Positions 1 to 64,000 of a stretch of DNA of 64,000 bases are shown here, one piece after another. Within the stretch, counting starts at the first letter, position 1. The number at the start of each line of letters is the position of its first letter. The notes under the pieces were generated by a model, which saw only the letters and a program-made list of their open reading frames with translations, had not been told where the DNA came from and searched no databases. The stretch lies in contig OX422193.1 of the NCBI GenBank assembly GCA_949130485.1, positions 6,368,871 through 6,432,870 on the forward strand, given 5' to 3'. Source of the DNA: Agelas oroides. Its lineage: Eukaryota; Porifera; Demospongiae; Agelasida; Agelasidae. The translations under genes and the position numbers were made by a program.

Positions 1-953
1 TGGCCAAAATAGTCTTGGAAGCAACCTAAGAGCATCTAATTGAAAATTTTTTGTGAGGGAAAACCCTCTACTTACTGCACATGCACTGCCATGCTAGCTG
101 CACAATTACAGTTACTGGGTATTATAACTTGATAAATTTGGTTAGGAAATTCAGGATAAATATATATGTACACAGTACATCAGTAAATGGTACAACTCAT
201 GTGAGCTACATAACAGCTACTTGTACTGCATACCTCATTTAAATGACATTCCATACTTACATGAACATTAGTTCTAGCTATGTTGGAGCACTCAAACTGC
301 ACAATATCTGAACATTTATAGGTTATATGGAGGTCTCTACACGATACAGACCTCATGTTTGCGGCACTCGATTATTTATACCATAGAGATCATAGAGACT
401 GATCACCAAGTTGTATAACCAACTTTGGGCCTAGATTCTCTTCCTGTTACTATTGGTTCCATGTTGGTAGCTTTTCTAGAACCAGGGATGCAGTCGGCAG
501 TCAATCGATCGTTTCTAACCACTGCCAATTAATATACCAACAAATACAACTTTGTTGATTTCTGGATATGTTCTATCAAGAGGCAATTGGAAATACAACC
601 TGGCAAAATTTACCCTTTACAGTTTCGAAAAGCTGAATCAGCAATTAATTTCCATTTGCATGGTATATTCATGGAGAGCTTATTTTCTATGGGTGTAGTC
701 ATGCATAAGCCCACTCCAAATAGCACCAATGCTATTCATGATTTAACACCTACAATAAGTATGTGAGAGTAAACACCAACTAAAGTCAATAAACTTGGCC
801 CATTTGCATGCACTACTTGTCTTTGTGCATAATGAGTCATACACACTTTACACAGGGTCACCCCAATTAATACCAACACTCCTCAAATTTCATATGTGGT
901 AGTTAATAGTGCTGACTGAAGGAGACTTAACACTGAACACATTAGTAATCAAC
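1..953. other. Presumed intron, no exon seen
   Basis: AT-rich, many stops in all frames. About 472-521 matches two other places (4831-4871 and 11941-11981, both inverted) through the core AGCTTTTCTAGAACCAGGGA and a following GATGCAG...ATCGATC; this is a fragment of a dispersed repeat. Nothing else was recognised. Confidence 0.5.
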
Positions 954-1052
954 CTTTGTTTGGTGATGCACATCTGCCTTTCCTGCAATCAGATGTTCCA
1001 ATACCGAAAGATGTCTCATTGCGCAGGCAATAACTAACGGCGTTGCACCATC
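954..1052 (-). CDS. Ankyrin exon 12 (last one in the window)
   Basis: 99 nt, phase 0/0. DGATPLVIACAMRHLSVL then EHLIAGKADVHHQTK. No further ankyrin exon is visible in 1-950; the gene is expected to continue leftward because no stop has been reached. Confidence 0.85.
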
Positions 1053-4000
1053 CTTGAGGAAAAAAACACTAGTATCATAATAGCGCAGTGATACAGTCCC
1101 TCACATGTTGCTTACAGTGTACAAACCATGAGGGAAAGTGGCAAACCACGAAAGAAAGTGGATAACGATGCACGACATCAATTGCTGACATACTGATAAA
1201 TGCTTATAAAAATGAAATATATTAGGTGGAGGTGTCATTGTAGTAATGAAGGATGTAGTTCATGCGATTTGAAGTTGACCAGAAAATAATCAACTCTGTG
1301 GTCACCAAAATTCTATCATAAACTACACAAACAAACATAAGCTACTATTGAGTAGTTATTTTCTAATGTTCTAAATCCAGATCACCCATAAATGTGTCAG
1401 GAGTCATTGCTTTAGATCATGATGGCAGACTCTCAACACTATGCATGTACCGTATTTCTTTAAATAGACACCGCCCTCGAATAGTCACCACCCTCGAATA
1501 GTAGCCGCACAATCAGGAGCTCTGAGCGAAATAAACACCGCCCTCAAATAGCAGCCGCGGCTACTATACGCGGCACACACACACGTATGTGAATCATTTC
1601 TGATGACAGTCAGCAGGCTAGCGCTAGGGCTGTTTGTGTTGTACGACTTGTTTCTACGGCTGACAGCAGGACTGAGAGGCTACACTTACTATTGAAAGCG
1701 TGTAACAGTCATCACTGTATCGCTCGTATGTACCTTATCCAGCCGTCGTTGATGTCAGTGAGCTTTCCAAAGAAATAAACGCCGCCCTCAAATAGTAGCC
1801 GCACAGAAATGTGCAGCGAAAAAAATAGTAGCCACAGCATCTGATTGAAGAAATACGTATTACGTTTTAGATCACAGCTGCAGCGTCTGATCGAAGAAAT
1901 ACGGTATTACGTATTAGATCACCTTTGTTTGATGGTTGATGCCTGCCTTTGCTGCAATCAGATATTGTACTACTGGAAGATGCCCATTCTGGCAGGCAAT
2001 ATACAGTGGTGTTGTACCATTCTGGAGGTAAAAAAAAACACTTCAGTGATATACAGCATGATATAAACATGTAACACAACAATACACAGTGACATAATCG
2101 CCATCCTGAACTCGCTATTTGGCACAGCATGTATAGTTTTGATGCTAGTATCTGGGGAAGAGATAGGAGATCCATAATTGTCTCATGGAAAGGAAGGTGA
2201 GTTCCTCAATGTACATCTCCCACCTTAGCTGAAGAACATACTATGAGGTGCATGACTCCAGATGCAAATGTCATCTCTTAGCTACAGCACTGAATAAAAC
2301 TTCCAAAGGAGGAGGATGGTTTAATAAACTTCAATGTTTTGCTCCCCCAGATATCCTCTAGCCTTACCAATGATAGCCATCCTCTTACCAAACTACAGTT
2401 ATGAAGAACTCACTACTGCTTGGACTTACTCAGAGATGAAATCATATCACATATTAAACAGTCTGCAGGCTAGCTGTGTGAGCATTTGTGGGAGCTGTTT
2501 GAGATGTAAAATGCTCTGGTTATACTGAAACCGCACTACCCAACCAGCTGTAGACTTCAATGTTATGTCACCTTTCCACTTTCAGTGGTGTGCATACTCT
2601 TGGTTGCCATGGCTATATACACTAACCAACAAACTGCAATATGTACTTGGTATAACCAACCTTCATCGGACGGTTAACATCTGCTTTGGCTGCAATCAGC
2701 TTTTCCACTGCTGGAAGGTACCCATTCTGGCAGGCAATGTACAGTGGTGAAGCACCATTCTGGAGAGAAAGAATACTTCAGGGTTACAACACAGATAAAC
2801 GCATGCATTCACACATAACAGGCCAACTGTGATGTGAGCTGGAGTATGGGGCTAGCAACTGAAAGTTTAACTTCTTACCATCATTGAGACCCTGAAAGTG
2901 AAAATCTCTATACAAACTTGTGCAGGAATTATTATAGCAGTGAAAAAAGGTGTATATCTAATGAGGTACGCGTATAAGCTTTAATCCCCAGCTTGTTATG
3001 TTGTAATGTTCTATCACAGTGTATAAATTAAGACCAAAAGCCAGAGATGGCCAATGTGTCATAGTCAGGAGCTACAGACACACGTCAGTTTAAGTAAACA
3101 AATTACTATCAGTGTCTGAATCAGACTTAGTTGTATGGCTCTACATGTTGGTCTTTGCAGCTTGTTGGCAGAGTTTTCCTCAACATTGCTACAGATATAT
3201 AGCTCTAAAGTGGTCCTAGGGGGGCGGTTTTAGTTGCCAAAAGTGGACCTGAGGGGCCACTTTTTGTTACGGCCACATTTAGCATGACATACCATTTAAC
3301 ACATCTATTAGGCCACCTCAGGCTATACACACACCTTATGTTCATGGTTAAGTGTTGGTGCGCTTAAAAGAGGTATAAACAGCTAAATTTTACTGAAGTT
3401 GCAACTGAGAGTTTATAAATAATGCAACTCAGAGTAGAATGTCACTGTCTACTGTGCTTTGTGTAATGTGCCCAGAAGAATAACCAGAAGGCTGGTAAAA
3501 AAGTGTAAGCAGTTTTGTGTGACTAGGCAGAGGAATATTAGCAACAAGTACTTTGATTTGAATAAACATTTCAACAGCTATTCAGCTATACTTGTGACAC
3601 AATACTGGAGAGCCAGTTTAAGTAAGCATTGAGAAAAGAGATGATCATTTGTGAAAAAGCTAAACATAGTGAGCAAGGTTTTTTGGCAGGTATTGATAAG
3701 TGGGAGTGAGAGAACCTGGTAAAGGAGTTTTCACAAAATGTCAACTTTCAAAATGTCAAGTCTCAAAATCCCAACTTCTCAGAACTTATAATTTAGATGA
3801 CATCCAAATGACACCAAACAAGAAAGTGTGCTTCAACTGTGATGGACTTTCAGGTTGGTAGACAGTAATGATTAGGAGACAAGAAGGTAGGGAAATTGTT
3901 GCTGACCTCCAGTGATGTGTATTCTTGACATTGCATGGCTATAAATATGGTTGACTTCACTTATGTCTTGTCTTGCATGGCACAGCTTTCTCCACCACTT

Positions 4001-7000
4001 CACTAATCTCCCAGAGGTTACTTATCCATGTTGCTGCTTTGCCTGTGCTTTACAGTCACAGATTTAGCAGGTAAGATCAGTTGCATATTCACTCACAAAT
4101 GATCAAGTGCATCAAACTTCATCAACATGCGACATTTTGGTCCTGATGAATCTTCAAGCAATTATAGTTCTTGAGCACAAAATATAAAGTTTATAGTGTT
4201 AGTTCAGGAACTGTAATTGCCTGAAGTAGGTAGGTCCCTCAGCACTGAAATGTTGCAAATTGATGAAATTTGATGCACTCAAGGATTGATTATGCACAAG
4301 CAAATATTTAACTGTCTACACACTCAATCCTTGGCCCAAAAGACAGCATTACATGCCTATAAATAACCTTTGTTTGATGGTTGACAGCTGCTTTGGCTGC
4401 AATCAGATGTTGTACTACAGCTATGTGCCTCTCCTGGCAGGCTATGACCAGTGGTGTGGTACCATCCTGGAGGTGAAGAGAATTCCAGAGCAGAGAAGAT
4501 TGAAAGCACGTAATTAGTGGTATACACACAAGCTAGTGATTAGTGAATGAAGTAACCATATAGACTGTGATAGTGGCCAACAGTAAGACGTAAAATCAAT
4601 TTGCCCTCATTTGTTTATGAAACTCACTAACGCAAGCAGGTAGGTTCACCTATGGCAGTAGAGAGAAAATGCATATTCCTACTGATAGGCATAGCTGAAT
4701 GCAGTCTTCATTACCTCAAGGTTACATTTATTTGTGAGTAGAAAATTTTGCGATTTTGAGTTTGTCATATTCAGTGAGTACTAATTTTAGCAATATCATC
4801 TAGATATAGAACTACAGGTTGGTGGGAGGGGGACGCTCGATTGCCAACTGCATTCCTGGTTCATAAAAAGGTATGCACATTGAGAAGGATTGGCAAGAAG
4901 AGCATTTACAGGGATGAACATGTCACAGCTGAACAGTGAGTAGAGCTGTTATTAGCATAATGTGTATTCTGGTTGTCTTGGAGCTGTACAAACTGCATAC
5001 TTTACCCAAAAATTGTAGAATGTACCCTCATTCACAGGCCTTTTCCAGCGTAATTTCGTACTGCACATGATGATTGCTGTGGAGGCCTTGAAATGAGGCT
5101 AGCAATACTGGTTATCCCCAATTTTGATCATGAATATTATTAGCAGGTAGAATTTTCAGCAATTATGACTGTGCTTGCTAAAATTGCTAAATTTAGTACC
5201 TGCAAATAATACCAAGTTAGTAAACTCTGTCAGTGTTGTATGCATTATAATATACATAAATAACCTTTGTTTGATGGTTGACATCTGCCTTTGCTGCAAT
5301 CAGATATTGTACTACTGGAAGATGCCCATTTTGGCAGGCAATATACAGTGGTGTTGTACCATTCTGGAGGTAAAAACACTTCAGTAATAAAACACACCCA
5401 CACATGGTTGCTATAAACATCATGAGAGCTATGTAGGGAAATTACACAGTCAAGACTCTCCAATGGTGAACCTCCCTTATTAAAACATTGTGTAAGTATC
5501 ATTATCGCATTGAGAAATGGTGCAGTCTGTGTGATTTTCTACCCAAGTTTCATTGGTTGAATTTCACCTTCAGCTCTGCCTTTTGTCAGCATCTCCCCTA
5601 ACATTTTAACAATGTGCACTGCATTAACCTTCGTTTGATGGTTGATGCCTGCCTTCACTGCAACCAGATGTTGCACTACTGGAAGATGCCCATTCTCACA
5701 GGCCATAACCAGTGGTGTTGCACCATCCTGGAGGTAAAGAACATTCCTAAGTTATCAAACAACAGTACACACCAACACAAGTTGATCACACATCACGAGA
5801 GCTGGGGGTAGATGCAACAACTTACATTTGCATGTATTGAAGAGTGTAGTTCATGTGAGGTAAACAAAGTGGTCTGATTGTACCAAGCAAATTTTCCCCC
5901 TTGTTAAAATAGTAACCCCCTGATCTGCTAGCTAATGTTCTACTATGTGCACATCAGTCACATATTATCTCACTACACCACACCAATACATGTTACAACC
6001 ACCATTCGGACATACAACCATACCAGTCACATATATATGTTCTTGAAGTGTCATCCCACACTGACCTGATTGCTGTGTAATATTTCCACTTCTATTGACA
6101 AACTAGCTTTGGGCAGTGGTCTTAGTATTCTAAAAATGAGATGTATTGCATACTGGGTAAATAACCTTCGCTTGATGGTTGACATCTGCCTTTGCTACAA
6201 TCAGCTGTTCCACTACTGGAAGATGCCCCTTTTGACAGGTAATGTGCAATGGTGTTTTCTCATCCTGGAGTTGAAGAGCATAGCAACATAACAAACACCC
6301 ACACACGCCACATCATGAGAGCTAGAGAAGGGGCTAGCTACATATATTCAAGGATCACAATACTTCTTCATTTACGAATTTGAACGTAAATTTGTGATCT
6401 CCCACTATATTGAAATATGCCAGTCATAGCTTATCTCAGCACTCTTTCTTATGCATCATTGCATTGTCAAGCTAGACTAAGACTTTTTCATGGTGCAACT
6501 ACGGGTGTATTCCTAATGTGGGAGTATAAATTCTGAACAGAATTTTATTCTATGCTACACCTTGAATTGTCCAGAGGGATATAGTGTTCATACTCATCAT
6601 ACTTCTGCCAGCATATGTATAATGTGGTAAAAAATCATCTACAAAATTAACATTACCCACTTCATTTACAGTCCATTGCTATGATCACCAACTCCATTGG
6701 CTTTCATCGTAGTAACGGAGTCTCACATTATATATTAGGTAAATGACCTTTGTTTGATGGTTAACATCTGCCTTTGCTGCAATCAGTTGTTCCACTATTG
6801 GAAGATCACCCTGTTGGCAGGCAATATACAGTGGTGTTGTACCATCCTAGAGGTGAAGAGTATATCTTCAGTAGTAGTCCCATAACAGCAAAACAAAGCA
6901 CACATACGCATCACATCATAATGAGTGGGGTAGCTGCATGATCACTGAACTGATCACAGTTCAACTTCATTTCACTGTGACTCCCATTCATCACTCCTCA

Positions 7001-10000
7001 AGAATGTACCATCTCCATCCTTGAAGCAGCTACACATGGTTTCAGTTGATATATAAAGTAACCAATCAATTATCGGACACCCCACATTATCGGACGGCTG
7101 CATAGCACGAATGGGAGTAACAACGGCCCTTGTTTCTGATCCAGTAGGTAGGTTGATGCAACTGCTACGTGCACCCCAAATTTGAGCTTTATAGACCAGT
7201 GAATGTGGACGCTATGCCCCAATAAAGGGCGGTGTCCGATGGTCGCGACCATCGGACAAAACTACCGATTCATGGACGACGAAGTCCCATAAAGCGAGGG
7301 AGGCAGCACTGTCCACAAAACTTGGTTTTCAGCTACAACTATCCTTACTCTACGTAACCTCCAATTATCAGCGATTCTGTTGTTGAACGGAGACAAGTGT
7401 CGCGTGAAGAAGCGAATACGTTCAACCCATCAATCATCGGACGAGAATGAGCATGCGTGTATGCACATAATGAAAAGGCTTTTGGAAGGTAAGAATCCTT
7501 CAAAAGTAGGTGAATAGTCTGACATATGTACGTACCAGTAGCTAGTGGTAAGTAGGCTGTATACGAAGTGTGGAACGTGTGATAAGCTGTGTCATGCTGC
7601 AGAGAAGTATGCTATACTACGTTCCATGCACATTTCCAATATACAGGCTACTTATCACACGTTCCACACTTCGTATACAGCCTACTTACCACTAGCTACT
7701 GGTACATACATATGTCAGACTATTCACCTACTTTTGAAGGATTCTTACCTTCCAAAAGCCTTTTCATTATGTGCATACACGCATGCTCATTCTCGTCCGA
7801 TGATTGATGGGTTGAACCTGTGCGTTTCTTCAAGCGACACTTCTCTCCGTTCAACAACAGAATCGCTGATAATTGGAGGTTAGGTAGAGTAAGGATAGCT
7901 GCAGCTGAAAACCAAGTTTGGTGGACAGTACTGCCTCCCTCGCTTTATAGGACTTCGTCGTCCGTGGATCGGTAGTTTCGTCCGATGGTCGCGACCATCG
8001 GACACCGCCCTTTATTGGGGCATAGCGTCCACATTCACTGATCTATAAAGCTCAAATTTGGGGTGCACGTAGCAGTTGCATCAACCTACCTACTGGATCA
8101 AAAACAAGGGCCGTTGTTACTCCCATTCGTGCTATGCAGCCGTCCGATAATGTGGGGTGTCCGATAATTGATTGGTTACTCTACTATAGTGCATGGGCGG
8201 ATCAAAGGTGCCACATGGCATCATATATGGCATGTAGACCCCTGACTGTTGCGATCACAGAGAGAATATTGCTGAGTCAGGGGTGTATATTTCGACTGCA
8301 GGGAGTATTATTGCTGAGTCAGGGGTGTATATATTGGCTGAGTGAGTGTATATAGCAGCCGACAGTTAATTCGCTTGAAATTGGCAAATATCACAACTGC
8401 AGCACAGACAAATAAAAAACTTTTTTGTTTTACAATGGAAGGGCCAATTCTTCCTGGGCCTCACTAGAAGAACTACTGCCAGCACTATATAGCGCTCCTG
8501 TACTGTACTTGGTACTAGCACAACAGCCAAAGCGTCACACAAATTTTCGAGTTTTATTTGTGCAGCTAATACAGTGCTTACTTGGTGTGTGGAACCACGC
8601 ACGGTTGGACAGACTCTACTGCTTCCAGGCAGCTAGCCACTATCCTGACGTAGTCTCATTCCCAGACCGAAGTTTGCAGTTAGATTAACCTTGGCTCGGG
8701 GTATATCTACTACAAACTTCCTCTGACCTCGGTCTTGGGTAGTAGTAAATGTTTTAAACTACTAAACTTTACCTTAAGGTGCAACTGAGCTATGCCTTAG
8801 GTCAAATGTCCATGAAGGTATTATTAGTGCCCATATATCACATACTCGATTACCAAGGTGTGAATCAAATCAAGGAGAGTGGAGGTGTTTATAAACATCT
8901 GGCCACCTCATCACAAAATACACACCTTACACCCCATGTATGCAAGATTGGATTCACACGATGTACAGGCCTGGGGAAGCAATGGATATCCAGTTTGAGT
9001 GCATATTTGTCAGTTCCATGGTGCACCTCCCCCATGAATGAAACCAACAAGCAAGGGAAAGAGGTACTAACAGCAAAACCTTCAAACAGTCCCAATGGCG
9101 TTTGTTCCTCATGTTTTCATGTTTGACTGTTTCCTCACAAACATGCTCACACTGCATCACATTGAAGCAAATGGAGTGTTATAGAATGAGCCATTGTTAC
9201 TGCACATGCAGTTATCAACTTAGCATTGAACAGAGTGACAGTTAAATAGTTGTTGCATTCTTTCGGCTACACAAGCAATGCATGGTGGTGCACTTTCAGA
9301 CTCAGTAGCCTGGGAGGTGATGGCTTGACAACAGAAATCCTTTACTTGTCATTATTGCAATGTAATGAGGCACAAAAGACTAGTTTGGTTCTCCACTCCT
9401 TCCGCTGAAGGATCTGAAAACCAAGCTACTAAAAAACTTGGGTCTACAGCTAACTGCCAGCTTATGCTATGCAAGTGGCAACACAGGAATGTTAAATACT
9501 GTTGGTTGATATGGTGAGACTATATTGTTAAGAGAATGCAAGCAGATAAACTGTAAATTGATAGTACTGCACTTTGTGATGCTACTCTCTAGGTATGGTG
9601 TGGGAACACAAGTTATACTTTGTGTTGGGAGAAACATGCTGCCTTGCATTCAGGATCTGTACCACTGTTTACAGGCTCCCTTTCATTGCAGACAATAGTT
9701 GATTCATGGCAGCTCATTTTTTAGCTTATGTTAATGGTTATGTCAAGGAAGTTCAAGTTTGGCCCTTCCCTTCAACTTTGAGGGTAAAGAGTGAGCTATG
9801 GTAAACTAGCACTAAACTCACAGGTCACTCGGTACATCTTAAGTTGTCATGCAGACTTAATTGTTACATAATGGATTTACAAATAACCTTTGTTTGACGG
9901 TTGACATCTGCTTTTGCTGCAATCAGATGTTGTACTACAGTTATATGCCCCTCCTGGCTGGCAATATATAGCGGTGTTCCACCAGTCTGGAGGTGAAGAA

Positions 10001-13000
10001 CATTTCAGTGCTAGTACTATAACATAGCAATGTACACCAGGGTTGTAGTAATTGAATTCTGGCATGGTTTTATTAATTACAATTACATGAGCCTGAATCG
10101 TCAATTAATACCCATTACAATTACCAAGGTTGCTTACAAGTAATGATTACAATTACAGAAAAATGACAAAATTACAAATTACATTGTTTAATTACAGGTC
10201 AAAGTGGTTGTGATTTGGTTTTAATTAAATGTGCTGACAAAGCATGCTCTTGCCACATGTCTTGAACAGGATGTAGTCAGCTGAGTTTGCCAGTATTGTA
10301 ATTGAACTTGTAATTGGTGTTTTACTATCCCCTGCAAACAATTACATGCCTTTTGTTCAGCATTACAAATTACATCAGTTGTTGTGAAGTGAAATTACAA
10401 TTACAAATTACTGTGTTTGAAAACCTGTAATCATTACGTAGTCATTACATTTGGTTTTTCAATTACTACAACCCTGATGTACACCAACACATTTTGCTAT
10501 ACACATTATGTGAAACCAGAAGTTCATGAGATAACAGGAATTCAGCTTAACTTGAAAAACTGTGTATACTAAATGTAATGAGGGCAGAATTTCATCCCCA
10601 TCTATGCTTTGGGCCAATCATTGTGCAGGATACTATTAGTGTCTATATGCCTCATACATCAATATCTTATCTATATGTGGGTGCTTGGAGTTCAAGCCAC
10701 TAAACTGTGGCTACTTCATTTATTTCTACACCCACAACCTCCCAAACAATATCTCTATGTTTGTGTCTGGGAATTTGTGTTTGAAAGTGTTGTGGAGGTG
10801 AGGGTTAGGATTTCAGCAATGCTCACCTTGTCCTGCAAGTCTGGTGTAGCTCCTGCTCGAAGGAGCATCTCTACAATCCCAACATACCCATCCTGACTGG
10901 CATAATAGAGTGGGCTATATCCATCCTAGGGGCATGTGGGTGTGTGCATTTGATGTTCCTCCTGTTAAGTGCAGTTAAAATGGTCCTTAGAGTGTAAAAT
11001 TATCGAGTGTGATAGGATAAACAAAATTATGTATTAATTTTGTTCATCCTTCGTACACACCAAGGGGTACCTAACTTCATTCTCAGGCTCTCTCATAAAC
11101 GGGGGTAGAGCCTGGGAACTAGGCTAGGGTGCATCAAGCCATCAAAGGCAGCAAGAGGACAGGCAACTTCCTACAGTGCATGAACAGATGGCGTATGGTT
11201 GAGATCAGTCTAGTACATGTAACAAACCCACATCTGATAAGCCTATGCAGTAAACCCACAATCAACATGTCTGATGTGGTCTTACTACATATGGGCTTAC
11301 TACGTACACATCTTGCATGTGTTGAATGGCACATGTTATGTAGCATTGTAACTTTGCATTATTGAGCTATGAAACTACTACTATTAAAAGTCAGTTTTAG
11401 AGAATCAATCATTCTTGACCAACTGGAATAGGAAAGAGGAGTTCACAATGGAAGCAGCACATACCAACACGTTTCATTACTCAATTCCACATTCCACTGT
11501 GTTCTCCAGTTCTCACCTTGTTCTGTACATCAGGCTTTGCCCCAGTTTGCAGGAGCTGCTCTACCACCTTCTGGTGGCCATTGAAGCTGGCTTGCCCCAG
11601 TGATGTCTCACCATCCTGTGTACCATAAAATCAGGATAGTAGGCACCCATAAAAATGAGCACCTACTTGTATTACACAAAAGTGTCACCCATACAAAATT
11701 AGGCACCCCACATAAAAAGGTACCCGTTACAACATTAAAATTGCCGATTCAGCTTTTTGAATGCATAAACGGCTAACTTTCCCAAACATCATAAATTGTT
11801 AGTTAGCTATCAACACAGGATATAACCAACATGTATATGTAGCTAAGGCAACTTGATAAAACATATCCAAGAATTGGCAGAAACCTCTATGAGATTCATT
11901 AGTTCCAAGCGCTGTACTTTGGTAAAAGAGACTTAGCAAAGATCAATCGCCAACTGCATCTCTAGTTCTAGAAAAGCTACAAAAAAAAAGCAACAGGGGA
12001 CAGGAATTAGCATAAAGAGAAACTCAAGGCCTAAAATATATCACAGCTAATATGTTCACATACAACTTCACGCTACCATAATAGTATATGCATTGATAAC
12101 AACCATGAATTTAAGTTGATAGAGGAGGGGGATCTAGGAGCATCAATCACTAGGGGCGTCTGGAAGCAACCCCCCCATCCTCTGGAAAATGTTTGATTTT
12201 TACATTCTGATCCGAAAGCCATTTTTGAGTCAAATTTATGCTACTAAAAAGTCAGCTGACTCTCACTTAGTTGTCACAACAGTGAACTAGCACTTACAAT
12301 TTGAACTGAACATCATATACTACCTGTGTTCAAAGTCTTTGCAGTTGTTTCATACTAATGGAAGTCTAGTCAGAAATTTGAGGTTCCCCCTTTCTGATTT
12401 TCCCTTTATGAAGTCCTGCAATAACTTTAGAATCAGGCAGATGGGTACTGAACACGCTAATTTTATACACACACACCAAGTATGCTTCACATACATGTAC
12501 TTGTAAATGCCATTGAGTGTCACAGAGGGATGCTGCTCTTCCAATGGGGAAAAAAGGCTGCCTTTGGACCTTGTCTGTCTACCAGTGCTGTTTAAGTAAA
12601 TACCACAAAACTGGAGGCTGGAGTCAGCCTACCAAATGATCTCTCAAGACAAGAAATGATTGTTGTACTCCTGGCCAGCACTAAACTTGTACCTACGTAC
12701 TTCATGATAATAAAGACAGTAACTTAAACACAAAGAGCAAAGGTCAAAGTTCAACAATGCATATGCACAACATTTGAAGACACATCTGGTTTCAGTCCCC
12801 CCTTCCCCAAATTTGCTGTGGTTGCTTTGTGTTTCCATATATAGAGAGAGGTAGTACTACTAACTCAACTATCTATGGTGTTTTAAACCACAATACTACA
12901 TATCTAACCATGATGTCTAAACTATTGCCTAAATTATTGCTGTTACAATACCAAACAAGCCCTAACACCACATATACAAATAACTTACAATACGATTTTG

Positions 13001-15257
13001 TGTCAAGATGCTTATGCAACAGAAAAGGCAAACTATTGGTTGTAATGTCCTGTTCAGTAACAACTCTCATGCTCCCATGACCAAGACACAGATGTTTAGC
13101 AAGACAGAGCTGTTTAGTAAACACAAACTCCTAATGCACACGTTTAATGGATACAAACTCCCCAGAGCATAGATTACAAACTAAACAAATATTTAATAAT
13201 AGATTATTGCATATATACTAGTGCTGAAACAATATATCGATATATAGCGATATTGCAATATTTAGTTCTGCAATACACAGCAATACACTTGGTTCCGAGT
13301 ATCGATATATTGCGTGTCAATTATTTATTGCACTATTTCGCTATTAGCTATACAAGTGTAAGTTCTGGAGACGGGTTGCGCATGCGTAATTAATTGATTG
13401 ACCGCAAGTCCTCGTGTGTTCAGGCTAAAGTCATGGAAGGTCTTATCATCCCGAATGCTACAGCTAAGAGCCCAGTTTGGGTTCATTTGGGTTTCTAGGG
13501 AATGCAGATGGAACTGTCGTGCCAAAGAAGTGTGTATCTGCAGCCAAGAAATGCCGTATAAGAACAGCACTTCAAATTTGTTTTCTCACTTGGAACGCCA
13601 TCACCAAGATATTGCAATAAAGCAGTATATTGCAATACTTAAAGGTACAATATGCAATATTAAAAATGAGCGTATTGTTTCAGCACTAATATATACACAC
13701 GTAGTCACGTACATATACTTGGTTCCTGGGAGTTAGTTGCAGTGTTCTAGGGAGTATATATCATTCTAATTAGCTCTCAGCAGCATATCTGCATATGTCA
13801 GCGGTTCATTCATGCAACTAAAATAACAAACCATTAGTCATAACATTTTCCTTCTCACAGTAAACGTATGTGTGTGTGTGTATATATATATTAATGAATT
13901 TACTAGCTACCATCGGGCAACTAACTGGCTATTATAGACACTCAGAACTTAGATACTCTATGTATGCTGTAGAGCACTTACAAATGTAGCCATGTTAACA
14001 TTGACACCGCTCATGAGAAGGTTGCAGACAGCCAACAATTGGCCATACTGACATGCTTCCAACAGTTTCAGCTCCTACAGGTCAGCAGAAGGGAAAGTTA
14101 CACGTATTGTAAAAATGTTAGGCTGAAAAAAAAAGTATATATGCTGGTTACAAGTCTATGTAACCAGCTTCAATAATGATGCTAAGACTACTACATTAAA
14201 GTCCTATCGATCGGCAGACCATAGCATTGAAAGTACTATGTACACAGCCTTTTCTCATTCTCTTTTAAATGACTTTTTACACATATGCACACGGGAACAA
14301 ATACTTACAGGAGAGTAAGGGTTGCTCCAATCCATGGCCTCTTCCAATGCTGGTGCGCTACCACCCACTTTCCAGGAATCCAAAATAGTAGATGGGAATC
14401 TTGGCTTTCGTGGTAGTGAGTGACAACGCCTAATAGTAGTGCTTGTCACTGAACAGGTAGGCTTTGACAGTTGCTTTGGAGTACAAAGTCGAGAGCTAGA
14501 TTGTGCCCACCTTACTGAAAAGATAGATTGCTTTGAACTATACACTAAAGAGCTAGACAGTGACCTCCGCTTTTCACTTGGCAGTGAACTGGATTGTGAC
14601 AATCGCTTTCGGCTTTCCGATGGAGATGTCACTGGTGAAAGGCATCTTGGGCTAGCTAGTGGTGAATAGTTAACTGAACTTGATGTGGATGAGAGAGGCT
14701 TCTTTGGATGATTGCAAGACCTGTCCAGTGATTGTGTGAGTTTCTGCTCATCAGTGTCAAACGGATCTATATTCTCTGATTCAGTTTTCAAGCAAAACGG
14801 GGAAGTTAATGGCTGGGAAGGAATCAGTGGGACACTACAATATCTCTGCAACATGGCACGCTTTGGACTTTTCAAATCTGCTTGCCTTGCAATGCTGTGT
14901 AAAGGAGCTATGAGGGAAGATGACAGAAGTTGATCACATCAAGTGTTTGTCTTATTTGAGTAATCAAACTTGCAAGAGGTGAATACATACATTGGTGTGT
15001 TATGAACAATGTGTCGGCATTATTAGGATTACTGCTTGATATCAACTTAATTGTTCCCGCTTGACATACCTGTGCTCTTTCCTTGGTCAAGGAATGTCTG
15101 AATACTGCCCATTGGGCTGATGGATTTGCAATCAAGGGAAAGGGTTTTGTTTAGCTCTATATGTTTATATCCTGCTTCCTGCTGCTTGTGTGCCTCTGTC
15201 TCCATGGCAACAGTGGTACTCTCCCCCTGGTCACAGGTTGATGGGTCTCCACTTGTG
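954..15257 (-). CDS. Ankyrin-repeat protein, multi-exon, 3' end beyond left edge
   Basis: Exons in transcript order: 15257-15070, 14907-14309, 14074-13982, 11615-11517, 10925-10827, 9986-9888, 6846-6748, 6264-6166, 5727-5629, 5363-5265, 4466-4368, 2759-2661, 2021-1923, 1052-954. All junction phases agree. The likely start is ATG at 15205-15203 in a strong context (GCCATGG), although the frame stays open to an acceptor at 15258. The protein begins with about 60 polar residues, then a Ser/Pro/Arg-rich stretch of about 200 residues, then ankyrin repeats of the TPLxIACQxGHLPVV type. No membrane segment or other domain was seen. Ankyrin repeats bind proteins; the partner is unknown. No stop is reached, so more repeats or a C-terminal domain lie to the left. 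The gene model is inference from sequence; the ankyrin call is secure, the function is not. Confidence 0.82.
1448..1905. mobile_element. Dispersed repeat family A, copy 1 (intronic)
   Basis: Starts CCGTATTTCTTTAAATAGAC and ends with the inverted version ...GAAGAAATACGTATTACG, with repeated CCGCCCTCGAATAGTAGCCGC motifs near both ends. The interior (AGGCTAGCGCTAG..., CTGACAGCAGGACTGAGAG) is closely matched by a second copy at about 44335-44690. No ORF; MITE-like. It lies in the ankyrin gene, within the intron just downstream of the 1923-2021 exon. Confidence 0.75.
1923..2021 (-). CDS. Ankyrin exon 11
   Basis: 99 nt, phase 0/0. NGTTPLYIACQNGHLPVV then QYLIAAKAGINHQTK. The donor is AAG|GTGATC, and the flanking sequence on that side is the tail of a dispersed repeat (1448-1905), so this splice site borders inserted DNA. 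Confidence 0.85.
2661..2759 (-). CDS. Ankyrin exon 10
   Basis: 99 nt, phase 0/0. NGASPLYIACQNGYLPAV then EKLIAAKADVNRPMK. Donor AAG|GTTGGT. Confidence 0.85.
3000..4300. other. Intron of the ankyrin gene, no feature
   Basis: Low-complexity, AT-rich intron with no open frame of note. At 3210-3265 there is a short partial inverted motif (AAGTGGTCC... / ...GGGGCCACTTTTTG). Nothing else seen. Confidence 0.5.
4368..4466 (-). CDS. Ankyrin exon 9
   Basis: 99 nt, phase 0/0. DGTTPLVIACQERHIAVV then QHLIAAKAAVNHQTK. Confidence 0.87.
5265..5363 (-). CDS. Ankyrin exon 8
   Basis: 99 nt, phase 0/0. NGTTPLYIACQNGHLPVV then QYLIAAKADVNHQTK. Differs from the 1923-2021 exon at only a few positions. Confidence 0.88.
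5629..5727 (-). CDS. Ankyrin exon 7
   Basis: 99 nt, phase 0/0. DGATPLVMACENGHLPVV then QHLVAVKAGINHQTK. The intron between this exon and the next (5364-5628) is only 265 nt. Confidence 0.87.
6166..6264 (-). CDS. Ankyrin exon 6
   Basis: 99 nt, phase 0/0. DEKTPLHITCQKGHLPVV then EQLIVAKADVNHQAK. Confidence 0.85.
6748..6846 (-). CDS. Ankyrin exon 5
   Basis: 99 nt, phase 0/0. DGTTPLYIACQQGDLPIV then EQLIAAKADVNHQTK. Donor AAG|GTCATT. Confidence 0.88.
7057..8180. mobile_element. 1.1-kb near-perfect palindrome (foldback element)
   Basis: Two arms of about 530 nt (7057-7590 and 7649-8180) are nearly exact reverse complements around a spacer of about 58 nt. The tips read GTAACCAATCAATTATCGG outward-in and contain two ATTATCGGAC motifs. 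The flanks resemble TA-rich target DNA (left GATATATAAAG, right CTCTACTATAG), but the target-site duplication is not clear. The short ORFs inside are mirror images with no known domain. It lies in the large intron between ankyrin exons 4 and 5. A transcript would fold into a long hairpin. Confidence 0.9.
8181..9887. other. Intron of the ankyrin gene
   Basis: No coding exon recognised. 8270-8345 has two copies of GCTGAGTCAGGGGTGTATAT. The rest is unremarkable. Confidence 0.45.
9888..9986 (-). CDS. Ankyrin exon 4 (first of the near-identical set)
   Basis: 99 nt, phase 0/0. TGGTPLYIASQEGHITVV then QHLIAAKADVNRQTK. The donor is the weak-looking AAG|GTTATT, which most copies of this exon share. 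Confidence 0.85.
10038..10476. mobile_element. Non-autonomous hAT-like element with 8-bp TSD
   Basis: Terminal inverted repeats CAGGGTTGTAGTAATTG / CAATTACTACAACCCTG. It is flanked by an exact 8-bp duplication ATGTACAC (10030-10037 and 10477-10484), typical of hAT elements. 439 bp, very AT-rich inside with repeated TAATTACAATTAC, no ORF. It lies between ankyrin exons 3 and 4. Confidence 0.92.
10827..10925 (-). CDS. Ankyrin exon 3
   Basis: 99 nt, phase 0/0, donor GTGAGC. One repeat: DGYSPLYYASQDGYVGIV, then EMLLRAGATPDLQDK. It is diverged from the nine 'NHQTK' exons that follow. Confidence 0.85.
11517..11615 (-). CDS. Ankyrin exon 2
   Basis: 99 nt, phase 0/0, donor GTGAGA. One diverged ankyrin repeat: DGETSLGQASFNGHQKVV, then EQLLQTGAKPDVQNK. 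Confidence 0.85.
11650..13210. other. Intron of the ankyrin gene
   Basis: No exon seen. Contains a short C-run (12168-12177) and the inverted fragment 11941-11981 of the repeat also found at 472-521. Otherwise nothing. Confidence 0.45.
13219..13688 (+). mobile_element. Decayed hAT element with BED-finger remnant
   Basis: Inverted ends TAGTGCTGAAACAATA / TATTGTTTCAGCACTA with an exact 8-bp TSD ATATATAC (13211-13218, 13689-13696). Inside, one frame gives AKSPVWVHLGF then a stop, and another gives ...VCICSQEMPYKNSTSNLFSH (about 13530-13600) followed by LERHH. The K-S-P-V-W start and the C...TSNLxxHLxxHH pattern are the BED zinc finger at the N-terminus of hAT transposases. A frameshift and a stop separate the halves and no catalytic domain follows, so it is an internally deleted, dead copy. 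Confidence 0.88.
13982..14074 (-). CDS. Ankyrin exon 1 (N-terminal cap repeat)
   Basis: 93 nt (31 residues), phase 0 at both ends, acceptor ...CCTGTAG and donor GTAAGT. It reads ELKLLEACQYGQLLAVCNLL followed by MSGVNVNMATF, the usual divergent first helix pair of an ankyrin stack. Confidence 0.8.
14309..14907 (-). CDS. Ankyrin gene, Ser-rich linker exon
   Basis: 599 nt, acceptor ...CCCTCATAG, donor CTCCT|GTAAGT, phase 1 in and phase 0 out. It encodes about 200 residues rich in Ser, Arg and Pro, with runs such as SESRKRLSQSSSLPSEKRR and several RRxxS/SP sites that look like phosphorylation sites. No known domain was recognised; it is probably disordered. It is the longest uninterrupted coding stretch of this gene. 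Confidence 0.8.
15070..15257 (-). CDS. Ankyrin gene, first coding exon
   Basis: 188 nt; acceptor at ...ACCCAG, donor CACAG|GTATGT. It reads through METEAHKQQEAGYKH and ends in FLDQGKST with one base left, which joins the next exon as Ala. The ATG at 15205 fits a Kozak start. Upstream of it the frame is open, so 15206-15257 may be 5' UTR or coding. An inverted-repeat element begins only 15 nt upstream of the acceptor. Confidence 0.7.
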
Positions 15258-15272
15258 CTGGGTAAATGAAAG

Positions 15273-15703
15273 CTATATCACTGCAAAAACAAGTTGGTTA
15301 TTTTAGCCACAGAGTGGTTACCCTGTGTTGCAGACAAACTGAAAAAAAAACAGTGGTTATGAGAGCTTTACTTTGGGTAATTGCATAAGGCAACCCAAGA
15401 GGCAGCTTCCCAGTGCATCTTACAACCACAATATACACTGAAAACCCTCATAACATCCTTGATTCCCTCATCTGGTTACATGCAAGTTCCTTACTGCAAC
15501 TTTGAAGTGCATTTGTAATGACTCCTTCACAGATGTTCTGAGGGTTGTCAGTGTATTGTGGTTGTAAGATGAACTGGGCATGCACCTGCCTCTTATGCAA
15601 ATAGTCTTCCATACCTAAGCAAACCACTGTCTCTTCAGCTTGTCTGCAACCATGGTAACCACCCTGAAGTTAAAACAACCAACTTGTTTTTGCAGTGATA
15701 TAG
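15273..15703. mobile_element. 431-bp inverted-repeat MITE
   Basis: Ends CTATATCACTGCAAAAACAA / TTGTTTTTGCAGTGATATAG with a probable TA target. A second inverted pair lies inside (CATCTTACAACCACAATA near 15417 and TATTGTGGTTGTAAGATG near 15553), so most of the element folds back. No ORF. It lies between the death-domain gene and the first coding exon of the ankyrin gene, and its end is 15 nt from that exon's acceptor. Confidence 0.88.
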
Positions 15704-15911
15704 AATATAATTTGTTCAGCTTGGTGCTTGATGTCCCAAGTAATCAAGCTTGCAGCTGGTTAGTACACTGGTTTCATGATTCCTGATGCATGTTATAAGG
15801 TTTTAGAACAAAACTGGTTGCCTAACAAGATGTTATAAAGTTTTAGAACAGAAACGTTTTACCTAATAAGGTTTAGAAAGAATGCTTCACCCACTTCAGT
15901 CACTCATGATT

Positions 15912-16190
15912 TCCATTCATAATCGTACATAGCACTGCTGAGCAAGTGAGCAAGCTCAACATAAGCATCCAGCTTGTCTTTCCACACTCATAATCATAGA
16001 TAGCACTGCTGAGCAAGTGAGCAAGCTCAACATAAGCATCCAGCTTGTCTTTCCACACTCATAATCGTAGATAGCACTGCTGAGCAAGTGAGCAAGCTCA
16101 ACGTAAGCATCCAGCTTGACTTTCCACACTCATAATCGTAGACAGCACTATAAGAACCAAGCAAGCTCACCAGGAGCATCAGCTCAATCT
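15912..16190. repeat. 71-bp tandem repeat, about 3.7 copies
   Basis: The unit starts CACTCATAATCGTAGATAGC and contains GAGCAAGTGAGCAAGCTCAA. Copies one to three are nearly identical; the last (from about 16130) is diverged. It lies between the two minus-strand genes. No coding potential. Confidence 0.9.
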
Positions 16191-16587
16191 ACAGTCCTAA
16201 GCAGTTTCTGGACTCATCTTACGGGTATTGCAGTCTGTCTGCCCTAAGCAAACTCTATTGCTCAGTATGCAGCTAAACAGGCCATTGCAACAACTACTGT
16301 TCAAGGACTGTCAGGTCTGTCACTGAGTGTCTGCCCCGATTGGTTACTTCACAATAGTACATGGCCAGGCTCCGCTTTGCGCATGAGGCTTTCTGCATAC
16401 CTATTATAAACCATTCCTTTGGCAAAAAGTCTGGTTAAAGTACATCCTCTACTTTGGTAATGCATACAGTAACACCTAACAAGAAAGTCACCTTTGTTTC
16501 GTCTTTACTCTTTCTTTCATACCCTGCTGCTGCTGAGATAAACTGTAGCTCTGTGATAGAAAGCAAGCACTCAGATGAAACGGATTT

Positions 16588-17537
16588 TTATGAATTTTCC
16601 CACTTGAAAATAACTTCTAAATTCTTGCCTACCTCATCTTCAAAATATATATGAGTCATAACTCTCAGCTCTTTCACTCTAATGTGCATTAGCTCCTGTT
16701 TCTGCTCAATGCTAATGGTAATCACACCAACTAGCCAACTTGGCATTTTGAATACAACTGTGATACATCCATCCATCACATTACATAATTGCAAAGTGTG
16801 CTTTGAAAGTCCAAGAATTTCTGATACAGATGACTGGAACTCTACAACATGATTCAAATTGTACTTGTTGAAATCATCATCCACTTTCAGAATGAGAGAT
16901 ATAAAGCCTTTAGAATTGGGGTTAGAAAACATGCTTTTCGGACATTCAAAAATCCGGTGTCTACAAAAGTTTTGAAATTGAGATTTGTATGTATTCAGTC
17001 TTTCATCATCTCCAGTCCCCTCATGAAAAAGGAAGTCCTCCCTCAAGGCTTCAATGATGCTGAAACTGAACCAAGAATAGTACCCTTTTAGGATGAAGAA
17101 AAGAGACCCAAAATCTCTAACAACTTCAATTTTGTCTCTCTCCTGCAGTAGCAGAGGCTTGTCTTTGTACACTGATTCCTTGTGAATGACACCCAGGGTG
17201 AGAACATAGTTCTTAACCTCATCAAGGGGTACCAGTTTCTCTTTCAGCATGGAAATTGTGTTGCATTCAAGTGAAGCAAACCTTTGCACAATTTTTCGAG
17301 ATGCTTTCAACAGCTTCCACTTAACCTGTCTAAACTCAGATGTACTTGGCTTCTTCGGAAACAAGTAGGGAAACTCAGTGTACTCCCAGGAAGAGGGGCA
17401 ACCTTTTTCCAGATATGTGGTAAGATCACATTCCCCACAGCCACAGCTAAATCTACAGTCAGAATCACTTTCATCCCCTGACAGACCAAGGTCACAATCT
17501 TCTGGGCATGCTTCACTGAGTTGTTTTGTGTTTGCAC
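16588..17537 (-). CDS. Poriferan Cys-rich plus C-terminal module, last exon
   Basis: About 316 residues to the stop. It has an acidic spacer (SGDESDSDCRF), a Cys cluster CGCGECDLTTYLEKGCPSSW and the FPYLF motif, then a helical segment ending in LTLGV. A second part follows: LKGYYSWFSFSIIEALR, NFCRHRIFECP, and a final beta-rich part with LQLCNVMDGCITVVFKMPSW. I recognise this order (GCG.C....+.E.GCP, FPYL, YFSFFN..I.E, A.RRIFECP, L.LC.V..GC+.+.F..PS) from a large family of sponge proteins that carry it after death or other signalling domains. Function unknown. Confidence 0.82.
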
Positions 17538-19675
17538 CTAGAGGAATAAATAAGGTATCTAGTGACCTTGTCACAAATCGCTACTCTTCATTCCCTCTGT
17601 AGCAGCCTAGGATGAGGCCACTGCTGTAACTCTAAATGCAAGAGACACCACAACAGTAGTTTCATTCCAATAACGAAAACTGAAGACAAGAGGGTATCAA
17701 TGGTAGCTGAGAAAGAGTTGTAACTTGAGGATTCCACATCAATAGGCTAACTACTGGATTATGTCACCTTTTCCAGATGTTCTAGTTCCTTGTATATGCA
17801 TCACATGGCTACTTAGTGACATTGAATTTGATGTGCTGTGGATTTGATCTAAGAGATATAAGTAACACAGGGCCGTAGCAAGCACCTGGGAGCTGGTCCG
17901 ACCATGGATGTGGTTAAGCCACACCCTAATTAATTAAATGACGTCACACCCTTTAGTTCCACACTAGTGCACGCTTAGCCATGAAGTGAAGCCATTGCCA
18001 CTGCATGCCACTGGCTAAACCAAGCAGATTGGAAGGCATGGGACTCTGCTTTCTTTTCATAATGTGCACTTGGGAAACTTATAGTTTGCTGGATGATGTG
18101 GCTTTTCGGGGATGTCATCTTGTGCTGTGGAATCGGTGATACTGCCAGTTGCCTTAGGCATGGTGTGGTACGAGCACGAGTTATGCTCAGTGCAGCTGCA
18201 CAAGTGTGAATATTCATTATCTGTGCACAGTTCCAAAACTGAACATAAAAACTGGTCCAGCCAAAACGGTCCAGCCAAAACGGACCAGCCGACTGCTTGC
18301 TACGGCCATGTAGCTAACCGATACAAAGTTGTCTAAGCATTGCATAAGCTCATTTCCAGGCTTTTGTTGACCTCCAAATTGGAGCTAGGGGAAGGGCTAA
18401 AAATGGGTCATAAACATCTACCAAGACACCTCCTGATACATGTAAATTCTCATACTAAACGGGTAACAAGGCATGACCAGAAAGTTGTCTAGCAAGTCCT
18501 TAAAATACTAGACATTAGTAGAAATAGGGTCAAATGTCATCCATGGGTTAGTAAACCACTGATGTCATTTTGGCCACCACCAATATAATCAGGGCGAGCC
18601 TGAGCAAGCCCCACACTGGTGTAGTCTATGCGAAAATGTGATCTGACCAACAGACCGACCAACCTGCTGTGTCTGTCTCAGTCACATGCATGTCAAAGAC
18701 ACTATGTAACAGTGTGCACAGCCTAATATGCATGGTTTCATGCAGCCATGCCATAATTAACTTTGTCAATAGCCAGTGCACATAGCGCGTGCATGAAAAC
18801 TAACTCATGCAGTCTAAGAAAGAACAATGAATGAAACAAATAAGCTTGCTAGGGTGCATGTATGCTCAGACAACGGAGATTCTTGTCCTAGCTTTGTGGT
18901 CACATGTGATACTTCCCATACTTCCCGTAAGTTTGCTACTACTTTGTACATAAACTGCGGATCAACACTGAACTTCACTCAGGCTCAACCCTCGATGATC
19001 AATCATCTCTCTAGTCATACACTCATAAAGAGAACATTGTATACAGTGTTCTCAGTGTATGACTAACCTCTTCAACATCTATATATCAGGTATACCTGAT
19101 ATATAGACATGCATTGAAGAGGTTTGATAGCACCTAGAGCTGGTGCTTTATAAAAGAAATTCCTACATGTGGATTGATTTCCACATACATACAAGTGTAC
19201 AAATCTTGCAAACATCACTTTTCTCTAACCCCTCAACCACTATACTGGCATGCATATACAAGAATGCATGCAGACAAATCACGCATACCTTCAGTGGTGG
19301 TAGTGGAAATGATATACTTTCTTCGTATCTTATCAGCAACTGCATGTGCTTCCATCAGACACAATGCTTCAGCAACAGCTTCCCAGGTAGGGGTAGTGGT
19401 GTTGTCTAGCCAGCAACCTAGCATCTCGGTCCTGCAGCGTTTGTCATCACCACGATGGTTACTCTCAATTTCACTGAGCTGGTAGCGCTTCAAATCTAGA
19501 TTCACGCCGAGTGAATACCAATCCAAGACCGATTTCAACTCATTCGTGAGCGCTTTCAGAGTGAGCGTGGCGGGAATTGCTGGCGACAAAAACATTTAAA
19601 AAAACTGAATAACAAAAAATACAAAATAAAAAACGTCTAAAACAGTGCTCTAATACTAAACTTACAATTTGCCAT
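16588..19675 (-). CDS. Death-domain protein with poriferan Cys-rich C-terminal module
   Basis: Exons: 19675-19666 (ATG GCA AAT T), 19579-19318 (death domain), then a large last exon ending with TAA at 16590-16588. The join between exons 1 and 2 is in phase (T|CA). The end of exon 2 (phase 2) fits the last exon only if that starts at 17566 (GACAAG|G); the better-looking acceptor at 17538 (CCTCTAG|GT) would need a small extra exon. Death domains mediate homotypic binding in apoptosis or immune signalling. The C-terminal module is known to me from many sponge proteins but has no assigned biochemical role. No transmembrane segment was seen. Confidence 0.8.
17600..19300. other. Intron of the death-domain gene, mostly unique
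   Basis: No further exon could be placed. 18590-18650 carries GGGCGAGCCTGAGCAAGCCC and neighbours that recur at 39466, 49590-49740 and 50265-50300 (dispersed repeat). 19072-19124 is a perfect-looking hairpin around CTATATATCAGGTATACC with longer imperfect arms (ACCTCTTCAA...TTGAAGAGGT). Confidence 0.5.
19318..19579 (-). CDS. Death-domain exon
   Basis: 262 nt. It encodes PATLTLKALTNELKSVLDWY, then LGVNLDLKRYQLSEIESNH, RGDDKRCRTEMLGCWLDN and TTTPTWEAVAEALCLMEAHA. The order L..L....W..LG..L.....L..IE......D.....ML..WL....PTW..+..AL is the six-helix death-domain pattern as seen in sponge proteins. Acceptor ...TCGCCAG, donor AAGAAA|GTATAT. Confidence 0.88.
19666..19675 (-). CDS. Death-domain gene, start exon
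   Basis: Only 10 coding nt: ATGGCAAATT followed by the donor GTAAGT. The leftover T pairs with CA at the start of exon 2 to give Ser, so the protein begins MANSIPATLTLKAL. Such a tiny start exon is plausible because it is supported by phase and by the strong donor. Confidence 0.65.
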
Positions 19676-19925
19676 AGTTTGTCTAAACTACGCCACCGGT
19701 TCACAACACTGCGAGTACGGAATGTGACATCCGGTACAAAAAACTCCTTGGATCTGAGGCAGTCTCATGGGTGAAGCTCATGGTTTATTGGTCTCGTACC
19801 CAGGCTCCTTCTAGCTTCGTTTCTAGGCCTTGCGCGTTTGTCGCTTGCAGTACAAAATTCGCGCAGAAAGCTTCTTACATTTTATCACGTGATGCGTGCT
19901 GCACACATTTTACGCCACATCAAGG

Positions 19926-20251
19926 TAGTCTCGTGACCAGCCGGATATACCTACGGAAAGTCCGTCTGGTAAGGTAAGGCTGGATTCCTGGGCTTTTCTA
20001 ATTTCGACGGAGTCATTTGAACGTGCCAATCAAATTGTAGCATGTCCAATTACTCCAGCGGCCCACTAGCGCACTAGCGCTTGTGCGGATGCTAATTGGT
20101 GATAATTGAAGCCATTTAGAGGCGAGAACTTCCATATATGGTCAGCGCCAGCCGCATTCAAACCCTGCTGACGTATGCAAAAGCCAAAGAAACGCGCCTT
20201 ATCTTACCAGACGGATTTTCCGTAGGTTATATCCGGCTGGGCACGAGACTA
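19926..20251. mobile_element. 326-bp MITE with 8-bp TSD
   Basis: Ends TAGTCTCGTGACCAGCCGG / CCGGCTGGGCACGAGACTA with terminal inverted repeats of about 55 nt. Exact duplication CATCAAGG at 19918-19925 and 20252-20259. No ORF. It lies just upstream of the death-domain gene start, on the promoter side. Confidence 0.92.
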
Positions 20252-20460
20252 CATCAAGGGCGAATCTCGTTATGTACAGACTTGCTCATGAGAAAAAAAT
20301 TACGGGTTTACCCCAAATTTAGATTTTAACCCTCTCCCTACGAGATTTAACTTCACCGAATTTCTGCCTACAAGCATGCATTCAGAGAGTATGCAGCACA
20401 TCAAGGGAGAAGAGAACAAGTAAGCATGGTATCAGTATACTCAGTGTAGTATTAAAACTA

Positions 20461-23195
20461 CTCAGTATTGAATATCAGAAAAGGGATGCATTTCTGGCAG
20501 CTGTGTAGCTAGGCCGGGAAACAGATTGATTTTCAGAGCAGCCTCCGGCAGCAAAAAAGCTTGAATTATATTTTCTATTTCTATCCATGAGCCTTGACTG
20601 GTCAACACTCTTGTGTTTGGTGCACAATTAGTAAACCTGCTGTGCAATGCTGTGGTGTGCATTTGTACACTACGTTGCTGTACACTGCAATCTAACTATG
20701 CACCAAGGGTCAAACAATGTTGAAATTGTGGACGCTGTGTGTTGAAATCAGGCTTAAAAATGAGGCTATTTTATGTCTGTTCAATGTGTTCATGTTCCTA
20801 TGCTAGAGGCAAAAATTTATTCTCAGACTGATATATTTTCGGAACTCAAGACTTCAAAGGTCTAAGCACGGTAGCAACTGTGCCAGATCATCAGAACAAC
20901 AAGACATGCTGGGGCTGGGATAGTTTTCGACACCTGAAGCTATTGTAGTACGTGGGGATAGAAAATCACGTCCGAAAATACATTGTAAAACAACGCGTAA
21001 CTTCTTTGCCGCCTCCGCTGAAAATAATAAAATACTTACCCTTCCACTGGCCTTGCCTATGAACCCATACCATGCTGCAGCAGTTGCCAAATTTGGCTAG
21101 CGATGTGATATAATACATGATTATCAGACTTGTCTGCTAGTAGAATCCTTTTTCCGAGGATAGGTGCTTGAACAGATGTAGTATTTCTTTTGCTAAATCC
21201 CGGGTTGAAGATTGTTTGGAGTTGAATTTCAAGTATATACTATCAAACATTAGCCCATCTACCCTACAGTTCTTATGTCTGCTGGACCTCTGCACGCGCA
21301 ACAAGAGTGCAACATTTCTTAAGTGTCCGATCAATTAGTTCCTCTATCTGTAAAATTTGACAAAGTCCTTTACATTTGTGTAATCCATGCATGTGACCAA
21401 TTTCTAGTGGCAGATTTAGCAGAAATTATGAAATTGCATGTGCATGCTTTAGAGCTTCAAATTGAACCCTCACTATGCATGCACATACTAAAATTATGCA
21501 TACCTTCTGCAATGTCTTAATATACTTACCTAGTTCAACTGCACCGTCAGTGCTGTGTTCTTACGTTACATATCAAGCAAAATTCTCATTTCTGTACTGT
21601 CGCACTTGCATATGAAACCAGTCTCATACTGCAAGCTCAGGGTGAGGAGAGCCTGGGTAGGAGACTATGATACACTTCCCCAATTTATTTCCATTGCAAA
21701 ATATAAACAAACAAGCTGTGCATATGAATATAATTATGTGGTAAACTTCTTTACAGGCTAAATGGGAAAATAACCACATAATTACGTTCATGTCACAGCT
21801 TTTTGGTTTGTATTTTGCAAGGTCAACGCAAACAGCAGTGAATACAGATATCCTTCTCAGAGACTACATATAAGTTCTCCCCTAGCACCCCTTTCAGAGC
21901 ACCAGAGAACTCAGGACACACTGCGCAAAGATGAACCTTCCCCTAGCATCCCTCTCTTTGAGCACTGGAAAAGACAGCATAATCAAAGAGAGGCTGGGTA
22001 TATACATTTACACCTTTACTTCAAGTGTTAGGCATCCCATCTGTAATCCTGTGCTATCATCTCCAAGCTGGATAAAGCTTGCATTTGACTGATATTCACT
22101 TTTTCGATAAATGCATGATTGTATTTTTCAGTAACCACTTTGCCTTACCTGCCCAGAGCTTGTAGTGTGTGGCTACATTGAGAGATAAACTATCCCCTCA
22201 AACTATCTTCCTGGCACTTATGAGGCAGTGTTCAACTTGCTCCTTTGGATTCTTTGTATGTTCTATCATCGAACATGGCAGCTATATAGCATGCACAGCC
22301 TTGACGAGACTTAGTGTGAACAAGTAGATCAACCTCAGAGCCCTGATCCGACATGCAAAATGTCTGCACGTGCACATGCTGCCATGTAGAGTCAACTCTT
22401 ATTTTGTCCACTCTATCATGTTCATAAACAATAGTATACTCGGACAAACACACACCACAGCATTGCACAGCAGGTTTGCTAATTATGCACCAAACACAAG
22501 AGTGTTGACCAGTCAAGGCTCATGGATAGAAATAGAAAATATAATTCAAGCTTTTTTGCTGCCGGAGGCTGCTCTGAAAATCAGTCTGTTTCCCAGCCTA
22601 GCTACACAGCTGCCAGAAATGCACCCCTTTTCTGATATTCAATGGATATTGGTCACATCAGCAAACAGTGGAACCTCATAATGCGGACACCATTGGCGCC
22701 ATCTAATATGTCCTGGCCTGAGTAAAGAGGTGTCGGCTGCTGGTATATTTCCGGTAGGCGTGGTGACGCAGAGGGAAACGTTGCGCTCTTGTTGCGCGCG
22801 CGGAGGTCCAGCAGACATAAGAATTGCAGGATAGGTGGGCTAATGTTTGATAATCAACATACTTGAAATGCAACTGCAAACAGTCTTCTACCCGGGATTT
22901 AGCAAACGAAATATTACATCTCTTCAAGCGCCTATCCTCGGAAAAAAATTCTATTAGCGGACAATGGAAGGGCAAGAACTTTGCTATTTCCTTTTCGGAG
23001 GAGCGGCAAAAAAGTTACGCAATGTATTTTCGGACGCGATTTTCTATCCCCGCTTAGTAGAAAAGTTTCGGGTATGGAAAACTATCCCAGCGCCAGTATG
23101 TCTTGTTGCTCTGATGAGTTGCTACCGTGCTTAGATCTTTAAAGTCTGTGGTCCGAAATATATCAGTCCGAGAATAAATTTTTGCCTCTACTCCT
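20461..23195. mobile_element. Interleaved inverted repeats (composite TE remains)
   Basis: Block a (20461-20680) is the reverse complement of a' (22440-22655); block b (about 20797-21330) is the reverse complement of b' (about 22715-23190). The order is a-b-a'-b', not the a-b-b'-a' of a simple palindrome. From 22670 the sequence CAGTGGAACCTCATAATGCG, GACACC, and near 23400-23515 GAGGTGTCCG motifs look like the ends of a DNA element seen in many invertebrates. No intact transposase. Confidence 0.75.
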
Positions 23196-24130
23196 GCCGT
23201 TGAGCGCTACGAAAGTGCGTTCCAGAGCTCTCCCTTGCTGTACGCTGGCGAGAAAGGCTAACCAGAGGCTAGTGCTATTACAATGTCCAGTTGTTGAATC
23301 AATCAGCGGTACCGGACAATCTTCATGTGAGCGTCCGCATTGTCGAGTGAATTTTGTACAGTCCAGGTACTAGTGGGACCGAAAAATCTGTCTGCTTTAC
23401 AGAATAGCGAGGTGTCCGTATTTGGGAGTATTCTTGTATTAATAGCGCTTCGATCGGGACCGCGTCAAGTGACCGCGTAAGCGAGGTGGCCGCTATTGGG
23501 AGGTGTCCGGACTGGATGCTTGCTAGTCCCGCGTGGCAAGACCCTACCCGGAAGGAAACACAGTAGCGCCCTCAATATACGTAGCAATGATTTTATACGT
23601 AGGCATATTGAACGCGCGACGTCGCGTAAGCGTGAAAATCCTCTCTGGCGCCGCTGAGAGGTAAGGGCAGCGGCGTAGGAACCGTAGCGGCCGTTGCGGC
23701 TTTGGCCGTTTCTCTAACACTTTTTAGCCCAAAATTAATATTCAAAACCTGCTATAAGTTACTTATAGCTTCAGCAGCCTCTTTTAATGTAGCAGTCTGC
23801 GTTCACTTCCGGTTAAAGCACACTGTCAAAGTCGTGCCGGTGGAACGGCCTTAGCATGAGGCTAATGAACATTGACCATGCACGAAAAGCTGGACGGTCT
23901 CCAGGGACGCCAATATTTATGACCTTACTGATTTCCTTGTAATTGATTGGGACAGTTAGGAAGGTCTGAGAACGAGGCTAGGATATTAGATCTATATAGC
24001 CTTGAAAAAAGGCTTTATTTTGTACTCTAAAGGTGCGCACTTGTGAAAAATTCGCCGCGGCGGGCGAAATCATCCCCTAAAAAATTTTCGGCAGCGCTTC
24101 GCCCGGCCTCTTCACTCCCACTTTGCTTCC

Positions 24131-24196
24131 TACGCCTATGAAGGGTGGTGTACAGCTGGTGAAGGGAGGCTTACTGGTGTACCAAAAAGTTTCATT
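24131..24196 (+). repeat. Short conserved block, copy 1
   Basis: GGTGGTGTACAGCTGGTGAA and the following GGTGTACCAAAAAGTTTCAT match, with a 2-nt length difference in the A-run, a block at 54334-54400 on the other strand. The second copy sits in a longer open frame. Origin unknown. Confidence 0.55.
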
Positions 24197-24223
24197 CCTG
24201 CACGGATGATGACGTTATTTTAT

Positions 24224-26743
24224 GGTTCCTGTTAGGTACAGGACGAATGCCGCATCCGGTGGGTGGAGTTATGGGCGTGACCTTGTCTCACCGCGGGGAT
24301 GGGCATCATCTCATTAAATATTCATAAGACAACTTCGCGGTGCGGCTGGTATTTTGCATGGCTGTTGTACTTTGACCTCGACTGCTGACTTTTGCTTGCT
24401 TGGCAAGGCACCCAGCCAGCTGTTCTACAGCTCTTCCTAAGCAAGGTATTCAGTAGAGATTTACAGGTGTGCCAATGCATCAGAACTCAAAAGTTGATGT
24501 AAAACTTAGCAGTAGTCCATATGGGTTGCATAAATTATAGCCTACTCTGGTACATGTACACATAGCTACTGAAGTTCTTTAGACTCTCCATCCTGGGGCG
24601 ACAGGCCTGTGTTTCATTGTGAACAGTTTGGTTGGTGACTGACAGATGAAAATGTGTTGGCCAGCATTTAATATTGGCACATGTTGGATCTTTGTCTTTA
24701 TCACAGTGAAGGAATTATGCCTATGGAGTGAACTGAAATGGCAGTAAATAGTGAAATCCTGATAAAAACGTTGACTTTTGTCAGTATAGGAATGATGTCT
24801 GTCCAGTGATGGCTACCTTCTTGGTGATGGCCCGGCTTACTAGTTTTTATATCTCCAACTCTACATGTACCGGTATTATAATTCAAATTGCTTATGTGCA
24901 TGTTTGGTCTGCAGAAAAGCAAAACCTGACCTGCCTGACTGCTTGCTATGGCCATGCAATGTTTGCATCTTAACCATGTGACTGTGACTTTCTTAGAGGT
25001 ATTGCAGAGAAATGGGTATGATTTTAATAGACGTGTCACTGAAAGCAGAATTGTCAATTTCAGCATTGTGACTAAAAGTAGTGATGTCAGTCTCCAGATG
25101 TACGCTTCTCCACAATGTCTGACCTCTGGTGGTTTGATTCAATGCTATTGTCATTAGGATGCTTTCCAACTGGAATATATCGGATGACCAACAAAATCAA
25201 AGAGTGTATAATCAAATAGGGAACTGTATGCATCAGTGCTCCATTCCTGTCTTGCTGGACATGCCTTCTTGACTATAGGAATTTGAATCAATCCACCAGA
25301 AATTTTCATTGGGAGGCCTGGATAGCTTGACATAAGACTATTTGCTGCTGTCTTGATCAGGAATACATGCACGTTTTTCTGACAAGTTGGAAGTACTAAG
25401 TAATCCTATTTATGATGGCAAAATTTCACAAGGAAATATCATTTCTGCATAAAAATGATTTACTCAAAGGTTTCTGAATGGAACTTTGATCCAACTTCCC
25501 TGGAAATGCTATTAATAATGGCCATGAGTAGCGAGAGTGCATCTGTAAATCTGAGGGTGGCCTGAGGGTGGCCTGAGAACTAGGCTAGCGACTTAAAAGT
25601 TATATGTAGGCACTGGAACTGGTATGGCTGGTCAGACCATGGCCAGATTTTGTTTTTCCAGCCGACTTGTCCAACTTGGTGCGATTTATGCTCATCTTAT
25701 GCGTGTTCTTATTCCCGGACTAAAGTCGGGTAGATTAACAGTACATGGGAACCTTCAGGTTTGAAATACCTATCTTGCAGTGTAGCTACCTGTTTTAAGT
25801 TCCACAAGAGCATTTCCTTACTGTAGGTCTAAAAGTCAGTTTCCTCACGCATTTTACCCAACAGCCTCATACTCCTCAACTTTCTTCTAGTGGCCCTGTA
25901 TTGGTACATTTTCTATGCATACAAGTAACTATCCAGGCTGGACGGGGAGATATTTACCATAGTACAAGTTCTCAACCCTTCAGTGTATCATCATGTACAC
26001 TTTGACAGTGTAGTTTGTTTAGAACGTACATTCATCAGTCAGGACAGTAAGTTGTTTCCAGGCAGTGGCTGAGTGTTTTCATCAGCACAGTTGGTGGCTA
26101 GAACCCAATCTTTTTCATACTGGGTGCTGCAGTACATTTTGACCTCAACGGACTTGGCAAGGTGCCCAGCTAACCATTAGCATTTGTCTCACAAGGTTGG
26201 GTGCTTGTACTATGGTAAAAATGACCGAAATGTAGATGACAGGTATTTATCGAGTGAAATCTCAGTAACCTGGTTGTGGAGATGCAAACGTTACCAATAT
26301 CTTCAACCAACTTTTAGAATACACATGCCACTCCAACACAGGCCTGTCGCCCCAGGATGGAGAGTCTAAAGAACTTCACGTACATGTAACCAGAGTAGGC
26401 CATAATTTATGCAACCCACATGGACTCCTGCTGAGTTTTACATCAACTTATGAGTTCTGATGCATTGGCACACTTGTAAATCTCTACTGAATACCTTAGG
26501 AAGAGCTGTAGAACAGTTGGCTGGGTGCCTTGCCAAGCAAGCAAAAGTCAGCAACACCCATGCAAATACCAGCGCGAAGTTGTCTTATGAATATTTAATG
26601 AGATGATGTCAAAAAGCGGGTGTATCCCCTTTTCACGGCATGCGAGGAGGTCACGCCCATAGCTCCACCCACCGGATGCGGCATTCGGCCTGTACCTAAC
26701 AGCATAGATACGTCCGTTTACAGTATCTATGCTAACAGGAACC
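24224..26743. mobile_element. 2.5-kb element with long TIRs and 9-bp TSD
   Basis: Begins GGTTCCTGTTAGGTACAGG and ends in the inverse (..TAACAGGAACC). The terminal inverted repeats run about 390-410 nt (24224-24610 and 26335-26743). An exact 9-bp direct repeat TTATTTTAT flanks it (24215-24223, 26744-26752). Within the right arm is a 30-bp palindromic insertion (CATAGATAC...GTATCTATG, near 26703-26731) that duplicates TAACAG. Long TIRs with a 9-bp TSD suggest a Mutator-like element. No transposase ORF was seen inside. Confidence 0.88.
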
Positions 26744-26759
26744 TTATTTTATTGTGGAG

Positions 26760-28150
26760 GCGAGGGAGCGTGTAACTTCCTATTTCGGCCGTGCTGGGCT
26801 GGGCTTTAACAAGAATGCGTTGGTACTATGTTGCCGTTGACAAGAAAGCTGCAGAGGAGTTGTGTGGGGAACAGAACCGTGAGTTGTTTAGCGACATAAG
26901 GGGGAGAGGTGGGGCTAGTAATGCTTGCTTCCACTCGTGAATGAGCCCCTCCCGTAGACAAGCTGTGAATTTTTTGAAATGTGCATTCATTTTGGTGCAG
27001 TCAAAGTTGCCCATTCCAAGAGTAGCGACAAACATGAGTCTAGCTTGACTTTGAGAGTAGCTCTGAACAAAAGCTGACATAGATTGGTTTGAGATACATT
27101 GGTGGTTAGGACGCTACCTACAGTGAGCATGTAGATGCATCCATCGAGTGGCAAGTTTGGGTCATGAATATATTAATGAGCTACTAAAACCCTTTTTAAA
27201 ATTAGGCAAAGCAAGATTGCCCTAAAGCAAACCCTAACCCTGAAACTAGGAGTAACCCTGGTACTGACTGTAACCCATGTTTATGTTCCTTCGTTAACCT
27301 CCGCCGAAAGACTTCACCGCCACCTTAAGGAGGTTGGAAGCTTGCAATCAACAGTCACATCATTGACAGTGGCATACATACTAATACAGACCATAGTGAA
27401 GAAGAAACCAACTTACATCAGCACATATCAATTGTGCTACATGCTGAAATTAAAACTGGTAGCTTCTTTTGATGTGCAAAGTCATGATATAAATTTTGTT
27501 ACACAAGAAACTGAACATGACACAACTCATACAGCGGTATTCAATGAGTCTCATAAATGCTGGAAGATTGAGAGCTCATATCTCATAATTTCGATCGTTT
27601 GTTAGTACAGCATTGCAATGACAGCATCTGATTCACTGATAATAACTAGTGATGTCACTACAGTGCATGTAAATCTGGAAAGCTGTTTTGCCATAACAAA
27701 CCGTTCCTTCATGCACATTAAAACTATTGCACTCTTTATTAGTGATAGCATTATAAGTTGCGCATAGGATAATCAGTACTCTCTTTGGTTTCAGCATGTG
27801 ACATTCCTTAAAGAGTGAAGTTGAAGCATTCAGCACCATATAGGTGCAACATTACATACACAATTGTGAAAGCAGCATGGTGGTTGTTCAATGGTCAGAG
27901 CATATACTGGCCACGTAATACTTCTCAGAGTACCAAGCCGCTATATAGTCTGTCAGCAGATCAAGATGGCTGTTTGCATGGCTGCAATAGTGGCTCTGAG
28001 CTTTAATAGTATAATATGCATTCCTGCTCTAAAGTTCTTAGTATGCTTATCTCAACGCAAGCATAAGATTAATGTCCAAGGTAGACATCTAACCACAGTC
28101 ATTATTTAAAGTTTTGGCATCTTATGTTAAACTTACCATATGCCTTCCTA
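26760..28150. other. Gene-poor stretch
   Basis: A minus-strand open frame at 26826-27080 begins MSAFVQSYSQSQARLMFVAT and looks protein-like, but has no recognised family and no clear splice partner. 27215-27265 has degenerate CCCTAA-like repeats. Otherwise nothing was recognised. Confidence 0.35.
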
Positions 28151-28758
28151 CAGAACATCACTTGGGCTCTTCTATGTTCCTGCGATTCTCCACTGTACCT
28201 CTAGATGAGTTGCAACAGATGCTGAGACTACCCTCCCAACAACTGCTTATTTCCTTTATCAACTGCAGTATGTTACATACACAATATAACACTCATTGAG
28301 TCTGTGAATAACATTTATAATGCTTTTAGTTTCTGAGGTTGTTTGATGAAAATCTACCCAACCTTCAAGTAAAAAATGTTAACTGCAGCATAACCCAAAG
28401 GTCCGCAAATATATACATACCTCGACCTCTATACAAGTGTGTGACCTGAATTAGCCCTGTCTCTCATGTAGACGACTAGAAGATCTGAACCTGGACAGAT
28501 TAGAGTGCGAGATCTTCTTTAGCTCAAACACTGTGCCTGATATTGACACAACTGTCATTGAAACTGGTCTTGAGGAGTCTCAAATACCTGTTAACAGGAC
28601 ACCAGTTCTATCAGGTTTGAATGATAAACTGGTTATACACCTCCTATCTTGCATATTTGGAAACACAGCTGAGTTTAAACAACTCATGTGATCCATCGTA
28701 TGCGCTAAGTATTGTTAATCTTGTTTCATGCTGTTATTCTTAATTTAACTACATACAG

Positions 28759-28988
28759 AAGTTGGATTCTGTAACTTTGAAGTAACACTGGACTCAGACC
28801 GTGGAGAGTACAACTGGCCAGAAACAGTGGCTGGAACAGCTGTCTCTCTGCCCTGTGCATATGGTGGCTACAATGGTCTGGGATCAACTGCAGTGAGGTT
28901 CTGCAATGCATCTCTGCGACAGTGGGAAATGCCAGATCTGGAAATGTGCTTCAGTGAAATCACTGGTGATATTCAAAGAATTGGTGAG
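28759..28988 (+). pseudogene. Hormone-receptor-type domain exon of the GPCR relic
   Basis: 230 nt, acceptor ...CATACAG, donor GAG|GTAAGG. Cys and Trp positions (C...YNWPETVAG...PC...RFC...QWEMPD...C) fit the extracellular hormone-receptor domain that precedes GAIN domains in adhesion GPCRs. This exon is intact. Confidence 0.8.
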
Positions 28989-29390
28989 GTAAGGACTTCA
29001 TACTTTTAGATGTTCTCAATTATATATAAACATAAGAATTGGCAAGGCAAGGAAGGCTCTTATACTTTCTGATGTTCTCAACTATATAAACATAACGCGA
29101 CTTGCCTATAGATTGAAATTAACAATGAAAATGCAGAGGATGTTATCAATAACCTGACAATGAATGTTGAACTTGCTGATAAAGCTGACCAGATAGCCAT
29201 CAACTTTGCTGTGATTACTGAAGTGATTGTGGCACAAGCACAGACTGGGAAACCTACTTCCATTCCTCTTCAACAACAAATCAGTGTATGACAATACACA
29301 TGTAACACCCCTTAAAGTTGCTAGCATTAGCATCAGATAAGCAAGTTGTGTGTGTATGTATGCATGTGTGTGTGTGTGTGTCTGTGTGTA

Positions 29391-29597
29391 CCGTATAGCT
29401 AGAAAGTTTCGCGGGGTAAAGTTTTCGTGGAAACTCATTCGGCTAAGTTTTCGCGATTTTATTTTCGCGGATTCCGATCCAATTGCCATTATCAATGACT
29501 TAAATATAGTTTTCGCGGATGAAAATTTTCTCGGGCGGGGACAAATCCGCGAAAACCACGAAAATTTTATCCCGTGAAACTTTCTAGCTATACGGAT
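29391..29597. mobile_element. Palindromic MITE with TTTCGCGG motifs
   Basis: Ends CCGTATAGCTAGAAAGTTTC / GAAACTTTCTAGCTATACGG. Inside are repeated GTTTTCGCG / CGCGAAAAC motifs in inverse order. About 206 bp, in an intron of the GPCR relic next to a (TG)n tract (29350-29388). No ORF. Confidence 0.88.
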
Positions 29598-31699
29598 ATG
29601 TGCCTGTTTGTGATTATAAATCCTGATGCTATACATGTGGAGTTCTCTCTTCTCTTGTCTTTTGAGTGCAGATTGTTACTGACGTTGTGCATATGATCAA
29701 CGATTTTGCAGTGTGGCCAGTCAGTGTGACAAATGCAACCTCTTCCAGGTCTGTATTATAGTTCAACTTGGAGTCAGTGTACAAATTCACACAACCGCCA
29801 CAGTCAGTATGCATTGAATTATGGAGTCAATACACATCTTTGTTGTAGTCAGTACACATACGACATGAGAGTATTTTGTCTCCTATTCTCTTACAGAATG
29901 ATAGAAGCATTTGAAACCATTGTAGATGCAACTTTACAAGATGAGGACTTCGACAACTTACTGCTCGAGGAAAAAGATGTGGCACTTTTGGCAGAGAGGG
30001 TAACCCTTTGACACAAGAACTACAGAATTTAATGATAGGAAAGAACAGGCATAATATGAAAAAGTGAAACACAGGCTGTAATTTTCTAATGTACCTCAGG
30101 CCAGAGCAAACAATACTTTTGCACCATCCCATGATAATGACGCCACTGGATACATACGTTGGTCAGGAGGAGCTAGAACAGAATGGAAGAACAGCTGGAG
30201 TTAGTGCAAGTGACAGTGATCCAGGTATGTTGTACATATATTCAGCAAGCTATACACAACATCTAATAGCCTAATGTTTTGTCTACATTCACTCAGTGTT
30301 GGTTGGAGGTGGCACAACCACCACCCTTCCAGATGACCAGAATGCATCCATAGCTCTACCACAATCACTCTTTGAAGACCTAGAGCTAGTGAATACAATG
30401 ACGGTTGGAATTGGCTTTACATTCTATATATATATATATGAGACAGCAGCTCTGTTTCCTCTGCCTGAGGGGTCTCCTTCTAACCTCACCATTGGATCTC
30501 CTGTGATTGTAGCCTTTGTAGCCAGTCAGAATGTCTCTGATCTGCATGATCCTATTATTTTTCGCCTGTCACAACCAGTATGTATGCCAATCATGTTTTC
30601 ACCCTGCTTATTCTTTTGATGCATGTTGTCACCTGTACCTTATATACCAATTTTGGCTGCCTGGTGGTATGTGGGGGAATGCACATGCTATTATAATAAA
30701 GTACTATTCAGAAATTTGGGCAGGTAATATCATCAGCAAGGCCACAAAACAGCCCTCTGATTCTTCACTAGTCTGATGGTGGCTTTACTAACACAATGTC
30801 AGCTATGGTGCATTATTCATGAGCTATTGCATCCTGCAAAAGGACTGCTGACTGTCAAGAACAGCCTCCTGCCGTTCAGCTTACACTTGACATCATCTCT
30901 AAAATTGGAACTTCTCTCTCACTGTTTGCATGGTCTTGCAGTGACTATCATCACACTATTGGTGTTCAAGTAAGCTTGCTGTAGTTACATACCTATAACA
31001 GTGAGTATGTGCCGGATGATGTGTGCACCATATATTACTATTCTACAGAAAACTTCGCGAACAGGAAGCCTCTAAATTTCACATCCAGCTCTGCATATCA
31101 CTATTCTGTATGCTGATTGTCTTTGTGAGTGGTATTGACCAAACTTGTGCAGGTGTATGAAGGCTGCGTGACAGTGTCAGTTCTAGTCCACTACTTTACA
31201 CTGGTGATGTGGATGTGGATGGGATCAGAGGCTGTACACACATGTACAAGAAGCTGGTCATTGTGTTTGGTGCCCACCTCACAACCAAATACATCATTGG
31301 CGTCTCACTTGTCTGCTGGTGTGAGTTTCCAAATATTTGACATGCATTCCTCAACTCTTACCATATAGCATGCATGCAGCAAACACTCACTTCTGTGACT
31401 CTCTTCACTGCATGCAGTGGTACCAGTTGTTCCAGTGGTCATTCCATTGGTAATTGACTGTGACTTCATGGTCACATTTTCACAACCCACTCTCAACACA
31501 GCTATTGCCACCAATAACACCAGCAATAACACTGATGGGAACAAAGAGTGCACAATACGATAGTAAGAAGAGCCTATCACAAATCCACAGTGCTTTTTTG
31601 GTGAGCCTGGTGTATTCTTTGGTGCCTTCCTGGCGCTCCTGTTGGCTGCTCTTCAATGAGGTGATGCTTTTCACAGTCACAAGTGTACTCATCTAAAAA

Positions 31700-32302
31700 T
31701 AAACCCTCTGGGAAAAGTTTGCAAGACGTAAAGACTAAGCAAATTGACAGTGTGTCATGATGGCCATCCTTGGGTTACAACATGCATATGGAGTATTTGG
31801 AGGTTTCAACTCTTCCTTATGTAAATGTAATATAGAAACATCAAAACTTTTCAAAAATTTGACATGCAATTAATATGCATAATGATTGAGCATAACGATA
31901 CTTTGTGAAAGTTAATGGGCTATGTATTCTTGAGCATAAGGGCTATAATGGCAGAAAAAAGCATACTATTGTACACAGGCCTAGCAGTGAGGCTTCCACT
32001 GCATTAATTCCAGTTCCCCTTTGCCATATTTAACTCACTACAAAGTCACAGTTTGCTGTGAAGTTCTTGGGACTTTGGTTTTGAGAGTATCCAAATAATA
32101 CATGCATGTAAGAAATTTTTACTTGTACATGCAGATTTACATTCGAATAGTATACATTGTGTGCAAGCCAAATAGGGCATCAATTTTACATCCAGGTAGT
32201 AAGTGGAAAAATAAGCATTTAATCAAGCAACTTCAACATAATATTAGCATAAGAATCTTAACTGTCTATTAAAAAAACCTATAATGATATGGTAAAAAGC
32301 AG
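31700..32302. other. Gap between GPCR relic and DGK 3' end
   Basis: About 600 bp, AT-rich; presumably includes the DGK 3' UTR on the minus strand. On that strand AATAAA-like words (e.g. complement of TTTATT) can be found but no site is convincing. Nothing else seen. Confidence 0.4.
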
Positions 32303-32352
32303 TCAAATGGGCAGTTCTGCATCTTCAGAGTTCCTCTGCTCTCTCTCTTTCC
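32303..32352 (-). CDS. DGKZ-like: DGK last exon with PDZ-ligand-like tail
   Basis: 50 nt, acceptor ...ATATGCATAG|GG; A|GG gives Arg, then KEREQRNSEDAELPI and TGA (32305-32303). Length and position after YLK match the tail of zeta/iota kinases. Those end in a class I PDZ ligand (ETAV), whereas this one ends in L-P-I, which fits the class II pattern (hydrophobic-x-hydrophobic). Confidence 0.8.
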
Positions 32353-35300
32353 CTATGCATATTCACACAACAGAACATAACTGAATTATTTTATACCTTA
32401 ATTTGCATGTAGCTCTATAAGACCAGTAAAAGTACGTGCAAACAAAACAAGTTGATAGAATGTTTTGTCAGAGGTTCATGGCTAGCCTCGTTCCCAACTT
32501 TCCGTCGCTTTTCCATACTGCAAGCGACGGAAAGCTGGGCGGGACCTGGGAGAGGCTAGTTCATGGCCACTCACTTTTCAAATACTGTTGCAGTTCAACA
32601 TCACCACTCTGAGTTGATTTGTGGTATGGAGTATAGCCCTATGAAGAAAGAACGCTGTACTTTGATTAACATGTACTACTATAGTGCCATGGATACGTGA
32701 GAATGGGATACAGCATACATGCTGTTCATGACTAAGCCACCACAACCATGGGGAGCTTCCACATCCATAGCACCATTCCTCCATGATGCTAACTCACTTG
32801 GCGATCTTTCCTCATAAGAGAAGCACCACCGTCCACCAGGATCTTGCAGATGCTTCGGTAGCCATATAGTGCTGCCTTGTGCAGTGCAGTCTGCAGCCTA
32901 GGGAAAGACAATAATTTGACAATCACAGTGAAAAATCATAACTTGTGTAGCTCTGCTAAAGTGATCCACTTAGGGAAAGGGTCTGTCGCTGGAGAATACC
33001 TAAATGAATACCAATTGGGGGTAGTCAATGTCATAAGGCTGGCTAGTCTTTGCATCACAGAAGTATACATACAGATATGTGTGTGGGCGTGTAATTACAC
33101 TCACATTTCATCGTCTTGAATATCAAGGGCATCACGGGGAACTATACCAAACAAAGCAGAAGTATATACACATACAGAGGATGATAGTACTAGACATTAG
33201 GTATGGTGGGAAATTTTTTGGTAGGTAGTTTATAACAAGTCACAAAGAAGTTATACAAGCACGTGTAGGGATGGATAGGAATTACCTTTCACACCATCCA
33301 GATATCTTGTGCCATTTTGCTAACTGTGCCTTGTGTTTGTTGTGTATGTTATAACAGGATAGCGTGGTTACAGGATATACACGAGGCAGTTATTGAATTA
33401 GAAGCTGAGGTGCAGCCGAGGGTTCTAATTGAATAACTGCTAATTGAATAACTGCTAATTGAATAACTGCCGAGTGTATATCCTGACCACGCTAGCCTGT
33501 AGTATACCTAGCTTTAGCCTCGTTCCCAGGCCCGAAGAGGAGGAGGAGAAAGGGCCTGGTTTCAGCCGTTCGCGCATGCGCTTAATCGCGGTGGAATTCC
33601 ACCGCCTCCGCATACTATTGATATACTTCCATACGCTCGTGACGCCAATATTGATACTAAGCGTAACACTGTCCGTAGATTTATGATAGCAACGTATGGC
33701 GTGCAAGAAACTCACTCGATTGTACTCATTCAGCGGCCGATTTGAAGCTATAACAATAACAGTGCGAGTTCCCTTGGAGTCGGTTGACGAGAAGAAGAGG
33801 CTACCTACCGGCAAAACCATCGCAAGAGGTAACTTGGGCTTCCATTGCGCTTCCATCTGCACAAGGCTGTTGGCAAAGGCGCTGAGATAAAAGCTACTCA
33901 GGCTAGCTAGCTAAAGCCTACACTGGTTTGATATGGTGAATAGCGACGTCATACAATCAACCATGTGACTTTGAAGGGTCATTAGCACCCTCCCACTGAT
34001 CATCACGTGCTTAAATCGGAAATAATTAAGCGCATGCGTGAATGGCTGATACCAGGCCCTTTCTCCTCCTCCTCTTTGGGCTTGGAAACGAGGCTAACCT
34101 AGCTTGTACTAAACATGGCCTCACTGTCTTCTAACTGCCTTAATTGGAACTTACTCATGGCGTCTAACTATCCTAATTGGTACTTGTAAGTATTCCTTGT
34201 GGTTTGCAGTATATAAACTCAGCGTGGTGCCTTTAATCCACCCACGCAGTGTAGTACAAGTAGTCTTGCACATGGAAGGCAGTGCGAGTGGGTAGTGCTG
34301 GGTATGTAGTCTTCATTCAAAACTTTTTTGACTTGTTCCTGTTGTAAATGCATAAATTAAAGCAGGTGGTATGTAAATTGAAGATGCACTGGTTTTGGTT
34401 AAAATTTTTTAACTGTTGTTTGTGTTGTGCACAATTACAATGTTTTGTTTGGTTCAAAATTTCTCTAGTATAATTACGGGAGGACACCCGGGAAGCTGCC
34501 CTTCCTTTGTCAGGATCTTCTGGGGATGGGAGGGCTCCTGCAAAGCCACTCTCTGTTGGTTAAACTTGGAAATCCATTATCCAACAATCAAACTTTTCTC
34601 TCTACGAAAGTAGGAACTGCTGCCCTTGCAAACTACATGTGCTCAGTGTGTGGAGTCCTCACAAACATTTTCATTTGCAGCAGCCCTAGCAATACATACC
34701 TTATAATACTTCTCTTGGAAGCATGTACATACCCACTATCTAAGTTTTGCGTTATACCACCTAGCTTTGGCTGTCATGCAATTTGTGTCAGCTGCTGCCT
34801 AAGCTTCCTATCATGGTAAGCTATCTGAAAACGTGCTCAGTTGAGTTTCCGGGGGTGTGTGTGCTTTCTAAGAATAATATTATTCCAACAAAATGACATA
34901 TAGCGGTAAACATTAACATGGGAGTGCTTGAGAACCACTGACTAGTTTGAGTTCTATGAGAAGGATAAGTGGTGAGTGCAATAACCAGTTGTTTTGTGTT
35001 TTAATAGCCTTAGCCGTTATTGTGCAAGCCTGGTTGCAGAAAGAAAGTCAGTCAGTCAGTCAAAGATAGATGATTTACCCATTTTAGCGATGGTTTCCAG
35101 CAAAGTTAACAGTTCTGTTGCTCACGAAAGGACGTGATAATGACTGACATGGCTCATAGAGGCCTTTTACTAATCTAAAGCAGACATTTCAAGCATGTCA
35201 TTGTGCACTTTTAATGTGGTGGCTATTTTATTTCAGTGCCATCCCTACATATGGCGTACTACCCTACACCATAATAAACTATGTCCAAACAGTTCAATTT

Positions 35301-38300
35301 AATAATAACATTTTCTTTTTCAACTCTTTGTCAAACATGGCATATAATAAACCCCCCCACAGAACGATTAAGGCGGCCTTAAATTTATTATTCGTAACAC
35401 GGAAGTACGCGAGGATATTGCAATAGTTTACGGAAATTGAATGGCTGCCGAGTGTAAGCTCTTAGCTTTGTCATCATTGTTCTGACCGTTAGTCTTTTCT
35501 GAATAGCTTTGTTTTAGCCTTGTTTTAGCGCTGATTGTGAAGTACGAATGTCCGAACTTCGGAAGGGATATCACTGAGACCGAGAGCTGTGTGTTTCTGC
35601 GAGCAGAAGACAGAAGTAAAGCTCAAGTCATTTCGAGCGACGATGACCGATCGTCTTTGGCGGTTTATGCGGAACACTCGCCAGCCTTGGAACCAAGATC
35701 TGATGGCTTTTCTGTGTACAGGAGGAGTTGAAGTTGTCATAACCAAGTGGCATTTGTGCTGTTAATGCTGTGCTGCGAAAGCCTTAATGTTTAAATGGTA
35801 AGGGCTACCCGAATATGCCCAATTTGTGCATCTTTTCAATTATATAGCAGCTGTAAAAAGGATTGCTGTTTCATGCCACTGTGTTTGTTAGACCATGACC
35901 AGTAGTAGTAGTGGCTACAGTGCTCTCAGGCTACGTCTTCAGTTCCGCATTTTGCTGTATTTATTGCTACAAACGGTTTTACACAAGCGCGGCTGCTGTT
36001 AATTAGTTGCCATGACAACAAATTGTTTTCATTTACAGAATCGGGGAGTATCATTGTTGTCATTGTTGCAAACCCCATGTTCATACTGCCATGGGTTCAT
36101 GAGATATTTACAGTTAAATTTACTATGTAAAAAGTTGATGGGTGTATGATTTGTATAGTTAAGGCTGCCTTAACTGTTCTGAGCAAGACTCATGAACTCA
36201 GATATGTAAGGTTGCTCACAATATATCTACACTCATCATGAGGCTACTCAGGTGAACTAAGGCATTGGACAAGTAGTTTTTGCACCTAGATACACAGTAA
36301 CTGTTACGCATATGCGACGACTGATAGATGCTGGCACTAGTACATGTAGATTCCCAGTTCTGTGGTCAGCCGTGGAAACCAGTTGTAAAATGCATGAACA
36401 GCCCTCATGCCAGCTCAGTGACTGCAGGAGCTTATGAACTGTTGTCGGCAATTCTTTTTGCACGAGTTTGTGTGCTGCATATACTACCTGCGGCTACTAT
36501 TTCAGGACAGTATTTATTTCGCCCAGAAATAAACACTGCTGATTGCACGGTAATTGTGCGGCTACTACTTGAGGGTGGCATCTAATCAAAAAACTATGGT
36601 ATACGAAGACCTAAGCTATATGCACATTACTGTGGAAACTGAAATGTGGGCACTGCTATTAATTAAAATTATGCTAATATTTGAGACTACATCATCAAAC
36701 AGGAAACATAAGATTATGTTAGTCACTTAGCATTCTTTTGTTCTAAAATAGAACAGTTTTCACACATGATTGGCAGTGGAAAGTGCAATGGTCACTTGTG
36801 CTTGCAGTGACCTATGTACAGCTGACTGACCAAAGAGCTGATTCGTGGAGATTTGAGAATGATGCATAAGCTGTTAACAGAGCTGAAATTGACAGTATTA
36901 GTACTTGTGTATACAGTGAATTAATTCCACCTAACTAACACACAATGACGGTATTAATATCACAACCAGCTTACTGTTGTCCACAAGGTATCGGACCACA
37001 TCTTTCTTTCCCAGCCTGGCTGCATGGTGCAGTGGAGTCCAACCATAGGTATCAGCAGCTGTTAGTCTGGCTCCTTTGTCATGGCTCTCTATCACCTGGA
37101 TTAGGAACAGGTGGAAGTATATAGGAATTTGGTCATGAGCACAACTGGTTGGTTATTGGGAGTAATTGGAACTGAATGGGGGGGGGGGGGGGGGGGGGGG
37201 GATACTGTGGTGCAACTACCAAGCTTACTTTCACAACATTTCCTCTCTTTACTGCATCCAGGAGTACCTTCTGTATATTGCCGGGCTCCTCCTGTACATC
37301 CAGGTCAGTGGAGCTGTGAGAGAATGATGGGTATAGAAGTATTATCCAGTTGATATTTCTACAACAGTGTTTTCCTATTCCCGTGCCATGTAATATCACA
37401 CGATATTGCACGGGTGTTATTGCACAGGCCCGGAGGCTATATACGTGTGATATCCTAGCAACAAGGGTGTGCTTTAATTTTAATTAGAACCAGTGCATTT
37501 GAATGGCGACCTTGATACTTTGTGTGAGAAGAGACACGACGCTGTTCTGGTAAATGTAATTTAAAAATTTCACATTAAAAGTATTTTGTCACACATGGTG
37601 GTTCCACAATGAAGCACATATGTGTAGTTTTGTGATTTTGCTCTTTTGTTCTTTGTTCATAAATGTGGAAATAATTTACTGGCAAAAAATCCCTATGGTT
37701 ATGTTCTTATGTTGATTATCTAGCCTCATTTTGTAATGCTACACCCCAAGTTGTGAATTAAGGGATTATTCTTACAATTTTATTGTAGTGCAGGACAAAA
37801 ATAATGTGGTTTCACCAAACAGACCTACTGCCATCTGCTGTCAATCATTGGCATCACTATTGACATAAAAAAGCCCAAAGTGCTACAAGCAGTTTGTCAT
37901 GACAATCCCAGCGTCAGGGCAATCGTCCCAATTCTAGCCATGGCTGCCGTGTCAATGGTGCCTGGTTCCAGCATTGGTGCTGTTCCTGGGTCAGCTAGCT
38001 ACTGCTATCTACAGCTTAGTCTTTAATGAAACCCTGCCCACAAACCATGCTCATTTATCAATTTTGTGATCCTACATTGCTTGAATTAATATGTACCATT
38101 ATGGTACCCTGGCCTTCTTGAAGAAATGTACAAGTGTACTTGAATTGCACTACAGCACATAAAACACCTCCCACTGCATGGAAGGCACATTCAACACTAG
38201 GATTACTAGAGAAAGTGCTTACACAGAAGCATCAGCAAGCTCTGGTAATGGGCTGTGAAAATGAAGAAATTATAGCCTTATGATATGTATGGTTAGGCAT

Positions 38301-41300
38301 ATTTTTCAGTTATTCTCCAAGCGTAAGTAATTTGACCACACAGCTTTCAAAAGGTGTCCCACCCACATTCAAAGGGAGAATGTGCACATTCTAGTAAACA
38401 AAATTTAGAATACTAGTCCTTCCATCTAATTTATTTTTGATCAAGTCTTAGAGTTAAAGCTGGGTGAAAATGAGTTACTTGAGGGAACCTCCTCTTGCCA
38501 TTGAACCTCTTTAACAGGACTACGTGTGAAGGATGGGGGAAAGGTGAAAAGTGAAAGCCAGTGTAGCTATAAATGTGTAGTGTATATTACTGCCACCCAA
38601 AGCATGATGTTACTTAGTTGAGTGTTCTGACTAATCAATCTCTTCCTAAATCGTACATGTCTTGAGGGGTTTCACTGTTAGGCCCCTTATCAGAAGTATG
38701 GACTACTGAAACACTGATCAATCACTATCTCCATTCAGGGTGTCCTTTTATGCTGCTTTCTCCTTTTGCTAGCATCAACCGAAATGTCTGCTAACCTGAG
38801 ATGTTCTGAATGTTTTGAAGAAGGCTCTGGTGGGGGACTCATCTCCCCACTTGCTGCTGTGGCCATTCCTGCAATGAAAGTAACACTTGAACAGTCTTGT
38901 GGCTACAGTGCTATTGTTAATAGACTTGTTGAGGTGATGACTAGCTATAAATAGAACACTTTTTCGTTACATTTTGTTACATAAGAATTATGCAACGGAA
39001 TAGTGCTAGATTTCTACCCGGTACTGCCACACGTTTACCAATTTTTTTTCAGGTTATATCGATCATGTTAGCGTGTTCAAAGCGCTGTATCGCAGAACTT
39101 CCGTTAAAGGTGGGGCTCATACATGCTGTATAAACTCATGAATACTTGACACGTTTACAAAGCGCGTAGAGCCCCACCCTTAGCAGAAGTTCTGTGTTAC
39201 AGTGCTTCAAACTCGGCAACGTGATTGAAATATGCAACGGAAGAATGTTCGATTTCTACTTGGGACTGCCACATGTGTAGTTCATACCCAGTTGGTAACT
39301 TACGGTAAGTTTTATTTCTTCCTAAATATTTTCGTCTGTCAGCATGGCTTTCCATTGTTGCCAGCGGGTGACTGAAACCGGTAAGAGGAATATATGCATG
39401 TAACTGGGACATGTAATATACATGTTGAGATCACAGGAAAGATATATAGCCTCATGCCTTATTGTGGTGAGCCTGAGCGAGCCCCACACTAGCAGGACTG
39501 TGTTATGCACGTGCGTGTGTATGTTTGCTTGCGGCCATATACCGTAAATTTTAAATGAGTGTGGTTAAATTCTAATATTAGTACGAAGATCGAGCTCATG
39601 CACTCGGTAGGTCATGGCTATTGGCGTATTGCCAGAGTGTAGTGTCGGTGACCCGGAGCGGAGATGAATGAAGTTGAAGCACGCATGGCAACTTACTCCT
39701 TGCTGCTATAGATCATCAATGGCAGCTGCCCACAGGCAGTACAAATTTCAATCACGACGGTGGTTGAGGTCGCTCAAGGTAAGGGCCATGCATAAATGGC
39801 ACTTATAAACACCAAACATTCAGTTCATGACTTTAGTGTAAAGCTTGGGTCACGGGTGTGGATGGAATCAGAGCAAGGAATGAAGTATTATGAGCAGGAG
39901 CACACATTATCACTTAGCCTCGTACCCAGGCCGTTAATTAGGAAAAACGGCCTGGCAACTTATCCGAGTTCAAACTGTTGACTTCCGCTGCACTGGGGTT
40001 GGCAGTACCAATCAGATTTCAGAACGCTTCACGTGACAGTTGTAGAGAATTTTAATTGCATCATAAATGCATCACAGTATTATAGCCGTCCCGTGGTACC
40101 GCTAGCGCTTGGAACGACGCTTTTGTTCGAACTCCTTCTGCTGACTTGTGTGCAACAACTACAGTACCTGCGGATAAAACGGATTCTTTATAAAAAAGGA
40201 CCTGTTCGAGAGTAGCAGTGTCAGGTACTAGTTAGTACTTGGGCACATCGACATCGGTGAGCGAGTCTACTGCAAGCGGTGCATCTACAGATGACAAGTA
40301 AGACAGCGACCATCCAATATAAGCCTGTAATGAGTCTACTGGCAACAACAATGCGCTTGCACATTACGAACAGTCACGTGGCTACAGTTAAATATCACAT
40401 GCATTATCCAATATTCATGGCTTGTATGGGTGCAGCTGTAATATTTTTGACGTCACATTCGTATACAGTTTGAACCCGGGTAAGTTGCCAGGCCGTTTCT
40501 CCTAATTAACGGCCTGGGTACGAGGCTAATTATCACTGTGAAGTGGGATATAGGATCAACAATCCTGTGAGCAATAAATACCCATTCTAAATGGTACTGA
40601 CGATCCTAATCCACATTGCCATTCTATGGTGTATTAATGAAACACAAAGCATGGGGCCAACATGATGTGGAGCAATAGAATCAAGCAAACTTTAGATGAA
40701 CTCCAGTCCTACACAAGCTCACCTGAACGTCTCTTCACCACCGTCTACAGGAGAGAGGAGGATCTTTGGCTTGCATTCTGGGGTTGAAACAGGGCTGGAG
40801 TCCAACTCCACAACAATAATATCGTCTGATAGCATGTCTCCAATGTAGATGTTCTCTTCCTGGTCTGGTAGAACCTGGAACATACGGTTCATTCGACCAG
40901 TAGCAACTGTAGGGTGTGTGTGTGTGTGTGTGCATGTGTACACATGACAGAAATACATGCATGGCTTCATACACTTTGCAGAAGTTTGTCCAACCTGGTA
41001 GTGTCATACTATAAAACTTTGTCATACTCCCTTGGAGATATTGTCTATTCTCCAGACCAAATTTTTCATGTGCACCCTGTGGCCTTGCTAAAAAACAGGG
41101 TTTGGACACTTTCAATGGGAAAGTTGGCATACAGCGATCAGTAATTGTAGGTTTTCTGGTAGCATAGGTCTTGGTGCACTAAAAGCTGCAAGCTGGCTAT
41201 CAGTGATGACATATAGACATAATTTGATGTGTGTGACAATGTGCTGACATGGTTTACAATTTGGTCCCAGTTTTCCCAGTGAAGGTGTCCAGACCCTATT

Positions 41301-44300
41301 TTTAACCCTCGGCGCGCATGCGCAGCGAGGGTTACAGTACATGGTCTGTGTGTCTGTGTGTGTGTGTCTGTGTGTCTGTTACTCAACATCTCACTTTATA
41401 CGTGATTATTCGTGCCACAAACGATACTAACCTTCTCAGCGGCGGATGAAGGTCGAAAATTTTAAGTGATTTTCTCTGAAAATGCTTCGTTGCGAAGCTA
41501 GAGCGTTTCCTGTTGGTACGGCTACATGATAAGTCGGCCATTTTTTACTCCGCGGAAAACGCGCATGCGTATGAATCTGGACCACATGGCTAGCGGTGAT
41601 TTTGTTCTTGGGAGAGACGTTCTTTGCGAGTTCGATTATTGGCCATTGGCAGTAAGTATGCCTCCAACAAAGGTATGCCTGCACTGTAAAGCTGCTGTAC
41701 CTGTAAGACGGAAGACATGTGAACGCTGTGATCATGTCTTTCGATCCAAATGAAAAGCAGAGTGTAATTTGTGAGAGAAAGCTATGAAACGTATGAGATC
41801 AGATAGTGTGAAATCAGCTAGGAAAGCTAAAGGTAAGTTGAACAAGGCCTGTGAAAGAGCGTCAGAAACTGGTGAGCGAACTTTGTATAGGCAGGAACAA
41901 AACAGAATGTGCATAGCAAGCACGAGAGACTCTGAAACCTTTGAGCAAACTGTGCAGAGGAAAGAGCGAGATAGAATGCACAAAGCAAGCATGAGAGAGT
42001 CTGAAACCTTTGAGCAAACTGTGCATAGGCAGGAACAAAACAGAATGCGTATGGCAAGCATGAGAGAGTCTGAAACCTTTGAGCAAACTGTGCATAGGCA
42101 AATAACCGCAATGTACTGCACTGTGTTAATATTAGGCCCAAGTGCCTAGCTGTCAGAACAGATTCGAGGACAGACAGTTAGGAATGAATTAATATCAAAA
42201 AGCGTGCCATATCAACTCGAGAGCAAACGTCATGATACTATTGTTCACGAGACAGTGATCGATTCTAGTTAACACACAAGTACAATCACATGCACTGCTG
42301 CGCCGAGGGTTTGGCACTTCAGTGCCTTTCATTAGTGAGGCAGCAGGGCACACGCAAAACGTATGGTTTGGGGGTGTGACTAAAGCAGATATCAATTGAC
42401 TGCTGCTGAAATCCTGCCCACCAAATCATGGAACTAATTTCCTGGAAGGACTTTACTGATTTGTGGATGAGATGTTCCATAACCTCACAATAATACACCC
42501 CCCTTTTATACACTACTTTGAGTCTAAAGTGGGAGGGGCATTTCCTTGAGTATTTGATTAGTTAGCCTCGTACCCAGGCTCTTGGTAGGCGGGGAGAAAA
42601 AGAGCCTGGTATCCACTGTTCGCGCATGCGCGTAATTATCCCCTGCTGAGCACGTGTTCAGGCAATAGTGGGAGGGGAACGCGTAATACATATCCATGTG
42701 ATTTATAGTGTGACGTATAATTTAGCAAGTATACTTGTATAGTAGCGTAGCGAAGAGCAAAACAACTACACTACAACTAGCGCTACACCGCCCTGACTCG
42801 CTATAAGTTCTTGCTAACTAACAGTCTATGACAAACGGCAACACTTCGTATCACGCAGACTTACCAGGCAGTAGCCGTATAAACATGTCTTTCCCCTAGC
42901 AAACGTCCAAACTGGAAGCTACCTGTACTTTCTTGAGACTCATATCAGAAGTACCTATCCGTCGGAGGGAGCTGGAGGGCGAAGAAGAACGAACGACCGA
43001 AAGACTTCCATCGTTGGTCAGAAAATTTTGCGGACGATGTAGCGGTAAGTATACGTTATGAGGTCACAGTTTTACGGATATAACATGATAGTTTCCAATT
43101 TCCCAAGATTTCTGGGAAATTAAGCGCATGCGCAAACAGTGGATACCAGGCTCTCTTTCCCCCGCCCACCGAGAGCCTGGGTACGAGGCTATTGATTAGT
43201 ATGCTCCCCCAGTTCAGAAAATGCATGCATACAGTCAACAACACATTCACGATGACTCCCATGGCTTTCCAGAAGAACGGCAGCATAGCTAGTTTTAGTA
43301 CTATGGAAAGTCAGTAGCACCTGTATTGATACCGAACTAAGAGGCATTGAAGTAACTTGCATCATCAATGGTGACGAAATGACCAGGGGCCTACTTGCTA
43401 ATAAAATGGCATATAGCAGCAAGCTTAAGCATGGAGTTACCTGAGAATCGTTCTTCTTCCGATAAGTGGTGAGCACAATACCCAGTGATTTATGCTATTT
43501 GAATCATTGCTGTAGCTTCAGCCATTATTGTGCTATTCTCATGGAAGGTATGATGAAAGAAATAAGAAAGTCAGAACATAGACGATGTGCCCGTTTAAGC
43601 GACTTGCCGTCTGGTACTTAGTGATACTTTCCAGCAAAGCTAACGGTCCTGTTGCTCATGGAAGCACTCAATAATGACTGATATGACTCATAGAGGCAGT
43701 TGACTAATCTAACACAGATGTTTCGAGCGTGTCATTTGTGCACTTTTAATGTGGCCGCCATTCTTTTGGGGGGGGGGTGGGGGGGTGGGGGGGGTGGGGC
43801 CATCCCTACATATGGCGTACAGTCGATGATACTGGTAAAAGCTGACCAGCATAAACCTGAAGTGCGAATTCCCCACTGTGTCTACCTATTGACATCACAT
43901 TATGCAATGTGCCAGGCTTTCCATCTTAAGTGATCAAAAACTGGGCTGTAGGGAGGCCTGGGAATGAGACCTACATTCAAGGACATGCATTGTCCATTTG
44001 TTTGTGTCAAGTGCTGACAGATATTCTGGTTTTGATAAATGTACGCACCATCGAGGTATTTCCAGTTTTGTGCTAGTTTTCTTCCTGGCCGTTGCTCATG
44101 AGTATACATGTCGATCTGAGGTCTGAGGGACTTTAGTGTGTCCTGTGAAGTTGCAACCACAATCCCAAATGAGAATGCTATGGAGAAAAATGAAAGGAAA
44201 GGTAAAGAGATACATGTAAGCAAGCAGGGAAGAGGAGAAAGGTAGAATAAAGGGGAGATGCATTCGAAAAGGCTTACATTACAACAGTAATGGCGGCAAT

Positions 44301-47300
44301 AGTGAGGTCACTATTAAGATTATGGGATACTATATTTCTTCAAATAGATGCCACCCTCAAATAGTAGCCGACAATGGGAAGCTCTGAGCGAAATAAATAC
44401 CACCCTCGAATATTAGCTGCGGCTAGTATACGCAGCACACGCACATGTGTTTGAATAATTTCTGATGACGATCACCAGGCAAGCGCTAGAGTTATTCGCA
44501 TTGTATGACTCGTTTCCACAGCTGACAGCAGGACTGAGAGTCTGCACGAACTACTCTCAGCATCTAACAGCCATCACTGTATCTCTCATGTGTACCTTAA
44601 AACTACATGTATCCAGCCGTTGTTGATGCCTGTGGGCTTCCCAAAAAAATAAATGCCACCCTTGAATAGTAGCCGCAGAAAATGGTACATCATGACCATG
44701 GTCCAGACTTACTGAATGTGAAATGGTTACATGCACTAGAGTACACCTACAAAATTTGGGTGTGAGCACCGACAGGCACTAAATGGACCCACACAGTGAG
44801 AACTGATAGGTTACCTGGAAAAGCAACTATGTGTGATCAAACCTTACAAACCTTTGAACAAAATCTATCTGTTTAAGCAACTGAGAGCGACAAGGGTTAC
44901 TTCAGACAGTCCTTAACATAGTTGAAGGACTAACAGAGCATTTTGTACCAAGTGTCTTTTTCAATGTGAATAGTAAAACAGCACATACCACAACAAAATC
45001 TATCTGTTTAAGCAACTGAGAGCGACAAGGGTTACTTCAGACAGTCCTTAACATAGTTGAAGGACTAACAGAGCATTTTGTACCAAGTGTCTTTTTCAAT
45101 GTGAATAGTAAAACAGCACATACCCAAATTTTGGCCTCTAAAAACATACAATGGCCAACAATATCCAAAAAAAGCTCTTCTCAGTCCCTGCATTATCCAT
45201 TGTAGAGTCAGTTGGTAACTAAGTGTTATCAGATTCTAAATGTTATGTTTGGTTTGAAAAAAGTTTCATAGGCAGTAGTCTATGTGCACACATAGTCTAA
45301 CATATAATATAGCATCCCATAACCTTAATTACAAATACGAAATCTGACAGTAGTATAAAAGAAGCTCATTCTTATGTGGCAGCCCCACTTTACAGCAGTG
45401 GCATTAAATGAAAATGTGTCCACCTACCTGCCCTTCTGATTTCCTCTAAATCTGAGTTCATCCTCTCATACTGATCGCTAGTCACCTTGGAGACAGAGAG
45501 CTTGATGCGGTCACTGGGACGCACACTGTGTAGACATGTGTATGTATGTGTATATGTTACAGCCGGTTTTTAAACCGTTCAACCGGATTATAAGCTTGTT
45601 GGCCGGATTTAAAACCGGTCCGGTTTACGCGAAGTCAAAAAGCGGATCAATAAGCCGGCGTGCACGGTCAAAAAGCGGGCCCGCGCATGCGCTGGATGGC
45701 TTACCACCTCGTGCGCGTGGTCAACGGTCTTTCAGGTGTGCCGATAAAAGCTACTGGAAAGAGAAGCTGCAAAACAATCTGGGAACGAGGCTAGTCAGTT
45801 CTTTTTCATGTTAATCTTAGCTCTACTTGTTTGTAGTCTCACAGGCGAGACCCAATCAACGCCAGCGCGGATCGATTTCAGTATCCGATCTGCGTTGGCG
45901 TTGGTTGGGTCTCGCTTGCGAGACTACCTTGCTTGGCATACTTCAGTAAATCGTTTGGCCAGCTTCATGCAGTTTGGGCCACGGGCAGTTTGTTTGGCAA
46001 GCTTGTACAGCTTTCATGCCGTTTGAGCTGCTTGTAAACCATTCGGCCAGCTTCCAAGCCATTCGGTCAGCTTTCAAACCGTTCGGCCTGGTTTCTAAAC
46101 GGGACCACTTCGCTACGTATTATTGAAAGCGGGCCAACCAGTTTAAAAACTGGCTGACCGGTTTATAAACCGGTGGCCCGTTTACAAACTGGTCAAGTTT
46201 GCAATCGGTTCGCAACATATACACAACACATAATTTGAGTAAAGTTACTGATATATCAATTCTTGGGTAGAGCCTAGATATATGTGTAACCATAAATTTG
46301 GGTCAAATGCAACAGTCTTGATAGCCAACTAACTCTTGTGTTTCTCTTACCCATGCAAGGGGGCCTCAGCATGTCTTCTGGGGACCTTTCTCACCATCAA
46401 TGCCTTGTTCTTCTGTACAACTTCAATACATGAGGGTTGGAGCTTGCACGCCTCTGTGTGTGTGTTTACATTTGTGTTTGCATGAGTGTGTGCACACGTA
46501 AATGTACTTGTCTTGTTGGTAACAGTAAAGGTACATACATTTGAAGCACACCATACTTACCACCGTCTATCTGAACTGGCAGTGACCTATATGTAATCAG
46601 CCTGATGTGCTCACACTGTGCTATCCTCTCACCGTGTGCCATCCCTATTTGGAGCTTCAGCTGGATGTAGAAGGATGGCAACATGCTCTGAAAGGTTTGC
46701 ACCCTGCATATGTACAGTGTTGTAGGCAACAGAATTTACCCCTGGAACCATATTCACATAATCAGAGAGTCGGTAGACTCTCTATATAGGGATGGTGCCG
46801 ACATGCAATATGTGCAATACTTAAGCAAAAGCTGTATAACTTCACCACAAATATGCTAAAAGCTTATTTAAGCGCCCAGTCTTCCTCTTTGAGTGCCTTT
46901 ATGATCAGTAAGACTCATATAGTTGCCCAAAAGCTAACGCGGAAGACAGCTAAACGCAAAAGTATGCGGTAGCAAAAGTGCCATTTTTTCCCTTTCCTTG
47001 TTCAGACCACTTTGCCCCATCCCTACATCTTTTTCACACTGCAGTTACACAGCATGCTTGAAACCTAAACCTGCACCCATCCATGAAGTTAATAATGCTG
47101 TGCTGAATGAGCACCAACTTCTTGAGTTTATACTACAACACCTACTATACGACCAGTCCTGTAGCTCAGTGTCTAGGTTGTATAAGCGGTCCTGTATACG
47201 ATATTAAATGCCGACAAGGGTTCCACTGTTACTACAAATAGCATGTCAGCACCAAAAGCTACCTGGTCGCTACATGCATAGCTTCCGTGAAGGCACACAT

Positions 47301-50300
47301 ACACCACATACTCCATGCTGCTGGACCACACTGCAATCTGGACCCCAGACTAGACCACACTAGCCTCATTCCCAGGCCATGTGGGAGGAGGAAAGTGGCC
47401 TGGGAACAAGGCTACAACCATGCCCTTCAAGAACTGCCAGTAAGGTTGTGGTACGTTTTAGGAAGACCTCCAATACACTGTTATAACTGCAGTGTGAAAA
47501 AGATGTAGGGATGGGGCATTGCCTTTATGTTGACCTTTGCTTTTATGGTATCATCCCTACCTTGTTTGCATACTTTTTGGCATGCCATCCCTACATCTTT
47601 TTACATTTTTAATGCTTTTTATTTCTTGTATTATAACAATTGAACTCACTGCATATGCATTCATATACTGTAGGAAGTCACTTATCTGAACATGTTAGGA
47701 CCAGACGGTTTTTGGATGAGGGTGCACATTATAATGCTAGCCTTGTTCCCAGGCGCTGAGGAGGGGGAGGAGAAAGAGTGCCTGGTGCACACTGTACATG
47801 TTTGCGGATGCGCGTAATTATAGCAAAGGCCACATGGTAGAATTAGGGGCGTGTACTAACACGACGATCAACGGTTCACATGAATAGCATAAACCGTCAT
47901 AAAAAATACCTCAGCTTTTGTTCTTAGGACGCTGTAAACATCGCTGCTACATGCTCTGCCTAGTTTTATACTGTCGGATACAAAGATAAATGTCTGGTAG
48001 GCAGTGGTAGGAATCGACTTACCGAAAATGGTGGATAACCACATAAAGGTACGTTTCCTCGGTAAACACACTCATTGGAGGCACCCTGTTCTTTCTTGAG
48101 CTTTATCTCGAGGTACCTAGCTACCAGAAGGAACAGCGTGATATGAAACTCACTCGAACAGAACACTAACTGGCACATCAACGCGGGGAGTTTATGACGT
48201 CATAAGTATACGTACGTACACGTACAAACACAGTCGCCACGGAATTCCATGGTGATTAAGCGCATGCGCAAACAGTGTGTACAAGGCGCTCATTTTCCCC
48301 CCCCCTCCTTCGCGCCTGGGAGGGAGGCTAATTATAATGCTAGCCCACGTGATGCAAACTGTATGCTCAAGCGAGTTGCAGTACTAGTGCTGATGTGCTG
48401 CTTTCACAGGTGTGAGTCTGAAAGTGATTTTGTGAACACTGTGCATGTAGCAAGCATTAGAATGCGCACAACTGTAAGCAGTCACTAGTTTCCTGTGCAT
48501 GCAGTATCAAGTGCTCACTTTGACAGTTACTTTGTTGCAAAGCCTGCCTTGCCAGTAGAAGTTATTCCATGTCTTCTGCTGCCATACAATGGGTAGAGTG
48601 ACCCCTGAAACACTTCATATCGGCCATCTGAACAGCTAAAGCCAACTTGCGGTCAGCAAAAGTAGCTGAAAATAGTGGTTGTGACTTTGGTAAATGTGTT
48701 TGATTAAGTGATTTCCTACTGTACACTAGCTACATCCACTATCTAAGAGGTGTTGGCCAAATGTTTTAGGGTTTGATGTGACATGAAGGTGCTTGAAGGA
48801 AATGAACTTACCAGGGTGGAGTCTCCATCCCCTACCCAGACCTATCACGCCCTACAGAGTTGGTAGGTGGCAATATGGAGTATACTATTTCTCCCTAGTC
48901 ATATAATGTATCATCTTGCCAAGTGAGTTCTGTTAGTACATACCGGTGCATGCCTTAATTGTACATATTGTACATACATGCTCAAATGGCCTAGCCTTGC
49001 TGATGATATACATGGTATTTTTGTGGTGTAGTTGCTGGCATTTGTTACTGCATTCAGTCATGTGACAAATTTTTAGAGTGGTCAATTCATTGTATACCCA
49101 ACTGCTCAGTAACATCTAAGAGCTAATGCAAATATCTCCTTGAGACATTTAGCTTTCTTTGTTTTACCAGCTCTCCAAATTTCACCTGTGGTTTAATGCG
49201 GATGAGAATGGGCACACCCAGGCAATGGTTTTAACTTGGTTCAACCCAAGATTAAAGACCAATCCATGCTTGAGCCATGGTTGAGCCGGCTAATGTGAAG
49301 CTCACTTGGGATTGCCCCTAGTCTATCAAGCTATAGACCCTTTCTTTCTCTGTGACTGAACTGAGTAAGAGAAAATCTAGCTTCGTACAACAGACTGCCC
49401 CACATAATGGAACTTTATATAAACTCACAATGGTGGATGCCCAGAAGCCAACAATCTCAATCTTTCCATCATCCATCCTTTGTGGACCTATTCTCTGCAG
49501 AATGAGGAGAATAGAAGTAGTTGTTGTCTATAATCCAGGACAGCAATCAGACAGCTAATCTGGCCATGACACCTTAAACCACTAGTCAGAGTGAGCCGCA
49601 TGCCAGTGTGGTCTACAAGATGTGATCTGACCAAATGACTGTGTACGCTTTAGTCATGTGCTGCCATTAACAGTACATAACAGACAATATGAAACTAGTA
49701 AGATGCTGAATCATCCTGGGGCGAGCCTGAGCGAGTAGCTATAGCAAATTTCATTTGGAATGCCCACACAGACATGCAGCTATTCGTCCAGCCAGACTAC
49801 TATGGCTACAAGGGCATCAGCTAAGCTTCACAGTCAAACCATGAGCTAGCAGGGGAATCCATGCTATGTATGAGCAGTCATTCCAGGCACTAGTCTATCA
49901 AGCCAGACCGTCTCTCTGGAGGGTGAGAGATGGTCTAGCTTGATAGACTAGCCAGGCGTGTACCTGAAGCCAGCGTGCAGCCTGCCTTGTCACGCGATCG
50001 TCAGACTCGTACCATGGTTCAGAAAGTAAGTTGCCGTGTGTGCTGCCAATGCAATTGTCTTCGCTCTCATTCTCTTTCACGCCGACCCTGCAGTCTAGCA
50101 GTAGCCCTTCATGCTTGTTCTCACGGCTTAGCTGAAGTACACGTTGGCATGGACATTCAATCATCGTGAAATATTTGAATGCGCTGATTTAAAATTTCCG
50201 GTAAGTGGTCGGTCCAAGCATAGCCGGCTGGCCAGATACACACACGCGCGTGCAACGCAGTCACGCTAGTGTGGGGCTCGCTCAGGCTTGCCCCAACAAG

Positions 50301-53300
50301 GTGCATGATGCATTGAAAATGAAGGTAATTACATGTACAAGTAGACTCCATAAACGTGAGCATGTATTTGGTGTCCAAGGAATAAACTTACACTGCATAT
50401 ATACCCTGTAGATATGCCAGGCTGCTCACACATTCAGCAAGCTTCATACATGTGCAAGTTGCACGATATTATTGCTTATTGCCTTTTCATGGTGACTTGT
50501 TCAGTGTAATGTGGTATGTGGTTGTATGAAGCAAGAAAAAAAACTGTCCAGTCAAGCTCCAAAAGGATGGTATGTGACTGCCATAATCTAGGGGGATCAG
50601 TGGTCATGCTCTCCCAGAAAAGTTCTAAAATTCTAAGACTTTCTGTGGCAGCTTTTCAAACCAGCCAGATGCCAAAAAGGACAACTGACAACTTTGGACT
50701 TGCTTGGAAAAACGTGATACTTATTACATTGGACCAATGGGGCAACCATTTGATCAATAACAAGCACATTTCCAAGTGCTCAGAGCATCTTGCCTCAAGC
50801 TGAAAATAAAGAAATTTAGATGTTATGAGGCGAAAATAGAGGAAAGTGAAAAAGGCCGGCAGCCACCGGGAGTTGAACCCAGGACATCTGGCTTGAGCTG
50901 CCAGATGTGAGGGGTGGTGGTTGTCCGGTTGCCGTAGCTCAGTGGCAGAGCACTGGCAGTTCAAGCCAGGTGTCCTGGGTTCGACTCCTGGTGGCTGCCG
51001 GCCTTTTTCACTTTCCTCTATTTTCGCCTCATAACATCTAAATTCCTTTACATTTCCAAGTGTTGAAACTTTGAACCTTAATTGATTTAGCTAGTGCGCT
51101 TCTTGTGAGCAGCATAAAAATGTGGTGGTAGCTCACAAAAAACAGTATGACCATAGCTGTAGTGGCTCCTATGGCCTTGTTAAAGACTATAGATCCAGAG
51201 GACAGCACAGCTAGATTATCATTTCATTGTTCATGCTTCATATGTAACTTTATTGAGTGGTGGCATACCTCTGGTAGTGCCTCTCTTTGCTTACTACACC
51301 TCAAGATGCAAATTAAAGAATTCACGTAAATATACCTTATTATTTGGCTCGTGAAAATGCCATGCCCACTCGTGCAATAACTCGCGATATTGCACGCTAA
51401 CTCGTGTAATAAAGTATTTATTATCCATTACCACAACAGCGTCTTGTCTCTTCTCAAACAAAGTACCGTGTAACTCGCTGTTCGAACGCACTGATTCTAA
51501 TTAAAGCACAACCTGGTTGCTAGGATATCGCGCGTATACGGCCTCAGGGCCCGTGTAATAACTACCCGTGCAATATGTAATAGTTATAGCACAGGTGCCA
51601 GGGATTTATGGCAGTAAACAGACCGTAGCCCGAGGACGAGGTTTGTTTACTACAGCCATAAATCCCTGGCCACCTGTGCTATAATTATTATATATCCCAC
51701 CTGATTGGCCCTTTGTTGTTATTATTGTAAACACATCTGTACATGTGCAAGTATTTACAGTAACTTCAATATTATTTACTGTCACAGAAAAATGATGTAA
51801 AATCTGTACTATAGTCTGACAATGTAGTAGACTGTAAACTAAAAATACATGGAGAGGGAATTATGAGCCATAATTTCCCTTGTAGCCTTGAGGGGACAAA
51901 TTATGACAGTTAAAGTCCACTCTGGCCTATGCATGAAGTATAGTAGGTGGGATATATCGTGTGTTGTACCATGGTTGATAATTCTGACCAATCAGATTGC
52001 TTTATATCAGGTTAATAAATCTCATACCAACCTCGTCTGCCAACTTATTCACCTCGTCTGCTAACTTATTCACCTGTACCAGGGGGCACAGTGTTCAAAG
52101 CAATCACATTTACTGTCAATAAATTTGAACATGTATACAGCAAGCTAATGTGAGTGTACAGCAAGCTAGTGTAAGTATACAGTAAGCAAATATAAGTATA
52201 CAGTAAGCTAAGCTGGTATGCACAAGTAAACAATAAACAACTGAGATGTTTACACCGTTGTTGCTCTGTGAAAAACACAAAAACAATGTTATTCTGCTTC
52301 TGTGGTGATCGTACTGTAAGGTCCAGAATGATCGCGAAGAGTTCGTGCGCTTCGTTCCCTGACCACGGCCACGCGCGCACGGGGAAGTAATGGGGCGGAG
52401 TTTAGTCAAATGGTCCTCGACCTAGCCAGCCTTGTGCCTTGGAACTGTCGTTTGACACAGACGGATTGTCGAGTACGTCCTCGAGTGAGCAGTTGCTGCT
52501 TGTTCACTCTTGTTTACTTGACAGAGGAGTTAGTCGATCCAGGTAACTCTCGGTCGTTTGCGCCGGCTCTGTTTCACTTGACACAGTCAGCGAGCTCGTT
52601 CAGTTGCTGCGCGAAGTTTCCAGGAGTTCCGTTTCTGCCAACTTTCAGAGATCTTTCTAGTACTGAAAATTGTGTAAGCCCATGACGAACTGTTCGCTTT
52701 TTATACCCTGCTACTACGTGCGCGCGTTGCTATGCCCCATGGTACAAGTCGGTTATACAACTCGGTCTCGGTCTCTACGGTATACACAACCTCGTGCCTG
52801 CAGCACTCGGTAGTGTATATCCCGTAGAGGCCTCCACCTCGTTGTATAACCTATACTTGTTGCCCTCTCACCCATCAAATAATAGATATAGGGTAAACTC
52901 GCCATAAATTGGACACATCCAGTTGCTGGACAGTTCCACAGAGAAAATCCCTTTACACAGTTATTATGTGAGCTAAAATTACAAGACAAAATCCAAATGA
53001 TGTTCAGTACATATGCTCTCTGGAACTGAAAGAACAAAGTAAACAACTTCTTCTAAAAATTGTAATGGCTCTCTCTAACAGTGAGGTTTGGTTACATAGC
53101 TTGTGTTTTTCTGTTTTCTAAAAGACATTTAAGATTATGCAGGAACTTGAAAATTTCTTATGGCACTACTATAGGACGTACAATCACCATCACCCAAACA
53201 TCACTGCTACCACCTTTGGAGACTGTGCTAACAAAGTTTGGTACAGATTAGTAATGTTTATAACCTATTGTTAATTGACTATAGTGATGACGTATAGTTT

Positions 53301-56300
53301 CCTATTCCTGGACAGTGCTAGCTAGCTGTTTGGTAGCCCAACTATAAACTTTTATAACTTTGTCATTACATAACATTTTTTCATCAAAGTTTCACTAGCA
53401 GTCTATTCTTTCCCCAAGTGGCCTCTGGAGGCCATTTCTTCTGCTGTTAACAATTACAAAAGGACTTGTATTTCGTAAAGTCGAAAACCAGTATATGGGA
53501 TCCTAAGAGCACATCTATAGTTATGCAGTTGGGAAGATGAAGTTGTAAAGTTCAACTTTAGCATCAAATAACATTTTTTTATATTGTTCACATACTAAGT
53601 AACTTGTAACCCAAAAATTGGAATTTTCCATTGCTTAGTGGTTTTATTAAAAACATCGTACAAAGACTAGTAAATTTGTCCAATGTTTGGCATACAAATA
53701 AGGTGTTCAAATTAGGGTGGCACTGTCCAATATTAAGGCCCAAGTGAAAGTGAAACAATTACGATGCTCTTCTATTTTTAGGCTTGCCTTGGTAGCAAAA
53801 TGAAATTTTTAAAATAAAAATTGAATGTTTGCCAGAAGCCTACTTCTTAAGTGTCCAGTATATGGTGCATTTACCCTACTACTGTGATTTAGCAGCACCT
53901 AGAAGATGGACAGCTACTGCGCATGCGCAGTACAAAGGTCATTGCTGCGTGCATATTTAATGAGCTTCAGGCTGCTGGCCTGTTTCTAGCTTTGGACGGC
54001 ACCAGCACGCATACCGATCCCTCTACCAGTGGAAGAAAGTACCGTAAGTTAGTAAATAATGCTGTCTTTATCCGTAATGAAAGCTTATTCGTTGTTTCAG
54101 CAGCCGCTACGAGTGCATTCCAATTAAAGCACACGCCGCGGTTGCTACGCAGCATATGCCCTGCGGGCTATTGAATACGGACTATCGAATATGGGAAAAT
54201 ATTTGTCATGTTGCTCTATGGGAAATACTATTGGTGCGTATACTAGGCATATAATAAAAATTAATACACACGTCAGAGGAAGCATTGGACATGCAATCTG
54301 ACTGGATATTCATTGATGGCATGGTGCACTTACAAACAGGAATGAAACTTTGGTACACCAACAAGCTTCCCTTCACTAGCTACACCACCCTCACCCCTCA
54401 CAGCAGTGCCAGAAGGGATTTTCACACTTAGTGATGTTGCACATTCAATATGCCTAGGCATAAGGTCAATGATACGTATGCAACACGCAAATTTTAAGAA
54501 TCCACAAACTCTGCACCTTAAGGCCTTCTACTTCAGGCAGTACAAAACTCTAGTAAAGCCTTGTAGCTAAGTAGCAGTGAACTTTGTGTTACTAATGCCT
54601 ACCAACAAAGCTTTTATCTACATAGCACTGAACTGTAAAGTGTTCTAGCCAAGGTAAACCTGCAGCACTAGCCTCCTATGAGCATCTTAGGGTGCAGTTA
54701 GGCTCGTAATGTACACAAGCTATAAGATCAGGATTATACTCCACTCAGGATCATCTCACAGGATGGCTTACCCAGTATATCAGCCTGGTTATTGGCAGTA
54801 GAAGTAAAACCTTTTCATAATGGCTGCCATGGGTCCAGTATTTTTTTGAACAGATATATACCTACTATAAAAGCATGCAGATCAATGTGACTAGTGCACT
54901 ACTTTGGTAATTTCTAACCTACAAGCCGATGCAGATATAGAACATATAATATGTAAGTGAAGTTTGACTTCCTGCTGTACATGTGCTTACTAACCATACC
55001 CGGTCTGATTGACTACTGATATCATACAACATGTTTATGCCTTCTGTGTCTGTGCTCTGGTGGGCAACATGCAAGATGGATGCCTCAAGAGATGATGCTG
55101 ACCAAGGTGAACCATTTTGAAAGTGTGATTTTGCAGTACATGATGAAATATACACTGTGTTTTAAACTACTGTCCAACAAACATATCCATGTACCAGATC
55201 TCGTGTGGGTGGTGTGCCCCATGGGTTTCTCCCCCCAACATAGGAGGGAATGTTCAGGAAACAGAGGGCCTCCAAACGAAGTTGCCGGATCCTGTCAGTG
55301 AAGTCCTCCCCGTCACCCTGTAACATGGGAGGAGTTACATAGAGAGATATTTAGTGTTATTATGTAATTATAAGCTTGGAAAGTTGAATGATAATACTAT
55401 GAGAAAACATGTATGGAAACTGCTGAGAGAAACCACCACCAGTTGAAACTCAAGACATGAGTCTAGTCTGAGGTTTTCACTGCATAAGCTGCAGGAGCTC
55501 AGTAAGAGCCACTAAGAGCAAGATTTCAACTGAAGACCGTTCATCCCATGAGAACCTGTGTAGCTTGAGTAGTAACAGATTTGGCTTACATTTTGATTAA
55601 GAACTTGTTGTGTCTGCAAGTACATATACAAATAGTTTATGGTTCGACACAGCAAACTGTAGAAGGCCTTGGAATGAGTTAAAATACTTTCAGGTGTTAG
55701 GCTAGAGAGGCATCTCATTTCCATATTTCTGAAACAGGAGGCTGCAATCTGGAGGTACTAGCTAGGAGTAATGTTACTAGGTTACATACTCTGAGTTTTG
55801 TAAACTCACAAACAGTTGTAAGTGGTCAGTGAGTTCAGCAAATCTTCGCAATACAACATCCATTCCTCTCATCTAAAAGAAATGTTTGCATGCCGTAAAT
55901 TCTGATTTATATCACATGACACTATAAACATGCACAGTGTTCCAAGGCAAGAGAGCAAAACTTTTGAAAATTTTCAAAATGTATAGTAAAGCCCTCCTAT
56001 CTTATTTACACATACAAATCATCGTTATTTGCACATACACGGCCTGCGCTGCGAGTTTTAACTTCTCTATATACTTGCCATAGTTAAGAAGAGCAGCTGT
56101 GACGTCACAGATAATTTGTGCTGTCACAGATGTACACTACGATGCCAACCACCATCATATTCAAACAAGTATTAGCTAGAAGTTCGATTGACTAGGCTTC
56201 GTGGAAAACATAGCAAGTCAACTACAACTGGGTCTTCTCGGAGCCAACTCACAACTTCCTTGATGATCAGAGGCGTAGGAAAGACTTTTTGATTGGGGGG

Positions 56301-57838
56301 GCACAGTTTTTAATAAAATTGACATATAGAGTGGGCATGGCACAGACTGAAAACTTGCCCCCCCCCCCCCCCCCGGTCCTACGCCTATTTGATCACCCCA
56401 GCAACCAGGAAGTGAGTCCTCGGAGTCTGTGCAATGTCAGCAAAGTGCGCTCTACCACGAGAAACTGTAAGATTTCATACTCTGCACCTACAGCCAGTGA
56501 ACGTGGATCAATGAAGACAGCAGCCATACTGTTCACCCAGCCACACATTGTGGCTAATGACATCGCAAAAGGAATGCCCACCCATGACACATCACTAAAA
56601 CGGCTGAAAGTTACTTTTTCCACGCAAAAGCGCTCTCATACTTTGCAGGATGGTTTTTATTCCAAGAAAACTTTATCCAGTAAATCCTGTTAACTCAGTT
56701 TTGTGACTATACTATGCTGAACACTTTTGCCCCTCAAAAAAAATCAGTTTTTATAGGTTTTCTTGACAATGCTTAGGAGTGAAGCCTGTTGACTACCCTC
56801 ATAATAAACTTCCAAGTAAAGACTACTTTCACACCGCAAGAAGCAGGGCTAAACTATGCTAAACACTTTTTCTGAATGTTGGCAGCCATATTGATGAGGA
56901 GACATCACGTGACACTTAATTAATTTAGGGGAAGCATAACAAGTGTAAACATATTTGATGTGTGTGTCAAGCTCTGCAGCTAAAAGTTTCCAAAATTGAA
57001 AGTTTTGTTCTTTTGCTTTGGAACACTGTATATAACACACTTTTCTATGGAAGGACTTGTTTTTGAACTTCTCCGGGTTTGCTTCTGAAGGAGATGAAAG
57101 TAACATCATATGACATCATGAACATCAACAGTCAGTAAAACAGCAGCAAACTTTTGGAAACAGAAATTTTTGTCAGCAATTTTGTTGACTTGGTTCAGTT
57201 TTAGCTTGCCAGGTATTTCTGAACTCCTGCCCACAGATTTGACTCTCACACCTACCATTAATATAAAACAGTCAGGATGTTTATGGGGGTACAGATATGG
57301 TTACACTCTGTCAAGTAAAGGCTTAAAACCCAGCCGAGTGACATTAAAAATCAGATGATGCCAATTGGCATCAAAGCAATTAAAGAGTTATAACATCATG
57401 ACCCCAAGATGACTATGCAAGCAAATAGAGCTTTATCAAGTTAGAACACTTTCAGTAAATGGACACTTAACATCCACCTCCCCTGTAGTAAATCCTGATA
57501 ATGTTCAGTATCTTCATGGTTGTAGTAGTACCTCTTTCTAAGTGGAAATCAAGGGAAACTTGAGCATCACAGCCAACACTGAAATAGTTGTTGATGACAT
57601 GCAAGGGAACATCTTCTTGACCCTCTGGCTCATGTGCCTGAAGGAGGAAGGGAAGAGGGAGAGTGAGAGGGGGGAAGGGAGAAAGCCTTTGAAACAAATG
57701 CCCTGATTCTGTCACAGTACCTATCTGACCACTCACATTGGGGTTCTTCCACACAGAGACGTGCCATCGGTCCATCTCCACCACTGGCCCCTCCTCAACA
57801 TGCATCAAAATCTTGTCCAGAGGCTCATCACTGTAGCC
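32303..57838 (-). CDS. DGKZ-like: Diacylglycerol kinase, type IV (zeta/iota-like), 5' end not in view
   Basis: Phosphorylates diacylglycerol to phosphatidic acid, ending DAG signals. Exons in order: 57838-57737, 57637-57532, 57084-57041, 55872-55810, 55317-55195, 55083-55000 (uncertain), about 48635-48614 (uncertain), 46687-46561, 46453-46351, 45525-45428, 44177-44049, 40906-40723, 37313-37229, 37095-36975, 33141-33105, 32897-32798, 32638-32575, 32352-32303. Catalytic half: GYSDEPLDKILMHVEEGPVV and EMDRW. Accessory part: VINNYFSVGCDAQVSLDFHL, EANPEKFKNK, LEALCFLNIPSYVGG, HGERIAQC, LPVQIDGEACKL. The C-terminal ankyrin repeats place it with the zeta/iota class. Phases agree at all confident junctions. 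The GGDGT part of the active site was not found and should lie further right. Confidence 0.93.
32483..32558. mobile_element. TAGCC-family mini-element with 9-bp TSD
   Basis: 76 bp; TAGCCTCGTTCCCAAC... / ...GGGAGAGGCTA around an inner inverted pair TTTCCGTCGCTT / AAGCGACGGAAA. Exact TSD GTTCATGGC at 32474-32482 and 32559-32567. It lies 16 nt downstream of the donor of the last ankyrin exon of the DGK gene. Confidence 0.9.
32575..32638 (-). CDS. DGKZ-like: DGK exon: last ankyrin repeat
   Basis: 64 nt, phase 0 in, phase 1 out, donor A|GTGAGT. GYTPYHKSTQSGDVELQQYL then K. If the donor were not used the frame would stop at 32563-32561 (KSEWP then TGA). Confidence 0.9.
32798..32897 (-). CDS. DGKZ-like: DGK exon: ankyrin repeat
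   Basis: 100 nt, phase 2 in, phase 0 out. LQTALHKAALYGYRSICKIL then VDGGASLMRKDRQ. Zeta/iota kinases read xTALHKAA...R.IC..+V+.GASLxKTDxQ here. Confidence 0.94.
33105..33141 (-). CDS. DGKZ-like: DGK micro-exon between ankyrin repeats
   Basis: 37 nt, acceptor ...TTTGGTATAG|TT, donor AT|GTGAGT. It gives I-PRDALDIQDDE-M, and both phases match the neighbours. It aligns with the (A)P..(I)LD....E linker of zeta/iota kinases. Confidence 0.85.
33345..33503. mobile_element. Palindromic MITE with inner triplication
   Basis: Arms ACAGGATAGCGTGGTTACAG... / ...CTGACCACGCTAGCCTGT. Within the right arm the 16-mer CTAATTGAATAACTGC occurs three times in a row (33425-33471). No ORF. In a DGK intron. Confidence 0.85.
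33515..34096. mobile_element. TAGCC-family MITE with 9-bp TSD
   Basis: 582 bp, TIRs TAGCCTCGTTCCCAGGCCC / inverted ...GGGCTTGGAAACGAGGCTA, with inner GCGCATGCG motifs near both ends. Exact TSD ACCTAGCTT (33506-33514, 34097-34105). In a DGK intron. Confidence 0.93.
34900..35275. repeat. Dispersed repeat family B, copy 1
   Basis: Shares long matching stretches with 43430-43830, e.g. CACTTTTAATGTGG, CCATCCCTACATATGGCGTA and GATAAGTGGTGAG in the same order and spacing. No ORF. Confidence 0.8.
35441..35731 (+). CDS. Candidate small two-exon gene, unknown
   Basis: ATG GCT GCC GAG T (35441-35453) is followed at once by a GTAAGC donor. After a 75-nt intron with acceptor TTTTAG, an exon 35529-35731 continues in phase (T|CG) to TGA. 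The product would be 71 residues: MAAESLIVKYECPNFGRDIT, ETESCVFLRAEDRSKAQVIS, then a Ser/Asp-rich tail ending SVYRRS. No known family. It sits on the opposite strand inside a large DGK intron. The local sequence is richer in CG than its surroundings. It could also be chance. Confidence 0.35.
36482..36602 (-). repeat. Dispersed repeat family A, partial copy
   Basis: On the minus strand reads GATGCCACCCTCAAGTAGTA, GCCGCACAAT..., with GAAATAAATACTG; this matches the ends of copies at 1448 and 44335. Truncated. Confidence 0.65.
36975..37095 (-). CDS. DGKZ-like: DGK exon: ankyrin repeat
   Basis: 121 nt, phase 0 in, phase 1 out, donor A|GTAAGC. VIESHDKGARLTAADTYGWT then PLHHAARLGKKDVVRYLVDN. Confidence 0.93.
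37229..37313 (-). CDS. DGKZ-like: DGK exon: ankyrin cap
   Basis: 85 nt, phase 2 in, phase 0 out. STDLDVQEEPGNIQKVLLDA then VKRGNVVK, the start of the C-terminal ankyrin stack. The donor is followed 27 nt downstream by a run of 24 C (24 G at 37178-37201 on the plus strand). Confidence 0.88.
37390..37570. repeat. Dispersed repeat family C, copy 1
   Basis: Contains GATATCCTAGCAACAAGGGT, GTGCTTTAATTTTAATTAGA and AGAGACACGACGCTGTTCTG, related to 51340-51570 (inverted) and 54080-54180. No ORF. Confidence 0.7.
37600..39900. other. DGK intron, no exon seen
   Basis: No domain or convincing exon. 39060-39210 has an imperfect inverted pair around CGCAGAACTTCCGTTAAAGG / CCCTTAGCAGAAGTTCTGTG with GTGGGGCTC between. 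Otherwise unremarkable. Confidence 0.4.
39915..40528. mobile_element. TAGCC-family MITE with 9-bp TSD
   Basis: 614 bp, TIRs TAGCCTCGTACCCAGGCCGT / ACGGCCTGGGTACGAGGCTA. Exact TSD ATTATCACT (39906-39914, 40529-40537). In a DGK intron. The short ORFs inside have no known domain. Confidence 0.93.
40723..40906 (-). CDS. DGKZ-like: DGK exon before the ankyrin repeats
   Basis: 184 nt, acceptor ...CACCCTACAG, donor TTCAG|GTGAGC. VATGRMNRMFQVLPDQEEN then IYIGDMLSDDIIVVELDSSP, followed by a Pro/Ser-containing linker. Equals the DEIYILDPELL region of zeta/iota kinases. Confidence 0.9.
41304..42311 (+). mobile_element. TIR element carrying a 24-residue-repeat ORF (dead)
   Basis: Ends AACCCTCGGCGC / GCGCCGAGGGTT (12 bp exact). 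The left end is also a local palindrome with CGCATGCGC. An ORF in one frame starts MPPTKVCLHCKAAVPVRRKT then CERCDHVF (41661-41751), a two-CxxC finger. It continues past two in-frame TGA codons (41751-41753 and 41772-41774), both likely from CGA by CpG decay, into MKRMRSDSVKSARKAKGK and the repeats described separately. No target-site duplication was identified. Confidence 0.75.
41784..42149 (+). pseudogene. Element protein fragment with 24-residue repeats
   Basis: About 120 residues: basic start, then 3-4 repeats of about 24 residues, consensus RESETFEQTVHRQEQNRMR then MASM. The DNA period is 72 bp between about 41875 and 42105. Highly charged, probably helical. Confidence 0.7.
42563..43191. 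mobile_element. TAGCC-family MITE with 9-bp TSD
   Basis: TIRs TAGCCTCGTACCCAGGCTCT / AGAGCCTGGGTACGAGGCTA and inner GCGCATGCGC near both ends. Exact TSD TTGATTAGT on each side (42554-42562 and immediately after the right end). No ORF. DGK intron. Confidence 0.92.
43430..43830. repeat. Dispersed repeat family B, copy 2, with G-rich tract
   Basis: Matches 34900-35275. Here the run TTTTATTTCAG of copy 1 is replaced by a tract of about 33 nt almost all G (43769-43799). Confidence 0.8.
44049..44177 (-). CDS. DGKZ-like: DGK exon
   Basis: 129 nt, acceptor ...TTTCTCCATAG|CA, donor G|GTGCGT. AFSFGIVVATSQDTLKSLRP then QIDMYTHEQRPGRKLAQNWK and YLD. Matches the A..PLGTVVVPGD..LE..R..I..L segment of zeta/iota kinases. 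Confidence 0.92.
44335..44690. mobile_element. Dispersed repeat family A, copy 2
   Basis: Starts TATTTCTTCAAATAGATGCC and ends ...AATAGTAGCCGCAG, with the same internal order as 1448-1905 (CTGACAGCAGGACTGAGAG, CATCACTGTATC, CCAGCCGT.GTTGATG). DGK intron. Confidence 0.8.
44858..45124. repeat. Two identical 135-bp tandem copies
   Basis: ACAAAATCTATCTGTTTAAG begins each copy (44858 and 44993) and the copies read the same through ...AACAGCACATACC. Zero differences seen by eye, so the duplication is recent or an assembly artefact. No coding content. Confidence 0.92.
45428..45525 (-). CDS. DGKZ-like: DGK exon
   Basis: 98 nt, phase 2 in, phase 1 out, donor GTAGGT. VRPSDRIKLSVSKVTSDQYE then RMNSDLEEIRRA. 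Corresponds to the zeta/iota region L+IxVS+VxxxDYE. Confidence 0.9.
45548..46225. mobile_element. Composite element with GGTTTTTAAACCGG-type repeats
   Basis: Left end TGTATATGTTACAGCCGG... and right end inverted ...CAACATATACA, with many variants of CCGGTTTATAAACCGG inside. A 93-bp palindrome is nested in it (45834-45926), as is a lone TAGCC-family end (GGGAACGAGGCTAG, 45781-45794). Confidence 0.65.
45834..45926. mobile_element. Nested 93-bp palindromic MITE
   Basis: TAGTCTCACAGGCGAGACCC / GGGTCTCGCTTGCGAGACTA. The flanks ACTTGTTTG and CCTTGCTTG are a 7-of-9 match, a worn target duplication. The end motif TAGTCTCG resembles the element at 19926. Confidence 0.8.
46351..46453 (-). CDS. DGKZ-like: DGK exon: end of accessory domain
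   Basis: 103 nt, acceptor ...CACACACAG|AG (completing Glu), donor GG|GTAAGA. ACKLQPSCIEVVQKNKALMV then RKVPRRHAEAPLH. The zeta/iota proteins have CKLxxSxIxIxxxNxAxMVxKxxRR...APLH here. Confidence 0.93.
46561..46687 (-). CDS. DGKZ-like: DGK exon: HGERIAQC motif
   Basis: 127 nt, acceptor ...AACCTTTCAG, donor GGTG|GTAAGT. SMLPSFYIQLKLQIGMAHG then ERIAQCEHIRLITYRSLPVQ and IDG. Matches LQxGxxHGxRxxQCxxxxL...PVQVDGE. Confidence 0.92.
47361..47414. mobile_element. 54-bp TAGCC-family mini-palindrome
   Basis: TAGCCTCATTCCCAGGCC / GGCCTGGGAACAAGGCTA with a GTGGGAGGAGGAAAGT spacer. No target duplication visible. Confidence 0.75.
47500..47640. repeat. Dispersed repeat family D (CCATCCCTACATC)
   Basis: GATGTAGGGATGGGGC ... 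GCCATCCCTACATCTTTTT. Related pieces lie at 46985-47045, 58560-58690, 59390-59480 and 61225-61370. No ORF. Confidence 0.65.
47738..48330. mobile_element. TAGCC-family MITE
   Basis: TIRs TAGCCTTGTTCCCAGGCGCT / AGGCGCTCATTT...CTGGGAGGGAGGCTA with inner GCGCATGCGC. The flank ATTATAATGC occurs on both sides. 593 bp, DGK intron. Confidence 0.88.
48614..48635 (-). CDS. Possible DGK micro-exon (SDGRYE)
   Basis: The frame reads CSDGRYEV, matching the DDGYLEV that precedes the next motif in zeta/iota kinases, but neither the acceptor (48635 or 48627) nor the donor could be made to agree in phase with both neighbours. Low-confidence placement. Confidence 0.3.
49964..50164 (-). CDS. Candidate start exon, unknown gene
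   Basis: ATG at 50164 opens 67 codons, MIECPCQRVLQLSRENKHEG, LLLDCRVGVKENESEDNCIG, ending VTRQAARWLQ at a donor CAG|GTACAC. The composition is protein-like (charged, no low complexity). It lies inside the large DGK intron on the same strand and next to a small palindrome (49890-49952). No family recognised and no second exon found. Confidence 0.35.
50808..51055. mobile_element. tRNA-derived foldback element
   Basis: Arms of about 95 nt (50808-50906 and 50962-51055) read GAAATTTAGATGTTATGAGG... inward and end in tRNA sequence on both sides. A 13-bp direct repeat ACATTTCCAAGTG flanks it (50766-50778, 51050-51062), as expected for a retroposed (SINE-like) insertion. Confidence 0.82.
50928..50998 (+). 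tRNA. tRNA-like sequence (pseudo-tRNA)
   Basis: D-arm GCTCAGTGGCAGAGC, anticodon arm CTGGC-AGTTCAA-GCCAG with a perfect 5-bp stem, and T-arm with GGGTTCGACTCC (internal promoter boxes A and B present). The loop has G instead of the usual T before the would-be anticodon TTC, and the acceptor stem has a mismatch, so it is probably not a working tRNA. Confidence 0.6.
51340..51570. repeat. Dispersed repeat family C, copy 2
   Basis: Holds GTCTTGTCTCTTCTC, CGCACTGATTCTAATTAAAG and GGTTGCTAGGATATCGCGCG; inverted or direct relatives at 37390-37570 and 54080-54180. Confidence 0.7.
51585..51700. mobile_element. Short palindromic MITE
   Basis: TATAGCACAGGTGCCAGGGA / TCCCTGGCCACCTGTGCTATA with an inner GTAAACAGACC.../GGTTTGTTTAC pair. 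No ORF. Confidence 0.8.
52126..52215. repeat. 21-bp tandem repeat, about 4 copies
   Basis: Unit like GTATACAGTAAGCTAATATAA, diverged between copies. Gives a repetitive Tyr/Leu-rich shadow ORF on the minus strand, not a gene. Confidence 0.8.
52751..52855. mobile_element. Short palindromic MITE
   Basis: GGTTATACAACTCGGTCTCG... / ...CACCTCGTTGTATAACC with TCTACGG(T)ATACAC / GTGTATATCCCGTAGA inside. Confidence 0.8.
52891..53876. mobile_element. 986-bp non-autonomous element, TA target
   Basis: Ends GGGTAAACTCGCCATAAATT, then GGACAC, and inverted GTGTCCAGTATATGGTGCAT, then TTACCC; TA on both sides. This is consistent with the mariner/Tc1 type. No transposase ORF. Confidence 0.78.
54080..54180. 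repeat. Dispersed repeat family C, copy 3
   Basis: GAGTGCATTCCAATTAAAGC then ACACGCCGCGGTTGCTACGC; same core as the copies at 37460 and 51500. Confidence 0.65.
54334..54505 (-). other. Protein-like open block, possible exon or TE piece
   Basis: Minus-strand frame reads CGFLKFACCIRIIDLMPRHI, ECATSLSVKIPSGTAVRGEG and GVASEGKLVGVPKFHSC, stopping at a GTAAGT-like donor. The last part matches 24131-24196. No family recognised, and the upstream acceptor is weak. Confidence 0.4.
55000..55083 (-). CDS. Possible DGK exon (variable linker)
   Basis: 84 nt if the acceptor is ...TCTCTTGAG and the donor CGG|GTATGG; phase 0/0. Encodes ASILHVAHQSTDTEGINMLY then DISSQSDR. The position fits the variable linker after PWG, but there is no clear motif and other borders are possible (donor at 55017). 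Confidence 0.4.
55195..55317 (-). CDS. DGKZ-like: DGK exon: LNIPSY motif
   Basis: 123 nt, phase 0/0. GDGEDFTDRIRQLRLEALCF then LNIPSYVGGRNPWGTPPTRD. LNIPxYxxGxxPWG is characteristic of diacylglycerol kinases. Confidence 0.93.
55810..55872 (-). CDS. DGKZ-like: DGK exon
   Basis: 63 nt, phase 0/0, donor GTGAGT, acceptor ...TTCTTTTAG. MRGMDVVLRRFAELTDHLQL then F. Corresponds to the segment before the (C)DG motif of the accessory domain. Confidence 0.85.
57041..57084 (-). CDS. DGKZ-like: DGK exon: EANPEKF segment
   Basis: 44 nt. G|AA gives Glu, then ANPEKFKNKSFHRK. EANPEKF is diagnostic of this family. With the next exon the spacing to the following GDG equals that in animal zeta/iota proteins, which supports the donor AAA|GTGTGT. 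Confidence 0.88.
57532..57637 (-). CDS. DGKZ-like: DGK exon: start of accessory domain
   Basis: 106 nt, phase 0 in, phase 1 out. AHEPEGQEDVPLHVINNYF then SVGCDAQVSLDFHLER, the hallmark NNYFSxGxDAxVxLxFHxxRE of the family. Confidence 0.95.
57737..57838 (-). CDS. DGKZ-like: DGK exon: end of catalytic domain
   Basis: 102 nt, phase 0/0, donor AAT|GTGAGT. GYSDEPLDKILMHVEEGPVV then EMDRWHVSVWKNPN, equivalent to the GYTxEPxxKILxHVExGxVVxLDRW stretch of diacylglycerol kinases. Confidence 0.93.
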
Positions 57839-57849
57839 CTATGGCACAA

Positions 57850-58089
57850 TCAGAGGCAGAGAGTTGCAACACATATCCAGTAGACATATTGGTTACCCAT
57901 GGCCATGCCCTACCATGATGTTAAAGTATAGTATTCAGTGAGAACACTCTGCTAATCAGGACAATTTTTAGGCTGTCCATATCAGAGGAGTCCATAATAA
58001 ACACTGATAGTTATTCACCATACTAACAAGGGTTATGTTCAAGGTGGCAGGCAAGTATTTACTCATGTGTGCATGTGCAAGGGAGGCAA

Positions 58090-58134
<45 letters not shown>

Positions 58135-58580
58135 ACGTGCATCTACGTGCTTGATAGAGGCAAAAGCAGCTTAGATACTTAATTAGGTTGCATCAACTCC
58201 AATTTCATAGCCAGCAATACATGACTGAAAATGGTGGCTTGGTCATGCATTTTCAGAACTCCACTATGCTGGCAGTCGATTGAAGTACAAAAAGAGCGAG
58301 AATAAATAAGGAATAAAATGAGATAAAGAAATAGTATAGCTAGAACCGTCAGTTGGAGTCCGTCAAGAAATGAAGAGAGCTATGGTACAAGCAGCCAAAC
58401 TCCTGGCAGAGACTTGAAGTTGAGTACAAATAAAGCCATGGCACAAGCCATGTAGAGCATGAAGTCTTGGTACAGGTAGCCAAAAGCCATGCAGCGTCCC
58501 AATAAGAAACCCTGGACATGAAACCAAATGCCAGGATGATGGTGTGCTAAAAAGTATAGAAACAGGATAGGGATGATATA
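57850..58580. other. Intron, includes (GT)n tract
   Basis: 58090-58134 is a run of about 22 GT. No catalytic-domain exon of the DGK gene was found here or further right. Confidence 0.55.
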
Positions 58581-58689
58581 AAAGTGAAGGTAAATTTTAC
58601 AAAGTGCCATCCCTACATCTTTTTTTTTTGTGCTAAGCTTCTTTAGCGTAAAAAAAAAAAGATGTAGGGTGGGGCTTTGTAAATTTACC

Positions 58690-58830
58690 TTCACTGTGAG
58701 AAAGTCACCACAGTACAGACCTGAATGTCCAGCGAAGGAATCTTCGGTACAGGAACACCTACCATCGAAGAACAAGCCTCTCAGACAAGACGAGACGACA
58801 GCAAGCCTGAGTCTGTTCGCCCATCCCCCT
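58690..58830 (-). repeat. Paired Cys-containing block, copy 1
   Basis: Minus strand reads GLFFDGRCSCTEDSFAGHSG then LYCGDFLTV. It is nearly repeated at 61015-61180 in the same orientation. It could be a duplicated exon with a Cys pattern resembling an EGF-like fold, or a transposon piece. Confidence 0.55.
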
Positions 58831-60029
58831 AGTTAATATTATGATAACTCCACTAATTGACCCCCACTCCCAATTATTTTAGTGACTCTTCAGAAGCAGG
58901 AGAGAAGACCTATCTATGATTCAGGCAACTACAAGGCTGTTTTGTGGGTTACACCTTCAATTTTTTGTTGAATAGAGATACTGTAACAATAATTTATGTG
59001 AAATTGCACTGCATTATACTGTACATCTACATCTTCACATAGGGCAATGCAACACTAAATCAATTGTTACATGGAAAAGATCAGGATATGTGCTCAGCTG
59101 AGCAGCTCTAGTTTTAACTATTATAAAGAACAGAAAACATTAAATGTGGAAAAGTATATAGGTCTTCAAAAAGAAGGAGGAGACAAGGTAGCACTATGTG
59201 CCAACCAAAAGCTGGGCTCCTCAAAGCAAGCCTAAGGCGGGGAGTGGTCCCAGCCTTTCTTTAATAGGCCACGGGTCAGGAGTTCAAAGGGACCGAAACC
59301 CATGGTCATGCGATGACCAGAAAGGGTACTCCCCTGAAGACCAGTGATTTTTCAACCATATCTCCCAAAAAAGGATAACTCATTTTGCCATTAGCCCATT
59401 ACTGCCCCACCCATTTGAGCCATAAACGCCCCACCCATTTAAGCCATGAATGCCCCATCCCTATATCCCATTATGTTTTGACTTTGCACTCATGTTCTAA
59501 CAACCATGACACCATAGGCATGCCCTAGACCTAAACATCATAACAGCACCAGACTAGAATTCTCACTGTGCATGTGGGATTATCTCTCCAATAATAATTC
59601 CTTGCCCTAGGCCCATTCCCATCCTCCAAAGGATAGCCTCTTGGTTAAGAGATAATTGAGCCGGAGACTGAGGTGGTGGATAGTGAGAGTATCCGCTCAG
59701 GCAATGTGCTTGTACAGTCAACTGACACAGGCCTGCAAACCTGTCTGCAGGGGATCTCCACTTAGCTACCACAGTGTATTTAATTGCATGAAGGACAGCT
59801 GTTGTCAAAACACCTCGTCTTTATTCATCTCCACATATATACATGTGTAAAGCCCTTATCCTAACACAGCCCCTGACCCAGCCTGTAGAGAAACCTATAG
59901 CATGCACATAGAGAGGTTTTAGTATCTGAGCTTACTGTTGTAACCTGGTGACAAATGAGCCTTCCACAACTTAGTCAAAAACATATTTACAACCCATTGC
60001 CCATTTCTCCCTCAACCCCAGTCCACTTA

Positions 60030-60080
60030 ACCCTAACCCTAGCACTAACCCTAAACCTGAACCCTAATCCTCTAATCCTG
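60030..60080. repeat. Degenerate telomere-like repeats
   Basis: TTAACCCTAACCCTAGCACT, AACCCTAAACCTGAACCCTA: five or six CCCTAA-like hexamers with changes. Directly followed by the minisatellite. Confidence 0.7.
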
Positions 60081-60119
60081 AACCATCCTTTTGAGTGCCA
60101 CTTAGCCACAATAACCGGT

Positions 60120-60815
60120 AACTCAAGTGTGAGCCTTACACTCGTAATGTAAATGTTAGTGAGCCCCACACCCGTAGCATAACTGTGAGCCTCACAGTGG
60201 TAACTCAAGTGTGAGTGGCCTCACACTCGTAATATAAATGTGAGTGAGCCTCACACCCGTAGTGTATCTTTGAGTGAGCCTCAGTTGTAACTCAAGTGTG
60301 AGTGAGCCTCACACTCGTAATGTGAATGTGAGTGAGTCTCACACTCGTAATGGAATGTGAGTGAGCCTCACACTCGTAATGTGAATGTGAGTGAGCCTCA
60401 CACCCGTAGTGTATCTTTGAGTGAGCCTCACAGTGGTAACTCAAGTGTGAGTGAGCCTCACACTCGTAATATAAATGTGAGTGAGCCTCACACCCGTAGT
60501 GTATCTTTGAGTGAGCCTCAGTTGTAACTCAAGTGTGAGTGAGCCTCACACTCGTAATGTGAATGTGAGTGAGTCTCACACTCGTAATGGAATGTGAGTG
60601 AGCCTCACACTCGTAATGTGAATGTGAGCGAGCTTCACACTCGTAATGTGAATGTGAGCGAACCTCACTCGTAATGTGAATGTGAGCGAGCCTCATACCA
60701 GTAGCATAACTGTGAGTGAGCCTCACAGTGGTGGCTGAAGTGTGCCTCACATTTGTAAATTATGTGAATCTGAGTGAGCCACACACCAGTACTGTAACTG
60801 TGAGTGAGCCTCACA
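60120..60815. repeat. Minisatellite, unit about 30 bp
   Basis: About 20 or more units like GAGCCTCACACTCGTAATGT, GAATGTGAGT, with higher-order repeats: about 60260-60395 recurs at about 60500-60635. Each unit holds GTGAG/CTCAC, so single strands can fold. ORFs here are shadows. Confidence 0.93.
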
Positions 60816-61014
60816 GATAATACAGAGCAGCCCAGGCTGAAACCTAGCTCAGCCTCACAGAACTGACTACACCCCTAGGCGTACCGTTACTATAGCAAAG
60901 CACACGCCATAACTAGCGTAAACATGCCGTTACTAGGATAGGTTCGCCATTACTAAGAGAAGCACGCTCTCATTTAAAGACCGTCGACCGCGTCTCACAT
61001 ACAAACTAGTATAC

Positions 61015-61180
61015 TCACCGTGAGAAAGTCACCACAGTACAGACCCGAATGTCCAGCGAAAGAATGTTTGGTACAGGAATGCCTACCATCGAAGAACAAG
61101 CCTCCCAGACACCCACTAAGATGACACGACAGCGATCCTGAGTCCATATGTTGACCGTTCGCCCATCCCCCTAGTACACA
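61015..61180 (-). repeat. Paired Cys-containing block, copy 2
   Basis: Minus strand reads HLSGCLGGLFFDGRHSC then TKHSFAGHSGLYCGDFLT, ending at a good donor ACG|GTGAGT. Copy 1 lacks this donor (GTGAAGG there). Confidence 0.55.
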
Positions 61181-62051
61181 AACAAGGGAGGATATAAAAG
61201 TGAAGGTAAATAGAAAAAGCCTCATCCATCTCTACATCTTTTCACAATACAGTGAAGATGTATGGACAGGACTTTGTATATTTATCTTCTTTTTTATATC
61301 CTCCCTTGTTTGTATACTTTCTGGCACGCCATCCCTATATCTCTTTTCATTTTTAATGATTTTTTCGTTCTTGTTTCAGTCCTTATTTTGATAATATTGT
61401 TAGTTATGTCGTGAAGTAAGCACTATTTCAATCAAGTGCAACCACAACCCTATAACTTGAAACAGTACTGACAGTTTGGTAATTGTTCAGGTAAGTCCAA
61501 GCATGCAACCACATACAGGTAGTCTGGACTCAATATCTCTTGTTGCTTAAAATACAGGCTTTAATCCACCTTGTTTTTATGCCCTAGACTTCCATTCTAG
61601 CTTTTGAAGCTTGGAGTTCATTCTTCATGTAAGCTGTCAAGGCATGGACTAGTGTGGACATGAGCTGTCAAGGCCTGGACATGAAGCTTTATAGTGAAAC
61701 AAAAAGTGCTAAATCGGACCGTGCATGATATAATAGTTAGTAGTGTCTTACCTACATATCGTCAATAGCATTGTGTAATGTGCTCTGGCCTGCCGCCTGG
61801 GCCAGGGGTATAGAATAATTGTCGAGTTCAAGTTTGAGCTTGAGTTTGAGTGTCTAGTTCGAGATGGCGATCACCGTAAGGCTGCACACATGCTCTATAG
61901 CTATGTGCGCCTGCGTTGCACCAGTAAGGCGGGAGTTAGTTTGTAAGCCCAAGGAGAGAGGAGCAGACCATGGTAGCCAGGTCTGTGCTAGGATAGTCTT
62001 GCAAGCCACACCCTTTGCAGTGAGGGTGTGCCAAGCTTGCGAGACTGAGTA

Positions 62052-62435
62052 CAGTGCATCCTCGGTTATCCGAACATCTTCGGATATGGTACACTTGGGA
62101 AGTGTTCAGATAAGTGGAATAAATGAAATTCATCCAAAAATTAATAGTAAACATCACATTATATTATGATGACGCCCATGTTGGCCATTTTCTTTGAGAA
62201 TCTTTCAAGATTTTGCGACTATCGTCTACTTCCATAGTGCTCCGTATAGGATCTATCTGTAGCCATGAGCTTGCAAATACCTCTTCAATAATCAATACAT
62301 TTTCGGCACTCCGCGTTGCTTTGACAATTGGAAACGCCATTTTGCAAGATTTCGCAAACACCACAACCTACGTGGCTTTCGTAAATGTGGGTGTGGCCTG
62401 TGAAATTTTGTGTTTGGATAACCGAGGATGCACTG
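62052..62435. mobile_element. Tigger/pogo-like MITE
   Basis: CAGTGCATCCTCGGTTATCC, GAAC... / ...GGATAACCGAGGATGCACTG, TA on both sides (62050-62051, 62436-62437). 384 bp, no transposase. The TIR resembles the CAGT..(T)CCTCG..TATCCG ends of pogo/Tigger elements. Confidence 0.87.
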
Positions 62436-62506
62436 TAGTGCAGTGGTGTCTGAGCAGGTGAGAAGATAGCTACACAACCTAAGGGCAGAATCTCAGTGAG
62501 CCTTAC

Positions 62507-62622
62507 CTGCATGCTGAAATCAGAGACGGCATTCCAATAAGCTTCCCTATCTGGTGGCTTTAATGGAGGGAGGCATTTTGTGTTCATTGGAAAATTTGTG
62601 GTTGCCTCATGAACTTGACAAG
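62507..62622 (-). CDS. Candidate internal exon, unknown
   Basis: 116 nt, acceptor ...AATTTACTCCAG, donor CATGCAG|GTAAGG, phase 1 in, phase 0 out. CQVHEATTNFPMNTKCLPPL then KPPDREAYWNAVSDFSMQ. It looks like a real exon; no family recognised. It could belong to the unseen 5' part of the DGK gene or to another gene. Confidence 0.4.
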
Positions 62623-62639
62623 CTGGAGTAAATTAGTGG

Positions 62640-63150
62640 GGAGAGTGAGGCAGTTGGAAAGGCAGAGAGTGTACCGAGGAGAGCAGAAGGTCCCAGGGGG
62701 TGTGGTATTTGTCACAAGAGTATCAGGCTACAGCGGTTAGAAGTTAACTTCACAAAGCCAGTCTATGGCTTTTGCGAGGGAATCTACCAGTCAGTGGCAT
62801 TGCATTTAACCACATCTATTTCTGTGGATGGTATTGACAGGTCACCACTGGGGTGCATCTGCTTTGTATTGATCAAGGGATAGGCTTCTACAAGGGATAG
62901 ACTTCTACAAGAAACACTTGGCACAGAGCTGATTTTGCTCCAAAAGAATGTCACTGTGACGTCAAAGAGGAAGGTTGTAAACTGTGTGACATTATAAAGA
63001 GTGTGTACATGCAAATGTTACTAAAATATGAAGAGATGTTACCAACTTGAAGCTCAGAAAATAAATTGCCGACGTTTTGACTGAATCCTACGGTCGTCAT
63101 CAGTGTGAAAGTGAAGAAGTGCGAACAAACACTCCTATTTATAGCCATGT
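62640..63150. other. Non-coding, upstream of the retroelement
   Basis: From about 63065 the text CGACGTTTTGACTGAATCCT, ACGGTCGTCATCAGTGTGAA looks like the 3' untranslated end of a Penelope-like element in inverse orientation. 62640-63060 holds nothing recognised. Confidence 0.5.
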
Positions 63151-63151
63151 A

Positions 63152-63412
63152 CTACTGAGGATACACATCATTGGAGGTCAAAGGTCGGTGAGGATTGCTC
63201 CTCCCTCCCTGCCTCCTCATCACAGTGGTCCAGCAACCATGGACTTCCAGTCCTCCATCTCGGTTGAAGTGCTCCTCTGAGGGTGTCATCTGGATGTGCA
63301 GAGCCTCCTTCACCAACAGCTCCTGTCCTCTGCCATGGTCCAGCACTGTAGTCCCCTCCCAGTGGATCAGGTGGTGGTTCTCCCACACATGCTCTGCTAC
63401 AGCTGACTTCTC
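63152..63412 (-). pseudogene. Penelope-like element, C-terminal endonuclease tail, inverted
   Basis: Minus strand: EKSAVAEHVWENHHLIHWEG, then LDHGRGQELLVKEALHIQMT, FNRDGGLEV, CWTTVMRRQ, ending with TAG (63154-63152). I recognise this as the segment after the GIY-YIG endonuclease of Penelope-like elements. This piece is open, but the GIY-YIG core is missing. Confidence 0.85.
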
Positions 63413-63415
63413 TCC

Positions 63416-64000
63416 CCAGTCTCTGCTGTGGTGGCCAACCTCTATATGGAGTTCTTTGAGGAGCTGGCACTGGAGACGGCACCGACCAGATCCAAACTGT
63501 GGAAGAGTTATGTTGATGACACTTTCTGCATCCTCAGGAAGGGCTCAACTGAAGAACTCCTACGCCATGGCCGACCATCAAGTTCACTGTGGAGCAGGAA
63601 GAAGACGGGATACTCCCATTCCTTGACATGCTACTCAGGAGAAGAGAGAATGGCAGCCTGGATGTTTCTGTCTACAGGAAGCCCATTCACACGGACTGAT
63701 ATCTCCACTTTGAGTTCCATCAACCGACCCACGTGAAGAGAGGTGTGGTGAGATGTCTCCACGACAGGGCCAGAGGGATCATCAACACGCAGGACAACCT
63801 TCTGAAGAAATTTGACCACCTTGCTAGAGTTCTCAAACAGAACAGTTACCTTGCAAACTTCATCCGCAATGCTTCTGCCCCACCCACACAGGAAACAGCA
63901 CACACGAGCAACAATGACGTGGGACAGGAGGAGGAAAAGGGACCACTGGTGGTGATACCCTATGTGGTTGGGATGAGTGAGTACATCAGGCGTGTTTGTA
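63416..64000 (+). pseudogene. Penelope-like element reverse transcriptase fragment
   Basis: Plus strand: PVSAVVANLYMEFFEELALE ... [20 protein letters not shown] with the YVDD catalytic motif. After a small deletion and frame change (near 63568) it reads [31 protein letters not shown], then TGA (63697-63699) where an Arg codon is usual. It continues open (THVKRGVVRCLHDRARGI... ) to the window edge. Dead copy, opposite in direction to the endonuclease piece at 63152-63412. Confidence 0.9.

Follow-up and report, generated by a model that had tools for sequence, protein, structure and literature searches.

Exon duplication within a single gene has, we consider it highly probable, lengthened the ankyrin solenoid of a Death-domain/ankyrin protein akin to a published sponge family. 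The window (the whole stretch analysed, 64,000 nucleotides of the Agelas oroides assembly) carries on its minus strand, from 954 to 9986, nine exons of exactly 99 nt, each in phase 0 and each coding for one 33-residue ankyrin repeat. A tenth lies just beyond the window, and related clusters in the same assembly hold fewer.

An array of single-repeat ankyrin exons

The sequence-only reading had proposed nine single-repeat exons with common borders, and this is borne out: all nine have AG/GT borders and none contains an internal stop. A mechanical repeat search of the window arrived at these nine positions too, reporting copies of 120 nt, and a motif-limited scan picked up seven of the nine. Across the nine joined exons, Pfam Ank matches nine stretches (E 7.8e-68). 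The exons are homologous and adjoining with the same borders and phase, as in a tandem exon-duplication array, and the series continues past the window. Each window exon listed here has AG/GT borders, 99 nt and phase 0:

9888..9986, minus strand: array exon E1 (TGGTPLYIASQEGHITVVQHLIAAKADVNRQTK)
6748..6846, minus strand: array exon E2
6166..6264, minus strand: array exon E3
5629..5727, minus strand: array exon E4
5265..5363, minus strand: array exon E5
4368..4466, minus strand: array exon E6
2661..2759, minus strand: array exon E7
1923..2021, minus strand: array exon E8, nearest match E5
954..1052, minus strand: array exon E9
C11:6368403-6368501, beyond the window: array exon E10, ending 370 nt ahead of window position 1
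C11:6367587-6367685, beyond the window: 99-nt ankyrin exon of another type, continuing the series after E10

As every array exon is symmetric, any subset keeps the reading frame, and the earlier statement that any copy number does so holds. To call the exons near-identical was too strong, since the 36 pairs are identical at 62 to 95 of 99 nt (63-96%, mean 77%).

Likewise, the GTTATT donor described as usual occurs in four of the nine exons, the others having GTCATT, GTTAAT, GTTGGT, GTGATC and GTTGAT. The array donors are weak and non-consensus compared with those of other ankyrin exons: among the ten, two have a purine at +3 and one has G at +5, versus 48/48 and 25/48, respectively, for the remaining AG/GT-bordered ankyrin repeat matches of the fetched loci (n = 48).

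The claim that the neighboring introns match stands in part. The sequence CACATCATGAGAGCTAG occurs in the window as one exact copy and two with two mismatches, in the introns just 5' of E3, E4, and E5, and three such matches were reached in none of 100 shuffles; away from the splice sites, however, the likeness is faint. Mean ungapped identity of the flanks drops to background about 30 nt upstream of the acceptor and about 10 nt downstream of the donor; in the 300 nt past the donors, no score exceeded shuffles (24 versus 26). Whole-intron comparisons in the window yielded 9 of 36 pairs that beat the best of 40 shuffles, where about one is expected, although scores were low. The top upstream score, E4 against E5 (72), was discarded as an artefact, as the 400-nt stretches compared overlap by 36 nt. 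Duplication of whole exon-plus-intron units, also proposed earlier, has left only faint traces in the window but is plain in a paralog at C11:8.525 Mb, where an 816-bp unit is present in 2.4 copies with identical exons and 13 of 717 intron sites different. From these sequences, the paralog's duplication appears very recent.

The pN/pS ratio of the array exons is 0.47 overall, 0.26 for core (buried) positions and 0.90 for four surface positions, and the probability that all nine exons would be stop-free under random substitution is 0.03. Surface variation was tested on five position sets. The six positions that we take to be the binding surface of designed ankyrin proteins gave p ~0.07, a nine-position set and a helix-surface set each gave p 0.04, and a four-position subset gave p 0.002, this subset having been cut from the six. 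The expected concentration of changes at exposed positions is therefore partly seen: the core is conserved and some surface positions are the most variable, but pN/pS is below 1 and the six-position result is p ~0.07. Modest support is thus given to a putative variable binding surface in the array repeats.

The surrounding gene and its relatives

The array appears to be the repeat-coding part of a larger gene, whose predicted product would be an intracellular Death-domain/ankyrin protein. On this model, the Death exon is followed in turn by a frame that matches TRADD-N below threshold, a frame rich in serine, ankyrin exons of other types and the ten array exons:

19666..19675, minus strand: ATGGCAAATT, a possible start exon, followed by donor GTAAGT and in frame with the Death exon
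19289..19579, minus strand: Death-domain exon, with predicted borders (cag/gtatgc)
16591..17580, minus strand: open frame of 330 residues that matches the TRADD-like N-terminal domain below threshold
14258..14938, minus strand: open frame that contains the serine-rich exon (227 residues, 50 of them Ser)
13982..14074, minus strand: probably the first ankyrin exon, degenerate and 93 nt long (ELKLLEACQYGQLLAVCNLLMSGVNVNMATF), AG/GT borders
11517..11615, minus strand: 99-nt, phase-0 ankyrin exon of another type, coding for one repeat (DGETSLGQASFNGHQKVVEQLLQTGAKPDVQNK)
10827..10925, minus strand: 99-nt, phase-0 ankyrin exon of another type, coding for one repeat (DGYSPLYYASQDGYVGIVEMLLRAGATPDLQDK)

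The frame at 19314-19595 matches Pfam Death (E 4.1e-8; 33.7 bits, cut-off 22.6). The 330-residue frame scores below the cut-off for TRADD-N (E 0.13; 12.5 bits, cut-off 23.7), had no significant tblastn match in the fetched paralog loci, and gave nothing convincing in PDB searches made with the frame or with its alignment (best E, 0.94 and 0.062, respectively); folding from the single sequence yielded nothing informative (pLDDT 33). Six paralog frames scanned contain no TRADD-N, one giving a sub-threshold DED match (E 0.13). The serine-rich frame has no Pfam match. Frames resembling the degenerate ankyrin exon are found in paralogs at C11:8528539-8528817 and C1:31453845-31454105.

Copy number differs between related genes: the window gene, with ten array exons, has the most of the clusters found, and 13 other clusters have one to five, these counts being lower bounds with 9 of the 45 exons known only as search matches. 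For 24 of 36 array exons the nearest relative lies in the same gene, a value equalled in none of 10,000 permutations. The exon tree needs 11 gene-label changes, where shuffles average 24; the window exons do not group as a single clade (label changes: 3, with a bootstrap range of 3-4), and support is poor for most branches (5 of 32 are starred). Close Death exons at C15:5.849 Mb and C11:8.813 Mb have no ankyrin exons in the fetched 20 kb and 10 kb. Apparently degenerate array exons are present in paralogs.

As to the host, the mitochondrial contig of the assembly (C141; 22,436 nt) has an atp9-like frame, 23 tRNA genes and a TGA inside cox1, a combination that we take to mark demosponges. The gene is very probably from a sponge, and the assembly may contain more than one organism. 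In prokaryote genomes, the 80 of 95 matches kept were general ankyrin proteins at no more than 56% identity, and among viral contigs eight stretches fit a pattern, none of them a relative. A literature search did not find the exon array described, a weak negative.

Comparison with known systems

The sponge Amphimedon is described as having a large expansion of Death-like/TRADD-N proteins with ankyrin C termini (PMC8195603). On the gene model above, the window gene shares with that family an N-terminal Death-like domain, C-terminal ankyrin repeats and many loci per genome. It differs in that its TRADD-N match is only sub-threshold and in that exon arrays are not mentioned for the Amphimedon proteins in the excerpted text of that paper. 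Repeats encoded by single exons, whose number changes in a manner resembling exon shuffling, have been described (Street et al. 2006 and Bjorklund et al. 2006, as cited in PMC3995336). The array is like those summarized there in having one repeat per exon, a uniform phase and whole-exon change in copy number, whereas here the exon types can be told apart and clusters of the same family differ in the copies of one type.

The best PDB sequence matches are ankyrin-1, ankyrin-2 and designed ankyrin repeat proteins, which likewise have 33-residue repeats in long uninterrupted solenoids. The Death domain of ankyrins is C-terminal, whereas in the window gene it is N-terminal, and neither ZU5 nor UPA was matched in the frames scanned, the gene's far 3' end lying outside the scan. 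Dscam-type arrays, from the excerpts of PMC4835542 and PMC9013439, also consist of tandem homologous exons. The window exons, however, are symmetric and code for stackable repeats, so that the simplest expectation is for all to be included together; symmetric exons do not enforce mutual exclusion, in which one array exon is chosen per transcript.

Origin and significance of the array

Exon duplication is supported by the common borders and phase, the clustering by gene, the copy-number differences and the recent 816-bp duplication in the paralog. Gene conversion in an array that is old and for the most part fixed, its net exon number changing little, might also have made exons within a gene alike, and we regard this as possible but doubtful. 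It fits the grouping of exons by gene and the non-adjacent pair E5 and E8, which share 95 of 99 nt within a DNA match that stops after ~137 nt, but it sits poorly with the differing exon numbers among clusters and with the tandem exon-plus-intron duplication of the paralog. A decaying pseudogene segment is a highly improbable reading of the array, since all nine exons are open, in frame and bordered by AG/GT and their buried positions are conserved, even though the donors are non-consensus and some paralog exons look degenerate.

It seems unlikely that the locus encodes a variable receptor, with alternative splicing or copy-number change between individuals producing many solenoid lengths and surfaces. 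Symmetric exons that stay in frame in every subset, weak donors, the very recent duplication in a paralog and the greatest variation falling at some surface positions all favor it; yet a search of the assembly with window positions 5240-6300 gave no second near-identical copy, most copies are old, as their mean identity indicates, and pN/pS is below 1. We hold it improbable that weak donors and symmetric exons together form a splicing and copy-number dial by which Death-domain receptors vary in solenoid length or surface between cells or individuals.

Under the favored reading, local exon duplication, copies would arise by tandem duplication of an exon with some intron, through unequal crossing over or replication error. 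The introns would afterwards diverge and gain transposons, while the exons would be held by purifying selection. Default splicing would join every exon into an unbroken solenoid of ~13 or more ankyrin repeats, which may bind a ligand, and the Death domain, perhaps with the TRADD-N-like region, would recruit partners. The existence of related genes with fewer copies makes this a clear but fairly ordinary growth of a gene by exon duplication.

The growth of a solenoid exon by exon can here be followed inside one gene family, as the exon copies in one genome differ in age and one duplication is so fresh that the duplicated unit can still be seen. In sponges, the products of Death/ankyrin genes are candidate innate immune or self-recognition proteins, and variation of the array in splicing or between individuals is therefore a testable question. 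If true, the splicing and copy-number dial would be a sponge counterpart of a diversified receptor for immunity or self-recognition.

Array exons and the surrounding gene

The window has nine 99-nt ankyrin exons on its minus strand, numbered E1 to E9 in the direction of transcription. Each is preceded by AG and followed by GT, begins and ends at a codon border, lacks stop codons and encodes one 33-residue ankyrin repeat, which bears out the sequence-only reading of single-repeat, phase-0 exons in 9/9 cases. A mechanical repeat search recovered the same nine places, and a motif-limited scan of the window recovered seven of the nine. The exons had been called near-identical, with GTTATT as the usual donor; they are related, yet pairwise identity ranges from 62 to 95 of 99 nt with a mean of 77% (36 pairs), and only four of the nine have that donor.

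Parts of the presumed gene (coordinates count from the first base of the window unless prefixed by C11, its contig)
minus, upstream of array: possible start exon
~19289-19579, minus, upstream of array: Death-domain exon
16591-17580, minus, upstream of array: 330-residue frame
14258-14938, minus, upstream of array: serine-rich frame
13982-14074, minus, upstream of array: probable ankyrin exon, degenerate
start 10827 and 11517, minus, upstream of array: single-repeat ankyrin exons
9888-9986, minus: E1
6748-6846, minus: E2
6166-6264, minus: E3
5629-5727, minus: E4
5265-5363, minus: E5
4368-4466, minus: E6
2661-2759, minus: E7
1923-2021, minus: E8
954-1052, minus: E9
C11:6368403-6368501, beyond window: tenth array exon (E10)
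C11:6367587-6367685, beyond window: 99-nt ankyrin exon of another type

Beyond the window there are also two repeat matches whose expected border has no AG. The order, strand and phase of all these parts, and a similar order in paralogs, lead us to infer that they belong to one transcript.

The TRADD-N match of the 330-residue frame is sub-threshold (E 0.13), and Pfam TRADD-N was not found in the six paralog frames scanned. The 330-residue frame (16591-17580) shares 17-21% identity with frames in the matching place of five paralog loci (L022, L029, L018, L013, and L024), and tblastn of this frame against the retrieved paralog loci gave no significant match. The window's Death frame shares 80% identity with the Death frame at C11:8533119, yet the next long frame is only 17-21% alike, a contrast for which exon exchange, very fast divergence and unrelated exons are alternatives.

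Related loci in the assembly

The window covers C11:6368871-6432870 of an assembly of 259 Mb in 141 contigs. A search of this assembly with the Death frame gave 763 candidates and 150 scored matches among them; identity is at least 50% in 26 of these matches, counting the frame itself, and 18 of the 26 are on C11. About 14 clusters hold array-type exons, at least 45 altogether, these counts being hand-assigned with Death exons as landmarks and all lower bounds. Nine of the 45 are known as search matches only, their borders unchecked because the loci were not retrieved.

Array exons per cluster
this gene: at least 10
C1:31.44 Mb: at least 4
C11 7.87-7.89 Mb: at least 5
C11 7.93-7.95 Mb: at least 4, borders unchecked
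C11 8.00 Mb: at least 1, borders unchecked
C11 8.06-8.09 Mb: at least 3, borders unchecked
C11 8.52 Mb: at least 4
C11 8.54-8.55 Mb: at least 5
C11 8.90 Mb: at least 1, borders unchecked
C11 9.206 Mb: at least 2
C11 9.227 Mb: at least 1
C11 9.244 Mb: at least 1
C11 9.26 Mb: at least 3
C9:4.33 Mb: at least 1

In the retrieved loci, other ankyrin exon types, each with its own splice-site signature, flank the array exons on both sides and are likewise multiplied in some clusters. Several successive ankyrin exon cassettes, one with a frameshifted array exon, occupy C11:8536635-8547975 (L023, L024). No intervening Death exon was seen, and the cassettes are perhaps partial gene duplications.

Contig C141 (22,436 nt) is mitochondrial, with 23 tRNA genes, TGA codons in cox1 and an atp9-like frame matched with a custom pattern; among animals, a mitochondrial genome that carries atp9 and a full set of tRNA genes points to demosponges. 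At C141:14659-15891 (L112) this cox1 is split by a stretch that contains a long frame, LAGLIDADG-like in our own reading. Another cox1-like match, which lacks TGA codons (C107:16176-16808), is perhaps from a symbiont or contaminant, and the assembly may therefore not be pure.

Growth of the array

For 24 of the 36 retrieved array exons the nearest relative lies in the same gene, a number reached in 0 of 10,000 label permutations, and the exon tree requires 11 label changes against a shuffled mean of 24. This tree is poorly resolved (5/32 inner branches starred), and the ten array exons of the window gene do not form one clade in it. E10 groups weakly with the single C9 array exon (93/51) and also with the final array exon of the 8.52 Mb cluster (82/23), a placement that would be compatible with E10 as a candidate founder position.

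Direct evidence of exon-plus-intron duplication is an 816-bp unit repeated 2.4 times at C11:8.525 Mb, adjoined by a Death exon with 80% identity to that of the window. The two array exons inside the unit are identical, while the intron part differs at 13/717 sites. Each copy further includes a repeat that lacks an AG border and looks degenerate, which suggests exon decay.

The sequence-only reading had proposed such copying for the window, citing matching introns. Its 17-nt motif does occur in the introns directly before E3, E4, and E5 (one exact, two with two mismatches), and 9 of 36 trimmed intron pairs beat the best of 40 shuffles, with ~1 expected, at low scores. However, flank identity is down to background ~30 nt upstream of the acceptor and 10 nt downstream of the donor, and similarity over the 300 nt past the donors is no higher than in shuffles. 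The window introns are mostly past recognition; the copying of whole units is evident in the paralog repeat and faintly traceable in the window.

An inverted repeat in the E1-E2 intron (7054-8183; 533-nt arms, 96% complementary, 64-nt spacing) is probably a fold-back transposon. A probable small DNA transposon at 1448-1906 has imperfect 27-nt terminal inverted repeats (78% complementary) and its end ~16 nt past the E8 donor.

Constraint, splice sites and known systems

Pooled pN/pS is 0.47, whether nine or ten array exons are used, and the probability that random substitution leaves all nine exons stop-free is 0.03. Buried positions are less variable than almost all random position sets, with a pN/pS of 0.26 against 0.90 at positions 1, 3, 11, and 12. 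For a set of six binding-surface positions the test is marginal (p 0.07). The variable binding surface proposed earlier is modestly supported; the pattern is in keeping with a scaffold under constraint whose surface is relaxed or mildly diversified, positive selection not being proven.

Donors of the gene's ten array exons are weak, with a purine at +3 in 2/10 and G at +5 in 1/10, compared to 48/48 and 25/48 at other AG/GT-bordered repeat matches; among all 36 retrieved array exons the counts are 20/36 and 13/36. Together with the symmetric exons, weak donors would permit a predicted frame-neutral exon skipping.

PMC8195603 describes 357 TRADD-N proteins of the NCOA6 clade in the sponge Amphimedon; most of their architectures combine TRADD-N with one to three Death-like domains and a C-terminus that varies, ankyrin repeats being among its commonest forms. 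The window gene fits this architecture as described there, except that TRADD-N is sub-threshold here. PMC3995336 reports that exons frequently cover complete repeat units and that those encoding one repeat most likely spread through a process resembling exon shuffling, and PMC7314423 reports duplication inside ankyrin arrays of proteins. This kind of array is therefore already known, and that of the window is a well-preserved member of it.
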